Assembly: GCA_004293915.1 (NCBI GenBank) | Contig: RDZG01000087.1 | Span: forward strand, 1-46,556 | DNA length: 46,556 nucleotides | Source of the DNA: Bacteroidota bacterium | GTDB taxonomy: Bacteria; Bacteroidota; Bacteroidia; Cytophagales; UBA9547 | Direction of reading: 5' to 3' | In this document: piece by piece, positions 1 through 46,556 of the stretch | Numbering within the stretch: the stretch's first letter is position 1 | Layout: each line of letters begins with the position of its first letter | Program-made: the position numbers and the translations under genes | The notes under the pieces: generated by a model | The model's database searches: none | Told to the model about the DNA's origin: nothing | What the model saw: only the letters and a program-made list of their open reading frames with translations

Positions 1-672
1 GTGTATGCGGGAGGTAATTTTACGACAGTTGCAGGCGTAGAACGCAGAAGTTTAGCAGCGATAGACGCAGTATCAGGTAGCGTTACGGGCTGGAACCCCG
101 ATGCAAATAGTATAGTTTTTACCCTTGCCATAAGCGGGAGTACGGTGTATGCGGGAGGTGTTTTTACCAATCTATTCGGAGGTACGGGTGGTTGGGTGGG
201 TCTTGCACCAGCCTATATTGCACGCTTAGATACTCGCATTAATCAAACCATCACAGGTCTGTCTAGTGCCATCAATGTAGTTTATGGAGCAGCAAACCAA
301 ACGCTTACAGGAGTGGCTGGTTCTGCATTGCCGGTGGTTTATGTGAGTTCAAATACGGCTGTAGCATCTGTTTCGGGGAGTGTATTGGCTTTTGTAGGTG
401 CAGGTAATGCTACTATCACGGCATCCAACCTAGGCAACAATGACTATTTTCCAGCTCAAGATGTACAAATTGCAGTTACGGTTACCCCCAAATCTGCCAC
501 TATTTCGGGTGCAAATGCAACTCGGGTATATGGAGAAGCAAATCCCATATTTACAGGAACGGTTTTAGGGTTGGTGAATGGAGATGCTATTTCGTTTTTT
601 GGTATTACTGCTGCTACTTCCTTATCAGGTATAGGTACTTATCCTATTACAGCAACGGTTATGGGAGCAAAC

Positions 673-704
673 ATTCTCAATTATCAATTCTCCATTCTCA
701 ATTC
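673..704. repeat. Heptamer repeat block inside an MBG domain
   Basis: Four successive 7-bp units (ATTCTCA, ATTATCA, ATTCTCC, ATTCTCA) followed by ATTC lie in frame inside an Ig-like module and encode the stretch ILNYQFSILNS. The same unit family occurs in intergenic DNA at 5041-5178 and as a long array at 46460-46556, so this looks like a non-coding repeat taken into a coding region. Confidence 0.75.
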
Positions 705-1295
705 AGTATTAACCATTACCAAAGCCAACCTTACTGTATCAGCAGATAATTTTAGCAGACAATATGGACTTGCGAATCCTACATTTACAGGTTCTATTAC
801 AGGAGCAGTAAATGGAGATGTAATTACACCAAGTTTTAATACAACTGGTTTGCAAACTTCTAATGCTGGAATGTATACTATTTCTGTTATTGGGATAAAT
901 AATGGTAACTATGCATTAATTACATTACAAGAACCTATGGCACAGCAATTAATGTAAGTTTACTCACACCGAGCATTTCAGGAACTGTATTTTTTGGAGA
1001 TGGAATCACTATAAATTCTAGTACTAATGTTAATACCAATGCTGATGTAGGTACTTATCCTGTAAATGTTGAGCCTGTGGGTGCTAAAGTAGTAAATTAT
1101 AATATTACCACCATAGCAGGTGTTCAAACGATAGAAAAAGCAAATCAGAATATCATAAATTTTGGTCCGTTTGATGATATAACTATAAATGGCATTAATA
1201 CACCTAGTCCTACGCTTACAGCTACTGCCTCGTCTGGACTTACTGTAGTGTACTCGTACGTTCAATGTATCGAGTATAGTTGCTCCGCCTACGGG

Positions 1296-1377
1296 TCTCC
1301 CAACCTACCAATCTACCAGTTTTATCGTTTATCCAAACCCAGTAGTTAATGGAGAATGGAGAATTGAAAATGGAGAA
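1296..1377. repeat. Octamer (1296-1319) and heptamer (1347-1377) repeats in the sorting-domain linker
   Basis: 1296-1319 holds three 8-bp units (TCTCCCAA, CCTACCAA, TCTACCAG). 1347-1377 holds 7-bp units of the GGAGAAT type, with variants. They flank the YPNP start of the T9SS domain. Neither unit length is a multiple of three, so any change in unit number shifts the reading frame. The same arrangement is found at 4791-4880. Confidence 0.75.
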
Positions 1378-1541
1378 GTAGGAGCAACGATGTATGTATT
1401 CAATGCACAAGGAACAATAGTATACACACAAAGCATTGCATCTACAAGCACTCTAGTATCTGCCAAACTTTCGAGCGGCATCTATTTGGTGAAAGTTGGT
1501 ACGCAAATGGTTAAGTTGGTAGTGGAATAGATTAATATTAG

Positions 1542-1570
1542 CATTGACAATTTTTAAAAAGTTGTCAATG
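1542..1570. terminator. Hairpin between convergent genes
   Basis: A perfect 9-bp inverted repeat (CATTGACAA at 1542-1550, TTGTCAATG at 1562-1570) encloses an A/T core that can extend the stem. It lies between the end of the surface-protein gene and the end of the Crp/Fnr gene, the expected place for a bidirectional terminator. No clear U-tract follows on either strand, so its strength is uncertain. Confidence 0.45.
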
Positions 1571-1616
1571 TTAGTTCTTGAATATAAGCTTTAAGAAACT
1601 TATTCTGAATAATTCA

Positions 1617-2213
1617 TTACTTCAAAGCTTTTCGTACTCTGCTTAAAGTTTCGGGGGTCATATTCAGGTAAGAAGCAATATCTCTTAACTTTAATCTATT
1701 GACTAGATTTGGATATTGGCTAATAAATATTTGGTAGCGTGTTTCGTAGTCATTATATAAAATGTTATTGATGTGATCGTCCATTTTTACAAAGTTTCTC
1801 TCATTTAAAATAATAATAAAAGCTGCAACGCAGGTATGTTTAAGATAAATTTGTACCAATTCTGCTTTGGATAAATAAAATGCCAAGCCTGGCTCTATTA
1901 TTTCAGTACATTCTCTTGAAGGCACTCCCGTAGTATAGCTTCTATAGTTTCCAAATGGCTCACCTTCTTGAATAATCCATGAAGTAATTTCCGATTGACC
2001 TCTGTAAGTGTAAGACCGTCCTAGACCTTTTACCATAAAATATATTCCATTCAAAACATCGCCAATTTCTACAATTTTGTCACCTTTTTTTAAAACAACA
2101 GGCTTTGCAATGCGCCTAATTTCATCTTTTGCTTCGGGTGAAAGTGGATATAATTTTGAAAGTCCAACAAAAGCAACATTCAAATAGCTTTCTATTTCGA
2201 TTTTTTTAATCAT
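1617..2213 (-). CDS. Crp/Fnr family transcriptional regulator
   Basis: The 198-residue protein has the family layout: a cyclic-nucleotide-binding-type beta-roll over about residues 20-120 (GDKIVEIGDVLNGIYFMVKG) and a C-terminal helix-turn-helix, with 'RDIASYLNMTPETLSRVRK' as recognition region. The protein is short, ending just after the recognition helix, as is common for Bacteroidota Crp-like proteins. It starts at ATG 2213 and is transcribed alone, convergent with the gene at 1-1530 and divergent from the surface-protein gene at 2385. Control of that neighbour is possible but unproven. The ligand cannot be inferred. Confidence in the family is high. Confidence 0.9.
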   Translation of the reverse strand: MIKKIEIESYLNVAFVGLSKLYPLSPEAKDEIRRIAKPVVLKKGDKIVEIGDVLNGIYFMVKGLGRSYTYRGQSEITSWIIQEGEPFGNYRSYTTGVPSRECTEIIEPGLAFYLSKAELVQIYLKHTCVAAFIIILNERNFVKMDDHINNILYNDYETRYQIFISQYPNLVNRLKLRDIASYLNMTPETLSRVRKALK

Positions 2214-2384
2214 TTTTTTAAATCTGTATTTAAAGTATATACAAAATTAAGAAAGATTCAATTATAAATAATGTAGTATAAACTAAAAAACATCAAATTT
2301 CTTGATTCCAATCAAGTTGATTTAATACTTCAATTTATATTTTCGCATCAATTTATGTATTAAATAACTTCAAAATTTAACTTT

Positions 2385-5033
2385 ATGAAAATCAAAATTT
2401 TAACTTCATTATTAGTAGGTTTTATCACATTGCAATCGTTTGCAGGCGGAATCCCTATGTATAACACCACTTGGACTCCAAGCAATTTATTTATAGATGC
2501 TTCGAACGGAAGTATAGTTACAGGCACTATCACAGTAAATTCTAATAATACTGCAAATCCATTTGGCAGCCCATCAAGACCGTTTTCGGTTAATTATACA
2601 ACTCCGCAAAATACATCAATCGTTCTCAATAATTCAGGTTTTTTTCATAATATCAATGCTTTTAATTCTAATGTAACAAGCATAATTGGCTACACTATCA
2701 ACCTTACCAATAGCACTTTTGTCGGTACGGTAGCTGGGAATATTAATATTCAAAGCGATAATAATGGTTCTTTCAATGGCAATTTGCCTTTTACTCTAAT
2801 AACAAAAAACCAAAGACCCTTTGTTACGGAATGGGACTTATCGAGTTCTAATCCATTTGTAGCACCATCTTCGGCAATTAGTTTTGGAGTAGGTACTAGT
2901 GGAACGGCAAGCTACGCTTGGGAAACTATTCCGGCATCATCCTCTGGAGTGGGTACATTTTCTGGTTCCACATTATCAATTATAAATTTACCAGTAGGCT
3001 CAAGAATCAGCTTGAGTATTAATGGTACAAATTTTCACCAATTCAGAATGGCTCTTGGGGCAAGTAGGATTCTTTTAAGAAAAGTAACCCAATGGGGAAC
3101 TACAAACTGGTCTTCAATGGAAAGAGCATTTCACGGATGTGCTAGTTTGCAAATAACTGCTATAGATATTCCTAATTTATCTTCTGTTACAAACATGAAT
3201 CAAATGTTTAGGGGTTGTGAAGTACTTAACAGTCCTTCAAATGTTGGAATGTGGAACACCTCATCTGTTACAAATATGTCAAATTTATTTGACAATGCTT
3301 GGCAGTTTAATCAATCAATTGGCGGATGGAATACTTCTTCAGTTACAGACATGGGAAGTATGTTTTTGAATGCTTATGCTTTTAACCAACCTATTGATAA
3401 TTGGAACACAAGTAATGTTATTAGTATGACGGCAATGTTCTCTAATGCTACCTCTTTTAATCAACCAATCGGTAATTGGAATACGAGTAATGTGATATAC
3501 TTGAATGAAATGTTTTATTCTGCCGAAGCTTTTAATCAGCCTATTGGTGGTTGGAATGTGAATAAAGTAAAAAACATGAATAGTATGTTTGCAATTGCTA
3601 AATCTTTTAATCAATCTATTGGAGGCTGGAATGTAGGATTAGTAGATGACATGTCTAGTATGTTTACATCTGCAGAATCTTTCAATCAGCCCATTGGTAC
3701 ATGGAATGTGGGAAAAGTAGAGTATATGTATGAGATGTTTACAGAAGCAAAATCTTTCAACCAACCACTTGCTGACTGGAATATTTCAACTTGTGTAGAG
3801 TTTACTTCAATGTTTAAAAATGCAACAGCATTTAATCAATCACTCGGTGCTTGGGGTGTAAAATTTATCCCAACTCCAGACCTTAGTAATATGCTAGACA
3901 ATAGTGGCTTATCTCCTGCTAATTATGATGCTACTTTACAAGGCTTTGCAGCAGGAAGTGTTACTGGCAGAAGCTTTTCAGCAATAGATGTTAAATATTG
4001 CACAGCTGGTAATGCAAGAAATACTTTAGTTACTGATAAAAACTGGACTATCGTAGATGCAGGTACTGCCACAGGAACTTCTATCGTTACCCAGCCCGTT
4101 TCTCAAACCGTTTGTGGCGGTACTATGGCACCATTTACCGTTTCTGCTACTGGAACTGGAACTTTAACGTACGCTTGGAGCAATGGCATGAGCACTACTA
4201 CCAGTATGATTACATTAACAGCAGGTACAAACTATATGGTAACAGTTTCGGGAACTTGTGGAAGTGTGGTTTCAAATACGTTTTCAAATACGGTAAATGC
4301 GGTTACTGCAATTGCAACACAACCTATGTCGCAAATTATCCAACCCAATGCCACGGCAAGTTTAAGCGTATCGGCAGCTGGCGTAAATTTAACCTACAAA
4401 TGGAGTAGCAACGAAACAGTTTCTGGTATTTCAGGTAAGTCAGCAGGTGTTTATACCGTTACAGTTTCAGGAACTTGTGGTTCGGTAGTGAGTAATGCAG
4501 CTACAATAGTTGGTTTGGCTATTTCTTCTGCAACGGTTTCAGGCATTTCTGCCAATGGCTCATTAACTTCAGCAACAAGCATTACTATTTCAGGTACTGG
4601 TTTTGTAAACGGAGCAACAATTACGGTTAATGGTGTTTCGATTTCTAATTTCACGGTTGTAAATAGTACAAGCATTATTGCAACTATTCCTGCAGGAACT
4701 TTATTGGCTAGCAACAATGTGGTTTTGGTTCAAAACCCTAACCAAGTAGCTAGTGCAAATTCTCCAGTAGTGATAACAGTTGTATCGTTACCTACCAATC
4801 TCCCAACCTACCAATCTACCAGTTTTAGCGTTTATCCAAACCCTGTAGTAAATGGAGAATGGAGAATGGAAAATGGAGAAGTAGGAGCAACAATGTATGT
4901 ATTCAATGCACAAGGAACAATAGTATACACACAAAGCATAACTTCTACAACTACTGAAGTATCTGCTAAGCTTTCGAGCGGGATTTATTTGGTGAAAGTT
5001 GGTAAGCAAATGGTTAAGTTAGTAGTGGAATAA
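2385..5033 (+). CDS. Secreted BspA-like (DUF285) repeat protein with T9SS type A sorting domain
   Basis: The 882-residue protein starts with a signal peptide (MKIKILTSLLVGFITLQSFA). From about residue 240 to 510 it carries roughly ten DUF285/BspA-like repeats of about 25 residues, with 'FNQPIGxWNT' and 'MxxMF' signatures, a surface-exposed leucine-rich-type fold. Two Ig-like modules follow, each ending 'VTVSGTCGSVVSN', then an IPT/TIG-like stretch (ISGTGFVNGATITVNG), and from about residue 812 a T9SS sorting domain with Y817-PNP. It is expected at the cell surface or secreted through the type IX system, with adhesion or binding as a plausible role. The linker and sorting domain contain non-coding-type 8-bp and 7-bp repeats and nearly duplicate the end of the gene at 1-1530, which suggests recombination between the two. 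Confidence 0.88.
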   Translation: MKIKILTSLLVGFITLQSFAGGIPMYNTTWTPSNLFIDASNGSIVTGTITVNSNNTANPFGSPSRPFSVNYTTPQNTSIVLNNSGFFHNINAFNSNVTSIIGYTINLTNSTFVGTVAGNINIQSDNNGSFNGNLPFTLITKNQRPFVTEWDLSSSNPFVAPSSAISFGVGTSGTASYAWETIPASSSGVGTFSGSTLSIINLPVGSRISLSINGTNFHQFRMALGASRILLRKVTQWGTTNWSSMERAFHGCASLQITAIDIPNLSSVTNMNQMFRGCEVLNSPSNVGMWNTSSVTNMSNLFDNAWQFNQSIGGWNTSSVTDMGSMFLNAYAFNQPIDNWNTSNVISMTAMFSNATSFNQPIGNWNTSNVIYLNEMFYSAEAFNQPIGGWNVNKVKNMNSMFAIAKSFNQSIGGWNVGLVDDMSSMFTSAESFNQPIGTWNVGKVEYMYEMFTEAKSFNQPLADWNISTCVEFTSMFKNATAFNQSLGAWGVKFIPTPDLSNMLDNSGLSPANYDATLQGFAAGSVTGRSFSAIDVKYCTAGNARNTLVTDKNWTIVDAGTATGTSIVTQPVSQTVCGGTMAPFTVSATGTGTLTYAWSNGMSTTTSMITLTAGTNYMVTVSGTCGSVVSNTFSNTVNAVTAIATQPMSQIIQPNATASLSVSAAGVNLTYKWSSNETVSGISGKSAGVYTVTVSGTCGSVVSNAATIVGLAISSATVSGISANGSLTSATSITISGTGFVNGATITVNGVSISNFTVVNSTSIIATIPAGTLLASNNVVLVQNPNQVASANSPVVITVVSLPTNLPTYQSTSFSVYPNPVVNGEWRMENGEVGATMYVFNAQGTIVYTQSITSTTTEVSAKLSSGIYLVKVGKQMVKLVVE
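4791..4880. repeat. Octamer (4791-4822) and heptamer (4850-4880) repeats within a coding region
   Basis: Four 8-bp units occupy 4791-4822 (CCTACCAA, TCTCCCAA, CCTACCAA, TCTACCAG), encoding LPTNLPTYQST. 7-bp GGAGAAT/GGAAAAT-type units occupy 4850-4880, encoding NGEWRMENGE within the T9SS domain itself. The gene at 1-1530 has three and about four units in the same places. Confidence 0.75.
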
Positions 5034-5040
5034 TAATGCA

Positions 5041-5178
5041 TAATGGAGAATTGAGAATGGAGAATGGAGATTCTGAGACATCGAAGCAGAATAAAATAAT
5101 GGAGATTCTGCGACATCGAAGCAGAATAAAATAATGTAGAATGAACATTCTCCATTCTGCATTCTCAATTCTCCATTA
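5041..5178. repeat. Compound repeat element: 30-bp inverted heptamer arms around a 35-bp direct duplication
   Basis: The arms at 5041-5070 and 5149-5178 are inverted copies of each other with one mismatch over 30 bp, and both consist of heptamers (ATTCTCC, ATTCTCA, ATTCTGC). Between them lie two tandem 35-bp copies (5066-5100, 5101-5135) differing at one base. Each copy contains its own small inverted repeat (ATTCTG ... CAGAAT). The element fills most of the gap between a T9SS gene and a cytochrome c peroxidase gene. It could fold into a long hairpin and act as a transcript end. Confidence 0.8.
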
Positions 5179-5240
5179 AAAAACGCAAACATCGAAAACA
5201 AAAATGGTTTACTTTGTGGTTCTAAATCAAAATGAAATAG

Positions 5241-6341
5241 ATGCGAAAATATAGCTTTCTTCTTTTACTTATCTTTTGCGTTTTGTTGCTAGTTAATTGT
5301 GCCAAAGAAATCGAAAAACTAAAGCTAGTTGCTGCTGCTGATGAACCATATCAGCTTGATATTCCTGTGCAATTACCAAATTATACTATTCCAGAAGATA
5401 ATCCAATTACTAAAAATGGAGTAGAACTGGGTCGGAATCTATTTTATGAAAAAAAACTTTCTGTTGATAATACCATTTCATGTGGCAGCTGCCATGTACA
5501 ATCTAAAGGATTCACAGACGGAAAAAAAGTAAGCATTGGTGTACGCAATCAAGTAGGTAAACGAAGTGCAATGGCACTTGTGAATTTGATTTTTTTGCCC
5601 AAAAACTTCTTTTGGGATGGACGCTCAACGGGTTTGGAACATCAAATTATTTTTCCAATTACAGACCCACTCGAAATGGATGAGAAAATAGAAAACGTTA
5701 TCACAAAACTTAATGCAGATAAAAAATACAAACAATTATTCTTAAATGCATATCAAACAGAAGAGATTACACAAGACAAAATAGTGAAAGCATTGGCACA
5801 GTTTGAGCGAACAATACTTTCTACTAACTCCAAATACGACCAATATTTGCAAGGAAAATATATTTTAACAGCCTCAGAAGAGCGTGGCAAAAAGCTTTTT
5901 TACCAACATCCCGATGGCAATGTTCCCAATACTCCTCGTGGTGGAAACTGTGGCGATTGCCATAGCGGTAGCCTGCAAACCGATAATTTATTGCACAACA
6001 ACGGACTTGACGATACCTTTACCGACTTAGGCAAAGAACAATTTACAGGCTTGGCTTCGGATAGAGCCAAGTTTAGAACACCATCGCTACGTAACATAGA
6101 GCTAACCGCACCTTATATGCACGATGGCAGGTTTGCAACGCTCGAAGAGGTTTTAGATCAATACAACGACCATGTTAAATACACCCAATACACCGACCCA
6201 TTGATGCGTGCAAGTAATTTTTCAGGCACACTTCCACAAGAGTTAGGATTGTTGCCATCCGAAAAAAAAGACATTATCAATTTTCTAAAAACCCTAACAG
6301 ATTCAGAGTTTATTTCAAACCCGAAATTTGCTCAGCCTTAA
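5241..6341 (+). CDS. Di-haem cytochrome c peroxidase / MauG family lipoprotein
   Basis: This 366-residue protein has a lipoprotein signal ending at Cys20 (LLLVNC) and two c-type haem motifs, C81GSCH85 and C237GDCH241, which is the bacterial cytochrome c peroxidase pattern. 'PYMHDGRF' supplies the expected C-terminal haem-ligand region. It would reduce hydrogen peroxide, or oxidise a partner, at the outer side of a membrane using electrons from a soluble cytochrome. It stands alone after the repeat element and 89 bp before pyrH. The substrate is not settled, because the MauG-like branch of the family does other oxidations. Confidence 0.9.
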   Translation: MRKYSFLLLLIFCVLLLVNCAKEIEKLKLVAAADEPYQLDIPVQLPNYTIPEDNPITKNGVELGRNLFYEKKLSVDNTISCGSCHVQSKGFTDGKKVSIGVRNQVGKRSAMALVNLIFLPKNFFWDGRSTGLEHQIIFPITDPLEMDEKIENVITKLNADKKYKQLFLNAYQTEEITQDKIVKALAQFERTILSTNSKYDQYLQGKYILTASEERGKKLFYQHPDGNVPNTPRGGNCGDCHSGSLQTDNLLHNNGLDDTFTDLGKEQFTGLASDRAKFRTPSLRNIELTAPYMHDGRFATLEEVLDQYNDHVKYTQYTDPLMRASNFSGTLPQELGLLPSEKKDIINFLKTLTDSEFISNPKFAQP

Positions 6342-6430
6342 TTTTTTTGAGTAATTCGATTTGCTTATTGTATGAGTGCAAAATAATGTAGATGTTTGTA
6401 CGATTTTTGGAATACATCAAATCTACCCAC

Positions 6431-7138
6431 ATGAAATACAAACGAATATTGTTGAAATTAAGCGGTGAAGCACTTCAAGGCGATAGCGATTATGGTTTAT
6501 CTCCCGATATTTTAAATCAATATGCCAAAGAAATTAAAACTGTGGTAGATTTAGGTGTGGAAGTTGCCATAGTAATTGGTGGTGGAAATATTTATCGTGG
6601 CAGTTACGCCACAAAAACTGGAATAGATAGAGTACAAGGTGATTATATGGGCATGTTGGCTACAGTAATCAACGGAATGGCAATTCAATCTGCTTTAGAA
6701 AATATTGGCGTTTTCACTCGTTTGATGTCTGCCATACGTATTGATGCAGTTTGCGAACCGTTTATAAAACGCAGAGCGCAACGCCATTTGGAGAAAAAAC
6801 GAGTTGTTATATTCGGAGGTGGTACTGGTAATCCTTATTTTACAACCGATAGTGCTGCAAGTTTGAGAGCCATAGAAATAAGTGCCGATGTGGTTTTGAA
6901 AGGCACAAGAGTGGATGGTGTTTATACTGCCGACCCAGAAAAAGACAAAACAGCAACCAAATACGATGCTATATCTTTTGAGGAGGTTTTTGCGAAAAAA
7001 CTAAACATCATGGATATGACAGCATTTACACTTTGCAAAGAAAATAAACTGCCAATCATAGTTTTTGATATGAATAAATCAGGAAATTTATCAAAACTTG
7101 TACAAGGCGAAAAAGTAGGTACTTTGGTTACAATGTAA
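6431..7138 (+). CDS. pyrH: UMP kinase
   Basis: The 235-residue protein matches UMP kinase from end to end: N-terminal '[13 protein letters not shown]', the '[10 protein letters not shown]' glycine loop, '[15 protein letters not shown]', '[15 protein letters not shown]', and '[16 protein letters not shown]' near the end. It phosphorylates UMP to UDP for nucleic acid and cell-wall precursors. An in-frame ATG 39 bp upstream (6392) would add 13 residues that do not fit the family, so I chose ATG 6431. frr follows after 31 bp on the same strand, a gene order common in bacteria, so the two are probably co-transcribed. Confidence 0.97.
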
Positions 7139-7169
7139 TTTGCGAAATAATAAATAAAAACATAAAAAA

Positions 7170-7730
7170 GTGGAAGAGATAACATTCTTTTTAGACGAAG
7201 CCAAAGAATCGATGGAAAAAGCCATCAAACATTTGGATCATGAACTTACTAAAATAAGAGCAGGTAGAGCAACACCTCAGATGCTCGATGGGCTTACGGT
7301 TATATATTATGGAAGCCCAACGCAAGTGAGCCAAGTATCTTCTATCAATACACCTGATGCTCGCACAATAGCCATCAAACCATTTGAAAAATCGCTTTTG
7401 CAAGATATTGAAAAAGCAATTCGGAATAGTGATTTGGGACTTAATCCACAAAATAATGGCGAAATAATTATTCTTTCGGTGCCATCGCTCACAGAAGAAC
7501 GTAGGAAAGAACTTTCAAAAAAAGTGAGAGTAGAAGGTGAGGAAGCAAAAATTTCTATTCGAAATATTCGCAAAAATACCAACGAAGAATTGCGTAAATT
7601 ATTAAAAGATGGGGCTTCGGAAGATGCTGTAAAAATGGCTGAAGATAAAGTCCAAAAAACTACTGATGGATTTATTTTGAATGTAGACCAACATTGCGAT
7701 AAAAAAGAAAAAGAAATAATGACAATCTAG
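7170..7730 (+). CDS. frr: Ribosome recycling factor
   Basis: The 186-residue product has the full RRF pattern: the N-terminal helix 'EAKESMEKAIKHLDHEL', 'KIRAGRATPQML', 'YYGSPTQVSQVSSINTPDAR', and the C-terminal 'KVRVEGEEAKISIRNIR'. It releases ribosomes from mRNA together with EF-G after termination. The likely start is GTG 7170; the first ATG (7212) would remove about 14 residues that belong to helix 1. It is downstream of pyrH in the same direction. Confidence 0.96.
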   Translation: MEEITFFLDEAKESMEKAIKHLDHELTKIRAGRATPQMLDGLTVIYYGSPTQVSQVSSINTPDARTIAIKPFEKSLLQDIEKAIRNSDLGLNPQNNGEIIILSVPSLTEERRKELSKKVRVEGEEAKISIRNIRKNTNEELRKLLKDGASEDAVKMAEDKVQKTTDGFILNVDQHCDKKEKEIMTI

Positions 7731-7734
7731 TTTG

Positions 7735-7814
7735 TCTCGCAAAGTCGCAAAGACGCTAAGAAAAATGTTGTTTTGACGGATTTGGATGCTCGCAAAGGCG
7801 CAATAACGCTAAGA
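7735..7814. repeat. Two degenerate copies of a CGCAAAGN octamer repeat
   Basis: 7735-7761 and 7788-7814 are about 27-bp copies with roughly four differences. Each is built from 8-bp units (CGCAAAGT, CGCAAAGA, CGCTAAGA). A shorter AGCTTAG repeat follows at 7815-7832. The repeats fill the gap between convergent frr and the Dabb gene. Such units are a typical intergenic repeat; I see no coding sense in them. Confidence 0.65.
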
Positions 7815-7839
7815 AGCTTAGTAAAGCTTAGAAGCAAAA

Positions 7840-8226
7840 CTATTCGACAGATGTAGCATCATAAACCTGAACTTTTTCCCAAAAACTGGCACATTCTTTT
7901 ATGAATTTTTCGTGTATTGGGTCGATTTGGTACGCATCATGCGCTTTTATATCTTTAAAATGCAAAACCAATGCATAAGAATACGAATCATCAACTACGG
8001 GTCTTTTGGTTGTTTTAGCTGGTTTTCCTAAATTTGAATAACCTATATGCTTTATTTTTTGCAATGATTTTACTCCTGCTTCAAATTTTGATAAATCACT
8101 TGGAGATAAATCTTTTTTGAGCCAAAAATATACTTGATGAATCAAAACCGATTTAGATTTTGGCTGAGAAAACCCTATTGTGAAACCTAAAAAAATGATA
8201 CCGAAAACTGCAATAGTTTTTTTCAT
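7840..8226 (-). CDS. Secreted Dabb (stress-responsive A/B barrel) domain protein
   Basis: The 128-residue protein carries a signal peptide ending near 'GFSQ' and then one Dabb domain: 'LIHQVYFWLKKDLSP' at the start, 'YSYALVLHFKDIKAHDAYQ' in the middle and 'HEKFIKECASFWEKVQVYD' at the end. Dabb domains are ferredoxin-like dimeric barrels of varied function, so no reaction is assigned. It lies 7 bp downstream of the DUF1573 gene on the same strand and probably shares its transcript. Confidence 0.85.
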   Translation of the reverse strand: MKKTIAVFGIIFLGFTIGFSQPKSKSVLIHQVYFWLKKDLSPSDLSKFEAGVKSLQKIKHIGYSNLGKPAKTTKRPVVDDSYSYALVLHFKDIKAHDAYQIDPIHEKFIKECASFWEKVQVYDATSVE

Positions 8227-8233
8227 ATTTTCA

Positions 8234-8995
8234 TTATTTAAACATGCTTCCGCCTGTGTTTCCCTCGCGTAATAATGTTGGGTTTAGAGTTTCTACAACA
8301 TTGGCTTGTAAAGTAAATTTCTGTGAAGGTTTTAAAATATCGTTTGATTTCAAGTAGATATAATCTGTAACTTCGTTCATGCTGTTTGGAGCATATACAA
8401 TTTCGATTTGACCTGTTTCGCCACTTTTTATAAATTCTTGTTTTTTTGTGAACGTTACGCAATTGCAAGAATTTGTGATGTTAGAAACTACCAAATCGCT
8501 TCTACCCAAGTTTTTAACATCAAGTTTTACTAATAGTTTTGCTCCTTTTTCAACTTTTCCAAAATTGTGTGATACTTTTTCGATAATCAATTTTGGCGAA
8601 AGTTTGATTTCGTTTTCAGTAAAATTGGTTTCTGTTTTTGGATTTACTAATCCTCTAATATATAATGTTGTAGTGCTTGGTTCGCCATTGGTCGAAACCG
8701 TTACCGACTTATTAAAACTCCCAGCTCTGCCTTGTGTGCCATAGCTAGCCTTTATCATTCCTGATTTGCCAGGCATGATTGGTTCTTTTGTCCAATCAGG
8801 TGTGGTACATCCGCAAGATGGACGCACTGTTGAAATCAAAAGCGGTTCTTTGCCAGTGTTAGTAATCATAAATTCGTGCGAAGCCGCATCTCCCTCCGTT
8901 AGCTCACCAAAATCATACGATTCGGTATTGATTTTATAGCTTGTTTGAGCAAAAACTAGTGTCGAAATAAACAATAATAAAATAATCTTTTTCAT
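8234..8995 (-). CDS. Secreted DUF1573 protein (two ASH/MSP-like modules)
   Basis: The 253-residue protein has a signal peptide (MKKIILLLFISTLVFAQ) and two DUF1573-type immunoglobulin-like modules. Each has the 'YDFGELTEGD / HNFGKVEKGA' opening and a 'xxCGCTTPDW / SCNCVTFT' cysteine pair. DUF1573 proteins are abundant periplasmic or surface proteins in Bacteroidota with no settled function. It starts at ATG 8995. The Dabb gene follows 7 bp downstream, and the divergent E1 dehydrogenase gene begins 143 bp upstream. Confidence 0.88.
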   Translation of the reverse strand: MKKIILLLFISTLVFAQTSYKINTESYDFGELTEGDAASHEFMITNTGKEPLLISTVRPSCGCTTPDWTKEPIMPGKSGMIKASYGTQGRAGSFNKSVTVSTNGEPSTTTLYIRGLVNPKTETNFTENEIKLSPKLIIEKVSHNFGKVEKGAKLLVKLDVKNLGRSDLVVSNITNSCNCVTFTKKQEFIKSGETGQIEIVYAPNSMNEVTDYIYLKSNDILKPSQKFTLQANVVETLNPTLLREGNTGGSMFK

Positions 8996-9138
8996 AAATT
9001 TATAGTTAAGTACTTGTGAATCAATTTGGGTGTAAAAATAATAAATATTTGATAGTAATTATTGTTGTTAGAATTAAAGTTTTGATTAATTTTGATTTGC
9101 AACTTTAGCTATTATGAATACTATATTGGACTAAAACT

Positions 9139-11553
9139 ATGGCAGAAAAACCCTCAGTATCAGAGACTAAGCTCGAAAAAGTAGTCGTTTTGAACGATTA
9201 CAAAATTGCTTTTGAAAGCCGCCAAGCTAGTTTGATGGGACGTAGAGAGGTTTTTATGGGTAAAGCAAAGTTTGGAATTTTTGGCGATGGCAAAGAAATT
9301 GCACAAATCGCATTAGCAAAAGTTTTTAATAAAGGCGATTGGCGTGCAGGATATTACCGAGATCAAACGCTTATGTTTGCTATTGGAAACACCACATTAA
9401 AACAATTTTTTGCACAACTTTATGCACACACCGATTTAGAAGCCGAACCGCAAACAGGTGGCAGGTTGATGAATGTACATTATGGTTCTCGCAGTATTGA
9501 TGCAAATGGAAACTGGCTCAATCAGCTCGAAATGCGAAATTCTACCACAGATATGTCATCGACTTCGATACAAATGACCCGACTTTTGGGTTTGGCTTAT
9601 GCCTCAAAATTGTACCGAATTAATAAAAAATTAAAACCTTTTGCAACTAATTTTTCGGAAAATGGAAACGAAATTGCGATTGGAACCATAGGCGATGGCT
9701 CTTGTGCAGAAGGTATTTTTTACGAATCCATAAATGCTGCTGGCGTGTTGCAAGTACCCATGCTGATTTCGGTTTGGGATGATGGCTATGCCATATCTAC
9801 ACCCCGAGAAAAAGCAACAACTAAACAAGAAATATCGAAAGCACTCGAAGGTTTTCAACGAAATGAGAATGAAAAAGGAATAGAAATTCTAAAAGTTAAA
9901 GGTTGGGATTATGTTAATTTATGCGGTGCCTATCGCTATGCAGCTTCGGTTTGCAGAGATGAGCATGTGCCTGTTTTGGTGCATGTGGATGAACTCACTC
10001 AGCCGCAAGGACATAGTACTTCGGGTTCGCACGAACGCTATAAAACGAAAGAACGTTTGGCTTGGGAAGCAGAATTTGATGGCATCAAGAAATTTAAAGC
10101 TTGGATTTTAGAACAAGGTATCGCAACCGAAAAAGAACTTGAAGACATAGAATCGAAAGCAAAATTGGATGTTAAAATTGCTCGTGATCAAGCTTGGGAA
10201 GAGTTTAATAATGCCATGAAACCTGATTTTGAATCGGCTATTTCACTCATTCAAACTTTGGCAGAAAGTTTGCCTGCTCACAAAGATTCGCTTTTGAAAA
10301 TAAAAGAAACACTTTCAAAAACGGTTAATCCAATTCGGATGGATGCAGCTATTGCAGTCAGGAAAGCATTGCGACATGTGCGATTTGAGCCAATGACAAA
10401 AGAAAAACAGCAGCTTATTCGTTGGATTGAAAAAACCGAAGTTGAAAATGCTGATCGATATAATTCACATACCTATTCAGAAAGCGAATTTTCGCCACTT
10501 AATATTGCAACAACACCTGCAACGTACGACAAAAATGCGCCACTCGTTGATGGAAGAGAAATTATAAATGCTTTTTTTGACGATGCGTTTGCTCGTGAGC
10601 CTCGCTTAATCGCACTTGGCGAAGATGTAGGCAAAATTGGTGATGTAAACCAAGGTTTGGCGGGTTTACAAGAAAAATATGGCGAATGGCGAGTTACTGA
10701 TACAGGAATTCGTGAAAAAACTATTATAGGGCAGGGGATTGGATGTGCACAACGTGGATTAAGACCAATTTGTGAAATTCAATATTTAGACTATTTGGTA
10801 TATGGACTAGAGCCTATTTCTGATGATTTGGCTTCGATTCATTATCGTTCAAAAGGTGGACACAAAGCTCCACTTATTATCCGTACACGTGGACATCGGC
10901 TCGAAGGTGTTTGGCATTCGGGTTCGCCAATGGCTATGATTTTGGCAATCACCAGAGGTATTTATTTATTGACTCCACGAAATTTTACGCAAGCTGCAGG
11001 TTTATACAATACTTTATTGAAATCCGACAATCCAGCCATTATGGTTGAATGTTTGAATGCCTATCGCAAAAAAGAATTGATGCCAAATAATTTGGGAGAA
11101 TACACTCTTGCCTTAGGCGAATGTGAAATTTTACGAGATGGTTCGGATATTACAATTGTAACTTATGGAGCTATGTGTGCCATTGTTTTGGATGCAGCAA
11201 ATCAATTAGCTCAAATAGGAATCGAATGCGAAGTGATTGATGTTCAAACACTTATGCCATTTGATTTGGCTCAAAATATTTTAAAATCCATTCAAAAAAC
11301 TAACCGTGTGATATTTGCAGACGAAGATGTGCCAGGTGGAGCCACAGCTTATATGATGCAAAATGTGTTGGAAAAACAAAATGGGTATAAGTTTTTAGAT
11401 GCCAAACCAGCTACTGTTACCTCAAAAGAGCATCGTCCAGCTTATTCTTCTGATGGCGATTATTTTTCAAAACCAAATTCAGAAACAGTTTTTGATGCTG
11501 CATACAACATCATGCACGAATCAAACCCAACTGAATTTCCTAAAATTTATTAA
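9139..11553 (+). CDS. 2-oxo-acid dehydrogenase E1 component, alpha and beta subunits fused
   Basis: This 804-residue protein joins an E1 alpha subunit (about residues 20-400) to an E1 beta subunit (about 470-800). The alpha part has the thiamine-diphosphate region starting at G185DG and ending in 'SVWDDGYAIST'. The beta part begins 'REIINAFFDDAFAREPRLIALGEDVG' in separate blocks and contains 'GIGCAQRGLRP' and 'TYGAMCAIVLDAA'. Such fusions are typical of Bacteroidota and act on pyruvate or branched-chain 2-oxo acids, passing acyl groups to lipoyl-E2. E2 and E3 are not in this window, so the substrate stays open. It is a single-gene unit ending 16 bp from a convergent membrane-protein gene. Confidence 0.92.
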   Translation: MAEKPSVSETKLEKVVVLNDYKIAFESRQASLMGRREVFMGKAKFGIFGDGKEIAQIALAKVFNKGDWRAGYYRDQTLMFAIGNTTLKQFFAQLYAHTDLEAEPQTGGRLMNVHYGSRSIDANGNWLNQLEMRNSTTDMSSTSIQMTRLLGLAYASKLYRINKKLKPFATNFSENGNEIAIGTIGDGSCAEGIFYESINAAGVLQVPMLISVWDDGYAISTPREKATTKQEISKALEGFQRNENEKGIEILKVKGWDYVNLCGAYRYAASVCRDEHVPVLVHVDELTQPQGHSTSGSHERYKTKERLAWEAEFDGIKKFKAWILEQGIATEKELEDIESKAKLDVKIARDQAWEEFNNAMKPDFESAISLIQTLAESLPAHKDSLLKIKETLSKTVNPIRMDAAIAVRKALRHVRFEPMTKEKQQLIRWIEKTEVENADRYNSHTYSESEFSPLNIATTPATYDKNAPLVDGREIINAFFDDAFAREPRLIALGEDVGKIGDVNQGLAGLQEKYGEWRVTDTGIREKTIIGQGIGCAQRGLRPICEIQYLDYLVYGLEPISDDLASIHYRSKGGHKAPLIIRTRGHRLEGVWHSGSPMAMILAITRGIYLLTPRNFTQAAGLYNTLLKSDNPAIMVECLNAYRKKELMPNNLGEYTLALGECEILRDGSDITIVTYGAMCAIVLDAANQLAQIGIECEVIDVQTLMPFDLAQNILKSIQKTNRVIFADEDVPGGATAYMMQNVLEKQNGYKFLDAKPATVTSKEHRPAYSSDGDYFSKPNSETVFDAAYNIMHESNPTEFPKIY

Positions 11554-11569
11554 AATTTGTAAATCAAAA

Positions 11570-12361
11570 TTACAATACTAAAACAACTAAAAATACATCA
11601 CAAAAATTTCTCAAACTGCTAGATTTTGTTTTGTATAACCTTAAAAGTACTGTCAAAAAATAAAAGACTAACACAAAAAGGATTGCTTGGTTTTTTAAAT
11701 CATAACTAATTATTAATAAGGCATTCGTAATTAAGACAAATAACAAAAATAGCCTTGTTTTTTTCTCTCCTAAATAGTGTACACTTGATGTCATCTTAAC
11801 TATTTTATCTTCTGATTCGCCAATGAGCGAATAAAGAAGTACGTTTGAAAATATCAATCCAAAAAGTATTACGGATGCAATTATGTTGAAAACGAGATTT
11901 GAGGATAACAAGATTGCTATCGAGAAAACGAGTGAAATTATTAATTCTTTTGGAAAAAATATAGACTTGATTTTGTGATTGATATATATATAAGTGGCTG
12001 ATATTAAGCAAAGTACAATCCCAAATAAAATCTGATAAAATGCTAGTTTGTCGAAAATTATATAAAAATTAATTGTGAAAATTGCTACAAAAAATATCAA
12101 AATAATCGGTTTGTTATTACTTACAAATAAATATCGATTTGGGATTTTTTGAAAACCATCGAAATGTTTGGAATCCAACAAATGGTCGATACAATAAATT
12201 ATCCAAGTGGTGGAAAGTAGCAAAAAATATATCTCAAAGTTAATTTCAGATTTTGTTTGTTTTGCATACCAAAATAATAATGAAAACGTGGCTAAAAGTG
12301 TATCGCAATTTAAGCCATAAAAAAAATAAGAAAAACGTGAAATCAGATTTTTCAAAAACAA
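11570..12361 (-). CDS. Polytopic membrane protein, UbiA-prenyltransferase-like
   Basis: About 263 residues with seven or eight hydrophobic segments. The 'IIYCIDHLLDSKHFDG' segment after the second helix resembles the Asp-rich loop of UbiA-type prenyltransferases (D-x-x-x-D), followed by a conserved-looking 'NRYLF'. A second Asp-rich loop is not clear, so activity is doubtful. No ATG is available: TTG 12361 or TTG 12355 are the best starts, lying just after the terminator of the OmpA gene. That makes the 5' end uncertain. I infer the family only from topology and the loop. Confidence 0.6.
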   Translation of the reverse strand: MFLKNLISRFSYFFYGLNCDTLLATFSLLFWYAKQTKSEINFEIYFLLLSTTWIIYCIDHLLDSKHFDGFQKIPNRYLFVSNNKPIILIFFVAIFTINFYIIFDKLAFYQILFGIVLCLISATYIYINHKIKSIFFPKELIISLVFSIAILLSSNLVFNIIASVILFGLIFSNVLLYSLIGESEDKIVKMTSSVHYLGEKKTRLFLLFVLITNALLIISYDLKNQAILFVLVFYFLTVLLRLYKTKSSSLRNFCDVFLVVLVL

Positions 12362-12362
12362 A

Positions 12363-12389
12363 AAAGCCTCTAGTTTTGCTAGAGGCTTT
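12363..12389 (-). terminator. Rho-independent terminator of the OmpA lipoprotein gene
   Basis: A perfect 11-bp stem (AAAGCCTCTAG at 12363-12373, CTAGAGGCTTT at 12379-12389) has a 5-nt loop. On the minus strand it is followed by a T-run interrupted by one G. It lies 17 bp beyond the stop of the OmpA gene. Confidence 0.85.
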
Positions 12390-12405
12390 ATAATAGCTAT
12401 TTAGA

Positions 12406-13353
12406 TTATTGTCCTTCCAAAATTTTGAAAAGTTCGTCTAATTTCGGTGTCAAAATAATTTCTGTACGTCTGTTTTTCTGACGAATTTCAGCAGATTTTC
12501 CTTCGTTAAGTGGCACAAATTCGGCTCTTCCTGCTGGAGTTATTTTTTTCGGATTTACTTCGCTATCAATCAAAATACGTGTAATTTCGGTGGCACGCAA
12601 GACGCTCAAATCCCAATTGTCGGAAAATGCAGCAGCACCTTTTGCCACAGGCACATCATCTGTATGTCCTTCAACCATCACGTTTACATCTTCATTTGTT
12701 TTTAAAACACCTCCCAGTTTTTTGAGTGCATCTTTTCCTTTTTTATCCACTTCAGTACTTCCAGATTTAAAAAGCAATTGCTCCGAAAGCGAAACATAAA
12801 CTTTTCCATTTTTCACATTTACAGTCAAATCTTTGTCGTTGAAAGCCAAAAGTGCGTTTGTAACTTTGTTTTTAAGTTCGTTTACAGCAGCATCTTTTTT
12901 CTTCAAAACAGCCTCTAATTCTGTAACTCTTTTGTTTTTAGTGTCTTGCAACGATTTTTCCATGTCTAATAATTGTTGTTCTTTTTTAGCCAAATTGCTC
13001 GACATTTTATTAGATTCTGACGAATAGTTAGCCAACAAATCTTTGTAATCTTTTCTCAAACGATCAGAAATTACATTTTGCTCATCCAAAGCTTTTTGTG
13101 TTCTAGCCGATTTGTCAGCCAACGAATTGCTATCGGCAGCCAAGCGTTTTGCCAAATCGCTCAAACGAGCATTGTCGGCTTTGGCAAGTTTATGTTTTGC
13201 TTTTAAGGCATTTAAACTGTCGCTGCATTCGGCAAAATCGCCTTCGAGCAATACTTTTTTACCCAAAAGTTGGTCGTATTTTTTCTTGCCAACCACACAA
13301 GAACCTAATGAAATTACTATTAAAGCGATACTTAATTTACTGTAAATGTTCAT
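12406..13353 (-). CDS. OmpA-family lipoprotein with periplasmic coiled coil
   Basis: A 315-residue protein with a lipobox ending at Cys19 (ISLGSC), a coiled-coil middle (about residues 25-170) rich in Lys, Asp and Leu, and a C-terminal OmpA peptidoglycan-binding domain (about 190-305). The latter has 'VEGHTDDVPV' and the NWD248LSVLR253A site that binds diaminopimelate. It should tether the outer membrane to the cell wall. It is 9 bp downstream of comB and closed by a strong terminator, so comB and this gene form one operon. Confidence 0.93.
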   Translation of the reverse strand: MNIYSKLSIALIVISLGSCVVGKKKYDQLLGKKVLLEGDFAECSDSLNALKAKHKLAKADNARLSDLAKRLAADSNSLADKSARTQKALDEQNVISDRLRKDYKDLLANYSSESNKMSSNLAKKEQQLLDMEKSLQDTKNKRVTELEAVLKKKDAAVNELKNKVTNALLAFNDKDLTVNVKNGKVYVSLSEQLLFKSGSTEVDKKGKDALKKLGGVLKTNEDVNVMVEGHTDDVPVAKGAAAFSDNWDLSVLRATEITRILIDSEVNPKKITPAGRAEFVPLNEGKSAEIRQKNRRTEIILTPKLDELFKILEGQ

Positions 13354-13362
13354 GTTATATAA

Positions 13363-14073
13363 TTATTTAGTAAAGTTTATTAATTTATCTGTTTTATAAA
13401 TTGGCAACGAATTGTATAAATCAAAAGTTAAACAAAATGCAATATCTTTATGGATGTGCAAATTTGCTAACCTTTTCACATGTTGCGATTTGTTTACAAA
13501 CGCAAGTAAATCATTTTTGTTGGATTCAAACATATTTAATGCAGCAATTGCACTATCTTGTCCAATATCGAAGTGATTTATAACTTTTTCTGCTAATGCA
13601 CCAGCAAAAAGTGTGTCTTCTAAGTTAAAATTTCCTTTCCAACCCGCACAAACTACCACCGTATCGCGATTTGAGTCGATAATAAATTTACTTACTGCCC
13701 CAATATTTAAAAAAGCACCAACCAAAACTGTTTCTGCAGAAAGCGATTTTACCAAAGCCTGCGTTCCGTTTGTAGTGGTTACGGCTATGGTTTTGTTTTT
13801 TAAATTTTCTGCCATATAGCTAAATGGCGAATTATCTAAATCGAAGCCATCAACTTTTGAGCCATCACGTTCGGCAGCAGCAGGTAACCCTTTGTTTTGC
13901 AAGGCTTTACACTCGTCAATAGTTGAAACAGGAATAATCTCAGCAATGCCATGTGCCATAGCTGTAACCATACACGAAGTGGCTCTCAAAACATCTACAA
14001 TTATTGCATTTTTGCCTTTTAAATCATACAAATGTATCAAATCTGGACTCAGACAAACTTCAAACTTTGGCAT
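13363..14073 (-). CDS. comB: 2-phosphosulfolactate phosphatase (ComB family)
   Basis: The 236-residue protein starts 'MPKFEVCLSPDLIHLYDLKG' and carries ComB signatures: 'IIVDVLRATSCMVTAMAHG', 'AAERDG', 'DLDNSPFSY', 'VTTTNGTQAL', 'CAGWKGNFNLEDTLFAGAL'. ComB hydrolyses 2-phosphosulfolactate to sulfolactate. In bacteria without coenzyme M the true substrate is often unclear. A TTG start at 14094 would add seven residues, but ATG 14073 fits the family. It is the first gene of a two-gene unit with the OmpA lipoprotein. Confidence 0.9.
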   Translation of the reverse strand: MPKFEVCLSPDLIHLYDLKGKNAIIVDVLRATSCMVTAMAHGIAEIIPVSTIDECKALQNKGLPAAAERDGSKVDGFDLDNSPFSYMAENLKNKTIAVTTTNGTQALVKSLSAETVLVGAFLNIGAVSKFIIDSNRDTVVVCAGWKGNFNLEDTLFAGALAEKVINHFDIGQDSAIAALNMFESNKNDLLAFVNKSQHVKRLANLHIHKDIAFCLTFDLYNSLPIYKTDKLINFTK

Positions 14074-14144
14074 TTTTGTTATCAATTTCGGCAATATTAT
14101 TGTATTTTTTTAAAAAGTAGTCCACATTATGAATTTTGAATTAA

Positions 14145-14984
14145 TCATTCGCCAATTAGCTTGATTTCATTTTCTTCGATAGAAATTATTCCATCTTTAT
14201 AAAGTGCTCCGATGAGTTTTTTGTATGATTTTTTACTCATTTTTACGGTTTCATAAATTTCTTCGGGGCTACTTTTGTCGTGCAGCGAAAGTTTGCCACC
14301 TTGTGATTTCAAAATTGATAATAAACTATCTTTTTCGGACAAAACACCACTAAAACCTTTTGGTTTTAGACTCAAATCAATTTTGTTTTCTTCTCTAATT
14401 TTTTTGATAAACCCACGTTTTTTATCTCCTATTTTAATGGGTTCAAAAATTTCGTTGTGATAAATCAATCCAATAAATAATTGATTAATAATGGCTTTGA
14501 AACCCAAATCGGTACGTTCGGCAATAAACAAATCAACTTCTTGATTTTCAACCACATTCAAACGGGTTTGATCTATAAATTTATTCCATTTTGAAGATGC
14601 CAAAATTCGACCTGTTTTGTCGTCAATGTATAAAAAAACCACGTATTCTCTTCCCAAACGCATTTCTTGGGCTTGCTCACGAATAGGAGCGAGTATGTCT
14701 TTTGCTATGCCTAAATCTAAAAAAGCTCCAAAATCTGATTTGTCTACAACAGTTAAAAAAGCAAACTCATCTACTTCTGCAAAAGGCTTGAGCGTGGTTG
14801 CTATTGGTCGTTTTTCGCTATCAAAATAAACAAAAACAGTAATTTTGTCGCCAATTTTTGTGCCAGCTTTTACATATTTTATGGGCAACAGAATTTCTTC
14901 TTCGCCTAGCGATTCGCTCAAATATAATCCAAAATCTAGTTCTTTTATAACTTCTAAAGTGTTGTATTTTCCGATTTCAATCAT
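14145..14984 (-). CDS. CvfB/YitL-like S1 RNA-binding protein
   Basis: The 279-residue protein has the CvfB layout: tandem S1-type beta-barrels (for example 'YLSESLGEEEILLPIKYV', 'VVDKSDFGAFLDLGIAKDIL' and 'AERTDLGFKAIINQLFIGLIYH') followed by a C-terminal winged-helix region ('SPEEIYETVKMSKKSYKKLI'). CvfB proteins bind RNA and influence regulators; the target here is unknown. It starts at ATG 14984. The HicBA module lies just upstream, ending 50 bp from this start, so the two may share a transcript. Confidence 0.88.
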   Translation of the reverse strand: MIEIGKYNTLEVIKELDFGLYLSESLGEEEILLPIKYVKAGTKIGDKITVFVYFDSEKRPIATTLKPFAEVDEFAFLTVVDKSDFGAFLDLGIAKDILAPIREQAQEMRLGREYVVFLYIDDKTGRILASSKWNKFIDQTRLNVVENQEVDLFIAERTDLGFKAIINQLFIGLIYHNEIFEPIKIGDKKRGFIKKIREENKIDLSLKPKGFSGVLSEKDSLLSILKSQGGKLSLHDKSSPEEIYETVKMSKKSYKKLIGALYKDGIISIEENEIKLIGE

Positions 14985-15033
14985 TGTAAAAGTTTGTTAT
15001 AAATTTTTTTGTAATTACACGGCATTTTACTGA

Positions 15034-15246
15034 TTATAATTCGTTTTTATCAATTCCTGCTTGTTTTAATATGGAATAAAATGTGCCTTTGGGGAGGTCT
15101 CGATTATGAAAAGGCACAACTACTCTTCTTTTACCACTATGATTCATGAAAATTTGATGCGAACCACTTGTTCTATCTAATACAAAGCCATGTTTAATTA
15201 AAATTTTTATAATCTCTTTTGCTGTATAAGACCCAATATTGCTCAT
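15034..15246 (-). CDS. hicA: HicA-type mRNA interferase toxin
   Basis: A 70-residue protein with the YcfA/HicA dsRBD-like fold: 'EIIKILIKHGFVLDRTSGSH' with the catalytic histidine H30, then 'RRVVVPFHNRDLPKGTFYSIL'. HicA cleaves mRNA when free of HicB. Its ATG overlaps the TGA of hicB (ATGA), the usual translational coupling. Here the antitoxin gene comes first. All key residues are present, so the toxin looks intact. Confidence 0.93.
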   Translation of the reverse strand: MSNIGSYTAKEIIKILIKHGFVLDRTSGSHQIFMNHSGKRRVVVPFHNRDLPKGTFYSILKQAGIDKNEL

Positions 15247-15497
15247 GCCGAAACCGAAAATAGAGAATCTTCTAATGGTACAGAAAGCGTATATTCAAAA
15301 GTATTTTCTTCTGTTGGAATTTGCTCACCATGGGCAACTAAACTTTCTACATATAATGTAATAGCTTCTTTACTATTTTCAATGGATTCTTCTATGGTTT
15401 CTCCAAAAGTAATACATCCTGGTAAAACAGGTACAGTTACTGTATATCCACCTTCAGGTTCTTTATTTAGTAATATTCTATAAGTTATATTTTTCAT
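15243..15497 (-). CDS. hicB: HicB-type antitoxin
   Basis: The 84-residue protein is the short HicB form: a partial RNase H-like domain with 'GGYTVTVPVLPGCITFGETIEESI' in two parts and 'EAITLYVESL'. It ends without an obvious HTH or RHH DNA-binding domain, so autoregulation by this protein alone is doubtful. ATG 15497 is preferred over the TTG at 15506. It precedes hicA with a 4-bp overlap. The pair sits between the rRNA methyltransferase gene and the CvfB-like gene, all on the minus strand. Confidence 0.9.
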   Translation of the reverse strand: MKNITYRILLNKEPEGGYTVTVPVLPGCITFGETIEESIENSKEAITLYVESLVAHGEQIPTEENTFEYTLSVPLEDSLFSVSA

Positions 15498-15555
15498 GTT
15501 TCTCAATTATATAATCCAATTTATGAAATCCTAATTCAAAAACCTATCGAATCCG

Positions 15556-16350
15556 TTATTTTTTACCACCTCTTTGTCGCACCGCTTCGTAAATAACTAT
15601 GGCTGATGCAACTGACACATTGAGCGAAGATATTTCGCCAACCATTGGTATGCAAACCACTTCATCGCAAAGTTTCATAATATCAGCCGAAATGCCATCT
15701 TCTTCGGAGCCAACAATAAAACAAGTTGGTGTGGTAAAATCCACTTTATACATCCATTTGTCGCTTTTTTCGGTACATGCAACTACTTGTAAACCAGAGT
15801 CTTTGATATGTTTTATGGAATTTATTAAATTTTCTTCTCTGCAAACGGGAATAAAATTCAATGCACCCGAAGATGTTTTCATGGCATCAGAAGTAATTTG
15901 TGCTGCACCTTTCGATGGAATCACAATTGCATCTACACCCGCAGCTTCGGCACTTCGGGCAATAGCACCTAAATTTCGCACATCTGTAATTCGGTCTAAT
16001 ATCAAAATCAATGGATTTTTGCCATCCGAGAAACACTTATATATAATGTCATCAAGTTTTGCATATTGAATTGGAGATACAAAAGCCACCACACCTTGAT
16101 GGTTTTTTTTGGTAAAGCCATCAATTTTTTCGATTGGCACAATGCTAAACGGAATATTTTGTTCCCTAGCTTTTAATTTTAGTTCATTCAGATTAGCCTG
16201 ATTTTTAGCAAAATATATCTTTTCGATTTCTTTGCCAGAAATTATACTTTCTTCGATGGTGTGAATACCAAACAAAATGGCATTCGTTTCTTCTTTTTTG
16301 TTTTCCGAAAAACGCTTTGCGTTTAATGGGTAAATTCTCCTCTTCTCCAT
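15556..16350 (-). CDS. rlmB: TrmH/RlmB-family 2'-O-ribose RNA methyltransferase
   Basis: The 264-residue protein has an N-terminal substrate-binding domain ('ILFGIHTIEESIISGKEIEKI' in pieces) and a C-terminal SPOUT domain with 'ITDVRNLGAIARSAEAAGVD', 'FIVGSEEDGIS' and 'IPMVGEISSLNVSVASAI', the trefoil-knot AdoMet site. It most likely methylates a 23S rRNA guanosine (G2251 in E. coli). The open frame extends upstream to 16569, but only ATG 16350 gives the family N-terminus. That start lies 28 bp inside the GWxTD gene, so the two are translationally coupled. Confidence 0.92.
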   Translation of the reverse strand: MEKRRIYPLNAKRFSENKKEETNAILFGIHTIEESIISGKEIEKIYFAKNQANLNELKLKAREQNIPFSIVPIEKIDGFTKKNHQGVVAFVSPIQYAKLDDIIYKCFSDGKNPLILILDRITDVRNLGAIARSAEAAGVDAIVIPSKGAAQITSDAMKTSSGALNFIPVCREENLINSIKHIKDSGLQVVACTEKSDKWMYKVDFTTPTCFIVGSEEDGISADIMKLCDEVVCIPMVGEISSLNVSVASAIVIYEAVRQRGGKK

Positions 16351-17552
16351 AGTTCTAGGGCTGTATACCAAGCCGACATATAGGCTTGATTGTTTTGTAA
16401 TTCGTAATATGTATCGCCAAGTGGACCGATTTTTTTCACAAAAACAAACCGCAATGGCTCGTTTTGGCTTTGATTTTTGACAAAATACCAAGTTTCGCTC
16501 ACATCTGTTTTCAAAACTTGGTTTGGCGATCCAAATATAATATAAATCATTCCCATATCCATCTTCCAACCTTCTTTGTGTTTGGTAAAAAAAATATTTG
16601 CTTCTTTCACACGATTATAATATGCTTTAATCATGTTTTTGGTTTTTTCTTTTTCTATACCGAGCTTTAGCCAAAACTCATCCAGTTTTTTTTTCTGACT
16701 TGCAGCTTGTTTGAGCGAACTGCGTTCGCCATCCGATGATATATAGATAATTGGATCTATCAATTCTCGCACCACACTTGGCTTGGGAAATTTATTTTCA
16801 AAAGCTACAAAATTGACTTTATTAATACTTTCTCCTATTGCATAATTTCCTTTTTTAGGAATCGTAAAATAAGATTTTGTAGCAATATAGGTAGTGTCGA
16901 TTACCAAATTTAAACCTGCATCAAAAGTTGCAGCCAAAGCCATTGGAGGTTGGGCTTGGCTAAATATATATTTTGTATAATTATAAGTGTTTGATTTTGA
17001 GCCAGTTGAAACATAATATACAGAATCTTTTACAGTAAAATACGATTTACAAACAGGTAATTTGGTGGCTTGGCTCACTAAATAACCTGTAGAAATTAAA
17101 TATTCGCCAAAAGATTTTAGGCAAATATCAGTTACATATTCGGTGCTTTCGTTTGCCAAATAGCCTATAAACAAAACCGCAGATTGGGTTTTAGGTTCTG
17201 GTATTTTAAAAGTAAAAGAAAGTTGATTTTCGATTCTTTTAGTTGGGATAACTAATTCATTTTTAGACCATTCGCTGTTTTTACTTTCGTAGCTATCAGC
17301 CAAACGAAGCCCAAAATTCCACATACCTTGTTTGGTCAGATATGTATATTCTTTACTAAACGGATTGATATAAAAATGCAAAAAAATTTGAATACTGTCA
17401 GTAGTTTTTATAGCCTTAGATTCGGCTCTGATGATAGCATCTGTATCGTATTGATAACTAAAATCCCATCTTGAAAACCTGCCTTGAGCAAAACATGAGG
17501 TGTTTGTGAAATAAAAAATAAGAAGCAAAAGAAACAATAGCTGTTTTTTCAA
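16323..17552 (-). CDS. GWxTD domain-containing exported protein
   Basis: The 409-residue protein has a signal peptide (KKQLLFLLLLIFYFTNTSCF) and a C-terminal GWxTD-type domain around 'EGWKMDMGMIYIIFGSPNQV', where Met replaces the usual Thr (GWKMD). This family is found mainly in Bacteroidota and is of unknown function. No ATG fits the signal peptide, so TTG 17552 is taken as start. It overlaps the methyltransferase start by 28 bp and diverges from the 2OG oxygenase gene. Confidence 0.85.
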   Translation of the reverse strand: MKKQLLFLLLLIFYFTNTSCFAQGRFSRWDFSYQYDTDAIIRAESKAIKTTDSIQIFLHFYINPFSKEYTYLTKQGMWNFGLRLADSYESKNSEWSKNELVIPTKRIENQLSFTFKIPEPKTQSAVLFIGYLANESTEYVTDICLKSFGEYLISTGYLVSQATKLPVCKSYFTVKDSVYYVSTGSKSNTYNYTKYIFSQAQPPMALAATFDAGLNLVIDTTYIATKSYFTIPKKGNYAIGESINKVNFVAFENKFPKPSVVRELIDPIIYISSDGERSSLKQAASQKKKLDEFWLKLGIEKEKTKNMIKAYYNRVKEANIFFTKHKEGWKMDMGMIYIIFGSPNQVLKTDVSETWYFVKNQSQNEPLRFVFVKKIGPLGDTYYELQNNQAYMSAWYTALELWRRGEFTH

Positions 17553-17562
17553 TCAGAAAATG

Positions 17563-17570
17563 TATTTTTG
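17563..17570 (+). promoter_or_regulatory. Candidate -7 box (TAnnTTTG) for the 2OG oxygenase gene
   Basis: TATTTTTG matches the Bacteroidota -7 consensus exactly and lies 47 bp before the ATG at 17618. A TTTG -33 element at the usual spacing is not evident. Confidence 0.35.
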
Positions 17571-17617
17571 TACAAATTAAAACAAAAAAAGCGAAGCATT
17601 TTTGTTTATACAAAAAA

Positions 17618-18409
17618 ATGAAATTTTTAAATCCTATTCATACAACAGAAACTGCGATTTCAACTTATTTTTCGGATTTTAATTCGGCTCAACCATACAA
17701 ACATTTGGTAATTGATAATTTTTTGAATCCCGATTTAGCTGAAAAACTTTGGGCTGTTTTTCCTGATTATGAAGTTTTTAATAAAAAATACGATGGATTA
17801 AACGAAAAGAAAGCCGAGGGTTCTAATTTTGAAGATTTTGATGGCTTATTTACAGAACTTCGCAACGAAGTTTTATCGAAAGATTTTTGTGCTTTTATTT
17901 CACAAATCACTGGTGTGGAGCAAACTTTTGTAACCGATGATGCCATGGGAGCAGGTTTGCATCAAGGCAAAAATGGTAGTTTTTTAGATATTCATATCGA
18001 TTTTAGTATGCACCATCTAAACGATGTGTATCGCAGACTAAATTTATTGATTTTTTTTAATAAAAATTGGCAAGACGAATGGGCTGGACACACAGAATTG
18101 TGGAATGCCGACATGACAAAATGTGAAAAAAAAGTAAGACCAGATTTTAATCGTGCTTTGATTTTTCAAACCACAGGAAAATCATATCACGGTTATGGAA
18201 AAATAAATCCACCCGAAGATGTAACTCGAAAATCGTTTTACACTTATTTTTATACCAGCCATCCAGGCGAGCAAAACGAAAGCTATAACGACACTATTTT
18301 TAAAGCACGTCCTGACGACAGTACAGCCAAAAAACTAAAAACAAACCTAAAGGAAACAGCAAAAAACTTTATAAAAAAGCAATTAAAAACATTTGGTGTT
18401 AAGTTTTAA
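17618..18409 (+). CDS. 2-oxoglutarate/Fe(II)-dependent oxygenase
   Basis: The 263-residue protein has the prolyl-4-hydroxylase-like fold. The iron ligands H126xD128 occur in 'FLDIHIDFSMHH', the distal H191 in 'SYHGYG', and R204 in 'TRKSFYTYFYT' is placed to bind 2-oxoglutarate. The substrate is unknown; relatives hydroxylate protein or sugar-linked groups. It has its own promoter-like upstream region and is followed 81 bp later by the Y_Y_Y protein gene on the same strand. Confidence 0.88.
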   Translation: MKFLNPIHTTETAISTYFSDFNSAQPYKHLVIDNFLNPDLAEKLWAVFPDYEVFNKKYDGLNEKKAEGSNFEDFDGLFTELRNEVLSKDFCAFISQITGVEQTFVTDDAMGAGLHQGKNGSFLDIHIDFSMHHLNDVYRRLNLLIFFNKNWQDEWAGHTELWNADMTKCEKKVRPDFNRALIFQTTGKSYHGYGKINPPEDVTRKSFYTYFYTSHPGEQNESYNDTIFKARPDDSTAKKLKTNLKETAKNFIKKQLKTFGVKF

Positions 18410-18490
18410 GGTTATGAAATTGTAAAATTGAAAGTTTATAGTTGTTAAATTGAAATAAAAATCGCATATTTATTGACTAAATATTATTTT

Positions 18491-21262
18491 ATGAAAAAAC
18501 TATTCAGTGCAATTTTATATTTCCTTTTTTTAGTTCCAGCTTTGGTTTTTTCTCAAAAAGGAGATTTTTTTATTACACACTATTCGGCTGAAGATGAGCA
18601 AGTTGAAAACGAAAACTTTGCTATTGCACAAGATTATAATGGGCAAATTTTTTCGGCAAATCGCAGAGGTGTTTTAAAATTCGATGGAATCAATTGGCAA
18701 TTGATAAAAACATCTACCACAGCTTTGTCGATTGCAAGTGATAAAATCGAAAAAGCAGTTTATGTGGGTTGTTTAGATGGTTTTGGAATGATAAATACAG
18801 ACGATGCTGGCAACGAACAATACGCCTCTATTCTTACCGAAAAAGAAAAATATTTATCTATTTCTAAAATTATTGTTTTGCGAAAATATGTGTATTTTAT
18901 GGGTGATGGATTGCTTTATAAGTATACCAAAAAAGATAAAAAAATTACTAAACAATGGCAAAAATCAAATCAGTATAGTTTTGATAATATTTTTGAATAT
19001 TTAGACGAAGTTTATGTTTCAGACAAACAAAATGGCATTTTTAGAGTCGAAAACAACGAAATTAAGAAAATAGCTTTGCCTTTTTCGGTAAACGAAAAAG
19101 TGATTTGTGCCATTCCAACTGATAAAAATGCCACAATATTATTGACTGACAATAATAAAAGTTATTTGTATAGCGGCTATAGACTTGAGCCATACAAACT
19201 CGAAGATCAAAAATATGTAGAAGAATCGACCATTAATAATGGCATTGCGTTGGGCAACGATTTAGCTGTAATATCCACAAACAGAGGCGGTTGTTTGATT
19301 TTTAATATAAAAACCGGCAAAACTACTGCCATTGCAAATTATTACAGCGGAATGCCTGATAATGAGATTTTTGCACTTTGCAAAGATGCCCAATCTGGAA
19401 TTTGGGTTGCACATGAGTTTGGTTTTTCTAGAATTGATTATGAACTTCCATTAAAAACGTTTAGCAATTATGTTGGTTTAGAAGGACATTTAGAATCGGC
19501 AGTTTCGTTTAATGGTAAGCTTTTTGTAGCAACTAGCGAAGGCGTTTATTATCTAACCGAAACCCAAAATACTACTGAAATTACACAATACATCAAAAAA
19601 TCAATTCAAAAAAGCCAATCTGATGAAGAAACTAAAAATGGTAAATTGAACGAAACAGTTGAGCATCAAAAAGAAAAAGTAGAAAAAATAAAACGTTTTT
19701 TAGGCATTTTCAAACGAAAAGTTAAAGAACCTGAACCTGAAAAAGAATCATCTCAAAAAAACAATAAAGACAATAAAAATGAAAAGCCAAAAACAGAAGT
19801 ACAAGTTGTAAAAGTTAAAAAAACGGTAACAAATCCCGGAATAGGTTCTATAAAATATTATTTCAAAAAAATAGCTGGAATTGATTCAAAATGTACACAA
19901 ATTATTGTTTGGCAAAACAAACTTTTGGTTGGTTCAAATAATGGTGTTTATGAAATTTCAAACTTATCATCCAAAAAAATAAATCCTACACCAGTTTCGT
20001 ATTTATATGTATCAAAAAATCAAAAAAAGATTTTTATTGGTACCAAAGATGGAAATATTATAAGCTATAATTCGGTGGGTAATAATCTGGTTTTGAGCGA
20101 TTTACTAAATGATTATTCTGACGACATTATTAATATTTGCGAAAGCGATTCTTCATCTTTTTGGGTTAGTAGTAGCTATTATGTTTATAAATTTAAGACT
20201 TCAAAAAACGGTTTAGTTGCAAAAAGAGATACTTTTCTGATTAATAATCCTTTTTCTGATGATATTAATATTGTGTATTATGATAATAAATTAATGGCAA
20301 TTACATCATCGGATATTTATGTTTACAATGAAAAAGAGAATAAATTAATTTTAGATAGTATCTCAAAAGATGCAGTAGGAAAATATTATAGATTGATACA
20401 TACAGACAACAATAAGTTATGGATAAATAATGCTCAAAAATGGGAGTTATATGCTAATCCCAAAATCGAAAACCTTAATTTGAGTTTTTTAAATTTAATG
20501 TCTGATATTCAGGACATTACGATTGATTCGAAAACTAAAATTTGTTGGGTAATCACTCGAAATGGTTTGCTTTGCCAGTTTAATCCGTTGGTTGCATCCA
20601 ATACAGTAAATGGTAGTTCGCTATTTTTAAATTACATAGAATATGCAAATGGAAGGTCTTCAAAAACCGATGACATGATTATTCAAGAACACAAAAGTTC
20701 TGTATCTTTCAATTATATTATCCCCGAATATTTGGATGGAAAACAATGTACGTATTCTTATAAATTAAAAAATGTAGATAGTGAATCAGAAAATTGGTCG
20801 CCATGGGATGCAAACAATAAAATATCGTTTAGTCATTTGCAAAGTGGTGATTATGAATTGATTATTCGCTCAAAAAATACACTCGGACAAATCACATTCA
20901 GCAATCCAGTATATTTTTCTGTAAAACCACCTTATTGGCAAACATGGTGGTTTTATTTGTTAGAAGTTGTGTTTTTTGCAACGCTCATGGTTTTATCCGT
21001 AATTTTTAATAGAATTGGTGGAGAAAGAAAAATAGTAAGTAAAGTTCTTACCTTTGTAACGATAATTATGTTTGTGGAGTTAATTACAACTATAGTCGAA
21101 TCGTTTATTCAGTCTGATGATTCTCCAGTAATAAGCTTTGCAACTAAAGTAATTATTGCCATTGTGATTTTCCCAATCGAACAAGTTTTATATCGATTTA
21201 TAACAAAAAAATCAAATTTGAAAGACAAGAACAGTACAGGTAGTTCATTGTCAAACAGTTAG
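18491..21262 (+). CDS. Sensor-like beta-propeller / Y_Y_Y protein lacking a histidine kinase
   Basis: The 923-residue protein has a signal peptide (MKKLFSAILYFLFLVPALVF) and two-component-sensor propeller repeats ('AIAQDYNGQIFSANRRGVLKFDG', split here; 'ALCKDAQSGIWVAHEFGFSR'). A Lys/Glu-rich insertion occupies about residues 365-440. A Y_Y_Y domain spans about 745-820 ('YSYKLKNVDSESENWSPWD'), and three transmembrane helices follow. It ends there with no HisKA or HATPase domain, unlike hybrid two-component sensors. It may signal through a partner. ATG 18491 is chosen over TTG 18473 because it gives a clean signal peptide. The Ppx/GppA gene starts 11 bp after the stop. Confidence 0.83.
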   Translation: MKKLFSAILYFLFLVPALVFSQKGDFFITHYSAEDEQVENENFAIAQDYNGQIFSANRRGVLKFDGINWQLIKTSTTALSIASDKIEKAVYVGCLDGFGMINTDDAGNEQYASILTEKEKYLSISKIIVLRKYVYFMGDGLLYKYTKKDKKITKQWQKSNQYSFDNIFEYLDEVYVSDKQNGIFRVENNEIKKIALPFSVNEKVICAIPTDKNATILLTDNNKSYLYSGYRLEPYKLEDQKYVEESTINNGIALGNDLAVISTNRGGCLIFNIKTGKTTAIANYYSGMPDNEIFALCKDAQSGIWVAHEFGFSRIDYELPLKTFSNYVGLEGHLESAVSFNGKLFVATSEGVYYLTETQNTTEITQYIKKSIQKSQSDEETKNGKLNETVEHQKEKVEKIKRFLGIFKRKVKEPEPEKESSQKNNKDNKNEKPKTEVQVVKVKKTVTNPGIGSIKYYFKKIAGIDSKCTQIIVWQNKLLVGSNNGVYEISNLSSKKINPTPVSYLYVSKNQKKIFIGTKDGNIISYNSVGNNLVLSDLLNDYSDDIINICESDSSSFWVSSSYYVYKFKTSKNGLVAKRDTFLINNPFSDDINIVYYDNKLMAITSSDIYVYNEKENKLILDSISKDAVGKYYRLIHTDNNKLWINNAQKWELYANPKIENLNLSFLNLMSDIQDITIDSKTKICWVITRNGLLCQFNPLVASNTVNGSSLFLNYIEYANGRSSKTDDMIIQEHKSSVSFNYIIPEYLDGKQCTYSYKLKNVDSESENWSPWDANNKISFSHLQSGDYELIIRSKNTLGQITFSNPVYFSVKPPYWQTWWFYLLEVVFFATLMVLSVIFNRIGGERKIVSKVLTFVTIIMFVELITTIVESFIQSDDSPVISFATKVIIAIVIFPIEQVLYRFITKKSNLKDKNSTGSSLSNS

Positions 21263-21273
21263 TAATAAATCAA

Positions 21274-22158
21274 ATGTTAATAGGTGCAGTAGATATTGGC
21301 TCAAATGCCATGCGTTTTTTGGTTTCATCGGCTACAAATTTTGGAAATGGATGGGTAATTCAGCGTGTAGAATATTTGCGATATCCAATTCGATTAGGGG
21401 CAGATGTATTTACAGAACAAAGCATTAGCGAAGGCAAAATGAAAAAACTTGCCCAAATGATAGGTGCTTTTAAAACCATGTTTGAAGTTTTTGAAGTAGT
21501 CGATTTTGAAGTTTGTGCCACTTCTGCCATGCGAGATGCTGTAAATGGGATTGAAGTAATTGATTTTGTAGAAGCAGAAACTGGGGTTGTTATAAATGTT
21601 CTTTCGGGGCAACGAGAAGCCGATTTGATGGACAAAGCTATTACCAAATATTTGGATGATCAAGATTATTTGCATATAGATGTGGGAGGTGGAAGTACCG
21701 AATTAAATGTGATTTCTAAAAATAAAAAAATTGCATCAAAATCGTTTAATATTGGAAGTGTTCGTGCTTTGCAAGGTGGAATTCCGGACGAAAAATGGAA
21801 CGATTTGCATAATTGGATTGATACTTATGTAATAGGAAATGTGTCGAAACCCATTGCAATCGGCACTGGTGGAAATATAAAAAAACTACACGAACTATCT
21901 GGTTTACAGCCTGATATGCCAGTTATGTATCAACAATTGGTTTCCTTAAAAGACGAACTAAAGTCTATGACAATTGACGAACGGATGCAAAAGCTAAAAC
22001 TAAATCAAGATCGTGCAGATGTGATAGTTCCTGCCTCAGAAATTTATTTGAATACAATGAAATGGTCGGAAAGCGAAAAATTATTTTCGCCAAATACAGG
22101 ATTAATTGATGGTATAATAATTGATATTTTTGAGAAAAAAATGAAAATAAAATTATAG
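21274..22158 (+). CDS. Ppx/GppA family phosphatase (exopolyphosphatase)
   Basis: The 294-residue protein has the ASKHA-fold signatures of the family: 'VDIGSNAMRFLV' at the N-terminus, 'CATSAMRDAVNG', 'LSGQREADLMDKAI', 'HIDVGGGSTELNVI' and 'IGTGGNIKKLHEL'. It should hydrolyse polyphosphate or pppGpp. It is a short, single-domain form. It sits 11 bp downstream of the Y_Y_Y sensor-like gene, so the two are probably one operon, and it is convergent with the following minus-strand genes. Confidence 0.92.
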   Translation: MLIGAVDIGSNAMRFLVSSATNFGNGWVIQRVEYLRYPIRLGADVFTEQSISEGKMKKLAQMIGAFKTMFEVFEVVDFEVCATSAMRDAVNGIEVIDFVEAETGVVINVLSGQREADLMDKAITKYLDDQDYLHIDVGGGSTELNVISKNKKIASKSFNIGSVRALQGGIPDEKWNDLHNWIDTYVIGNVSKPIAIGTGGNIKKLHELSGLQPDMPVMYQQLVSLKDELKSMTIDERMQKLKLNQDRADVIVPASEIYLNTMKWSESEKLFSPNTGLIDGIIIDIFEKKMKIKL

Positions 22159-22188
22159 GTAATTTTTTTAAAACTAAGGTTTAGTGAT

Positions 22189-22806
22189 TTAGTATTTCGG
22201 AATAAAAAAATCTAAATTTTTAACTAATCTAGGAATATTCTCGAATGATGGCATACTATTTGGAATTTCTTTTATGTTTTCAAAGACAAAATTATCAATG
22301 TATAATGTGTCTATTTTGATTTCTTTTATAATTTTTGGATTGGTTAAAATACTTTCAAAATATTCATGTACTTGTTTAAGTGTGGTTTGGGTATACATTG
22401 GGAAATATTGAATTTTATTAAAATGTTTCCCATTTTGATTTATAAAAGCATATTTTAGACCACAATATAATGTACCATCTTTTAATTTGTTAATATCTTT
22501 ATAATCATATGTATTTGTGTCATTTGCTAGTTCAAATATTTGATTTTTAGTTTTTTGATCAATATCTATTTCAAAGCATTCTCGTTTTTTACCAAATGAT
22601 TCTCGAGTGATTAATATACATTTCCCAGTATCAGAAACTTCAATATAATGTCCTAAATAAAAGTTTCGTTTATAATAAGTGGAATCGATTTCTGAAAAAG
22701 AAGTATCAGGAGTAAAAGTACTATCAAACCAAGCTATTTTTCTATTGAAATTTAGCTTTTTGCATGAAAAAGTAAGAAATAATAAGGATAAGAGGAGATA
22801 TTTCAT
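22189..22806 (-). CDS. Lipoprotein of unknown function
   Basis: The 205-residue protein starts 'MKYLLLSLLFLTFSCKK' with a lipobox cysteine at residue 15 and no domain that I recognise. It is rich in Lys, Asp, Tyr and Phe. ATG 22806 is preferred over ATG 22830 because it places the lipoprotein signal at the N-terminus. The upstream gene (22818-23579) is broken by a stop codon, and the two were probably co-transcribed. Function unknown. Confidence 0.7.
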   Translation of the reverse strand: MKYLLLSLLFLTFSCKKLNFNRKIAWFDSTFTPDTSFSEIDSTYYKRNFYLGHYIEVSDTGKCILITRESFGKKRECFEIDIDQKTKNQIFELANDTNTYDYKDINKLKDGTLYCGLKYAFINQNGKHFNKIQYFPMYTQTTLKQVHEYFESILTNPKIIKEIKIDTLYIDNFVFENIKEIPNSMPSFENIPRLVKNLDFFIPKY

Positions 22807-22817
22807 TGTATTTGAAA

Positions 22818-23579
22818 TCATTTCCACCATTTTTCATTTTCTTTTGTTTGATATATTTTAGGGTTACCCTTCAATGCATTACTACCATAAGCATTATCGT
22901 AATTTTCCCAACCGTTTTTGATGTACTTTTTATTTATCCAAAACTCTCCAGCTCCAATATCTAGATCACTGCAATCTGGGATTTTAACATCTCCCCAATG
23001 ACATTTTTTTTGTGCTAAAGATTTATAATTTATCCAATTCCCAATAAATAGATTATTATTGAAACTATCTGCCGCACCTCTAAGACAATTGTATCTAAAA
23101 TTATTACTGGGATCTATAATAAAATGACTAGTTAAAGTACCTACAAACATCCCTGAAAATGGCTGATTTGTATTTTCAAATAATTTTAATAGTGATATTA
23201 TTGTGCCACATTTGTATTCAGGAAAATCATCGTCTATAAATATATTCGAGCTTAGTATTGTACATACGCCATTAAACTCACATATATTATTTTTGACTTT
23301 TGTTTTCCCATAAACAAAATATTGAAAAGGGTTATCATAACTTTTAATCAATGAAATTACTTTAAAATGAAATCTTTGAAAATTTTCTCCAATAAAACCT
23401 AAAGGATTACTTAGGCTAATTTTCTCATGAGTTCTTTCGTCATAAATTACACTATCAGGAATCCATATTTTGGCTAAGTCATATTTTTAAATTTGAGAAT
23501 AAAAGTCATTTTTTGCTGTTTGAGCAAATGTTTTTATATCAAAAATCAAAATGATAAATAAAACAATATATAACTTCAT
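22818..23579 (-). pseudogene. Secreted protein of unknown function, interrupted by one in-frame TAA
   Basis: From ATG 23579 the frame encodes a signal peptide (MKLYIVLFIILIFDIKTFAQ) and ten further residues, then hits TAA at 23489-23487 (codon 31). The same frame continues without another stop for over 220 residues to 22818, with natural-looking sequence on both sides ('YSQI' then 'KYDLAKIWIPDSV'). A single CAA or AAA to TAA change would explain this. The downstream part alone (from ATG 23351) would lack the signal peptide. The protein has cysteine pairs and a 'WGDVKIPDCSDLDIGAGEFW' segment. I recognise no family. A sequencing error cannot be excluded. Confidence 0.75.
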
Positions 23580-23620
23580 TTTCAATTTATTTATTCTCCT
23601 TCCACCCTATGGAATATAAT

Positions 23621-24160
23621 TTACCAATTTAGCCTAATTTCTTCTTTTATCATCATTTTGGCAAGTTCATTTTTGCACCATGTTTTTAATATGGAATCTT
23701 TTTTCAAATGTTTATCATAAATAGTTTTGTCTTTCATTTCAATATTATTAAAATAAATTTCAAAACAACAATGCGAATAATTACATGGTTCTATTCTGTG
23801 ATTTAGAAATATTTTTGCAATATTATGAGTTGGAAGCAACGTGTCTGAAAGTTTCTCATATTGATAACTTTCATTTAATTCTTTGATTTCCAAACAGATA
23901 AATGTTTGCTCATCATACTTTACAAATGAATGGAAATTTCCAAAATTGAACAAAACATCTTCTGGTTCAGAAAAAATATTCTCAGTATCATACCCTCGTC
24001 TATTTACAGAAATGTCATAAACAGAAATATAATCAAAAGGATTTAATTTTTCTTCAAGCTTACATCTTCTAAATAAAACCTCTCCAATATTAAAAAATTG
24101 TACTGGATTTCTATTTTTTGAGTGTAATCTTTCTGGTATGTGCTTTAGTTCGCAATTCAC
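23621..24160 (-). CDS. Unknown protein, third gene of a TIGR04255-led cassette
   Basis: The 179-residue protein starts at GTG 24160, 6 bp after the preceding stop. It is soluble, with no signal peptide, and has a 'RLHSKNRNPVQFFNIGEVLF' N-terminal part and a 'YDISVNRRGYDTENIFSEPE' motif, then a histidine/cysteine-rich middle (EPCNYSHCCFEIYF) and a Trp-containing C-terminus. No known family is recognised. Position and spacing tie it to the two upstream genes. Confidence 0.65.
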   Translation of the reverse strand: MNCELKHIPERLHSKNRNPVQFFNIGEVLFRRCKLEEKLNPFDYISVYDISVNRRGYDTENIFSEPEDVLFNFGNFHSFVKYDEQTFICLEIKELNESYQYEKLSDTLLPTHNIAKIFLNHRIEPCNYSHCCFEIYFNNIEMKDKTIYDKHLKKDSILKTWCKNELAKMMIKEEIRLNW

Positions 24161-24166
24161 AAATCG

Positions 24167-24604
24167 CTAAAAAGATAAAAATTTTAAAGCAACTAATTCT
24201 CCATCTACTTCATTTGTAAAGAAATCTAAAACATCTTTTTTAGTAGAATTTTTGTATGAAATAAAAGAATATGCTAGGACTCCATCTTCATTGATAATTA
24301 ATTTTGAAATTCCATTTTCTGATATTCTATTTAAACAAATTTCTCCATCAACTGCATTTGAGAAAGTAAAATATAATCTATTAGGATCCATAACTGATTG
24401 AAGTTTCAAAAAACATACTCGTAATAATTCAATACATTTTATTTGCTCATTAGTCATGCTAAATTTTGTATGTGCAATATCAAAACTTGCATCTAAGTCG
24501 TTCACTAAATTCACAACTAGTGATGGTTCAGAATTTGAAAAATCTTTTTTGTAACTTTCCTTTATACTTTGGGATTCAACGACATTTAATTCTGCAATAT
24601 TCAT
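24167..24604 (-). CDS. Unknown protein, second gene of a TIGR04255-led cassette
   Basis: The 145-residue soluble protein has no recognised domain. The middle reads 'LYFTFSNAVDGEICLNRISE' and continues 'GISKLIINEDGVLAYSFISY', which suggests a small beta-sheet domain after N-terminal helices. Its ATG overlaps the TGA of the TIGR04255 gene by 4 bp (ATGA), implying coupled translation. The third gene follows after 6 bp. Function unknown. Confidence 0.68.
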   Translation of the reverse strand: MNIAELNVVESQSIKESYKKDFSNSEPSLVVNLVNDLDASFDIAHTKFSMTNEQIKCIELLRVCFLKLQSVMDPNRLYFTFSNAVDGEICLNRISENGISKLIINEDGVLAYSFISYKNSTKKDVLDFFTNEVDGELVALKFLSF

Positions 24605-25305
24605 ATATCAAATAATATTTTGGTTTCTAAACGTAAAAGATTTTGGAATAATAAATTTTTGTATTCTCTCAACATTTCAAACATATTAATAATATCTGAG
24701 TTATCCACATTTTTTTCCACAGAAATATCCACAATAACCCTGTTTTTATCATTTATCAACTCCAATTTTTCATTTACAGTTCCATTAATATCATTTTTAT
24801 CATCTTTTGTGGAAAAGTTTAATAAAAATGGACCTTTACTATTAATTAGTTTTGGCATCTCAGGGTAAACAACTAAATATTTTGCTAAATCATATTTTGA
24901 ATCTTCTGGTAAATTAATCATATTCAAAAATCTACATGAAATTTTATTTATATATATTGAGTTATCTAGCAAAACAATATTTTCTAAGGCTTTTATTAAA
25001 TATGGTATTTCTTTTTCCCATCCATCATAAATATCTATTGAATGAAATGAAAGGTGAGAATATTTTAAATTGATTAACTTTTTTTTTCCTGAATTAAATA
25101 AATAACCATCTTTTTTAACTATTTTTTTGGTTTCCATTGAACTATTTACGTTTATTTCAACAGAAATACCTTGGTTGTCTTGTGGGTATGTATTTTTTAT
25201 ATATTCACAACTTCTAAATTTTTCTATTAAATCGTCTGAAATCAATTCCCTAAAGTATACTGTAAAAATTGCTTCTACTATTGGTAGATTTTTATAATTT
25301 TTCAT
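24601..25305 (-). CDS. TIGR04255 family protein (sporadically distributed, function unknown)
   Basis: The 234-residue protein fits TIGR04255: it opens 'LPIVEAIFTVYF', has 'KKDGYLFNSGKKKLINLKYS' and 'YDGWEKEIPYLIKALENI', then 'INKISCRFLNMINLPED', and ends with a 'MLREYKNLLFQNLLR' helix. The family is scattered across bacteria, often in small cassettes, without known function. It starts 8 bp after pgi and is the first of three tightly packed genes, so read-through from pgi is likely. The family call is from memory of its motif order. Confidence 0.78.
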   Translation of the reverse strand: MKNYKNLPIVEAIFTVYFRELISDDLIEKFRSCEYIKNTYPQDNQGISVEINVNSSMETKKIVKKDGYLFNSGKKKLINLKYSHLSFHSIDIYDGWEKEIPYLIKALENIVLLDNSIYINKISCRFLNMINLPEDSKYDLAKYLVVYPEMPKLINSKGPFLLNFSTKDDKNDINGTVNEKLELINDKNRVIVDISVEKNVDNSDIINMFEMLREYKNLLFQNLLRLETKILFDI

Positions 25306-25313
25306 AAAATTTT

Positions 25314-26951
25314 TTATTTATTCTCCTTCCACCAGTTCATCAAACCATTGGTTGAGCTATCGTGAGAGGTAACTTTAGTTGCACCTTCTAGTTCTGGAAG
25401 AATTACTTTAGCCAATTGTTTACCCAATTCTACTCCCCATTGGTCGTAAGGATTTACTTGCCAAATCATGCCTTGTACAAATATTTTATGTTCGTACATG
25501 GCTAGTAATGAGCCCAATACCTTTGGCGTGAGTTTTTTGAACATAATAGAATTTGTAGGTCTGTTGCCTTTAAAAACTTTGTGGGGCAATATTTTTTCTA
25601 ATTCAGCTCCCGATACTCCCGATTTTTCTAATTCAGCCTTTGCTTCGGCAGTCGTTTTTCCTTTCATCAAAGCTTCTGTTTGAGCAAAGAAGTTGGAAAG
25701 TAAAATTTTATGATGCTCTCCCAAAGGATTTTGCGTTTGTGCAGGAATGAAGAAATCGCATGGAATCAGTTTTGTGCCTTGATGAATCAATTGATAGAAA
25801 GCATGTTGCCCATTGGTGCCTGGCTCTCCCCAAATAATAGGACCTGTTTCGTAATCTACTTCTTTGCCATCGCGGGTTACAAATTTCCCATTGCTTTCCA
25901 TGTCTCCTTGTTGGAAATAGGCAGCAAAACGGTGCATATATTGGTCGTAAGGCAATAAAGCATGGCTATGTGCATCAAAAAAATTATTATACCAAATACC
26001 TAATAATGCTAATATTACAGGCAAGTTTTTGTCCCAATCTGCAGTGGCAAAATGGTTGTCCATCTCGTGTGCACCTTGCAAAAGTTCTTCAAAATTATCA
26101 AAACCTATGGATAAAGCGATAGAAAGTCCAATGGCAGACCAAAGCGAATATCTTCCACCTACCCAATCCCAAAATTCAAACATGTTAGCAGTATCAATCC
26201 CAAAAGCAGAAACGGATTTAGCATTGGTAGAAAGAGCCACAAAATGTTTAGCAACCGCTTTTTCGTCTATAGCAGATTTTAAAAACCATGCTTTTGCAAA
26301 TTCTGCATTGGCTAAAGTTTCTTGTGTGGTAAATGTTTTAGATGCAATAATAAAAATGGTAGTTTCTGGATTTACTTTTTTCAATGTTTCGGCTATGTGT
26401 GTGCCATCTACATTACTCACAAAGTGAACGTCTATATTTTTTTTGTAGGGTTTTAGAGCTTCTGTCACCATCACAGGACCTAAATCTGAACCTCCAATGC
26501 CTATATTTACAACATCGGTAATGCTTTTTCCTGAAAAACCTTTCCAAGAACCTGAATGGATTTTTGTGCAGAAATCTTTCATTTGCGCCAATACTTTGTT
26601 TACATCAGGCATCACATCTTTGCCTTCGAAAAGCACAGGTGTATTGCTTCTGTTTCTCAAAGCTGTATGCAAAACAGCTCGATTTTCAGTGAAATTTATT
26701 TTTTCGCCTGTGAACATTTTGCCTGCCCAATCGCCAACGTGCATTTCTTTGGCAAGATTCACTAGCAAGGTCATGGTTTCTTCCGAAATTCTATTTTTAG
26801 AAAAATCTAATAAAATATCGTTGAATTGAACTGAAAATTTTTCAAATCGTTTGCTATCATTAGCAAACATATCTTTCATTTGCAATGGTTTTACTTTTTC
26901 AGCGTGTGCTTTTAGGGCTTTCCACGAATTGGTTTGTGTGAGGTTTGTCAT
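25314..26951 (-). CDS. pgi: Glucose-6-phosphate isomerase
   Basis: The 545-residue enzyme matches PGI over its whole length: '[20 protein letters not shown]', '[17 protein letters not shown]', '[20 protein letters not shown]', '[20 protein letters not shown]', and '[13 protein letters not shown]' near the end. It interconverts glucose-6-phosphate and fructose-6-phosphate. It lies between accessory genes on both sides: HepT-like ends 5 bp upstream and the TIGR04255 gene starts 8 bp downstream. That is unusual for a glycolytic gene and suggests insertion of accessory modules around it. Confidence 0.97.
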
Positions 26952-26955
26952 AAGG

Positions 26956-27351
26956 TTAATGGTATTTTTTAAGGTTTTGTAATAATAATTTCATTGTATC
27001 GCAATATAATGCAAGTTTTGATTCAAGTATAACAATAAAAGCTTCATTATAGGTATGTACTGACAGATTTCTGTTGCTTATAATTTCACTCCAAAGGGCT
27101 TCATCATCGATATAATCGCCAATTAAACTCGATTTGAATACATCTCTAGTAAATGCAATTTTATCGGCTCCTCTGCTTTCTAGTGCTTTTTTTAGGCATT
27201 TCCAAGCAATTTCATAAGTAAATTCAAATCGCTGGATTGTGGCATCTCGCTCAAGTTCTGTTTTATTGGGTTTATAGGCTACTTCAGCAAATTTATTTAA
27301 TGCCTTTTCAAAATCATCAATTTTAAAATGTAAATACCCTGTATCGCTCAT
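26956..27351 (-). CDS. HEPN-domain RNase toxin (HepT-like)
   Basis: The 131-residue helical protein belongs to the HI0074/HepT group of nucleotidyltransferase-partner HEPN proteins ('[20 protein letters not shown]'). The RNase motif Rx4HxY is intact as R94NLSVH99TY101. In the MntA-HepT system the tyrosine of this motif is adenylylated to silence the toxin. Its ATG overlaps the MntA-like stop by 4 bp, and pgi begins 5 bp after its stop, so it shares a transcript with pgi. Confidence 0.9.
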
Positions 27352-27641
27352 AGTTCTTCAAAATTTGACAATGCCACACTCTTAAATCTTTCAGAAACTG
27401 TTTGAAAATCAACAAAATCGTAGAAATACAAGGTGGGTAAATCTTCTAAATCATCTTTAATATCAAATGTCATTCCACGTTCCAGAGGCATTCCAGCATC
27501 AATTCCAACGTCAATATCTGACTTGATTAATTCTGGTTTATTAGCTTGCGACCCAAAAATAAATAATTTGTATGATTTGTCGGGCAAATATTTTGCCACA
27601 ACACCACGAATCATATTTTTTATTTCTTCTTTGCGGGTCAT
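27348..27641 (-). CDS. Minimal nucleotidyltransferase antitoxin (MntA-like)
   Basis: The 97-residue protein carries the GSx10DxD motif as G30S31 ... D42ID44 ('IFGSQANKPELIKSDIDVGI'). In MntA-HepT pairs this domain adenylylates the HEPN toxin. It overlaps the Fic gene end by 4 bp (ATGA) and the HepT-like start by 4 bp, so the three genes are translationally coupled. All expected catalytic residues are present. Confidence 0.9.
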   Translation of the reverse strand: MTRKEEIKNMIRGVVAKYLPDKSYKLFIFGSQANKPELIKSDIDVGIDAGMPLERGMTFDIKDDLEDLPTLYFYDFVDFQTVSERFKSVALSNFEEL

Positions 27642-28993
27642 TTTTGGAGAAATGAAATGAAGTTCTTTATAACTAAAGACATTATACTATTAATTTCAGT
27701 AGCACTTAGATTTTCAGAATACATTTTTTTTATTTCGATTCCTTGTGACATGATAATATATTCGTAATCATTAAATCCAATAGTGATATTTATACTAAAA
27801 TTTGATGGATTTCTAGTTTTTTTGTAACCATTGGCTACATATTTGTATTGAATAACATTAAAGCATATTTTTTCAATGAGGACTTTTTTATCAATAAAAT
27901 CAAAAATTTTTCTTTTGATATAATCGTTCCATTCAAATATCGGATCTATTGAATTTGAGTATGAAATTGAAATAAAATGAGAACAATCTAAGAACAACTC
28001 ATCAAACTGTTTTATCTTTTCATTGAATTTAGAAAATAAAATAAAAACTGATTCGGTTAAAATTCTATTTTGTATATTATAGCTTAATATTTCTAAAAGA
28101 GTATCTTCTTTCTCCAACCCAGCCTTAAACAAAGCAATTTCTTTATCCAAATCACTTTCGTCTTCAATGCTCTCACCTTTTGCTCCTTTGATATAAATAT
28201 TGAGCGAATGAAGCAGTAAATTCCCTAGATATTCTACGATATGTCTTTTTTCGCCAGCATCGGCAAGGCTTAGAGCTTCGTAATAGTTGTTTTTGTCTTC
28301 GTTGCGTACGACTACAGGAGGAAAGCCAGATTTGAGCAAAATCAAATTCATGATCAATCGTGCCATTCTACCATTTCCATCGTCAAAAGGATGAATTTCT
28401 GTAAGTTTATGATGAAACAAAGCGGCAGTTACCAAAGGGTGTATTTCTTTGTTTTCTGCACATTGGTTATACCATTTTATCAATTCCTCCATTAAAAATG
28501 GCGTATCTTCAGGACTGGCATAATAATGAATTTCTCCCGTTTTGGTTTTTACATGATTGGGTTCTTTTTTGTAATCTCCAATCAAAATCATCTTTTTGGA
28601 TGGCAAACCTGATGGAGTAATGGTATCTACTTCATAAGGTTCTACCAAAATTAGCTTATGCAAAGCCCTAATATCTGATTCTGAAATAGAACGCTCGTCT
28701 TTTACCAAATTTAAAATGTAATTTATCCCTTCATTGTGTCCTTTTACATCAAAATGATCTTTCATTGTTTTGCCTTTGGCAGTAATGCCATGCATAATAA
28801 AAGTCAATGTTTCGCCATAGGTATATGGATTTCCTTCAATAGCATTGGAGTGATAATTCCAGTCTAAACGAAATTTTTGTAGAATTTTTTGTTCAATATC
28901 ATTTGGGAATGGCTTTAGAGCGTCCACCTGATTTTTCAGGTTTTCAATTTCTTGAATTAAAGAAGTTTGGCTCAAAAGTTTTTCTAATTCCAT
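27638..28993 (-). CDS. Fic family protein (class II, N-terminal inhibitory motif)
   Basis: The 451-residue protein has the Fic active-site loop H201PFDDGNGRMAR212 complete, preceded by the N-terminal inhibitory motif S49xxxE53G54, so it is a class II, self-inhibited Fic. Fic enzymes usually transfer AMP to Tyr, Ser or Thr side chains of target proteins. The C-terminal ~150 residues may hold a winged-helix or other target-binding part, but I see no clear motif. It is the first gene of a Fic-MntA-HepT set with 4-bp overlaps. Upstream lie the remnants of a YefM-YoeB pair. Confidence 0.92.
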   Translation of the reverse strand: MELEKLLSQTSLIQEIENLKNQVDALKPFPNDIEQKILQKFRLDWNYHSNAIEGNPYTYGETLTFIMHGITAKGKTMKDHFDVKGHNEGINYILNLVKDERSISESDIRALHKLILVEPYEVDTITPSGLPSKKMILIGDYKKEPNHVKTKTGEIHYYASPEDTPFLMEELIKWYNQCAENKEIHPLVTAALFHHKLTEIHPFDDGNGRMARLIMNLILLKSGFPPVVVRNEDKNNYYEALSLADAGEKRHIVEYLGNLLLHSLNIYIKGAKGESIEDESDLDKEIALFKAGLEKEDTLLEILSYNIQNRILTESVFILFSKFNEKIKQFDELFLDCSHFISISYSNSIDPIFEWNDYIKRKIFDFIDKKVLIEKICFNVIQYKYVANGYKKTRNPSNFSINITIGFNDYEYIIMSQGIEIKKMYSENLSATEINSIMSLVIKNFISFLQK

Positions 28994-29001
28994 ATTACCT
29001 T

Positions 29002-29265
29002 TTATTTATCATCATAATGTCCTATACAAGAGAAAATTTCGATTTAGTTTTCAAATACTTTATAAATAATTCTATCTTTTTAGTTAATTCTCCGTGACCA
29101 TTATCCAGAAAAATTTCCTTTCAGTGCTTCTGGTTGTCCTTCTCCTTCAAATGGTGTTCTTCGCATTTGGCTAACAAGTTTGGAGATTTTAAGAAAAGTT
29201 TTTCTATCAAATAATGCCAATTCATTATAATGGTCAATTGAATCACCTTTAAAAGTTACTTTCAT
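29002..29265 (-). pseudogene. YoeB-type toxin with three in-frame stop codons
   Basis: From ATG 29265 the frame reads MKVTFKGDSIDHYNELALFD and continues with the YoeB hallmarks 'RRTPFEGEGQPEALKGNFSG', 'WSRRIN', 'DRIIYKVFEN' and the terminal 'GHYDDK'. TAA codons interrupt it at codons 55 (29103-29101, where the family has Tyr), 62 (29082-29080, usually Gln) and 74 (29046-29044). The length of 88 codons is that of intact YoeB. Three nonsense changes with no frame loss mean a dead toxin. Its start overlaps the antitoxin stop by 1 bp (TAATG). Confidence 0.88.
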
Positions 29266-29553
29266 TATTTAGAATTCGCTAACAACATTTGTGTGTAATT
29301 GTCAAATTCTTCTTCCGAAAATGAAACAGATTTCATTGGTTTACCAGCCTTACGATTTTCAATAGTTCTTTACCAATTTTTTATCTTTCATAAGCAATTC
29401 AGTAGTATCTATATTATCAAAATCTATTTTTTCTTTTTTAGATTTAGCTTTTACAAAAGGTTTTACGGCTTTTACAAATGCCATATCTTTTAGTAGTTCT
29501 ACAAAAAATTTCGCTTTAGGACTATTATCAAGGGTCAATGTATAAGTACTCAT
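29265..29553 (-). pseudogene. Antitoxin partner of the YoeB remnant, frameshifted
   Basis: ATG 29553 opens 'MSTYTLTLDNSPKAKFFVEL', an antitoxin-like start. The frame stops at 29359 after 'KDKKLVKNY'. Shifting one frame near 29365 gives 'TIENRKAGKPMKSVSFSEEE' continuing to TAA 29267-29265, just where the toxin begins. This C-terminal part is the usual toxin-binding tail, so the gene is broken by a frameshift there. A shortened 64-residue product is possible. Confidence 0.7.
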
Positions 29554-29630
29554 CTTGTTATTATTATACACAAATATATTTATTTTTTGGTTTATAAAAC
29601 AGCAAATTGTTTTTTAATGAATGGTTTCAG

Positions 29631-30500
29631 TTATCCAAAAATCATGGAATGTTCACATTCAAATGTTTTTGATTTTGCGAGTTTTATAATTCCTTCTTTT
29701 TCGGAAAATCCAACTTTTTTACCTTTGGTGTCGGCAATTCCTTTCCAAGGTTCGAGGCAAATAAATTTATCAAATCCAGGTTTTGTCCAAATTCCAAAAT
29801 AATCAAACCCATCAAATTTCATTTTTATAAAATATTTTGATTTTTTACTTTTTAAAGTAATAGATTTTGATTTCATGTTTTTCAAAACAATGGCATCTTG
29901 CAAAAACAAATCCTTCGTAAGGTTTAATCTATTTTCTGCATTTAAAATTGGTTCTGAATTATCTAAAATCAAACCATCATCAATTAAATATCTACCCAAC
30001 GTTTCTTCCTTTTCAAATTCTAAATAATAATCCGAAAAACTTTCGTTTACTATAAATGGCACATTGAATGCTGGATGTGCACCAACCGAAAAATAAATTT
30101 CTTTATCATCCTGATTTTCAACACGATATTTCACAGAAAGTTCGTTGTCATAAATTTCGTAAATCACAAAAAACTTAAATTTATAAGGATAAACTTTTAA
30201 AGTTTCTGCCGAAAAATTAAGTTCGTAAACCAATTTTGAGTCTGTTGATTGGCTCAATTTAAAGTCAGAATCACGAGCAAAACCGTGTTGATTCATTTCA
30301 TATTCTTTGCCATCAATGGTATATTTTCCATCCATTTTCCCTACAATCGGAAAAAGATTTGGAGCATGGCGAGGCCACACCGTTGGGTTTGCTTGCCAAA
30401 GATATTCTATGCCTGTTTCGAGCGAACGAATGCTCGTTAATTCTGCTCCTTTCGATTGTGCAGTTACAATCAAACTGTCGTTTAAAATGCTGTTTTTCAA
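29631..30500 (-). CDS. Aldose 1-epimerase family protein (LacX-like)
   Basis: The 289-residue protein fits the galactose mutarotase superfamily: 'KGAELTSIRSLETGIEYLWQ', 'WPRHAPNLFPIVGKMDGKY', 'MNQHGFARDSDF' with the first catalytic His, 'FSVGAHPAFNVPF' with the second His, and 'FDYFGIWTKPGFDKFICLEP' with the catalytic acid. It interconverts anomers of a hexose; the substrate is not clear, and LacX-like members may act on sugar phosphates. It is transcribed alone, diverging from the SPOR-domain gene. Confidence 0.92.
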   Translation of the reverse strand: MKNSILNDSLIVTAQSKGAELTSIRSLETGIEYLWQANPTVWPRHAPNLFPIVGKMDGKYTIDGKEYEMNQHGFARDSDFKLSQSTDSKLVYELNFSAETLKVYPYKFKFFVIYEIYDNELSVKYRVENQDDKEIYFSVGAHPAFNVPFIVNESFSDYYLEFEKEETLGRYLIDDGLILDNSEPILNAENRLNLTKDLFLQDAIVLKNMKSKSITLKSKKSKYFIKMKFDGFDYFGIWTKPGFDKFICLEPWKGIADTKGKKVGFSEKEGIIKLAKSKTFECEHSMIFG

Positions 30501-30606
30501 GATATAATCAAAAATTTGTTCCGAAAATTATAAAAAAAAGAAATAACATTAATATAAATTATAAAAAATCAATCCCTGAAATTAGTTTAAAGCCATATAA
30601 TTTTCT

Positions 30607-30614
30607 TATTTTTG
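30607..30614 (+). promoter_or_regulatory. Candidate -7 box for the SPOR-domain envelope gene
   Basis: TATTTTTG matches TAnnTTTG exactly. A weak -33-like TTTA lies 17 bp upstream (30586-30589). Transcription starting a few bases after it would exclude TTG 30612 as the start codon and fits GTG 30651. Confidence 0.45.
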
Positions 30615-30650
30615 AAAATTATAAACTTTTTATTACACAGCTACATTACT

Positions 30651-32813
30651 GTGAAAACGGCACGATTTGGAGTTTTTTTATTATTTTTTATTTCATTTTT
30701 AGCATCTGCACAAGCTACGCTGCCAGATAAGCGTATGGATTTTCAGAAAAAAAAATGGAAATGGTGGGAAAAAGTTGAGCGTAAAGTGTCTTATAGTCCA
30801 AGTTTTGGGTTTAGCATTTTGCCACAAGACATTTCGTTTACTGAATTTGGATTTCCAAAAAATGTGTATGCAGGGTTTCCATTGGCACCAACTATTGGAA
30901 TTGGTGCACATTATTCTGTTTCGGGTCATGTTTTTTTGCAAGCAGGGGCTGATTTGTTTTTTACTGCCAAAGATTTTAGACGCATGGTTGGTTTATCGCT
31001 TTCGATAGGTCCAAAATTTTATTTATTTACCCAAAAACGCAAATTTTCGCCTTATTTAACGATTGGAGGAAGTTTCTCGAGTTTGCGATATGTAGAAAAA
31101 GAGCATACAGATGACTTTACCTCAGAATTTAAACCAAGTTTGATTACGTTTGGCGAAGTTACGAAAGTCGAAAGCAGATTTCCAGAACAGCGCCTCAATG
31201 TTGCTCCAATTTTAGGTGCCTATTTGGGAGGGGGACTTGAGTTTAGAATGAACAGAAAATACTCCTTTTATATACAGGGTACATATAATCCAACTATAAA
31301 TTCTAACAGCAAAGTCATTGATTTTTTTCCTGAAAACCAGTCTCAAATGCGTTATTTTCAGGTAAAAGCAGGTGTGAATATCAAATTATTCAAAAAACCA
31401 CCTCCTGTAATCGACACAAATACGATATTTATTCCAGACGAAATTGCAATTCTCGATGTGCCAGAAGATGGCGAAAGAAGAGGTATGCTAGTTAGAGAAG
31501 GCATTTTTGATATGATTTTGAGAGAAGGTTTGAAGCATGATGTGCGTGTAAGTACAGGTTCGCACGAGTTAATGATTGATGAAGAAGTTCAAGATCCATG
31601 CAAAGTTACTTGCTATTTGTTTGACGATAATGGGGATATTATTTCCACTGCCGAATCGAGTCCAGAAGGTAAAATTGTATTTACCGATTTAGCAAAAGGC
31701 GTTTACGATGTGGCTTTTCAGCTCGAAAAACCGTGTACATCTGCTAATTTTAAGTATAGCTTTCCCGATCCAACCACTCAGGTTGTAGACCAACAAAATT
31801 CAAAAGCTATAAGTTTGGATTCGGTAACGTATAATGTAGAAGGCTCGATTCAAATGCCCGATACTGCCGATTATAGTTTTGTTTATAAATCATCAGCCTT
31901 GTTTTTAGCAAACAACGAAAATTTGGACAAACGAAATTTTGATGTTCATGTCATGCTTTCGAATGCCGACAATCGCATTATTCGACATTTTGATCCAAAA
32001 CCTGACGAAAAATTTGCATTTAAGAAACTTCCACCTCCAGCCGATTACGATATTATATATAAAGCACCAGATGCAGAGGCACATACTGGCTATCGTTACA
32101 CTTTGTCGAATAATTTTAAAAAGCCAATTAGAAAAGTAAATGGAGATAATTCTTGCGATACAATCCCGACAGAAACCAGAGATTCTGGCGAACAAATTAA
32201 ATACACCATGCGTGGAAAAGTTGATTTTATCGATTCGCTCACAAAAGCAGATGATGTAACATTATATTTAGTGAACTGCTATAAAAAAGTAGTTAGCACA
32301 CGCAAACCTGATGCTGATGGGACTTTTGTATTTAAAAATTTGCATAACAAAAACGATTATACGGTTTTTTATGAAATAGATGATTCGAGAAAAAAAATCG
32401 AATTGCTCTATCGCATCGAAGACCCAGTGGCATTGGCGGCATCAAAAAACATTGCGACTGTAACCGAAGTAAAAGTAATTTCAGGAGATATGCAAAGTTG
32501 GAACGAACATACTGAATACGATACCAAAGGCAGCATAGTTACTCCGAAAGGTTTTGCCATACAAGTTGGAGCAAGTGATAATATCAATAGTATAAATGTG
32601 CTTTGTAAACGTTTGATGGACGATGGATTTAATCCACTTACCATTCAAGTTTTAGGCACAGAAAATCTCAATCGCAGATTTTCGTTTTCAAAAAACTTTA
32701 AAATGTTTCGTGTTTTGGTTGGGCAATTTTCTGACGAAAAATTAGCAGTAAAAGAAAAATATAAACTCGAATTTTATGGTTATGATGCTTATGTAGTTAA
32801 GCATTTTGATTAG
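30651..32813 (+). CDS. Envelope protein: beta-barrel-like N-terminus, Cna-B-like repeats and C-terminal SPOR domain
   Basis: The ~720-residue protein begins at GTG 30651 with a signal peptide (KTARFGVFLLFFISFLASA). About residues 60-245 look like an outer-membrane beta-barrel ('GIGAHYSVSGHVFLQAGADL', 'SPYLTIGGSFSSLR'). Three or four modules then resemble the 'PDADGTFVFKNLHNKNDYTV' pattern of carboxypeptidase-regulatory or Cna-B-like domains. The last ~85 residues form a SPOR domain ('FAIQVGASDNINSINVLCKR' ... 'FRVLVGQFSDEKLAVKEKYK') that binds denuded peptidoglycan. A role linking outer membrane and cell wall is inferred. The gene stands alone. Confidence 0.8.
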   Translation: MKTARFGVFLLFFISFLASAQATLPDKRMDFQKKKWKWWEKVERKVSYSPSFGFSILPQDISFTEFGFPKNVYAGFPLAPTIGIGAHYSVSGHVFLQAGADLFFTAKDFRRMVGLSLSIGPKFYLFTQKRKFSPYLTIGGSFSSLRYVEKEHTDDFTSEFKPSLITFGEVTKVESRFPEQRLNVAPILGAYLGGGLEFRMNRKYSFYIQGTYNPTINSNSKVIDFFPENQSQMRYFQVKAGVNIKLFKKPPPVIDTNTIFIPDEIAILDVPEDGERRGMLVREGIFDMILREGLKHDVRVSTGSHELMIDEEVQDPCKVTCYLFDDNGDIISTAESSPEGKIVFTDLAKGVYDVAFQLEKPCTSANFKYSFPDPTTQVVDQQNSKAISLDSVTYNVEGSIQMPDTADYSFVYKSSALFLANNENLDKRNFDVHVMLSNADNRIIRHFDPKPDEKFAFKKLPPPADYDIIYKAPDAEAHTGYRYTLSNNFKKPIRKVNGDNSCDTIPTETRDSGEQIKYTMRGKVDFIDSLTKADDVTLYLVNCYKKVVSTRKPDADGTFVFKNLHNKNDYTVFYEIDDSRKKIELLYRIEDPVALAASKNIATVTEVKVISGDMQSWNEHTEYDTKGSIVTPKGFAIQVGASDNINSINVLCKRLMDDGFNPLTIQVLGTENLNRRFSFSKNFKMFRVLVGQFSDEKLAVKEKYKLEFYGYDAYVVKHFD

Positions 32814-33214
32814 TTTATTTTTAGAAGAAAAACTTTTTTTGATTTGTTTATAGTCTATACCCTAATAAAATGTGGTTTTATTTTGTCTTTTTACCTACAA
32901 ACTATAATTATTAATCGATTCAATTTCTTTTAAGTATTTGTATCTTTTTATTGTTTTCTTAAATTGATATTACAAATCAAAGCCTAAAAAATGGTTAATA
33001 AAGGCTGTTTTATACGAATGGGGTTGGGATAAGGGTGAGATTCAAAAATGAACTGCTTATTTGCCAATAAGATTAATAAGGGTACAAAAACTATTAATAT
33101 TAAACGTTGGTGTTTTTTCTCTTTTATCAACGATAGTCCAAAATTAATCAAGAATACCTTTCTCTAAATTCAAACAAAATATTATATTTGGATTATGTAT
33201 TTGAAACAAAGCAA
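32814..33214. other. 400-bp gap with no gene found
   Basis: Apart from the promoter-like box at 33183-33190, this gap holds only very AT-rich sequence with stops in all frames. I see no RNA gene, repeat or clear hairpin. It marks the boundary between the envelope gene and the defence island. Confidence 0.6.
33183..33190 (+). promoter_or_regulatory. Candidate -7 box for the DUF4160-DUF2442 pair
   Basis: TATATTTG fits TAnnTTTG and ends 24 bp before ATG 33215. It overlaps the alternative TTG start at 33188, which argues for the later ATG. No good -33 element is visible. Confidence 0.4.
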
Positions 33215-33448
33215 ATGCCCACGTTATTATTATTGGATGGATTTAGATTTAGCTTTTACAGCTTAGAACATAATCCTCCCCATGTACATGTAAGCAAAGG
33301 TGATGCTAAAGCAAAGATTAATTTAATAGATTGCTCTTTGATAGATAACCAAGGCTTGAAACCTCAAGATTTAAAACTAGCTATTGAATTGGTAGCTCAA
33401 AACAAGATAATGTTTTTAGAAAAATGGAATTTATACTTTAATAATTAA
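33215..33448 (+). CDS. DUF4160 protein
   Basis: The 77-residue protein opens 'MPTLLLLDGFRFSFYSLEHN' and has 'PPHVHVSKGDAKAKINL' and the C-terminal 'LVAQNKIMFLEKWNLYF', all diagnostic of DUF4160. It is regularly found beside DUF2442 genes in a toxin-antitoxin-like arrangement, but no activity is established. The TTG at 33188 in the same frame is rejected in favour of ATG 33215. The DUF2442 gene starts 4 bp after its stop. Confidence 0.88.
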   Translation: MPTLLLLDGFRFSFYSLEHNPPHVHVSKGDAKAKINLIDCSLIDNQGLKPQDLKLAIELVAQNKIMFLEKWNLYFNN

Positions 33449-33452
33449 AGAA

Positions 33453-33716
33453 ATGGGATTATACGAACAAGCGGTAGTTCAAAAATCAAGAGCAGTGCAT
33501 GTATTTTTTGCTGAGGGCAGATTGTGTGCTGTACTGACTGATGGCAGATTGATAGGTGTGCCTTTGGCATGGTTTAAAACTTTGGCAAATGCTACAGATG
33601 CTCAGCGTAATAACTGGCAGTTTATAGCAAAAGGCGAAGGTATGCACTGGCAAGAGTTGGACGAGGATATTTCGGTGGAAAGTATGCTTTTGTATTCACC
33701 AGAAAACGATCAATAA
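33453..33716 (+). CDS. DUF2442 protein
   Basis: The 87-residue protein has the DUF2442 core: 'RAVHVFFAEGRLCAVLTDGR', 'IGVPLAWFKTLANATDAQR' and 'GEGMHWQELDEDISVESMLL'. It follows DUF4160 at 4 bp, the usual pair order. This pairing is often placed among toxin-antitoxin-like modules. It is the first module of the defence island ending at 43329. Confidence 0.9.
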   Translation: MGLYEQAVVQKSRAVHVFFAEGRLCAVLTDGRLIGVPLAWFKTLANATDAQRNNWQFIAKGEGMHWQELDEDISVESMLLYSPENDQ

Positions 33717-33830
33717 ACGATTCTAAACAATATTGGTAGATTTTTAGGAGTGAATGGTTTTTGTGTTATGGGATTGGTTTTTTTTTGGGATAAATTTATG
33801 TATTCGTTTTTTATTAAAAAGAATGTTTTA

Positions 33831-33877
33831 TTTGTAACATCTTTAATGTTTTTTAGTTTATTTACATAAAAATGTGA
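33831..33877 (+). promoter_or_regulatory. Candidate operator region of the plus-strand XRE gene
   Basis: TTTGTAACA (33831-33839) is followed by an inverted TTACAT (33862-33867) and an imperfect ATGTGA (33872-33877) around an AAAA centre. The same TTTGTAACA nine-mer overlaps the -7 box of the minus-strand XRE gene. Autoregulation by the XRE proteins is inferred. Confidence 0.45.
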
Positions 33878-33908
33878 CAACTTTATCGTCTAATACAAGA
33901 TTTTAGTT

Positions 33909-34256
33909 ATGGAACTTTCATTTATAATAGGGAGAAATATTAAAAACTACAGAGAAAAGCTAGGATATAATCAAGAACATATCGCTAGTTTTTTGGGGGT
34001 TGACAGAAGCCTTATTAGTTTTTATGAAAATGCTGAGAGAGAAATTTCAATAGTTCATCTGCATAAAATAGCAGATTTGTTCTGTATAGAAATTGAAGAT
34101 TTAATGGAAGAAAATTTACTTTATAGCAAAGTAGATTTAGCATTTGCATTTAGAGCAGATGGTATATCACAAGAAGATTTGACAAGTATTGCATCTTTTC
34201 AAAAAATTGTAAAAAATTATTTAAAAATGTCTCAATTAGCAGCTTATGAGCAATAA
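33909..34256 (+). CDS. XRE-family repressor, paired with ImmA/IrrE protease (plus-strand copy)
   Basis: The 115-residue protein has an N-terminal XRE helix-turn-helix (about residues 8-62; 'NIKNYREKLGYNQEHIASFL', 'DRSLISFYENAERE'). Its C-terminal tail (LAFAFRADGISQEDL and 'FQKIVKNYLK') closely matches the minus-strand XRE at 42994-43329 (MAFAFRAEGL and 'FKKIVKNYLK'). ImmA-type proteases inactivate such repressors by cleavage, so the conserved tail could be the protease contact or cleavage region; that is inference. It overlaps the ImmA gene by 11 bp. Confidence 0.92.
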   Translation: MELSFIIGRNIKNYREKLGYNQEHIASFLGVDRSLISFYENAEREISIVHLHKIADLFCIEIEDLMEENLLYSKVDLAFAFRADGISQEDLTSIASFQKIVKNYLKMSQLAAYEQ

Positions 34257-34998
34257 GTCAAGACATTTACGGTTTGAAATAGAAAAAAAGGCTTTAGGTT
34301 TTAGGATTGAAAATGGATATAGTTCAACAGAACCCATTCAGTTAGATAGTTTGCTTATCAAGCAAAATGTAATCACAATTTTTAAACCTTTGTCTGGTTC
34401 TCTCGCTGGAATGGCAATTAAAGCCCCAAATGGATTAAAATTTATGATGATAAATCAAAATCATAATTTGGGGAAACAACATTTCACAATTGGACATGAA
34501 CTTTATCATTTATTTATTCAAGAGAATTTTACTTCACAACGATGTATAACAGGGTTATTTGACAAGCAAATTGATATAGAAGAAAAAAAGGCTGATTTGT
34601 TTTCTGCCTGTCTATTACTTCCTGAATCAGGGATTAAACAATTGATACCTGATAAAGAATTTGCGAATAAAAAATCTCTCACAGTTCAAACTTTATTCAA
34701 AATACAGCATTTCTATAAAGTGTCTATGAAAGCAACTATTTTTAGGTTGTATGAATTGGAATTAATAGATGATTCTTACTTTAAAGATTATGAAACAGGA
34801 ATTAAGAGTACAGCCCATAGATTAGGTTTTAATATATCTTTATATGAATCTGGTAACTTTAATAAAATGATTGGTGATTATGGAATTGTAGCAAATCAAC
34901 TTTTTCAGAATGAAAAAATTTCAGAAGCTCATTATTATGAGTTGCTACATGCAATTAATATAGATCCTTTGAAGATTTTACAGAGTGAAAATGAATAA
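34246..34998 (+). CDS. ImmA/IrrE family metallo-endopeptidase (plus-strand copy)
   Basis: The 250-residue protein carries the zinc motif H84ELYH88 within 'QHFTIGHELYHLFIQ' and a downstream 'EEKKADLFSACLLLPE' helix that supplies the third ligand. The C-terminal ~100 residues are also conserved with the minus-strand copy ('NKMIGDYG', 'NEKISEAHYYELL'). It is expected to cleave the XRE partner on a signal and so release repression. It overlaps XRE by 11 bp upstream and the PIN-like gene by 8 bp downstream, giving a coupled three-gene unit. Confidence 0.92.
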   Translation: MSNKSRHLRFEIEKKALGFRIENGYSSTEPIQLDSLLIKQNVITIFKPLSGSLAGMAIKAPNGLKFMMINQNHNLGKQHFTIGHELYHLFIQENFTSQRCITGLFDKQIDIEEKKADLFSACLLLPESGIKQLIPDKEFANKKSLTVQTLFKIQHFYKVSMKATIFRLYELELIDDSYFKDYETGIKSTAHRLGFNISLYESGNFNKMIGDYGIVANQLFQNEKISEAHYYELLHAINIDPLKILQSENE

Positions 34999-35536
34999 CA
35001 AAGTATTTATACTTCTGGATGCAGATGTAGTTATTCATCTTTACAAGGGAAATAAAATCTCACTGCTTAACGAACTTTATTTTGGACGACTTAGAATGTT
35101 GGACATCGTGCTAACAGAGTTGTTGAATAATCGAACAATACGAGATACTGTAGAAAATCTTTTTAGGTTCAAACAAGTGGAAGAAATAAAATTTCCTACT
35201 ACTTCTCATGCTGATTTATTAAAAGAATATATAGCATTAAAGAATACAATAATCGGTAATGGAGAAAGAGCCTCTTTGTTATTTTGCAAGTACAATAATC
35301 ATGTAATTGCGAGTAGCAATACAAAAGATATTTTACCTTTTTGTAATAAAAACAAAATTGCATTTCTAACGACATTGGATATCTTAGCTGTTGCTGTTCA
35401 GAAATCAAAAATTCAAATAATAGAAGCAAATGAGTGTATTAAACAAATTATTAAAAACAATGAAAGTCATTTATTTTGCCATGATATTGAGGAATTTATG
35501 AGCAAGCATTTTGACAAAGAAAAGTTAAGTTACTAA
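34991..35536 (+). CDS. PIN-like (putative nuclease) effector downstream of XRE-ImmA
   Basis: The 181-residue protein opens 'KVFILLDADVVIHLYKG', placing acidic D10 and D12 as in PIN nucleases. It has 'DIVLTELLNN' with the expected Glu, and 'GNGERASLLFCKYNNHVIAS' as in PIN proteins that carry a GxGE segment. The usual later Asp-Asp pair is replaced by 'SSNTKD', so activity is uncertain. ATG 34991 overlaps the ImmA stop; the GTG at 34985 is less likely. The position after XRE-ImmA suggests an effector or toxin released with the repressor. It ends 32 bp from convergent jetD. Confidence 0.7.
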   Translation: MNNKVFILLDADVVIHLYKGNKISLLNELYFGRLRMLDIVLTELLNNRTIRDTVENLFRFKQVEEIKFPTTSHADLLKEYIALKNTIIGNGERASLLFCKYNNHVIASSNTKDILPFCNKNKIAFLTTLDILAVAVQKSKIQIIEANECIKQIIKNNESHLFCHDIEEFMSKHFDKEKLSY

Positions 35537-35568
35537 TTGCGGTTGTATTTTGAATATAAACTTTTGTA

Positions 35569-36738
35569 TTATACAAGCGAACTTGTGGGTAAATTCAATA
35601 GGCTCACAAAATTTAGTATTAATTCATAAGGCAATTTTTCTTGTTCTATTCTCCATCTGTTTTCATTTAGATAATTAAAAAAACTATTTTCTTCTACTGA
35701 TAAATTATTTAGAAAATATTTGTTAGAATATTCCCCATTTTTTTTAGCAATATTTTTATTAGCTTCAAAAGTGGGCTTGTCCATTAAAATGGAAATGGTT
35801 TTATCAAAATAGCCTCTAATTTGAGACAAAATTTCATATCCGTGAGCATCAATATCTCCCCAATAATATAGTTGATTTTCGCTAAGCCAATATGCATTTT
35901 CTAGAGCTGAAAGAGCAAAACCCTTCCCAAAAATAACAATGCCATTTTCAATATTAGGAAAAGAAAGGTAGTTGGTTTTATTTTCTGTTATAAATATTTT
36001 TTTATCTTTAAAATCAAGTTTTTCAAACTCATAGGGTAGTAATACTAGTTCTGATACACAATAATAAGGATACAAATTGGGGTCTAAAAACCGTAATCGT
36101 ATTCTTTCTTTGAGTTCTATATCAAATTTTAAATGATAACGTTTTTCAAATGTTTTTTCTTCTGAATTTATAAAGTCTGGTATAAGAAAATCTAATATAG
36201 AAGCTATAATTGATTTATTTTCCTCAATAAATTTGGTATGAATGTCTATTGGTAGTTCTCTTAAATATTTAATAGGTTTAGGATTTTGTAAAAAAAAACT
36301 GCAAATAGTGAGCAAAACCGACCACTTACCCATATTTTCTGAAATTTTTTCAGGATTTTCTACAAGCCAATTGTTTAAATTAATATTTGAAGCTCTTATG
36401 TTATTTATTTCTGTTTTAAACCTTTCAAACTCTTCTTTTTTATTTACTACATACAAAAAGTCATCTTCTGATTCTATTTCAATTTGTACGGGTACAGACT
36501 GAGTACCCATTTTTTTAGTATTAATGTCTTTTGTATGGACGCAATATCCAATGCCATTTTTATTTTTAGAATCTGAAAAAAGTATTTCAATTTGGTTAGA
36601 TGCTAAAATAAAATCTTTATCTAATAGTTTATTACCTCTAATTTGTTGAGGGAAAAACGATTCGTTCTTAAGCCAAGATTTTAAAAATGGCACATATAAT
36701 TTTAAAGCTATTTTCTTTATTTCTTCTGGTTTGATCAT
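35569..36738 (-). CDS. jetD: Wadjet type I nuclease subunit JetD
   Basis: The 389-residue protein has the DUF3322-DUF2220 layout. The Toprim-like (topoisomerase VI-type) catalytic part at residues ~245-370 shows 'FITE252NKTNYLSFP', 'YYWGD295ID297AHGYEILSQIRGYF' in pieces and the C-terminal 'RIE365QE367' motif. JetD cuts plasmid DNA after the JetABC motor has extruded it. It is the last gene of the operon, 10 bp after jetC, and converges on the PIN-like gene. All catalytic acids are present, so it appears active. Confidence 0.95.
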   Translation of the reverse strand: MIKPEEIKKIALKLYVPFLKSWLKNESFFPQQIRGNKLLDKDFILASNQIEILFSDSKNKNGIGYCVHTKDINTKKMGTQSVPVQIEIESEDDFLYVVNKKEEFERFKTEINNIRASNINLNNWLVENPEKISENMGKWSVLLTICSFFLQNPKPIKYLRELPIDIHTKFIEENKSIIASILDFLIPDFINSEEKTFEKRYHLKFDIELKERIRLRFLDPNLYPYYCVSELVLLPYEFEKLDFKDKKIFITENKTNYLSFPNIENGIVIFGKGFALSALENAYWLSENQLYYWGDIDAHGYEILSQIRGYFDKTISILMDKPTFEANKNIAKKNGEYSNKYFLNNLSVEENSFFNYLNENRWRIEQEKLPYELILNFVSLLNLPTSSLV

Positions 36739-36748
36739 TTCAATTTTT

Positions 36749-39700
36749 CTAGTTTTCTAATTCAGCTAAGGACTCAAACTCACGTTTTTTCTCCATAAAT
36801 TTTTCTTTTGTCAAGTTGTGAACAATGGATTTTTCGCCTAATTTTTTCTCTACATAATGGCAATGTGAAATAAAAGGTTCGGCTATATGTATATTAGTAA
36901 GAGGTGTAATCACCATGAGTTGTAAACCTAACTCTTGGCATAATACCATCAAATATTTCGACATATCTTGGTCGGTTTTGCTAAACGCTTCATCAACAGC
37001 TATAAAACGAAGTGATTTTCGATTGCCTTGCGTAATCCCAAATTGATAGGCAATGGCAGAACAAAGAATAGTGTATGTAAGCCTAGCCGCCTCCCCCCCA
37101 GAGTTTGTGGCTGTATTTTCGTGTGTTTTAAATAGCTTTTTATCTTCTCTGAAATATTCTTTTGCAATAAAATCAAACCAATTACGGACATCGGATACTT
37201 CTTTTCGCCAAGTTTCGTCTTCGTTTAGTTTGGTAATTATAATTTTTATTTTTTCGAAGCATGCAGCTAAAATTTCGTTTCTCTCTTCTTTGGTTGAAAC
37301 TTGCAACCTACTTTGATTTGGCTGCCAAGTATTGAGCATTTCTTTAAAGTCTTGTATTTTTCGGTTTGTAGTTTTTTTGTTTTCTATGGCTATATAAGTA
37401 TCGTATTGTTTTGTGTAAACTATTTTTTTGAGCGATTGATTAATGTTTTCAATATTTTCTACAATCTCTTCTTCATGTTTGTTAAACGATTCTCGATAAG
37501 AAGTCATGGCTTTTATCATTTCTTCATTTAAACGTTTGTTAAATTTTTCTTGATGTTGTTCCAATTCTTCTCCTCTTATTCTTTTGTAAAGGTCTTCATA
37601 TTCTGTTAAACAAACTTGTTCGGTATTGGCTTCCAAATTGATGGTTTCCGACTCCCAACCTAAAAATTTTTGAGCTATTTCTTGTCCAGGTCGTTTGTAT
37701 TTGTTCATTAAAGTAACTAATTCATCATTCTTCGTTTTGATATGATTTTGTTTTTTTTCAATATCTTTTTCAACAATTTCTCTGATTTCTTTTTCTTTAT
37801 TATCAATAAGGTTTAATTCAATTCTATGATCAAAACTAGAGAGATAATTGTTTAATAAATGGCTTTTTTCATCTAATTCAATATGTTCGTAGTTAGAAAG
37901 CAATGATTTTATATTTGATTTCTTATTTTCTAGTTCAGTAGTTTTTTCTTCTAAAACACCTTCATTTTTTGATTCTTGCTGCCTTTGTTTGTCTTTTTCA
38001 GTCCTTTTTTTTTCAACTTCTTTTAGCTGTGCATGCAATTCTTTTAAATGTTGGTTTGCACTTTCGAGTTTTGTAATTTTAAATTCTAACTCTACAATTT
38101 TTTCAGCCTCTTTTTGCCAATTTATTTTTTGATAGTTAGTAAACAAAAGTAAATCTTGAATATTTCTAATATCGCTCTCTATTTCTTCTTGTTCTTTTTT
38201 TAAGGCAAATACTTTTGTATTTGTTGTTTTAACTTTTTCATCCAAAACTTTTAGCTCTTTATGAATAAAAAGTTGTTTTTCTTTATTATCCCAGCCTAGC
38301 ACATATTGGTCTCTGCCTATTTTGTCTTGCCTGTCGTCTTTTTCGTGCCTCTCGCCATTTTTTTGTAATCCTTGTGCTGTTAAAGCTTTTTTAGCAGAAT
38401 TAAATTGAGTAATGTTTTCTACACACAAATAGTCGTATTGCCTTTGAATGGCATTTTCTAGCCAAGTAGCATATTCACTTCTGGAATTAAATTGTAGTTT
38501 ATTAATTAAAAGTCGTGGTTCATTTTCAAGCAAAATATTGGGAGGAAATCTCTTATCTACTTTGTTGTAAATGAGTTTACCTCGCAAATTATGGCTGTTT
38601 ACATATTCATTAACTTGATGATAATATTTTTCTGGCACAACTAAACGCAATCCAAAATTATGTAGCAATTTTTCAATGGCATACTCCCACGTTTCTTTAG
38701 AATCTTCGTTTACTTTTATCAATTCACCTATAAAAGGAATTTCAGATTCTGTAACCTGCAAATGTTGTACAATTTCGTCTCGAATTCGAAGTGATGAAGT
38801 TGGGATATTGCTTTTACGTTTGCACAAATCCTCAAACTCAATTTTCAAATTTTCATATTTTTTGCTCAGTTCTTTTTGCTCACCAATTTTTTCTGCCCAA
38901 TCGTTTTCAGTTTGTAGTTTTTTTGATTTTAAATCATTTAATATTAGATTTGCTTTTTTTATGTTACTTGAAAATCCAATTTCATCAGCAACTTCAGTCA
39001 AATTTGCTTTCAACACACATTTATTATATGCTTCAGCTTCTTTACTTTTTTCAGAATATTTATTTTCGCTTTCAGTTTTTTGTTTTTTGTATTCTTTGAT
39101 AAGTTCATTATCTTTATCGTTATCGATAGCTTTTCTTAAATCTACTTTTTGCTCATCTATAGCAATAATATCTTGTTGTAAAGATTCTAATTTGTCTTCT
39201 ATTTGCTTTTTATCAATGACACAATCAGCTAAAAGTTCCGTGATTCGTAAGTCTTTTTTAACTGCAAAATATGCAGGTACTATTTCCTTAGTTTCTTTAA
39301 GTATTTGTAAATGAGCTTGGTCATTTCTGTAAATTATAGATTTTTCTACTATTGGTGTAAGTAACTCAATCTGTTTTTTTGACTTTTCAATTGCATTGTG
39401 TATGCTTGTGAGCTCCTCAAAATATTTTCGGAGAATTAAATAAGGATCTTTGGTCTCGTCTTCAAAAGTTTTGGCATCCAGCATATTTTCTTTGATAAAT
39501 TTGTCTAGATTATCAAGTAATTTTAGCCCAACAGTCTTGTTGAAAAGGCTCATGCCTTGTTCTGATACTATGCCTAAGCCATCTCTAAATCGCTCTGCAT
39601 ATTCTCTAAAACTATCATGAAATTTGAGTTTAGGATATTTATCTTTTAAGATTTTTTTCCAATTGCGTTGCAAATCAATGTTGTTAAAATCAGTAGCTAT

Positions 39701-40153
39701 TGAAAGTTCGTGCTGGGCAGTGATATATTCTTTTTGTATTTGCCCTGAGCCATACCACCGCACTTGAGCAATAGTTACAAATTGGTTAAGAACAGCATCA
39801 AAAAATCGAGCCAATAAAACCGAATAATGATTTTTTTCTGCACGTAACATATCTATTTTATCGGTTTTGCCAATATGCCCAAAAAAATATGAATCTTCGG
39901 ATCTTCCCCCTTTTTTGGTTTCAGCACCCTGTGCTTGATTATAATGCAATTTTCCTTTCGGCACTAAAAGTGTGAGCAAGCCATCAACAAGCGTAGTTTT
40001 GCCAGAACCACTAGCTCCTGTAAGCAATGTAGTTTCTCCATTGGGCTCTATTTTGTGAATGATGCCATCAAACGTACCCCAATTATACACCTCAAAACTC
40101 ATCAGCCTAAAGCCTTGGTTTGCGTTTTCATTATTGAATAGTGTCCATTCCAT
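36749..40153 (-). CDS. jetC: Wadjet SMC-like ATPase JetC
   Basis: The 1134-residue protein is an SMC/MukB-like ATPase: Walker A G46ASGSGKT53 near the N-terminus, two long Lys/Glu-rich coiled-coil stretches (about 260-450 and 640-900) around a hinge-like centre, the signature motif 'NSGGEAARLTY' near residue 1018 and Walker B 'FIAVDEAFSK' with D1054 and E1055. It extrudes DNA loops and with JetA and JetB recognises small circular DNA. Its ATG lies 23 bp inside jetB, implying coupled translation. Confidence 0.95.
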   Translation of the reverse strand: MEWTLFNNENANQGFRLMSFEVYNWGTFDGIIHKIEPNGETTLLTGASGSGKTTLVDGLLTLLVPKGKLHYNQAQGAETKKGGRSEDSYFFGHIGKTDKIDMLRAEKNHYSVLLARFFDAVLNQFVTIAQVRWYGSGQIQKEYITAQHELSIATDFNNIDLQRNWKKILKDKYPKLKFHDSFREYAERFRDGLGIVSEQGMSLFNKTVGLKLLDNLDKFIKENMLDAKTFEDETKDPYLILRKYFEELTSIHNAIEKSKKQIELLTPIVEKSIIYRNDQAHLQILKETKEIVPAYFAVKKDLRITELLADCVIDKKQIEDKLESLQQDIIAIDEQKVDLRKAIDNDKDNELIKEYKKQKTESENKYSEKSKEAEAYNKCVLKANLTEVADEIGFSSNIKKANLILNDLKSKKLQTENDWAEKIGEQKELSKKYENLKIEFEDLCKRKSNIPTSSLRIRDEIVQHLQVTESEIPFIGELIKVNEDSKETWEYAIEKLLHNFGLRLVVPEKYYHQVNEYVNSHNLRGKLIYNKVDKRFPPNILLENEPRLLINKLQFNSRSEYATWLENAIQRQYDYLCVENITQFNSAKKALTAQGLQKNGERHEKDDRQDKIGRDQYVLGWDNKEKQLFIHKELKVLDEKVKTTNTKVFALKKEQEEIESDIRNIQDLLLFTNYQKINWQKEAEKIVELEFKITKLESANQHLKELHAQLKEVEKKRTEKDKQRQQESKNEGVLEEKTTELENKKSNIKSLLSNYEHIELDEKSHLLNNYLSSFDHRIELNLIDNKEKEIREIVEKDIEKKQNHIKTKNDELVTLMNKYKRPGQEIAQKFLGWESETINLEANTEQVCLTEYEDLYKRIRGEELEQHQEKFNKRLNEEMIKAMTSYRESFNKHEEEIVENIENINQSLKKIVYTKQYDTYIAIENKKTTNRKIQDFKEMLNTWQPNQSRLQVSTKEERNEILAACFEKIKIIITKLNEDETWRKEVSDVRNWFDFIAKEYFREDKKLFKTHENTATNSGGEAARLTYTILCSAIAYQFGITQGNRKSLRFIAVDEAFSKTDQDMSKYLMVLCQELGLQLMVITPLTNIHIAEPFISHCHYVEKKLGEKSIVHNLTKEKFMEKKREFESLAELEN

Positions 40154-40745
40154 TTTCTGCGATTTTATCTAAAATTTCTGAAAGAACTTCATTACTAATT
40201 TTTGCTTTTATGATGCGTTTTATTTCAAAAACAGTGTCTTCTGGAGCTTGTTTATTGTCTTTATAAATCTCCAAAAAACCCATATCTTTAACTTTATTAA
40301 TGTGCTCATCAAGTTTTTTGATAAATCCAGAACGATTTGTTTTTTCTATAAAAAAAAGTTCGATATGTTCTTTTATTTCTTTTCGAGTTACACACAATCT
40401 ACTAGCTTCGGTTCCAGAAATATCAAACTCTTCAAGCCAATTTCTCAAAAAAACCAATAAAAGCGAAACTTCATAGCTTAGTTTGTGTCTTGCAACTAAT
40501 TGTGGAATTTTTATTTTGGCATCTTCGGGTTGTTCAGGTTGCGAAAGATAGGCATAGCCATCGCTATCGTTTAAAACAAGTTCTAACCCAATTTGGGAGA
40601 AATATTCATGAATGGGGTTGTGAAATGCTAATAAATCATTCCAGACTTTATCATCTGAACTCACTACACCTTGCAACAGTCGAATTACTGCTGGAGCAAA
40701 ATCTTTAATTTTGGTGGGCTTGTTTTTTATTTCTTCGTTTTCCAT
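40131..40745 (-). CDS. jetB: Wadjet MukE-like subunit JetB (DUF4194)
   Basis: The 204-residue protein matches DUF4194: 'PQLVARHKLSYEVSLLLVFL' and 'RNWLEEFD', then 'TRKEIKEHIELFF', 'FIKKLDEHINKVKDMGFLEI' and 'EIKRIIKAKI'. It is the MukE/KITE-like winged-helix subunit that joins the kleisin and the ATPase. ATG 40745 overlaps the jetA stop (TAATG). A TTG three codons earlier is not needed. Confidence 0.94.
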   Translation of the reverse strand: MENEEIKNKPTKIKDFAPAVIRLLQGVVSSDDKVWNDLLAFHNPIHEYFSQIGLELVLNDSDGYAYLSQPEQPEDAKIKIPQLVARHKLSYEVSLLLVFLRNWLEEFDISGTEASRLCVTRKEIKEHIELFFIEKTNRSGFIKKLDEHINKVKDMGFLEIYKDNKQAPEDTVFEIKRIIKAKISNEVLSEILDKIAENGMDTIQ

Positions 40746-42199
40746 TAGGCACAAAAAATTATTTTAGGTGTTTTATATCTTGTGTGTTGGTTTGTATGAA
40801 TGTAATCAAACTCATCGTTCTTTATCAAATATTTTTTATTTGTAGAAGCAATAGAAAAATAGGTCATCAATTCTGCAAGACCTTGATTTATAGGAAATTG
40901 AACGATTACTTCTTGTAAAGTTACTATTGGTTTTTCTTTTAATAATGTACTAATATTTGCTTCTAATTTTTCTTTATTTATTGCAAAACCTGCATATAAC
41001 CTTTCAAAATTCATTTCTTCTAGCTCATTAGTTGTTATGGGCTTTGTAAGTTGAAGGTTCTCATGTTCGCTTTCCGAAATCTGTTTTTGCATTGGCAAAT
41101 CAATATTGGGTTTGCCTTCAATTTCAATTTCAAAATCATTGGGTGGAGTATCTACAATTTGTAAAGCACGTTCTCTAATGGCTGCAATGATTTGAAATGC
41201 TTTTTTATGTTCCTGCAAGTTTTTTTCGCTTAATGTTCGATTTAATTTTTCAATAATTAATCTCAAATAGCTATCTACATCTTCAGCGGCATGAAACAAA
41301 TGAGTTTTTATTTTGGGCAAAAACTTGTCATTCGTATCTATGCCTCTTTGTTTCATTAGCTCGAAAACTTCTTCTACCAATTTTCTTAATTGATTATTGC
41401 CAGAATCATGTGTTAGAAAATCCCAAAATGCATAAAAACTCTTGGCTTGGTCTTTTTCTTTCATCTCTTCAAGAGAATCAATGGTAAAAGCTAAAATATT
41501 GCCTTTAGTGGTATCTGCTTTTGCATGCTTTTCATAGATTTGCTTTCTAATGTCTTTAAAATTTTCTTTTACTTCATTAAAATCTGCGAGTAGTTCTCTT
41601 GAAATTCTATTGACATCAAAATACCTTTCTTTTATTTCAGTATCTGAAAAAGTAGCAACTTTTTCATTAAGCAATATTTCACGTATTTGAGTATCGATTT
41701 CTCGCTTTTTATTTTCTAGTTCAGCTATTCGTTCTTTAGGATTTTCGTTGCTTTTTTCAATAATTTCGGCTAGTTTCTTGATTATATCTTGGAATCGAGA
41801 CTCTGTGCCTACAAACTCCTTACGTTCTAAACTTTCAATAAACTGAAATACTTTTTCTGTATATAAAGTTAAACTATGTAAATGTCCTCCCTGATTGTCA
41901 GGGTATTTTGTAATCCAGCTATTTTTTGTCCATTCTTCTAGGTATCGTTTAGCGCGACTTTCAAAATCTTCAAATAGTATCAGTGAAGATTCATTTTCGA
42001 TAGCATTTTCTTGTAAAAAATATGATAATTTGGAAATTAGAGTTTGATTCAAAACAGAAAGAATGGCATTTTCTTTAAATTCTTGATATAAGAATGCAAT
42101 TATAAAATAAGCATTATCTGCATTTAACAATCTTATGGCTGGGTTTCCATCCTGATGTTTTGATTTAAAAAGTTTCTTACAATCTCCAATTTTTAACAT
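40745..42199 (-). CDS. jetA: Wadjet kleisin-like subunit JetA (DUF3375)
   Basis: The 484-residue protein is a DUF3375 member with an N-terminal winged-helix part, 'RYLEEWTKNSWITKYP', 'LERKEFVGTESRFQDI', the 'RIAELENKKREIDTQIREIL' coiled coil and a C-terminal helical domain. It corresponds to the MukF-like kleisin of the JetABC motor. It is first in the jet operon, 90 bp after the ImmA/IrrE gene on the same strand. Together the four genes give a complete type I set. Confidence 0.94.
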   Translation of the reverse strand: MLKIGDCKKLFKSKHQDGNPAIRLLNADNAYFIIAFLYQEFKENAILSVLNQTLISKLSYFLQENAIENESSLILFEDFESRAKRYLEEWTKNSWITKYPDNQGGHLHSLTLYTEKVFQFIESLERKEFVGTESRFQDIIKKLAEIIEKSNENPKERIAELENKKREIDTQIREILLNEKVATFSDTEIKERYFDVNRISRELLADFNEVKENFKDIRKQIYEKHAKADTTKGNILAFTIDSLEEMKEKDQAKSFYAFWDFLTHDSGNNQLRKLVEEVFELMKQRGIDTNDKFLPKIKTHLFHAAEDVDSYLRLIIEKLNRTLSEKNLQEHKKAFQIIAAIRERALQIVDTPPNDFEIEIEGKPNIDLPMQKQISESEHENLQLTKPITTNELEEMNFERLYAGFAINKEKLEANISTLLKEKPIVTLQEVIVQFPINQGLAELMTYFSIASTNKKYLIKNDEFDYIHTNQHTRYKTPKIIFCA

Positions 42200-42289
42200 T
42201 TAATAAAAATAAACTTAGAAATTGACAATACAAAAGAATCATAACACTTTTAATAACTTCTTATCTTTTTGTCTTTATCCACCACAACT

Positions 42290-42994
42290 TTAAACTTCTA
42301 TAAATATGTCTTGAAGTAAAGAAATATAATGTGATTCTGAAATTTTTTCATTTTCAAATGCTTCTTCCAAAAGCTTTTTGTAATCTCCTATAACTTTATT
42401 TTCGTTTCCTTTTCTATATAATGAATAATCAAATCCAAGTTCTATACATTTTTCTGAAATATTGATTTGTTTTAGTTCTTCATATTTTATTTTATCTATA
42501 ATTCCCAAATTAAATAACCTGTATATCAATGCTTTATGCGAACATTGAAACAATTGCTCAAGTCTTAAAATGGTGTTTAAAGAAATATTTTTCTGTTCAA
42601 ATTCATTTTCAGGAATTTCGGCATATATTTTATCTTCAGGAAGCATCAAATACATAGCAAACAAATCTGCTGCATATTCTATTTTATCTTTTTTATCAAA
42701 CATGCCTGTTTTTGAAGTTTCGGAAACAAAATCATCTTGCTCAAACAAATGGTATAATTCATGGCAGATGGTAAAATTTTGCCTTCCAATGGAATGGTCG
42801 CTGTTTACCATCATAAATCGATGGTTATTTGTTTTTATAGCCATTCCAGAAATAAAAGATTCGCTTCCTCCAGGTAAAAAAACGGTCAATACTTTTTTCT
42901 TTTCTAAAATTTCATGAAATTTTAGTTTTTCAAATCTTTTAAAACCTGCATTTTCTCTAAAAAGTACCGCTTGTTTTTTAATGATATGCTCCAT
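42290..42994 (-). CDS. ImmA/IrrE family metallo-endopeptidase upstream of Wadjet (minus-strand copy)
   Basis: The 234-residue protein has H78ELYH82 in 'QNFTICHELYHLFEQ' and the 'IEYAADLFAMYLMLPE' third-ligand helix, and it aligns with the plus-strand copy over most of its length ('NKVIGDYK', 'NEKISESHYISLL'). It would cleave its XRE partner and derepress the operon. It starts with a TAATG overlap at the XRE stop and lies 90 bp before jetA, so transcription from the XRE promoter probably continues into jetABCD. Confidence 0.93.
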   Translation of the reverse strand: MEHIIKKQAVLFRENAGFKRFEKLKFHEILEKKKVLTVFLPGGSESFISGMAIKTNNHRFMMVNSDHSIGRQNFTICHELYHLFEQDDFVSETSKTGMFDKKDKIEYAADLFAMYLMLPEDKIYAEIPENEFEQKNISLNTILRLEQLFQCSHKALIYRLFNLGIIDKIKYEELKQINISEKCIELGFDYSLYRKGNENKVIGDYKKLLEEAFENEKISESHYISLLQDIFIEV

Positions 42995-43329
42995 TACCGT
43001 GTAAGCTTTACTATTTTCAAATAATTTTTAACTATTTTTTTAAATTTTGCAATGTTTTCTAAATCAGTATTATTTAATCCCTCAGCTCTAAAAGCAAAAG
43101 CCATATTGGCAGTTTTTGTATCTGATGCCTCTTCTAAAAGCTCAATTTCTTCCACTCCAAATAAATCTGCCAGTTTTTTTAAGATATCAACATTTGGTGT
43201 CCGCACACCATTTTCGTAATAGCTAACCATTTCTCGTTTTACACCCAAGTATTGAGCCATATTTTCTTGGCTTAAACCTAACCTTTCTCTAAATAATTTG
43301 ATATTATTTCCAAGTATTTGAGTTTCCAT
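42994..43329 (-). CDS. XRE-family repressor controlling the Wadjet side (minus-strand copy)
   Basis: The 111-residue protein has an N-terminal XRE domain ('NNIKLFRERLGLSQENMAQY', 'REMVSYYENGVRTP') and a tail that mirrors the plus-strand XRE ('MAFAFRAEGLNNTDL', 'FKKIVKNYLK'). It is the first gene of a minus-strand run XRE-ImmA-jetABCD. A well-spaced promoter and TTTGTAACA element precede it, so it probably represses its own transcript and hence Wadjet. Confidence 0.93.
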   Translation of the reverse strand: METQILGNNIKLFRERLGLSQENMAQYLGVKREMVSYYENGVRTPNVDILKKLADLFGVEEIELLEEASDTKTANMAFAFRAEGLNNTDLENIAKFKKIVKNYLKIVKLTR

Positions 43330-43354
43330 TGTATTGATTTACAAAATTAATTAG

Positions 43355-43400
43355 TGTTACAAATTTAATATAATAAATTATAAATACAAAAATATGTAAC
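43355..43400 (-). promoter_or_regulatory. Promoter and candidate operator of XRE-ImmA-jetABCD
   Basis: Read on the minus strand, TTTG (43390-43387) is followed after exactly 19 bp by TAAATTTG (43367-43360), an excellent Bacteroidota -33/-7 pair. The -7 box overlaps TTTGTAACA (43363-43355). An inverted GTTACA/TGTAAC pair lies at 43356-43361 and 43395-43400, bracketing the promoter, as an XRE operator would. The start ATG is about 30 bp downstream. Confidence 0.6.
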
Positions 43401-43448
43401 AAAATAATTTCCATTTCATCTCAATTTTTCCTCCCCAAAAAATAACAC

Positions 43449-43456
43449 TAACTTTG
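43449..43456 (+). promoter_or_regulatory. Candidate -7 box for the beta-propeller lipoprotein gene
   Basis: TAACTTTG fits TAnnTTTG and lies 13 bp before ATG 43470, which would give a very short leader. A TTTT run stands where the -33 element is expected. Confidence 0.4.
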
Positions 43457-43469
43457 TACATATTTTAAA

Positions 43470-44567
43470 ATGTACAAACAAAGCAAAAAAATCTTTTTTT
43501 TATTTTTAATTAGCTGTTTATCAGCATGTAAAAACCAGCCCAATCAAACTATAAATCCTAAAATTGATAATTTTAATAATGGTTTTTTTGTTTTAAATGA
43601 AGGCACTTATGGTTTTGGAAATGCAACTGTTAGTTTTTTCGACAAAAATACTAATCAAATCAAAAATGATATTTTTAAACAGCAAAACGATGGCAATTAT
43701 CTTGGCGATCAGGCTCAAGATATGGTTTTTTATGACAATAAAATCTATATCGTAGTTCAAAATTCACAAAAAATAGTTGTTGTAGATGCTTTTAGTTTTA
43801 AACTTTTGGCAACTATACAATCTGATATGATGAAAAGTCCACGTTATTTCAATCCAATCTCAAAATCAGTCGCTTTTGTGTCAGATTGGGAAGCTGATGG
43901 GGTTTGTAAAATAAATTTAATTACAAATAAAGTAGAAAAAATTATCAAAACTGGTAAAGATCCAGAACAAATGCAAGTAGTTGATAATAAGCTTTTTGTG
44001 TGTAATTCTGGTTATAGTTTTGCGGGTAATGAAGACCAAACTATTTCTGTTGTCGATTTAACTTCTGAAACTGTTACAAAAAATATAAATATTGGAATTC
44101 AGCCTATGGAAATAGTTTTAGATAAATCAGAAAATATGATAATTGCTTGTAGAGGCAAAAAAGTTTATACAAATCAAGGCGAAATAGATGTGCAATTGAG
44201 CCAAGAAAGTAGTTTTTGGAAACTAAATGCGCTAACTTTTGATGCTATTCAGATGCAAACGTTTAGCCAAAAAGAATATTGGGTTGATAATCTTACTTTT
44301 TCAAATGATAAAAACTGGCTCTATTTTTCGTTTGGAGGCTCAGTTTTTGCAAAAAATATAACTCAAAATATAGACACTAAACTATTTACAAAATCGGTAT
44401 ACACAATGAAAATCGATACTGAAAACGGAAATTTGATTTTAGGAATTAATCAAGGCTTTACTTCGGCAGGAAAAATTATTCGTTACCAAATTTCGGGAAA
44501 TAAAATCATTCAACCCATTGATAGTGCTATAGTTGGTGTTTTGCCAAATGCAATAATTATGAAATAA
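43470..44567 (+). CDS. Beta-propeller lipoprotein (DUF5074/YncE-like)
   Basis: The 365-residue protein has a lipoprotein signal ending 'ISCLSAC' (Cys20) and then propeller repeats: 'GFFVLNEGTYGFGNATVSFF', 'GDQAQDMVFYDNKIYIVVQN', 'DPEQMQVVDNKLFVCNSGY', 'IQPMEIVLDKSENMIIACRG'. This pattern is seen in DUF5074/YncE-like surface lipoproteins of Bacteroidota. Relatives are often near vitamin or metal uptake receptors, but none is present here. It is a single-gene unit divergent from the Wadjet-side XRE gene. Confidence 0.85.
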   Translation: MYKQSKKIFFLFLISCLSACKNQPNQTINPKIDNFNNGFFVLNEGTYGFGNATVSFFDKNTNQIKNDIFKQQNDGNYLGDQAQDMVFYDNKIYIVVQNSQKIVVVDAFSFKLLATIQSDMMKSPRYFNPISKSVAFVSDWEADGVCKINLITNKVEKIIKTGKDPEQMQVVDNKLFVCNSGYSFAGNEDQTISVVDLTSETVTKNINIGIQPMEIVLDKSENMIIACRGKKVYTNQGEIDVQLSQESSFWKLNALTFDAIQMQTFSQKEYWVDNLTFSNDKNWLYFSFGGSVFAKNITQNIDTKLFTKSVYTMKIDTENGNLILGINQGFTSAGKIIRYQISGNKIIQPIDSAIVGVLPNAIIMK

Positions 44568-44605
44568 AAAACAAACATATTTAAACAAAATATCTATAGT
44601 TAAAT

Positions 44606-44896
44606 ATGAGAATTAATTTATCAGATTTCGGAATAGATTTTAGATCAATGAGAATACAAAATACCATAAAATCTAACAGAGATGAAATCAAAAAAGCATT
44701 TACATATAAATATGCCCTATTTTATGATGAGGGTATAACATTTTATCAAGAAGTAAAAAAGCATCTCTATATCTGTTATTCACAAACCGAAAATTTTGAA
44801 ATCATAAAGTTTTTATTTATAATTGAAAATAATTTAATCATTATACTTGACTGTCGTGAAACATCTAACACAGAAAAAGAAGAATATATTGGCTAA
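44606..44896 (+). CDS. Small protein of unknown function, first of an overlapping pair
   Basis: The 96-residue protein has no recognised domain. It has a 'RMRIQ'-like basic N-terminal part (FGIDFRSMRIQNTIKSNRDE) and a predicted beta-sheet core ('KKHLYICYSQTENFEIIKFL', 'NNLIIILDCRETS'). It overlaps the next gene by 41 bp in a different frame. Such overlapping small pairs in a defence-rich region recall toxin-antitoxin genes, but nothing shows this directly. Confidence 0.5.
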   Translation: MRINLSDFGIDFRSMRIQNTIKSNRDEIKKAFTYKYALFYDEGITFYQEVKKHLYICYSQTENFEIIKFLFIIENNLIIILDCRETSNTEKEEYIG

Positions 44897-45056
44897 GAAG
44901 CATAATTGTACGCCTTTAGATATCGATAAAATGCTTACTCCAAATCCAAATTATAAAATAGAGGTTGGGTTTGAACATTTTGATCATACAGCAGAGGAAT
45001 TAAAAAAAATGCCAAAGTTGCACGTTTTTGGAACTCCTAAATATGTTTTGGGTTAA
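44856..45056 (+). CDS. Small protein of unknown function, second of an overlapping pair
   Basis: The 66-residue protein starts at GTG 44856 (a TTG at 44847 is also in frame): a lysine-rich N-terminus (MKHLTQKKKNILAKKHNC) and an acidic/aromatic middle ('EVGFEHFDHTAEELKKMPKL'). No family is recognised. It ends 6 bp from the convergent TIGR02757 gene. Basic and acidic ends fit a small binding partner, for example an antitoxin of the gene before it; this is speculative. Confidence 0.5.
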   Translation: MKHLTQKKKNILAKKHNCTPLDIDKMLTPNPNYKIEVGFEHFDHTAEELKKMPKLHVFGTPKYVLG

Positions 45057-45062
45057 TAAAAC

Positions 45063-45839
45063 CTAAAATTTATTTTCAATTCCCAATCCAAAAAGAGCAA
45101 AATCGTATTTTACAGGGTCGTTAGCATCTAATTTTCTGAGATTTTGCGTTAGTTCTAAAGCGGTTTTCCAACCCAAATTTTTTGTTGAAATCAATAAAAG
45201 TTTTTGTGCAACTCTTTCTACATGCAAATCGCAGGGGCAAATTAATTGTGAAGGCAAAATAGAATTCCATAAGCCAAAATCTACCCCTTTTTTATCGTTT
45301 CTTACCATCCAACGCAAATACATATTGAGTCTTTTGCAAGCCGATTTTCGTTCGGGTGTAGCTATGTGTTTGCGGGTTCGGTTCGGAAAATCAGGCAAAT
45401 CAAAAAAAGTATGATGAAAACCAATGAGTGCATGCTCTATAGTTGTATCTGTTTTTGAAATATGTTTTGCAAATGCATTTTCAAGTGATTGATTATTAGC
45501 ATAATAGCTTTTTAAAAACGCCATAAAATAGAGTAAATCGGTATCATTAAACGTGCGATGAACAAATCCTAAAAACGGTTTTAAATCTATCTCTTGATGG
45601 TTTTTAATAAAATCATGCGGAGCATTATCCATCAAAGTAATAAGTTTTTTACAGCTATTAATAATTGTGATGCGTTGTCCCCAAGCCAAAACAGCAGCAA
45701 AAAATCCCATGATTTCTATATCTTGTTTTTTAGAAAATAGATGAGGGATGCAAATCGGGTCGTTGGCAATAAAATTTGGTGTATTGTATTGCTCAACTTT
45801 TGCATCTAAAAAGTTTTTTAAGTCTAAAAATCCATTCAA
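45063..45839 (-). CDS. TIGR02757 family protein
   Basis: The 258-residue protein fits TIGR02757 of Bacteroidota and relatives: 'IMGFFAAVLAWGQRITIINS', 'FVHRTFNDTDLLYFMAFLKS', 'RKSACKRLNMYLRWMVR', and 'LICPCDLHVERVAQKL' near the end. The conserved helix-rich C-terminus resembles HhH-GPD-like base-excision folds, but the reaction is not established. It is 11 bp downstream of hslV on the same strand and probably co-transcribed. Confidence 0.9.
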   Translation of the reverse strand: MNGFLDLKNFLDAKVEQYNTPNFIANDPICIPHLFSKKQDIEIMGFFAAVLAWGQRITIINSCKKLITLMDNAPHDFIKNHQEIDLKPFLGFVHRTFNDTDLLYFMAFLKSYYANNQSLENAFAKHISKTDTTIEHALIGFHHTFFDLPDFPNRTRKHIATPERKSACKRLNMYLRWMVRNDKKGVDFGLWNSILPSQLICPCDLHVERVAQKLLLISTKNLGWKTALELTQNLRKLDANDPVKYDFALFGLGIENKF

Positions 45840-45850
45840 AATATGGTAAT

Positions 45851-46387
45851 TTAACCTATAGTTTCAATCACAAAATTATGATTGGTATAGATACAAATAT
45901 CAGCGGCAATGGTTAAACCTTCTTTCACAATTTCTTTTGCAGAAAGTTGTGGAGCGTGTTTTTTAAGGGCAATAGCGGCTGAAAGAGCATAATTACTCCC
46001 CGAACCAATTGATGCAATTTTGTTTTCGGGTTCGAGTACATCGCCTGATCCTGAGATGATTAACAACTCATCGGCAGAGCCAACCAAAAGCATGGCTTCG
46101 AGTTTTTGCAAATATCTATCAGTACGCCATTCTTTAGCTAATTCAATGGCAGAACGTTTTAAATTTCCAGAAAATGCGGCAAGTTTTTCTTCAAATCTAT
46201 CTAACAAAGTAAATGCATCGGCAGTTGAGCCTGCAAATCCAGTAATTATTTTTCCATCATTGAGTTTTCGGATTTTATTTACATTGCTTTTGGCAATTGC
46301 AGTTCCCATAGTTGCTTGTCCATCAGCACCAATACAAAGCTGCCCGTTGTGAATAATACCTAATACTGTCGTTGAATGAATAACCAT
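45851..46387 (-). CDS. hslV: ATP-dependent protease subunit HslV
   Basis: The 178-residue protein shows the HslV pattern: the active-site Thr in 'STTVLGIIHNG', 'GADGQATMGTAIAKSNVNKI', 'FAGSTADAFTLLDRFEEKL', 'GSGSNYALSAAIALKK' and 'IYTNHNFVIETIG'. HslV forms the proteolytic double ring that works with the HslU ATPase. hslU is not in the window. The N-terminal four residues before the catalytic Thr must be removed by processing, as in many Bacteroidota members. Confidence 0.95.
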   Translation of the reverse strand: MVIHSTTVLGIIHNGQLCIGADGQATMGTAIAKSNVNKIRKLNDGKIITGFAGSTADAFTLLDRFEEKLAAFSGNLKRSAIELAKEWRTDRYLQKLEAMLLVGSADELLIISGSGDVLEPENKIASIGSGSNYALSAAIALKKHAPQLSAKEIVKEGLTIAADICIYTNHNFVIETIG

Positions 46388-46391
46388 TAAA

Positions 46392-46556
46392 ATTATGAAT
46401 TATGAATTAATTTTTTTTAAATAAATTTTGTTCTAATAGATTATATTTTCGAAATTTTTATCAATTATCAATTATCAATTATCAATTATCAATTATCAAT
46501 TATCAATTATCAATTATCAATTATCAATTATCAATTATCAATTATCAATTATCAAT
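46392..46556. repeat. Heptamer repeats: ATTATGA pair and a long perfect ATTATCA array
   Basis: 46392-46405 holds two ATTATGA units right upstream of hslV. From 46460 to the end of the window the sequence is a perfect tandem run of the 7-bp unit TCAATTA (about 13.7 copies, still continuing at the edge). The unit belongs to the family seen at 673-704, 1347-1377, 4850-4880 and 5041-5178. Confidence 0.95.

What the first reader, a model, noticed from the sequence alone, without database searches (positions are those of the whole stretch)
23621..25305. Three-gene cassette led by a TIGR04255 protein
TIGR04255 proteins are scattered and have no assigned role. Here one is coupled by a 4-bp overlap to a 145-residue unknown protein, followed after 6 bp by a 179-residue unknown protein. 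Compact, mobile, conserved-in-order cassettes of unknown proteins in an island with several toxin or defence modules are good candidates for an undescribed system.
Basis: inference. Interest (0 to 1): 0.65.

Follow-up and report, generated by a model that had tools for sequence, protein, structure and literature searches.

The report
Modular three-gene toxin-like TIGR04255 cassette
Next to a sugar-metabolism gene of an uncultured Bacteroidota bacterium sits a mobile-looking three-gene cassette whose first protein family, with no role that I could find in print, recurs in other bacteria followed by a small partner and an exchangeable third protein that is sometimes a known RNA-cutting toxin, so it may be an undescribed three-part toxin or phage-defence system.

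Summary
Confirmed: three minus-strand genes at 23621-25305 with the stated overlap and gap; gene 1 scores 55.6 bits for TIGR04255 (cut-off 30); genes 2 and 3 match no family above a cut-off. Of 50 intact TIGR04255 genes gathered, 49 have a tightly spaced same-strand ORF downstream and 45 have two, against 32 and 17 of 55 control ORFs. The order is conserved; the third gene is not one family: window-type (Ser and two His invariant), PemK/MazF toxin, HEPN-like, or unnamed families. I read gene 3 as an exchangeable effector or toxin, gene 2 as its fast-evolving partner (antitoxin or adaptor), and TIGR04255 as the constant sensor or regulator. The cassette looks inserted: an exact 21-bp copy of the pgi 3' end lies on its far side; one congener has a diverged cassette at the same spot, another a PADLOC candidate defence pair. 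A related cassette lies near an integrase-like ORF in a viral contig; others lie in BREX and type I restriction loci, but enrichment near defence genes was not shown. Toxicity, neutralisation and phage defence are untested. No paper in the held library contains 'TIGR04255'.

The parts
24601..25305 (-). gene 1, TIGR04255 family protein, 234 aa; proposed constant sensor/regulator
   Evidence: 55.6 bits, cut-off 30; fold model pLDDT 73, pTM 0.76
24167..24604 (-). gene 2, 145 aa, no known family; proposed antitoxin or adaptor, overlaps gene 1 by 4 bp
   Evidence: 38% identical to its G065 counterpart while genes 1 and 3 are 69% and 64%
23621..24160 (-). gene 3, 179 aa (GTG start), no known family; proposed effector/toxin with conserved Arg31, Ser51, His121, His130
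   Evidence: 17 relatives: Ser 17 of 17, each His 16 of 16 with a residue there, Arg31 15 of 17
25313..25333 (.). 21-bp direct repeat, copy within the 3' end of pgi
23586..23606 (.). 21-bp direct repeat, second copy on the far side of the cassette; proposed insertion scar
25314..26951 (-). glucose-6-phosphate isomerase (pgi) gene (name recalled, not profile-tested); its 3' side is the variable spot

Best explanation
The three genes form a mobile, tripartite toxin-antitoxin-like (possibly anti-phage) module. Gene 3 is the effector or toxin, probably an enzyme acting on RNA or a nucleotide-type substrate; gene 2 is its cognate antitoxin or adaptor; the TIGR04255 protein is the constant third component that senses a trigger and holds the pair in check, or acts as its transcriptional regulator. 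On a trigger (phage protein, or loss of the module) gene 2 is released or degraded and gene 3 stops growth. Shown: gene order, its recurrence, known toxins in the third position of sibling cassettes, signs of insertion. Inferred: every biochemical and physiological step.
For: Order: 49 of 50 intact TIGR04255 ORFs have one and 45 have two chained downstream ORFs (recounted) against 32 and 17 of 55 control ORFs of 200-300 aa; same-strand ORF close upstream in 11 of 50. Third-position PemK/MazF toxin, PF02452 at 1.1e-14, 55 bits, cut-off 23.1, in the one family member scanned of five clustered loci; HEPN-like in two clustered loci, one scanned (Pfam E 0.0043, below cut-off; PADLOC HEPN_IX 4.9e-6). 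Gene 2 and gene 3 clusters travel together: gene-2 cluster 1 goes with gene-3 cluster 0, the MazF, D and HEPN cassettes each have their own gene-2 cluster. Gene 3 of the window has an invariant Ser and two His among 17 relatives. Gene 2 evolves fastest, as reported for the antitoxin of CmdTAC (PMC11618068, passages seen). Mobility: 21-bp repeat; dS of cassette genes 1.1-2.1 against 0.49 for the adjoining pgi; plasmid copies.
Against: No expression, toxicity or phage data exist. Gene 3's model is poor (pLDDT 52), so no fold or catalytic class is known; no PDB relative. HEPN assignment is below Pfam's cut-off. Kinship between the window's gene 3 and the other HxxI-motif third genes is not shown (hhalign probability 1.4%). 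Gene 2 of the window resembles no known antitoxin. Enrichment near defence genes was not shown: named systems were seen in 4 of 19 test loci, but also in control loci (CRISPR, IetS, type I specificity). A Rhodococcus plasmid copy has only a second, HTH-bearing gene annotated and no annotated third.
Confidence: 0.5

Rival explanations
1. Sensor-effector immune module without a true antitoxin: genes 1 and 2 together recognise phage and switch on gene 3, which is not toxic at rest.
For: Exchangeable effectors behind a constant protein is the layout of known sensor-effector defences (recalled). Cassettes lie in BREX loci (L087: BrxHI, PglZ, BrxA; L106: BrxL) and type I restriction loci (L088, L103), a related cassette is in a viral contig, and the same spot in a congener holds a PADLOC candidate pair HEC-01A/B (E 3.5e-136 and 1.6e-40).
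Against: MazF/PemK as third gene is normally toxic unless neutralised; defence neighbourhood not shown to exceed control.
Confidence: 0.25
2. Selfish addiction module of plasmids and islands with no defence role.
For: Known addiction toxins (PemK/MazF) in the third position; six plasmid records carry TIGR04255; sporadic distribution: 24 of 395, 16 of 298 and 13 of 114 genomes in three overlapping samples.
Against: A third constant 250-aa protein is not needed for simple addiction.
Confidence: 0.15
3. Not a conflict module: a small regulatory or metabolic operon that happens to be mobile; operon-like spacing is common in compact genomes.
For: No functional evidence; 17 of 55 control ORFs also have two chained ORFs downstream.
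Against: 45 of 50 against 17 of 55; known toxins as third gene; third gene exchanged on the gene 1 tree (16 changes for 13 labels, least possible 12).
Confidence: 0.1

Closest known systems
TIGR04255 (NCBIfam sporadTIGR04255)
   Same: Gene 1 is a member by the curated score (55.6 bits, cut-off 30).
   Different: The family has no role in its model description, and 0 papers of the held library contain the name. The link to two further genes is added here.
Toxin-antitoxin-chaperone (TAC) systems such as CmdTAC
   Same: Three small adjoining genes; one constant component with variable toxins; fast-evolving antitoxin (PMC11618068, passages seen).
   Different: Gene 1 has no SecB match in Pfam up to E = 1 and its model matches TATA-binding protein-like folds, weakly; gene 3 has no detected kinship with a known toxin.
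MazEF / PemIK type II toxin-antitoxin
   Same: Sibling TIGR04255 cassettes carry a PemK/MazF protein as third gene (cluster of five loci).
   Different: The window's gene 3 is not PemK/MazF; known MazEF are two-gene systems (recalled).

Membership tests
TIGR04255 | score above the curated cut-off of 30 bits over most of the model | tested here: met
   55.6 bits, profile positions 2-244 of 252
TAC (toxin-antitoxin-chaperone) systems | SecB-like chaperone gene | tested here: not met
   no SecB family among Pfam matches of genes 1-3 up to E = 1; structural comparison inconclusive
TAC (toxin-antitoxin-chaperone) systems | toxin neutralised by antitoxin only with the chaperone | not testable with these tools
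   needs expression tests
MazEF / PemIK | PemK/MazF-family toxin | tested here: not met
   window gene 3: no PF02452 match up to E = 1; met in sibling cassette L007
Known or candidate anti-phage systems of PADLOC-DB 2.0.0 | profile match of any of the three proteins | tested here: not met
   no match up to E = 1 for genes 1-3
TATA-binding-protein-like fold (gene 1) | structural match well above unrelated rows over most of the protein | tested here: inconclusive
   Foldseek best E 1e-4 with TM-score 0.27; TBP Z about 7, arginine kinases Z about 8; viral TFIID-like proteins among the top rows

The most novel reading that the evidence does not exclude
TIGR04255 proteins are the constant sensor of an undescribed, modular three-part bacterial immune system found in at least five phyla, into which different effectors have been plugged, including PemK/MazF and HEPN-like RNases and a new effector family with an Arg-Ser-His-His signature, to which the window's gene 3 belongs.
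Probability: 0.33. Interest if true: 0.82.

Novelty: new variant of a known kind. Interest (0 to 1): 0.62.

Why it matters
It turns a protein family without an assigned role into a testable three-gene system, offers several candidate effector families with no known relative, and predicts which gene should be toxic and which should neutralise. If it defends against phage, it would be a modular system missed by current defence catalogues (no PADLOC match).

Tried and rejected
Gene-3 fold: AlphaFold2 with four sequences gave pLDDT 52, pTM 0.39, too poor to search; not used. PDB sequence searches with gene 3, a TIGR04255 profile A1 and a mixed third-gene profile A6 gave 0, 0 and 5 matches, the last at E 0.078 or worse and judged chance.

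One superfamily for all third genes with a Ser and an x-H-[ASVN]-x-I motif: profile comparison of the RHANI/AHA set with the window set aligned the motif but at probability 1.4%; pairwise cluster comparisons reached at most 31%. Dropped as a claim of ancestry.

Class B ('CD' motif) was grouped by eye; its five scattered places on the gene 1 tree are therefore not used as evidence of exchange. The window-type class needs 5 changes, of which strongly supported branches force 3; one row of it (L067) repeats the gene 1 of L079 by my error, so it counts 14 different rows. Overall labels are strongly clustered (16 changes, shuffled mean 32.9), so exchange is real but not frequent.

Defence neighbourhood: 95 proteins around 19 cassettes (20 fetched; L105 dropped because my profile did not find its gene 1) matched 230 PADLOC families, 100 proteins from 20 control stretches matched 143; only the first 25 families are printed per table, one control stretch happened to hold a CRISPR locus, and loci overlap in genome; no enrichment is claimed. 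A DpdF match was not placed.

Upstream control used a slightly different rule (at least 60 aa) from the downstream chain (at least 50 aa); therefore repeats the downstream rule on control ORFs. Rows dropped before the count of 50: duplicates and re-fetched loci, broken or partial gene 1 (L024, L075, L084, L086), L067 (same cassettes as L079), and loci my profile did not find (L028, L073, L078, L085). Of these L073 has the full order, L078 (25 bits, below cut-off) has a different downstream gene, L085 (26.5 bits, below cut-off) is followed by two other ORFs, L024 and L075 have genes 2 and 3 behind a gene 1 split by stops. Of the five rows with fewer than two chained ORFs (L025, L026, L065, L079 minus strand, L083), reading the sequence of L025, L065 and L083 shows a third gene; L026 is a near copy of L025; the L079 row is cut by the locus end.

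Empty site: the sequence beyond the far repeat was sought in both congeners; it was not found beside pgi there, so the uninterrupted site was not recovered.

Full report
What is there. The window is contig C112 of a 3.85-Mb Bacteroidota genome. On the minus strand, 8 bases after the stop of pgi, start three genes of 234, 145 and 179 codons. Gene 1 is TIGR04255; genes 2 and 3 match nothing above a cut-off.

Signs of insertion. The last 21 bases around the pgi stop are repeated exactly at 23586-23606, beyond gene 3. In the whole window no other exact direct repeat longer than 16 bases has copies 200-3000 bases apart. In the congener G065 (contig of 11,083 bases, the same length as REAG01000220.1, a Cytophagales bacterium MAG) the same three genes stand behind pgi, 69%, 38% and 64% identical, while pgi is 95% identical. 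Synonymous distances are 1.1, 1.1 and 2.1 for the cassette genes and 0.49 for pgi, which suggests separate acquisition. G065's gene 1 has no usual start codon at the expected place, so it may be damaged. In the third genome of the genus (G020) pgi is followed instead by an ATPase and a DUF4276 protein that match PADLOC's candidate HEC-01A and HEC-01B. The 3' side of pgi is thus a variable spot; the empty site was not recovered.

Recurrence. TIGR04255 matched 24 of 395 genomes of the phylum, 16 of 298 of one order and 13 of 114 of another (samples overlap; 23, 15 and 12 above the cut-off). A mechanical chaining script found one tightly spaced same-strand ORF after 49 of 50 intact TIGR04255 ORFs and two after 45 of 50; the same rule applied to 55 ORFs of 200-300 aa in 20 control stretches gave 32 and 17. 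A close same-strand ORF upstream was found in 11 of 50. Searched independently, gene 2 matched 3 of 291 genomes of the order (own, G065, G128), all in the three-gene order (gene 1 of G128 is below the TIGR04255 search's reach, as that genome is not among the hits's companions, but scores 96 bits with my own profile). Gene 3's profile matched 6 of 345 genomes: own, G533 and G523 strongly, all beside TIGR04255; G402 weakly (E 0.0027), in a three-gene operon behind glutamine synthetase whose first gene my TIGR04255 profile does not detect; G566 and G385 weakly, in a long open frame and a frame with stops, whose surroundings I did not read.

The third gene varies. phmmer clustering of 52 third proteins (mostly taken from TIGR04255 loci, so their neighbourhood is by construction) gives 9 clusters and 7 singletons: the window family (17), an 'RHANI' family (6), PemK/MazF (5), a 'SFWR' family (4), an 'AHA' family (4), smaller ones and a HEPN-like pair. 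The PemK member scanned passes Pfam's cut-off; the HEPN member scanned does not, but matches PADLOC's HEPN_IX at 4.9e-6. In the window family Ser51 is invariant (17 of 17), His121 and His130 are present in all 16 rows that reach that far, Arg31 in 15 of 17. On a tree of 50 gene 1 rows (48 different) the 13 third-gene labels need 16 changes, least possible 12, shuffled mean 32.9: mostly inherited together, sometimes exchanged. Gene 2 clusters follow gene 3 clusters.

Carriers. tblastn found TIGR04255 in 1 and 6 plasmid records with two queries (Crinalium in both; Thermus, Methylocystis, two Rhodococcus, Rhizobium) and in none of 50,697 phage records (gene 3 also none). Five plasmid regions were read: Crinalium, Methylocystis and Rhizobium have three genes, Thermus has a HEPN-like third ORF that is not annotated, Rhodococcus has two annotated genes. 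One IMG/VR contig carries gene 1, 2 and 3 relatives followed by an ORF that looks like a tyrosine integrase by eye (not profile-tested). Of 19 cassettes with wider context, L087 lies beside BrxHI, PglZ and BrxA, L106 near BrxL, L088 and L103 in type I restriction loci. Control stretches also held defence genes, so no enrichment is claimed.

Gene 1 fold. The AlphaFold2 model (pLDDT 73.2, pTM 0.76, four sequences) shows two similar halves of strand-helix-strands-helix. Foldseek ranks TATA-binding-protein chains first (E 1e-4) but at TM-score 0.27; VIA-align gives Z 7 for TBP and 8 for arginine kinases and Mediator chains; the viral library again lists TFIID-like proteins, after an unnamed best hit at E 6.8e-7, TM 0.48. 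I take this as a hint of a duplicated TBP-like arrangement, not as a result.

Mechanism. Known RNase toxins in the third position, a fast-changing second gene that is coupled to the third, and a constant first gene suggest a tripartite toxin-antitoxin-like module. The nearest worked-out analogue is CmdTAC, in which a chaperone senses phage capsid protein and releases the antitoxin (PMC11618068, passages seen). The window's cassette is not a TAC member: no SecB-like gene was found. It may work like one.

Novelty. 'TIGR04255' occurs in no paper of the held library (open-licence PubMed Central only, no supplements). PADLOC 2.0.0 of 2023 has no match. Newer catalogues were not searched.

Noticed in passing
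window 35569-42199: Wadjet-type locus: JetD1 (2.1e-124) and JetC1 (1.9e-302) confirmed; the two ORFs expected to be JetA and JetB were not scanned.
   Followed up: partly
window 27638-28993 and 26956-27641: Fic protein (PADLOC PDC-S04 2.5e-33, SoFic 2e-27) beside a nucleotidyltransferase and HI0074-type substrate-binding pair, a toxin-antitoxin-like unit on the other side of pgi.
   Followed up: partly
window 22818-23588: Gene beyond the cassette, starting with a signal-peptide-like stretch, is interrupted by one in-frame stop.
   Followed up: no
L038 3189-4634 (G020): Candidate defence pair HEC-01A/B 14 bases or so behind pgi, the same spot as the cassette.
   Followed up: partly
L067/L079 (G889): Two TIGR04255 cassettes stand back to back on opposite strands within about 2 kb.
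   Followed up: no
L001 (own genome C21): A second TIGR04255 cassette in the same genome, with different second and third genes (119 and 205 aa), both joined by 4-base overlaps.
   Followed up: partly
window 46458-46556: Tandem array of a 7-base unit (TTATCAA) at the contig end.
   Followed up: no
window 34246-34998 and 42290-42994: Two helix-turn-helix plus M78-type peptidase gene pairs on either side of the Wadjet locus; the first pair is supported by Pfam, the second only by similarity of sequence seen by eye.
   Followed up: partly
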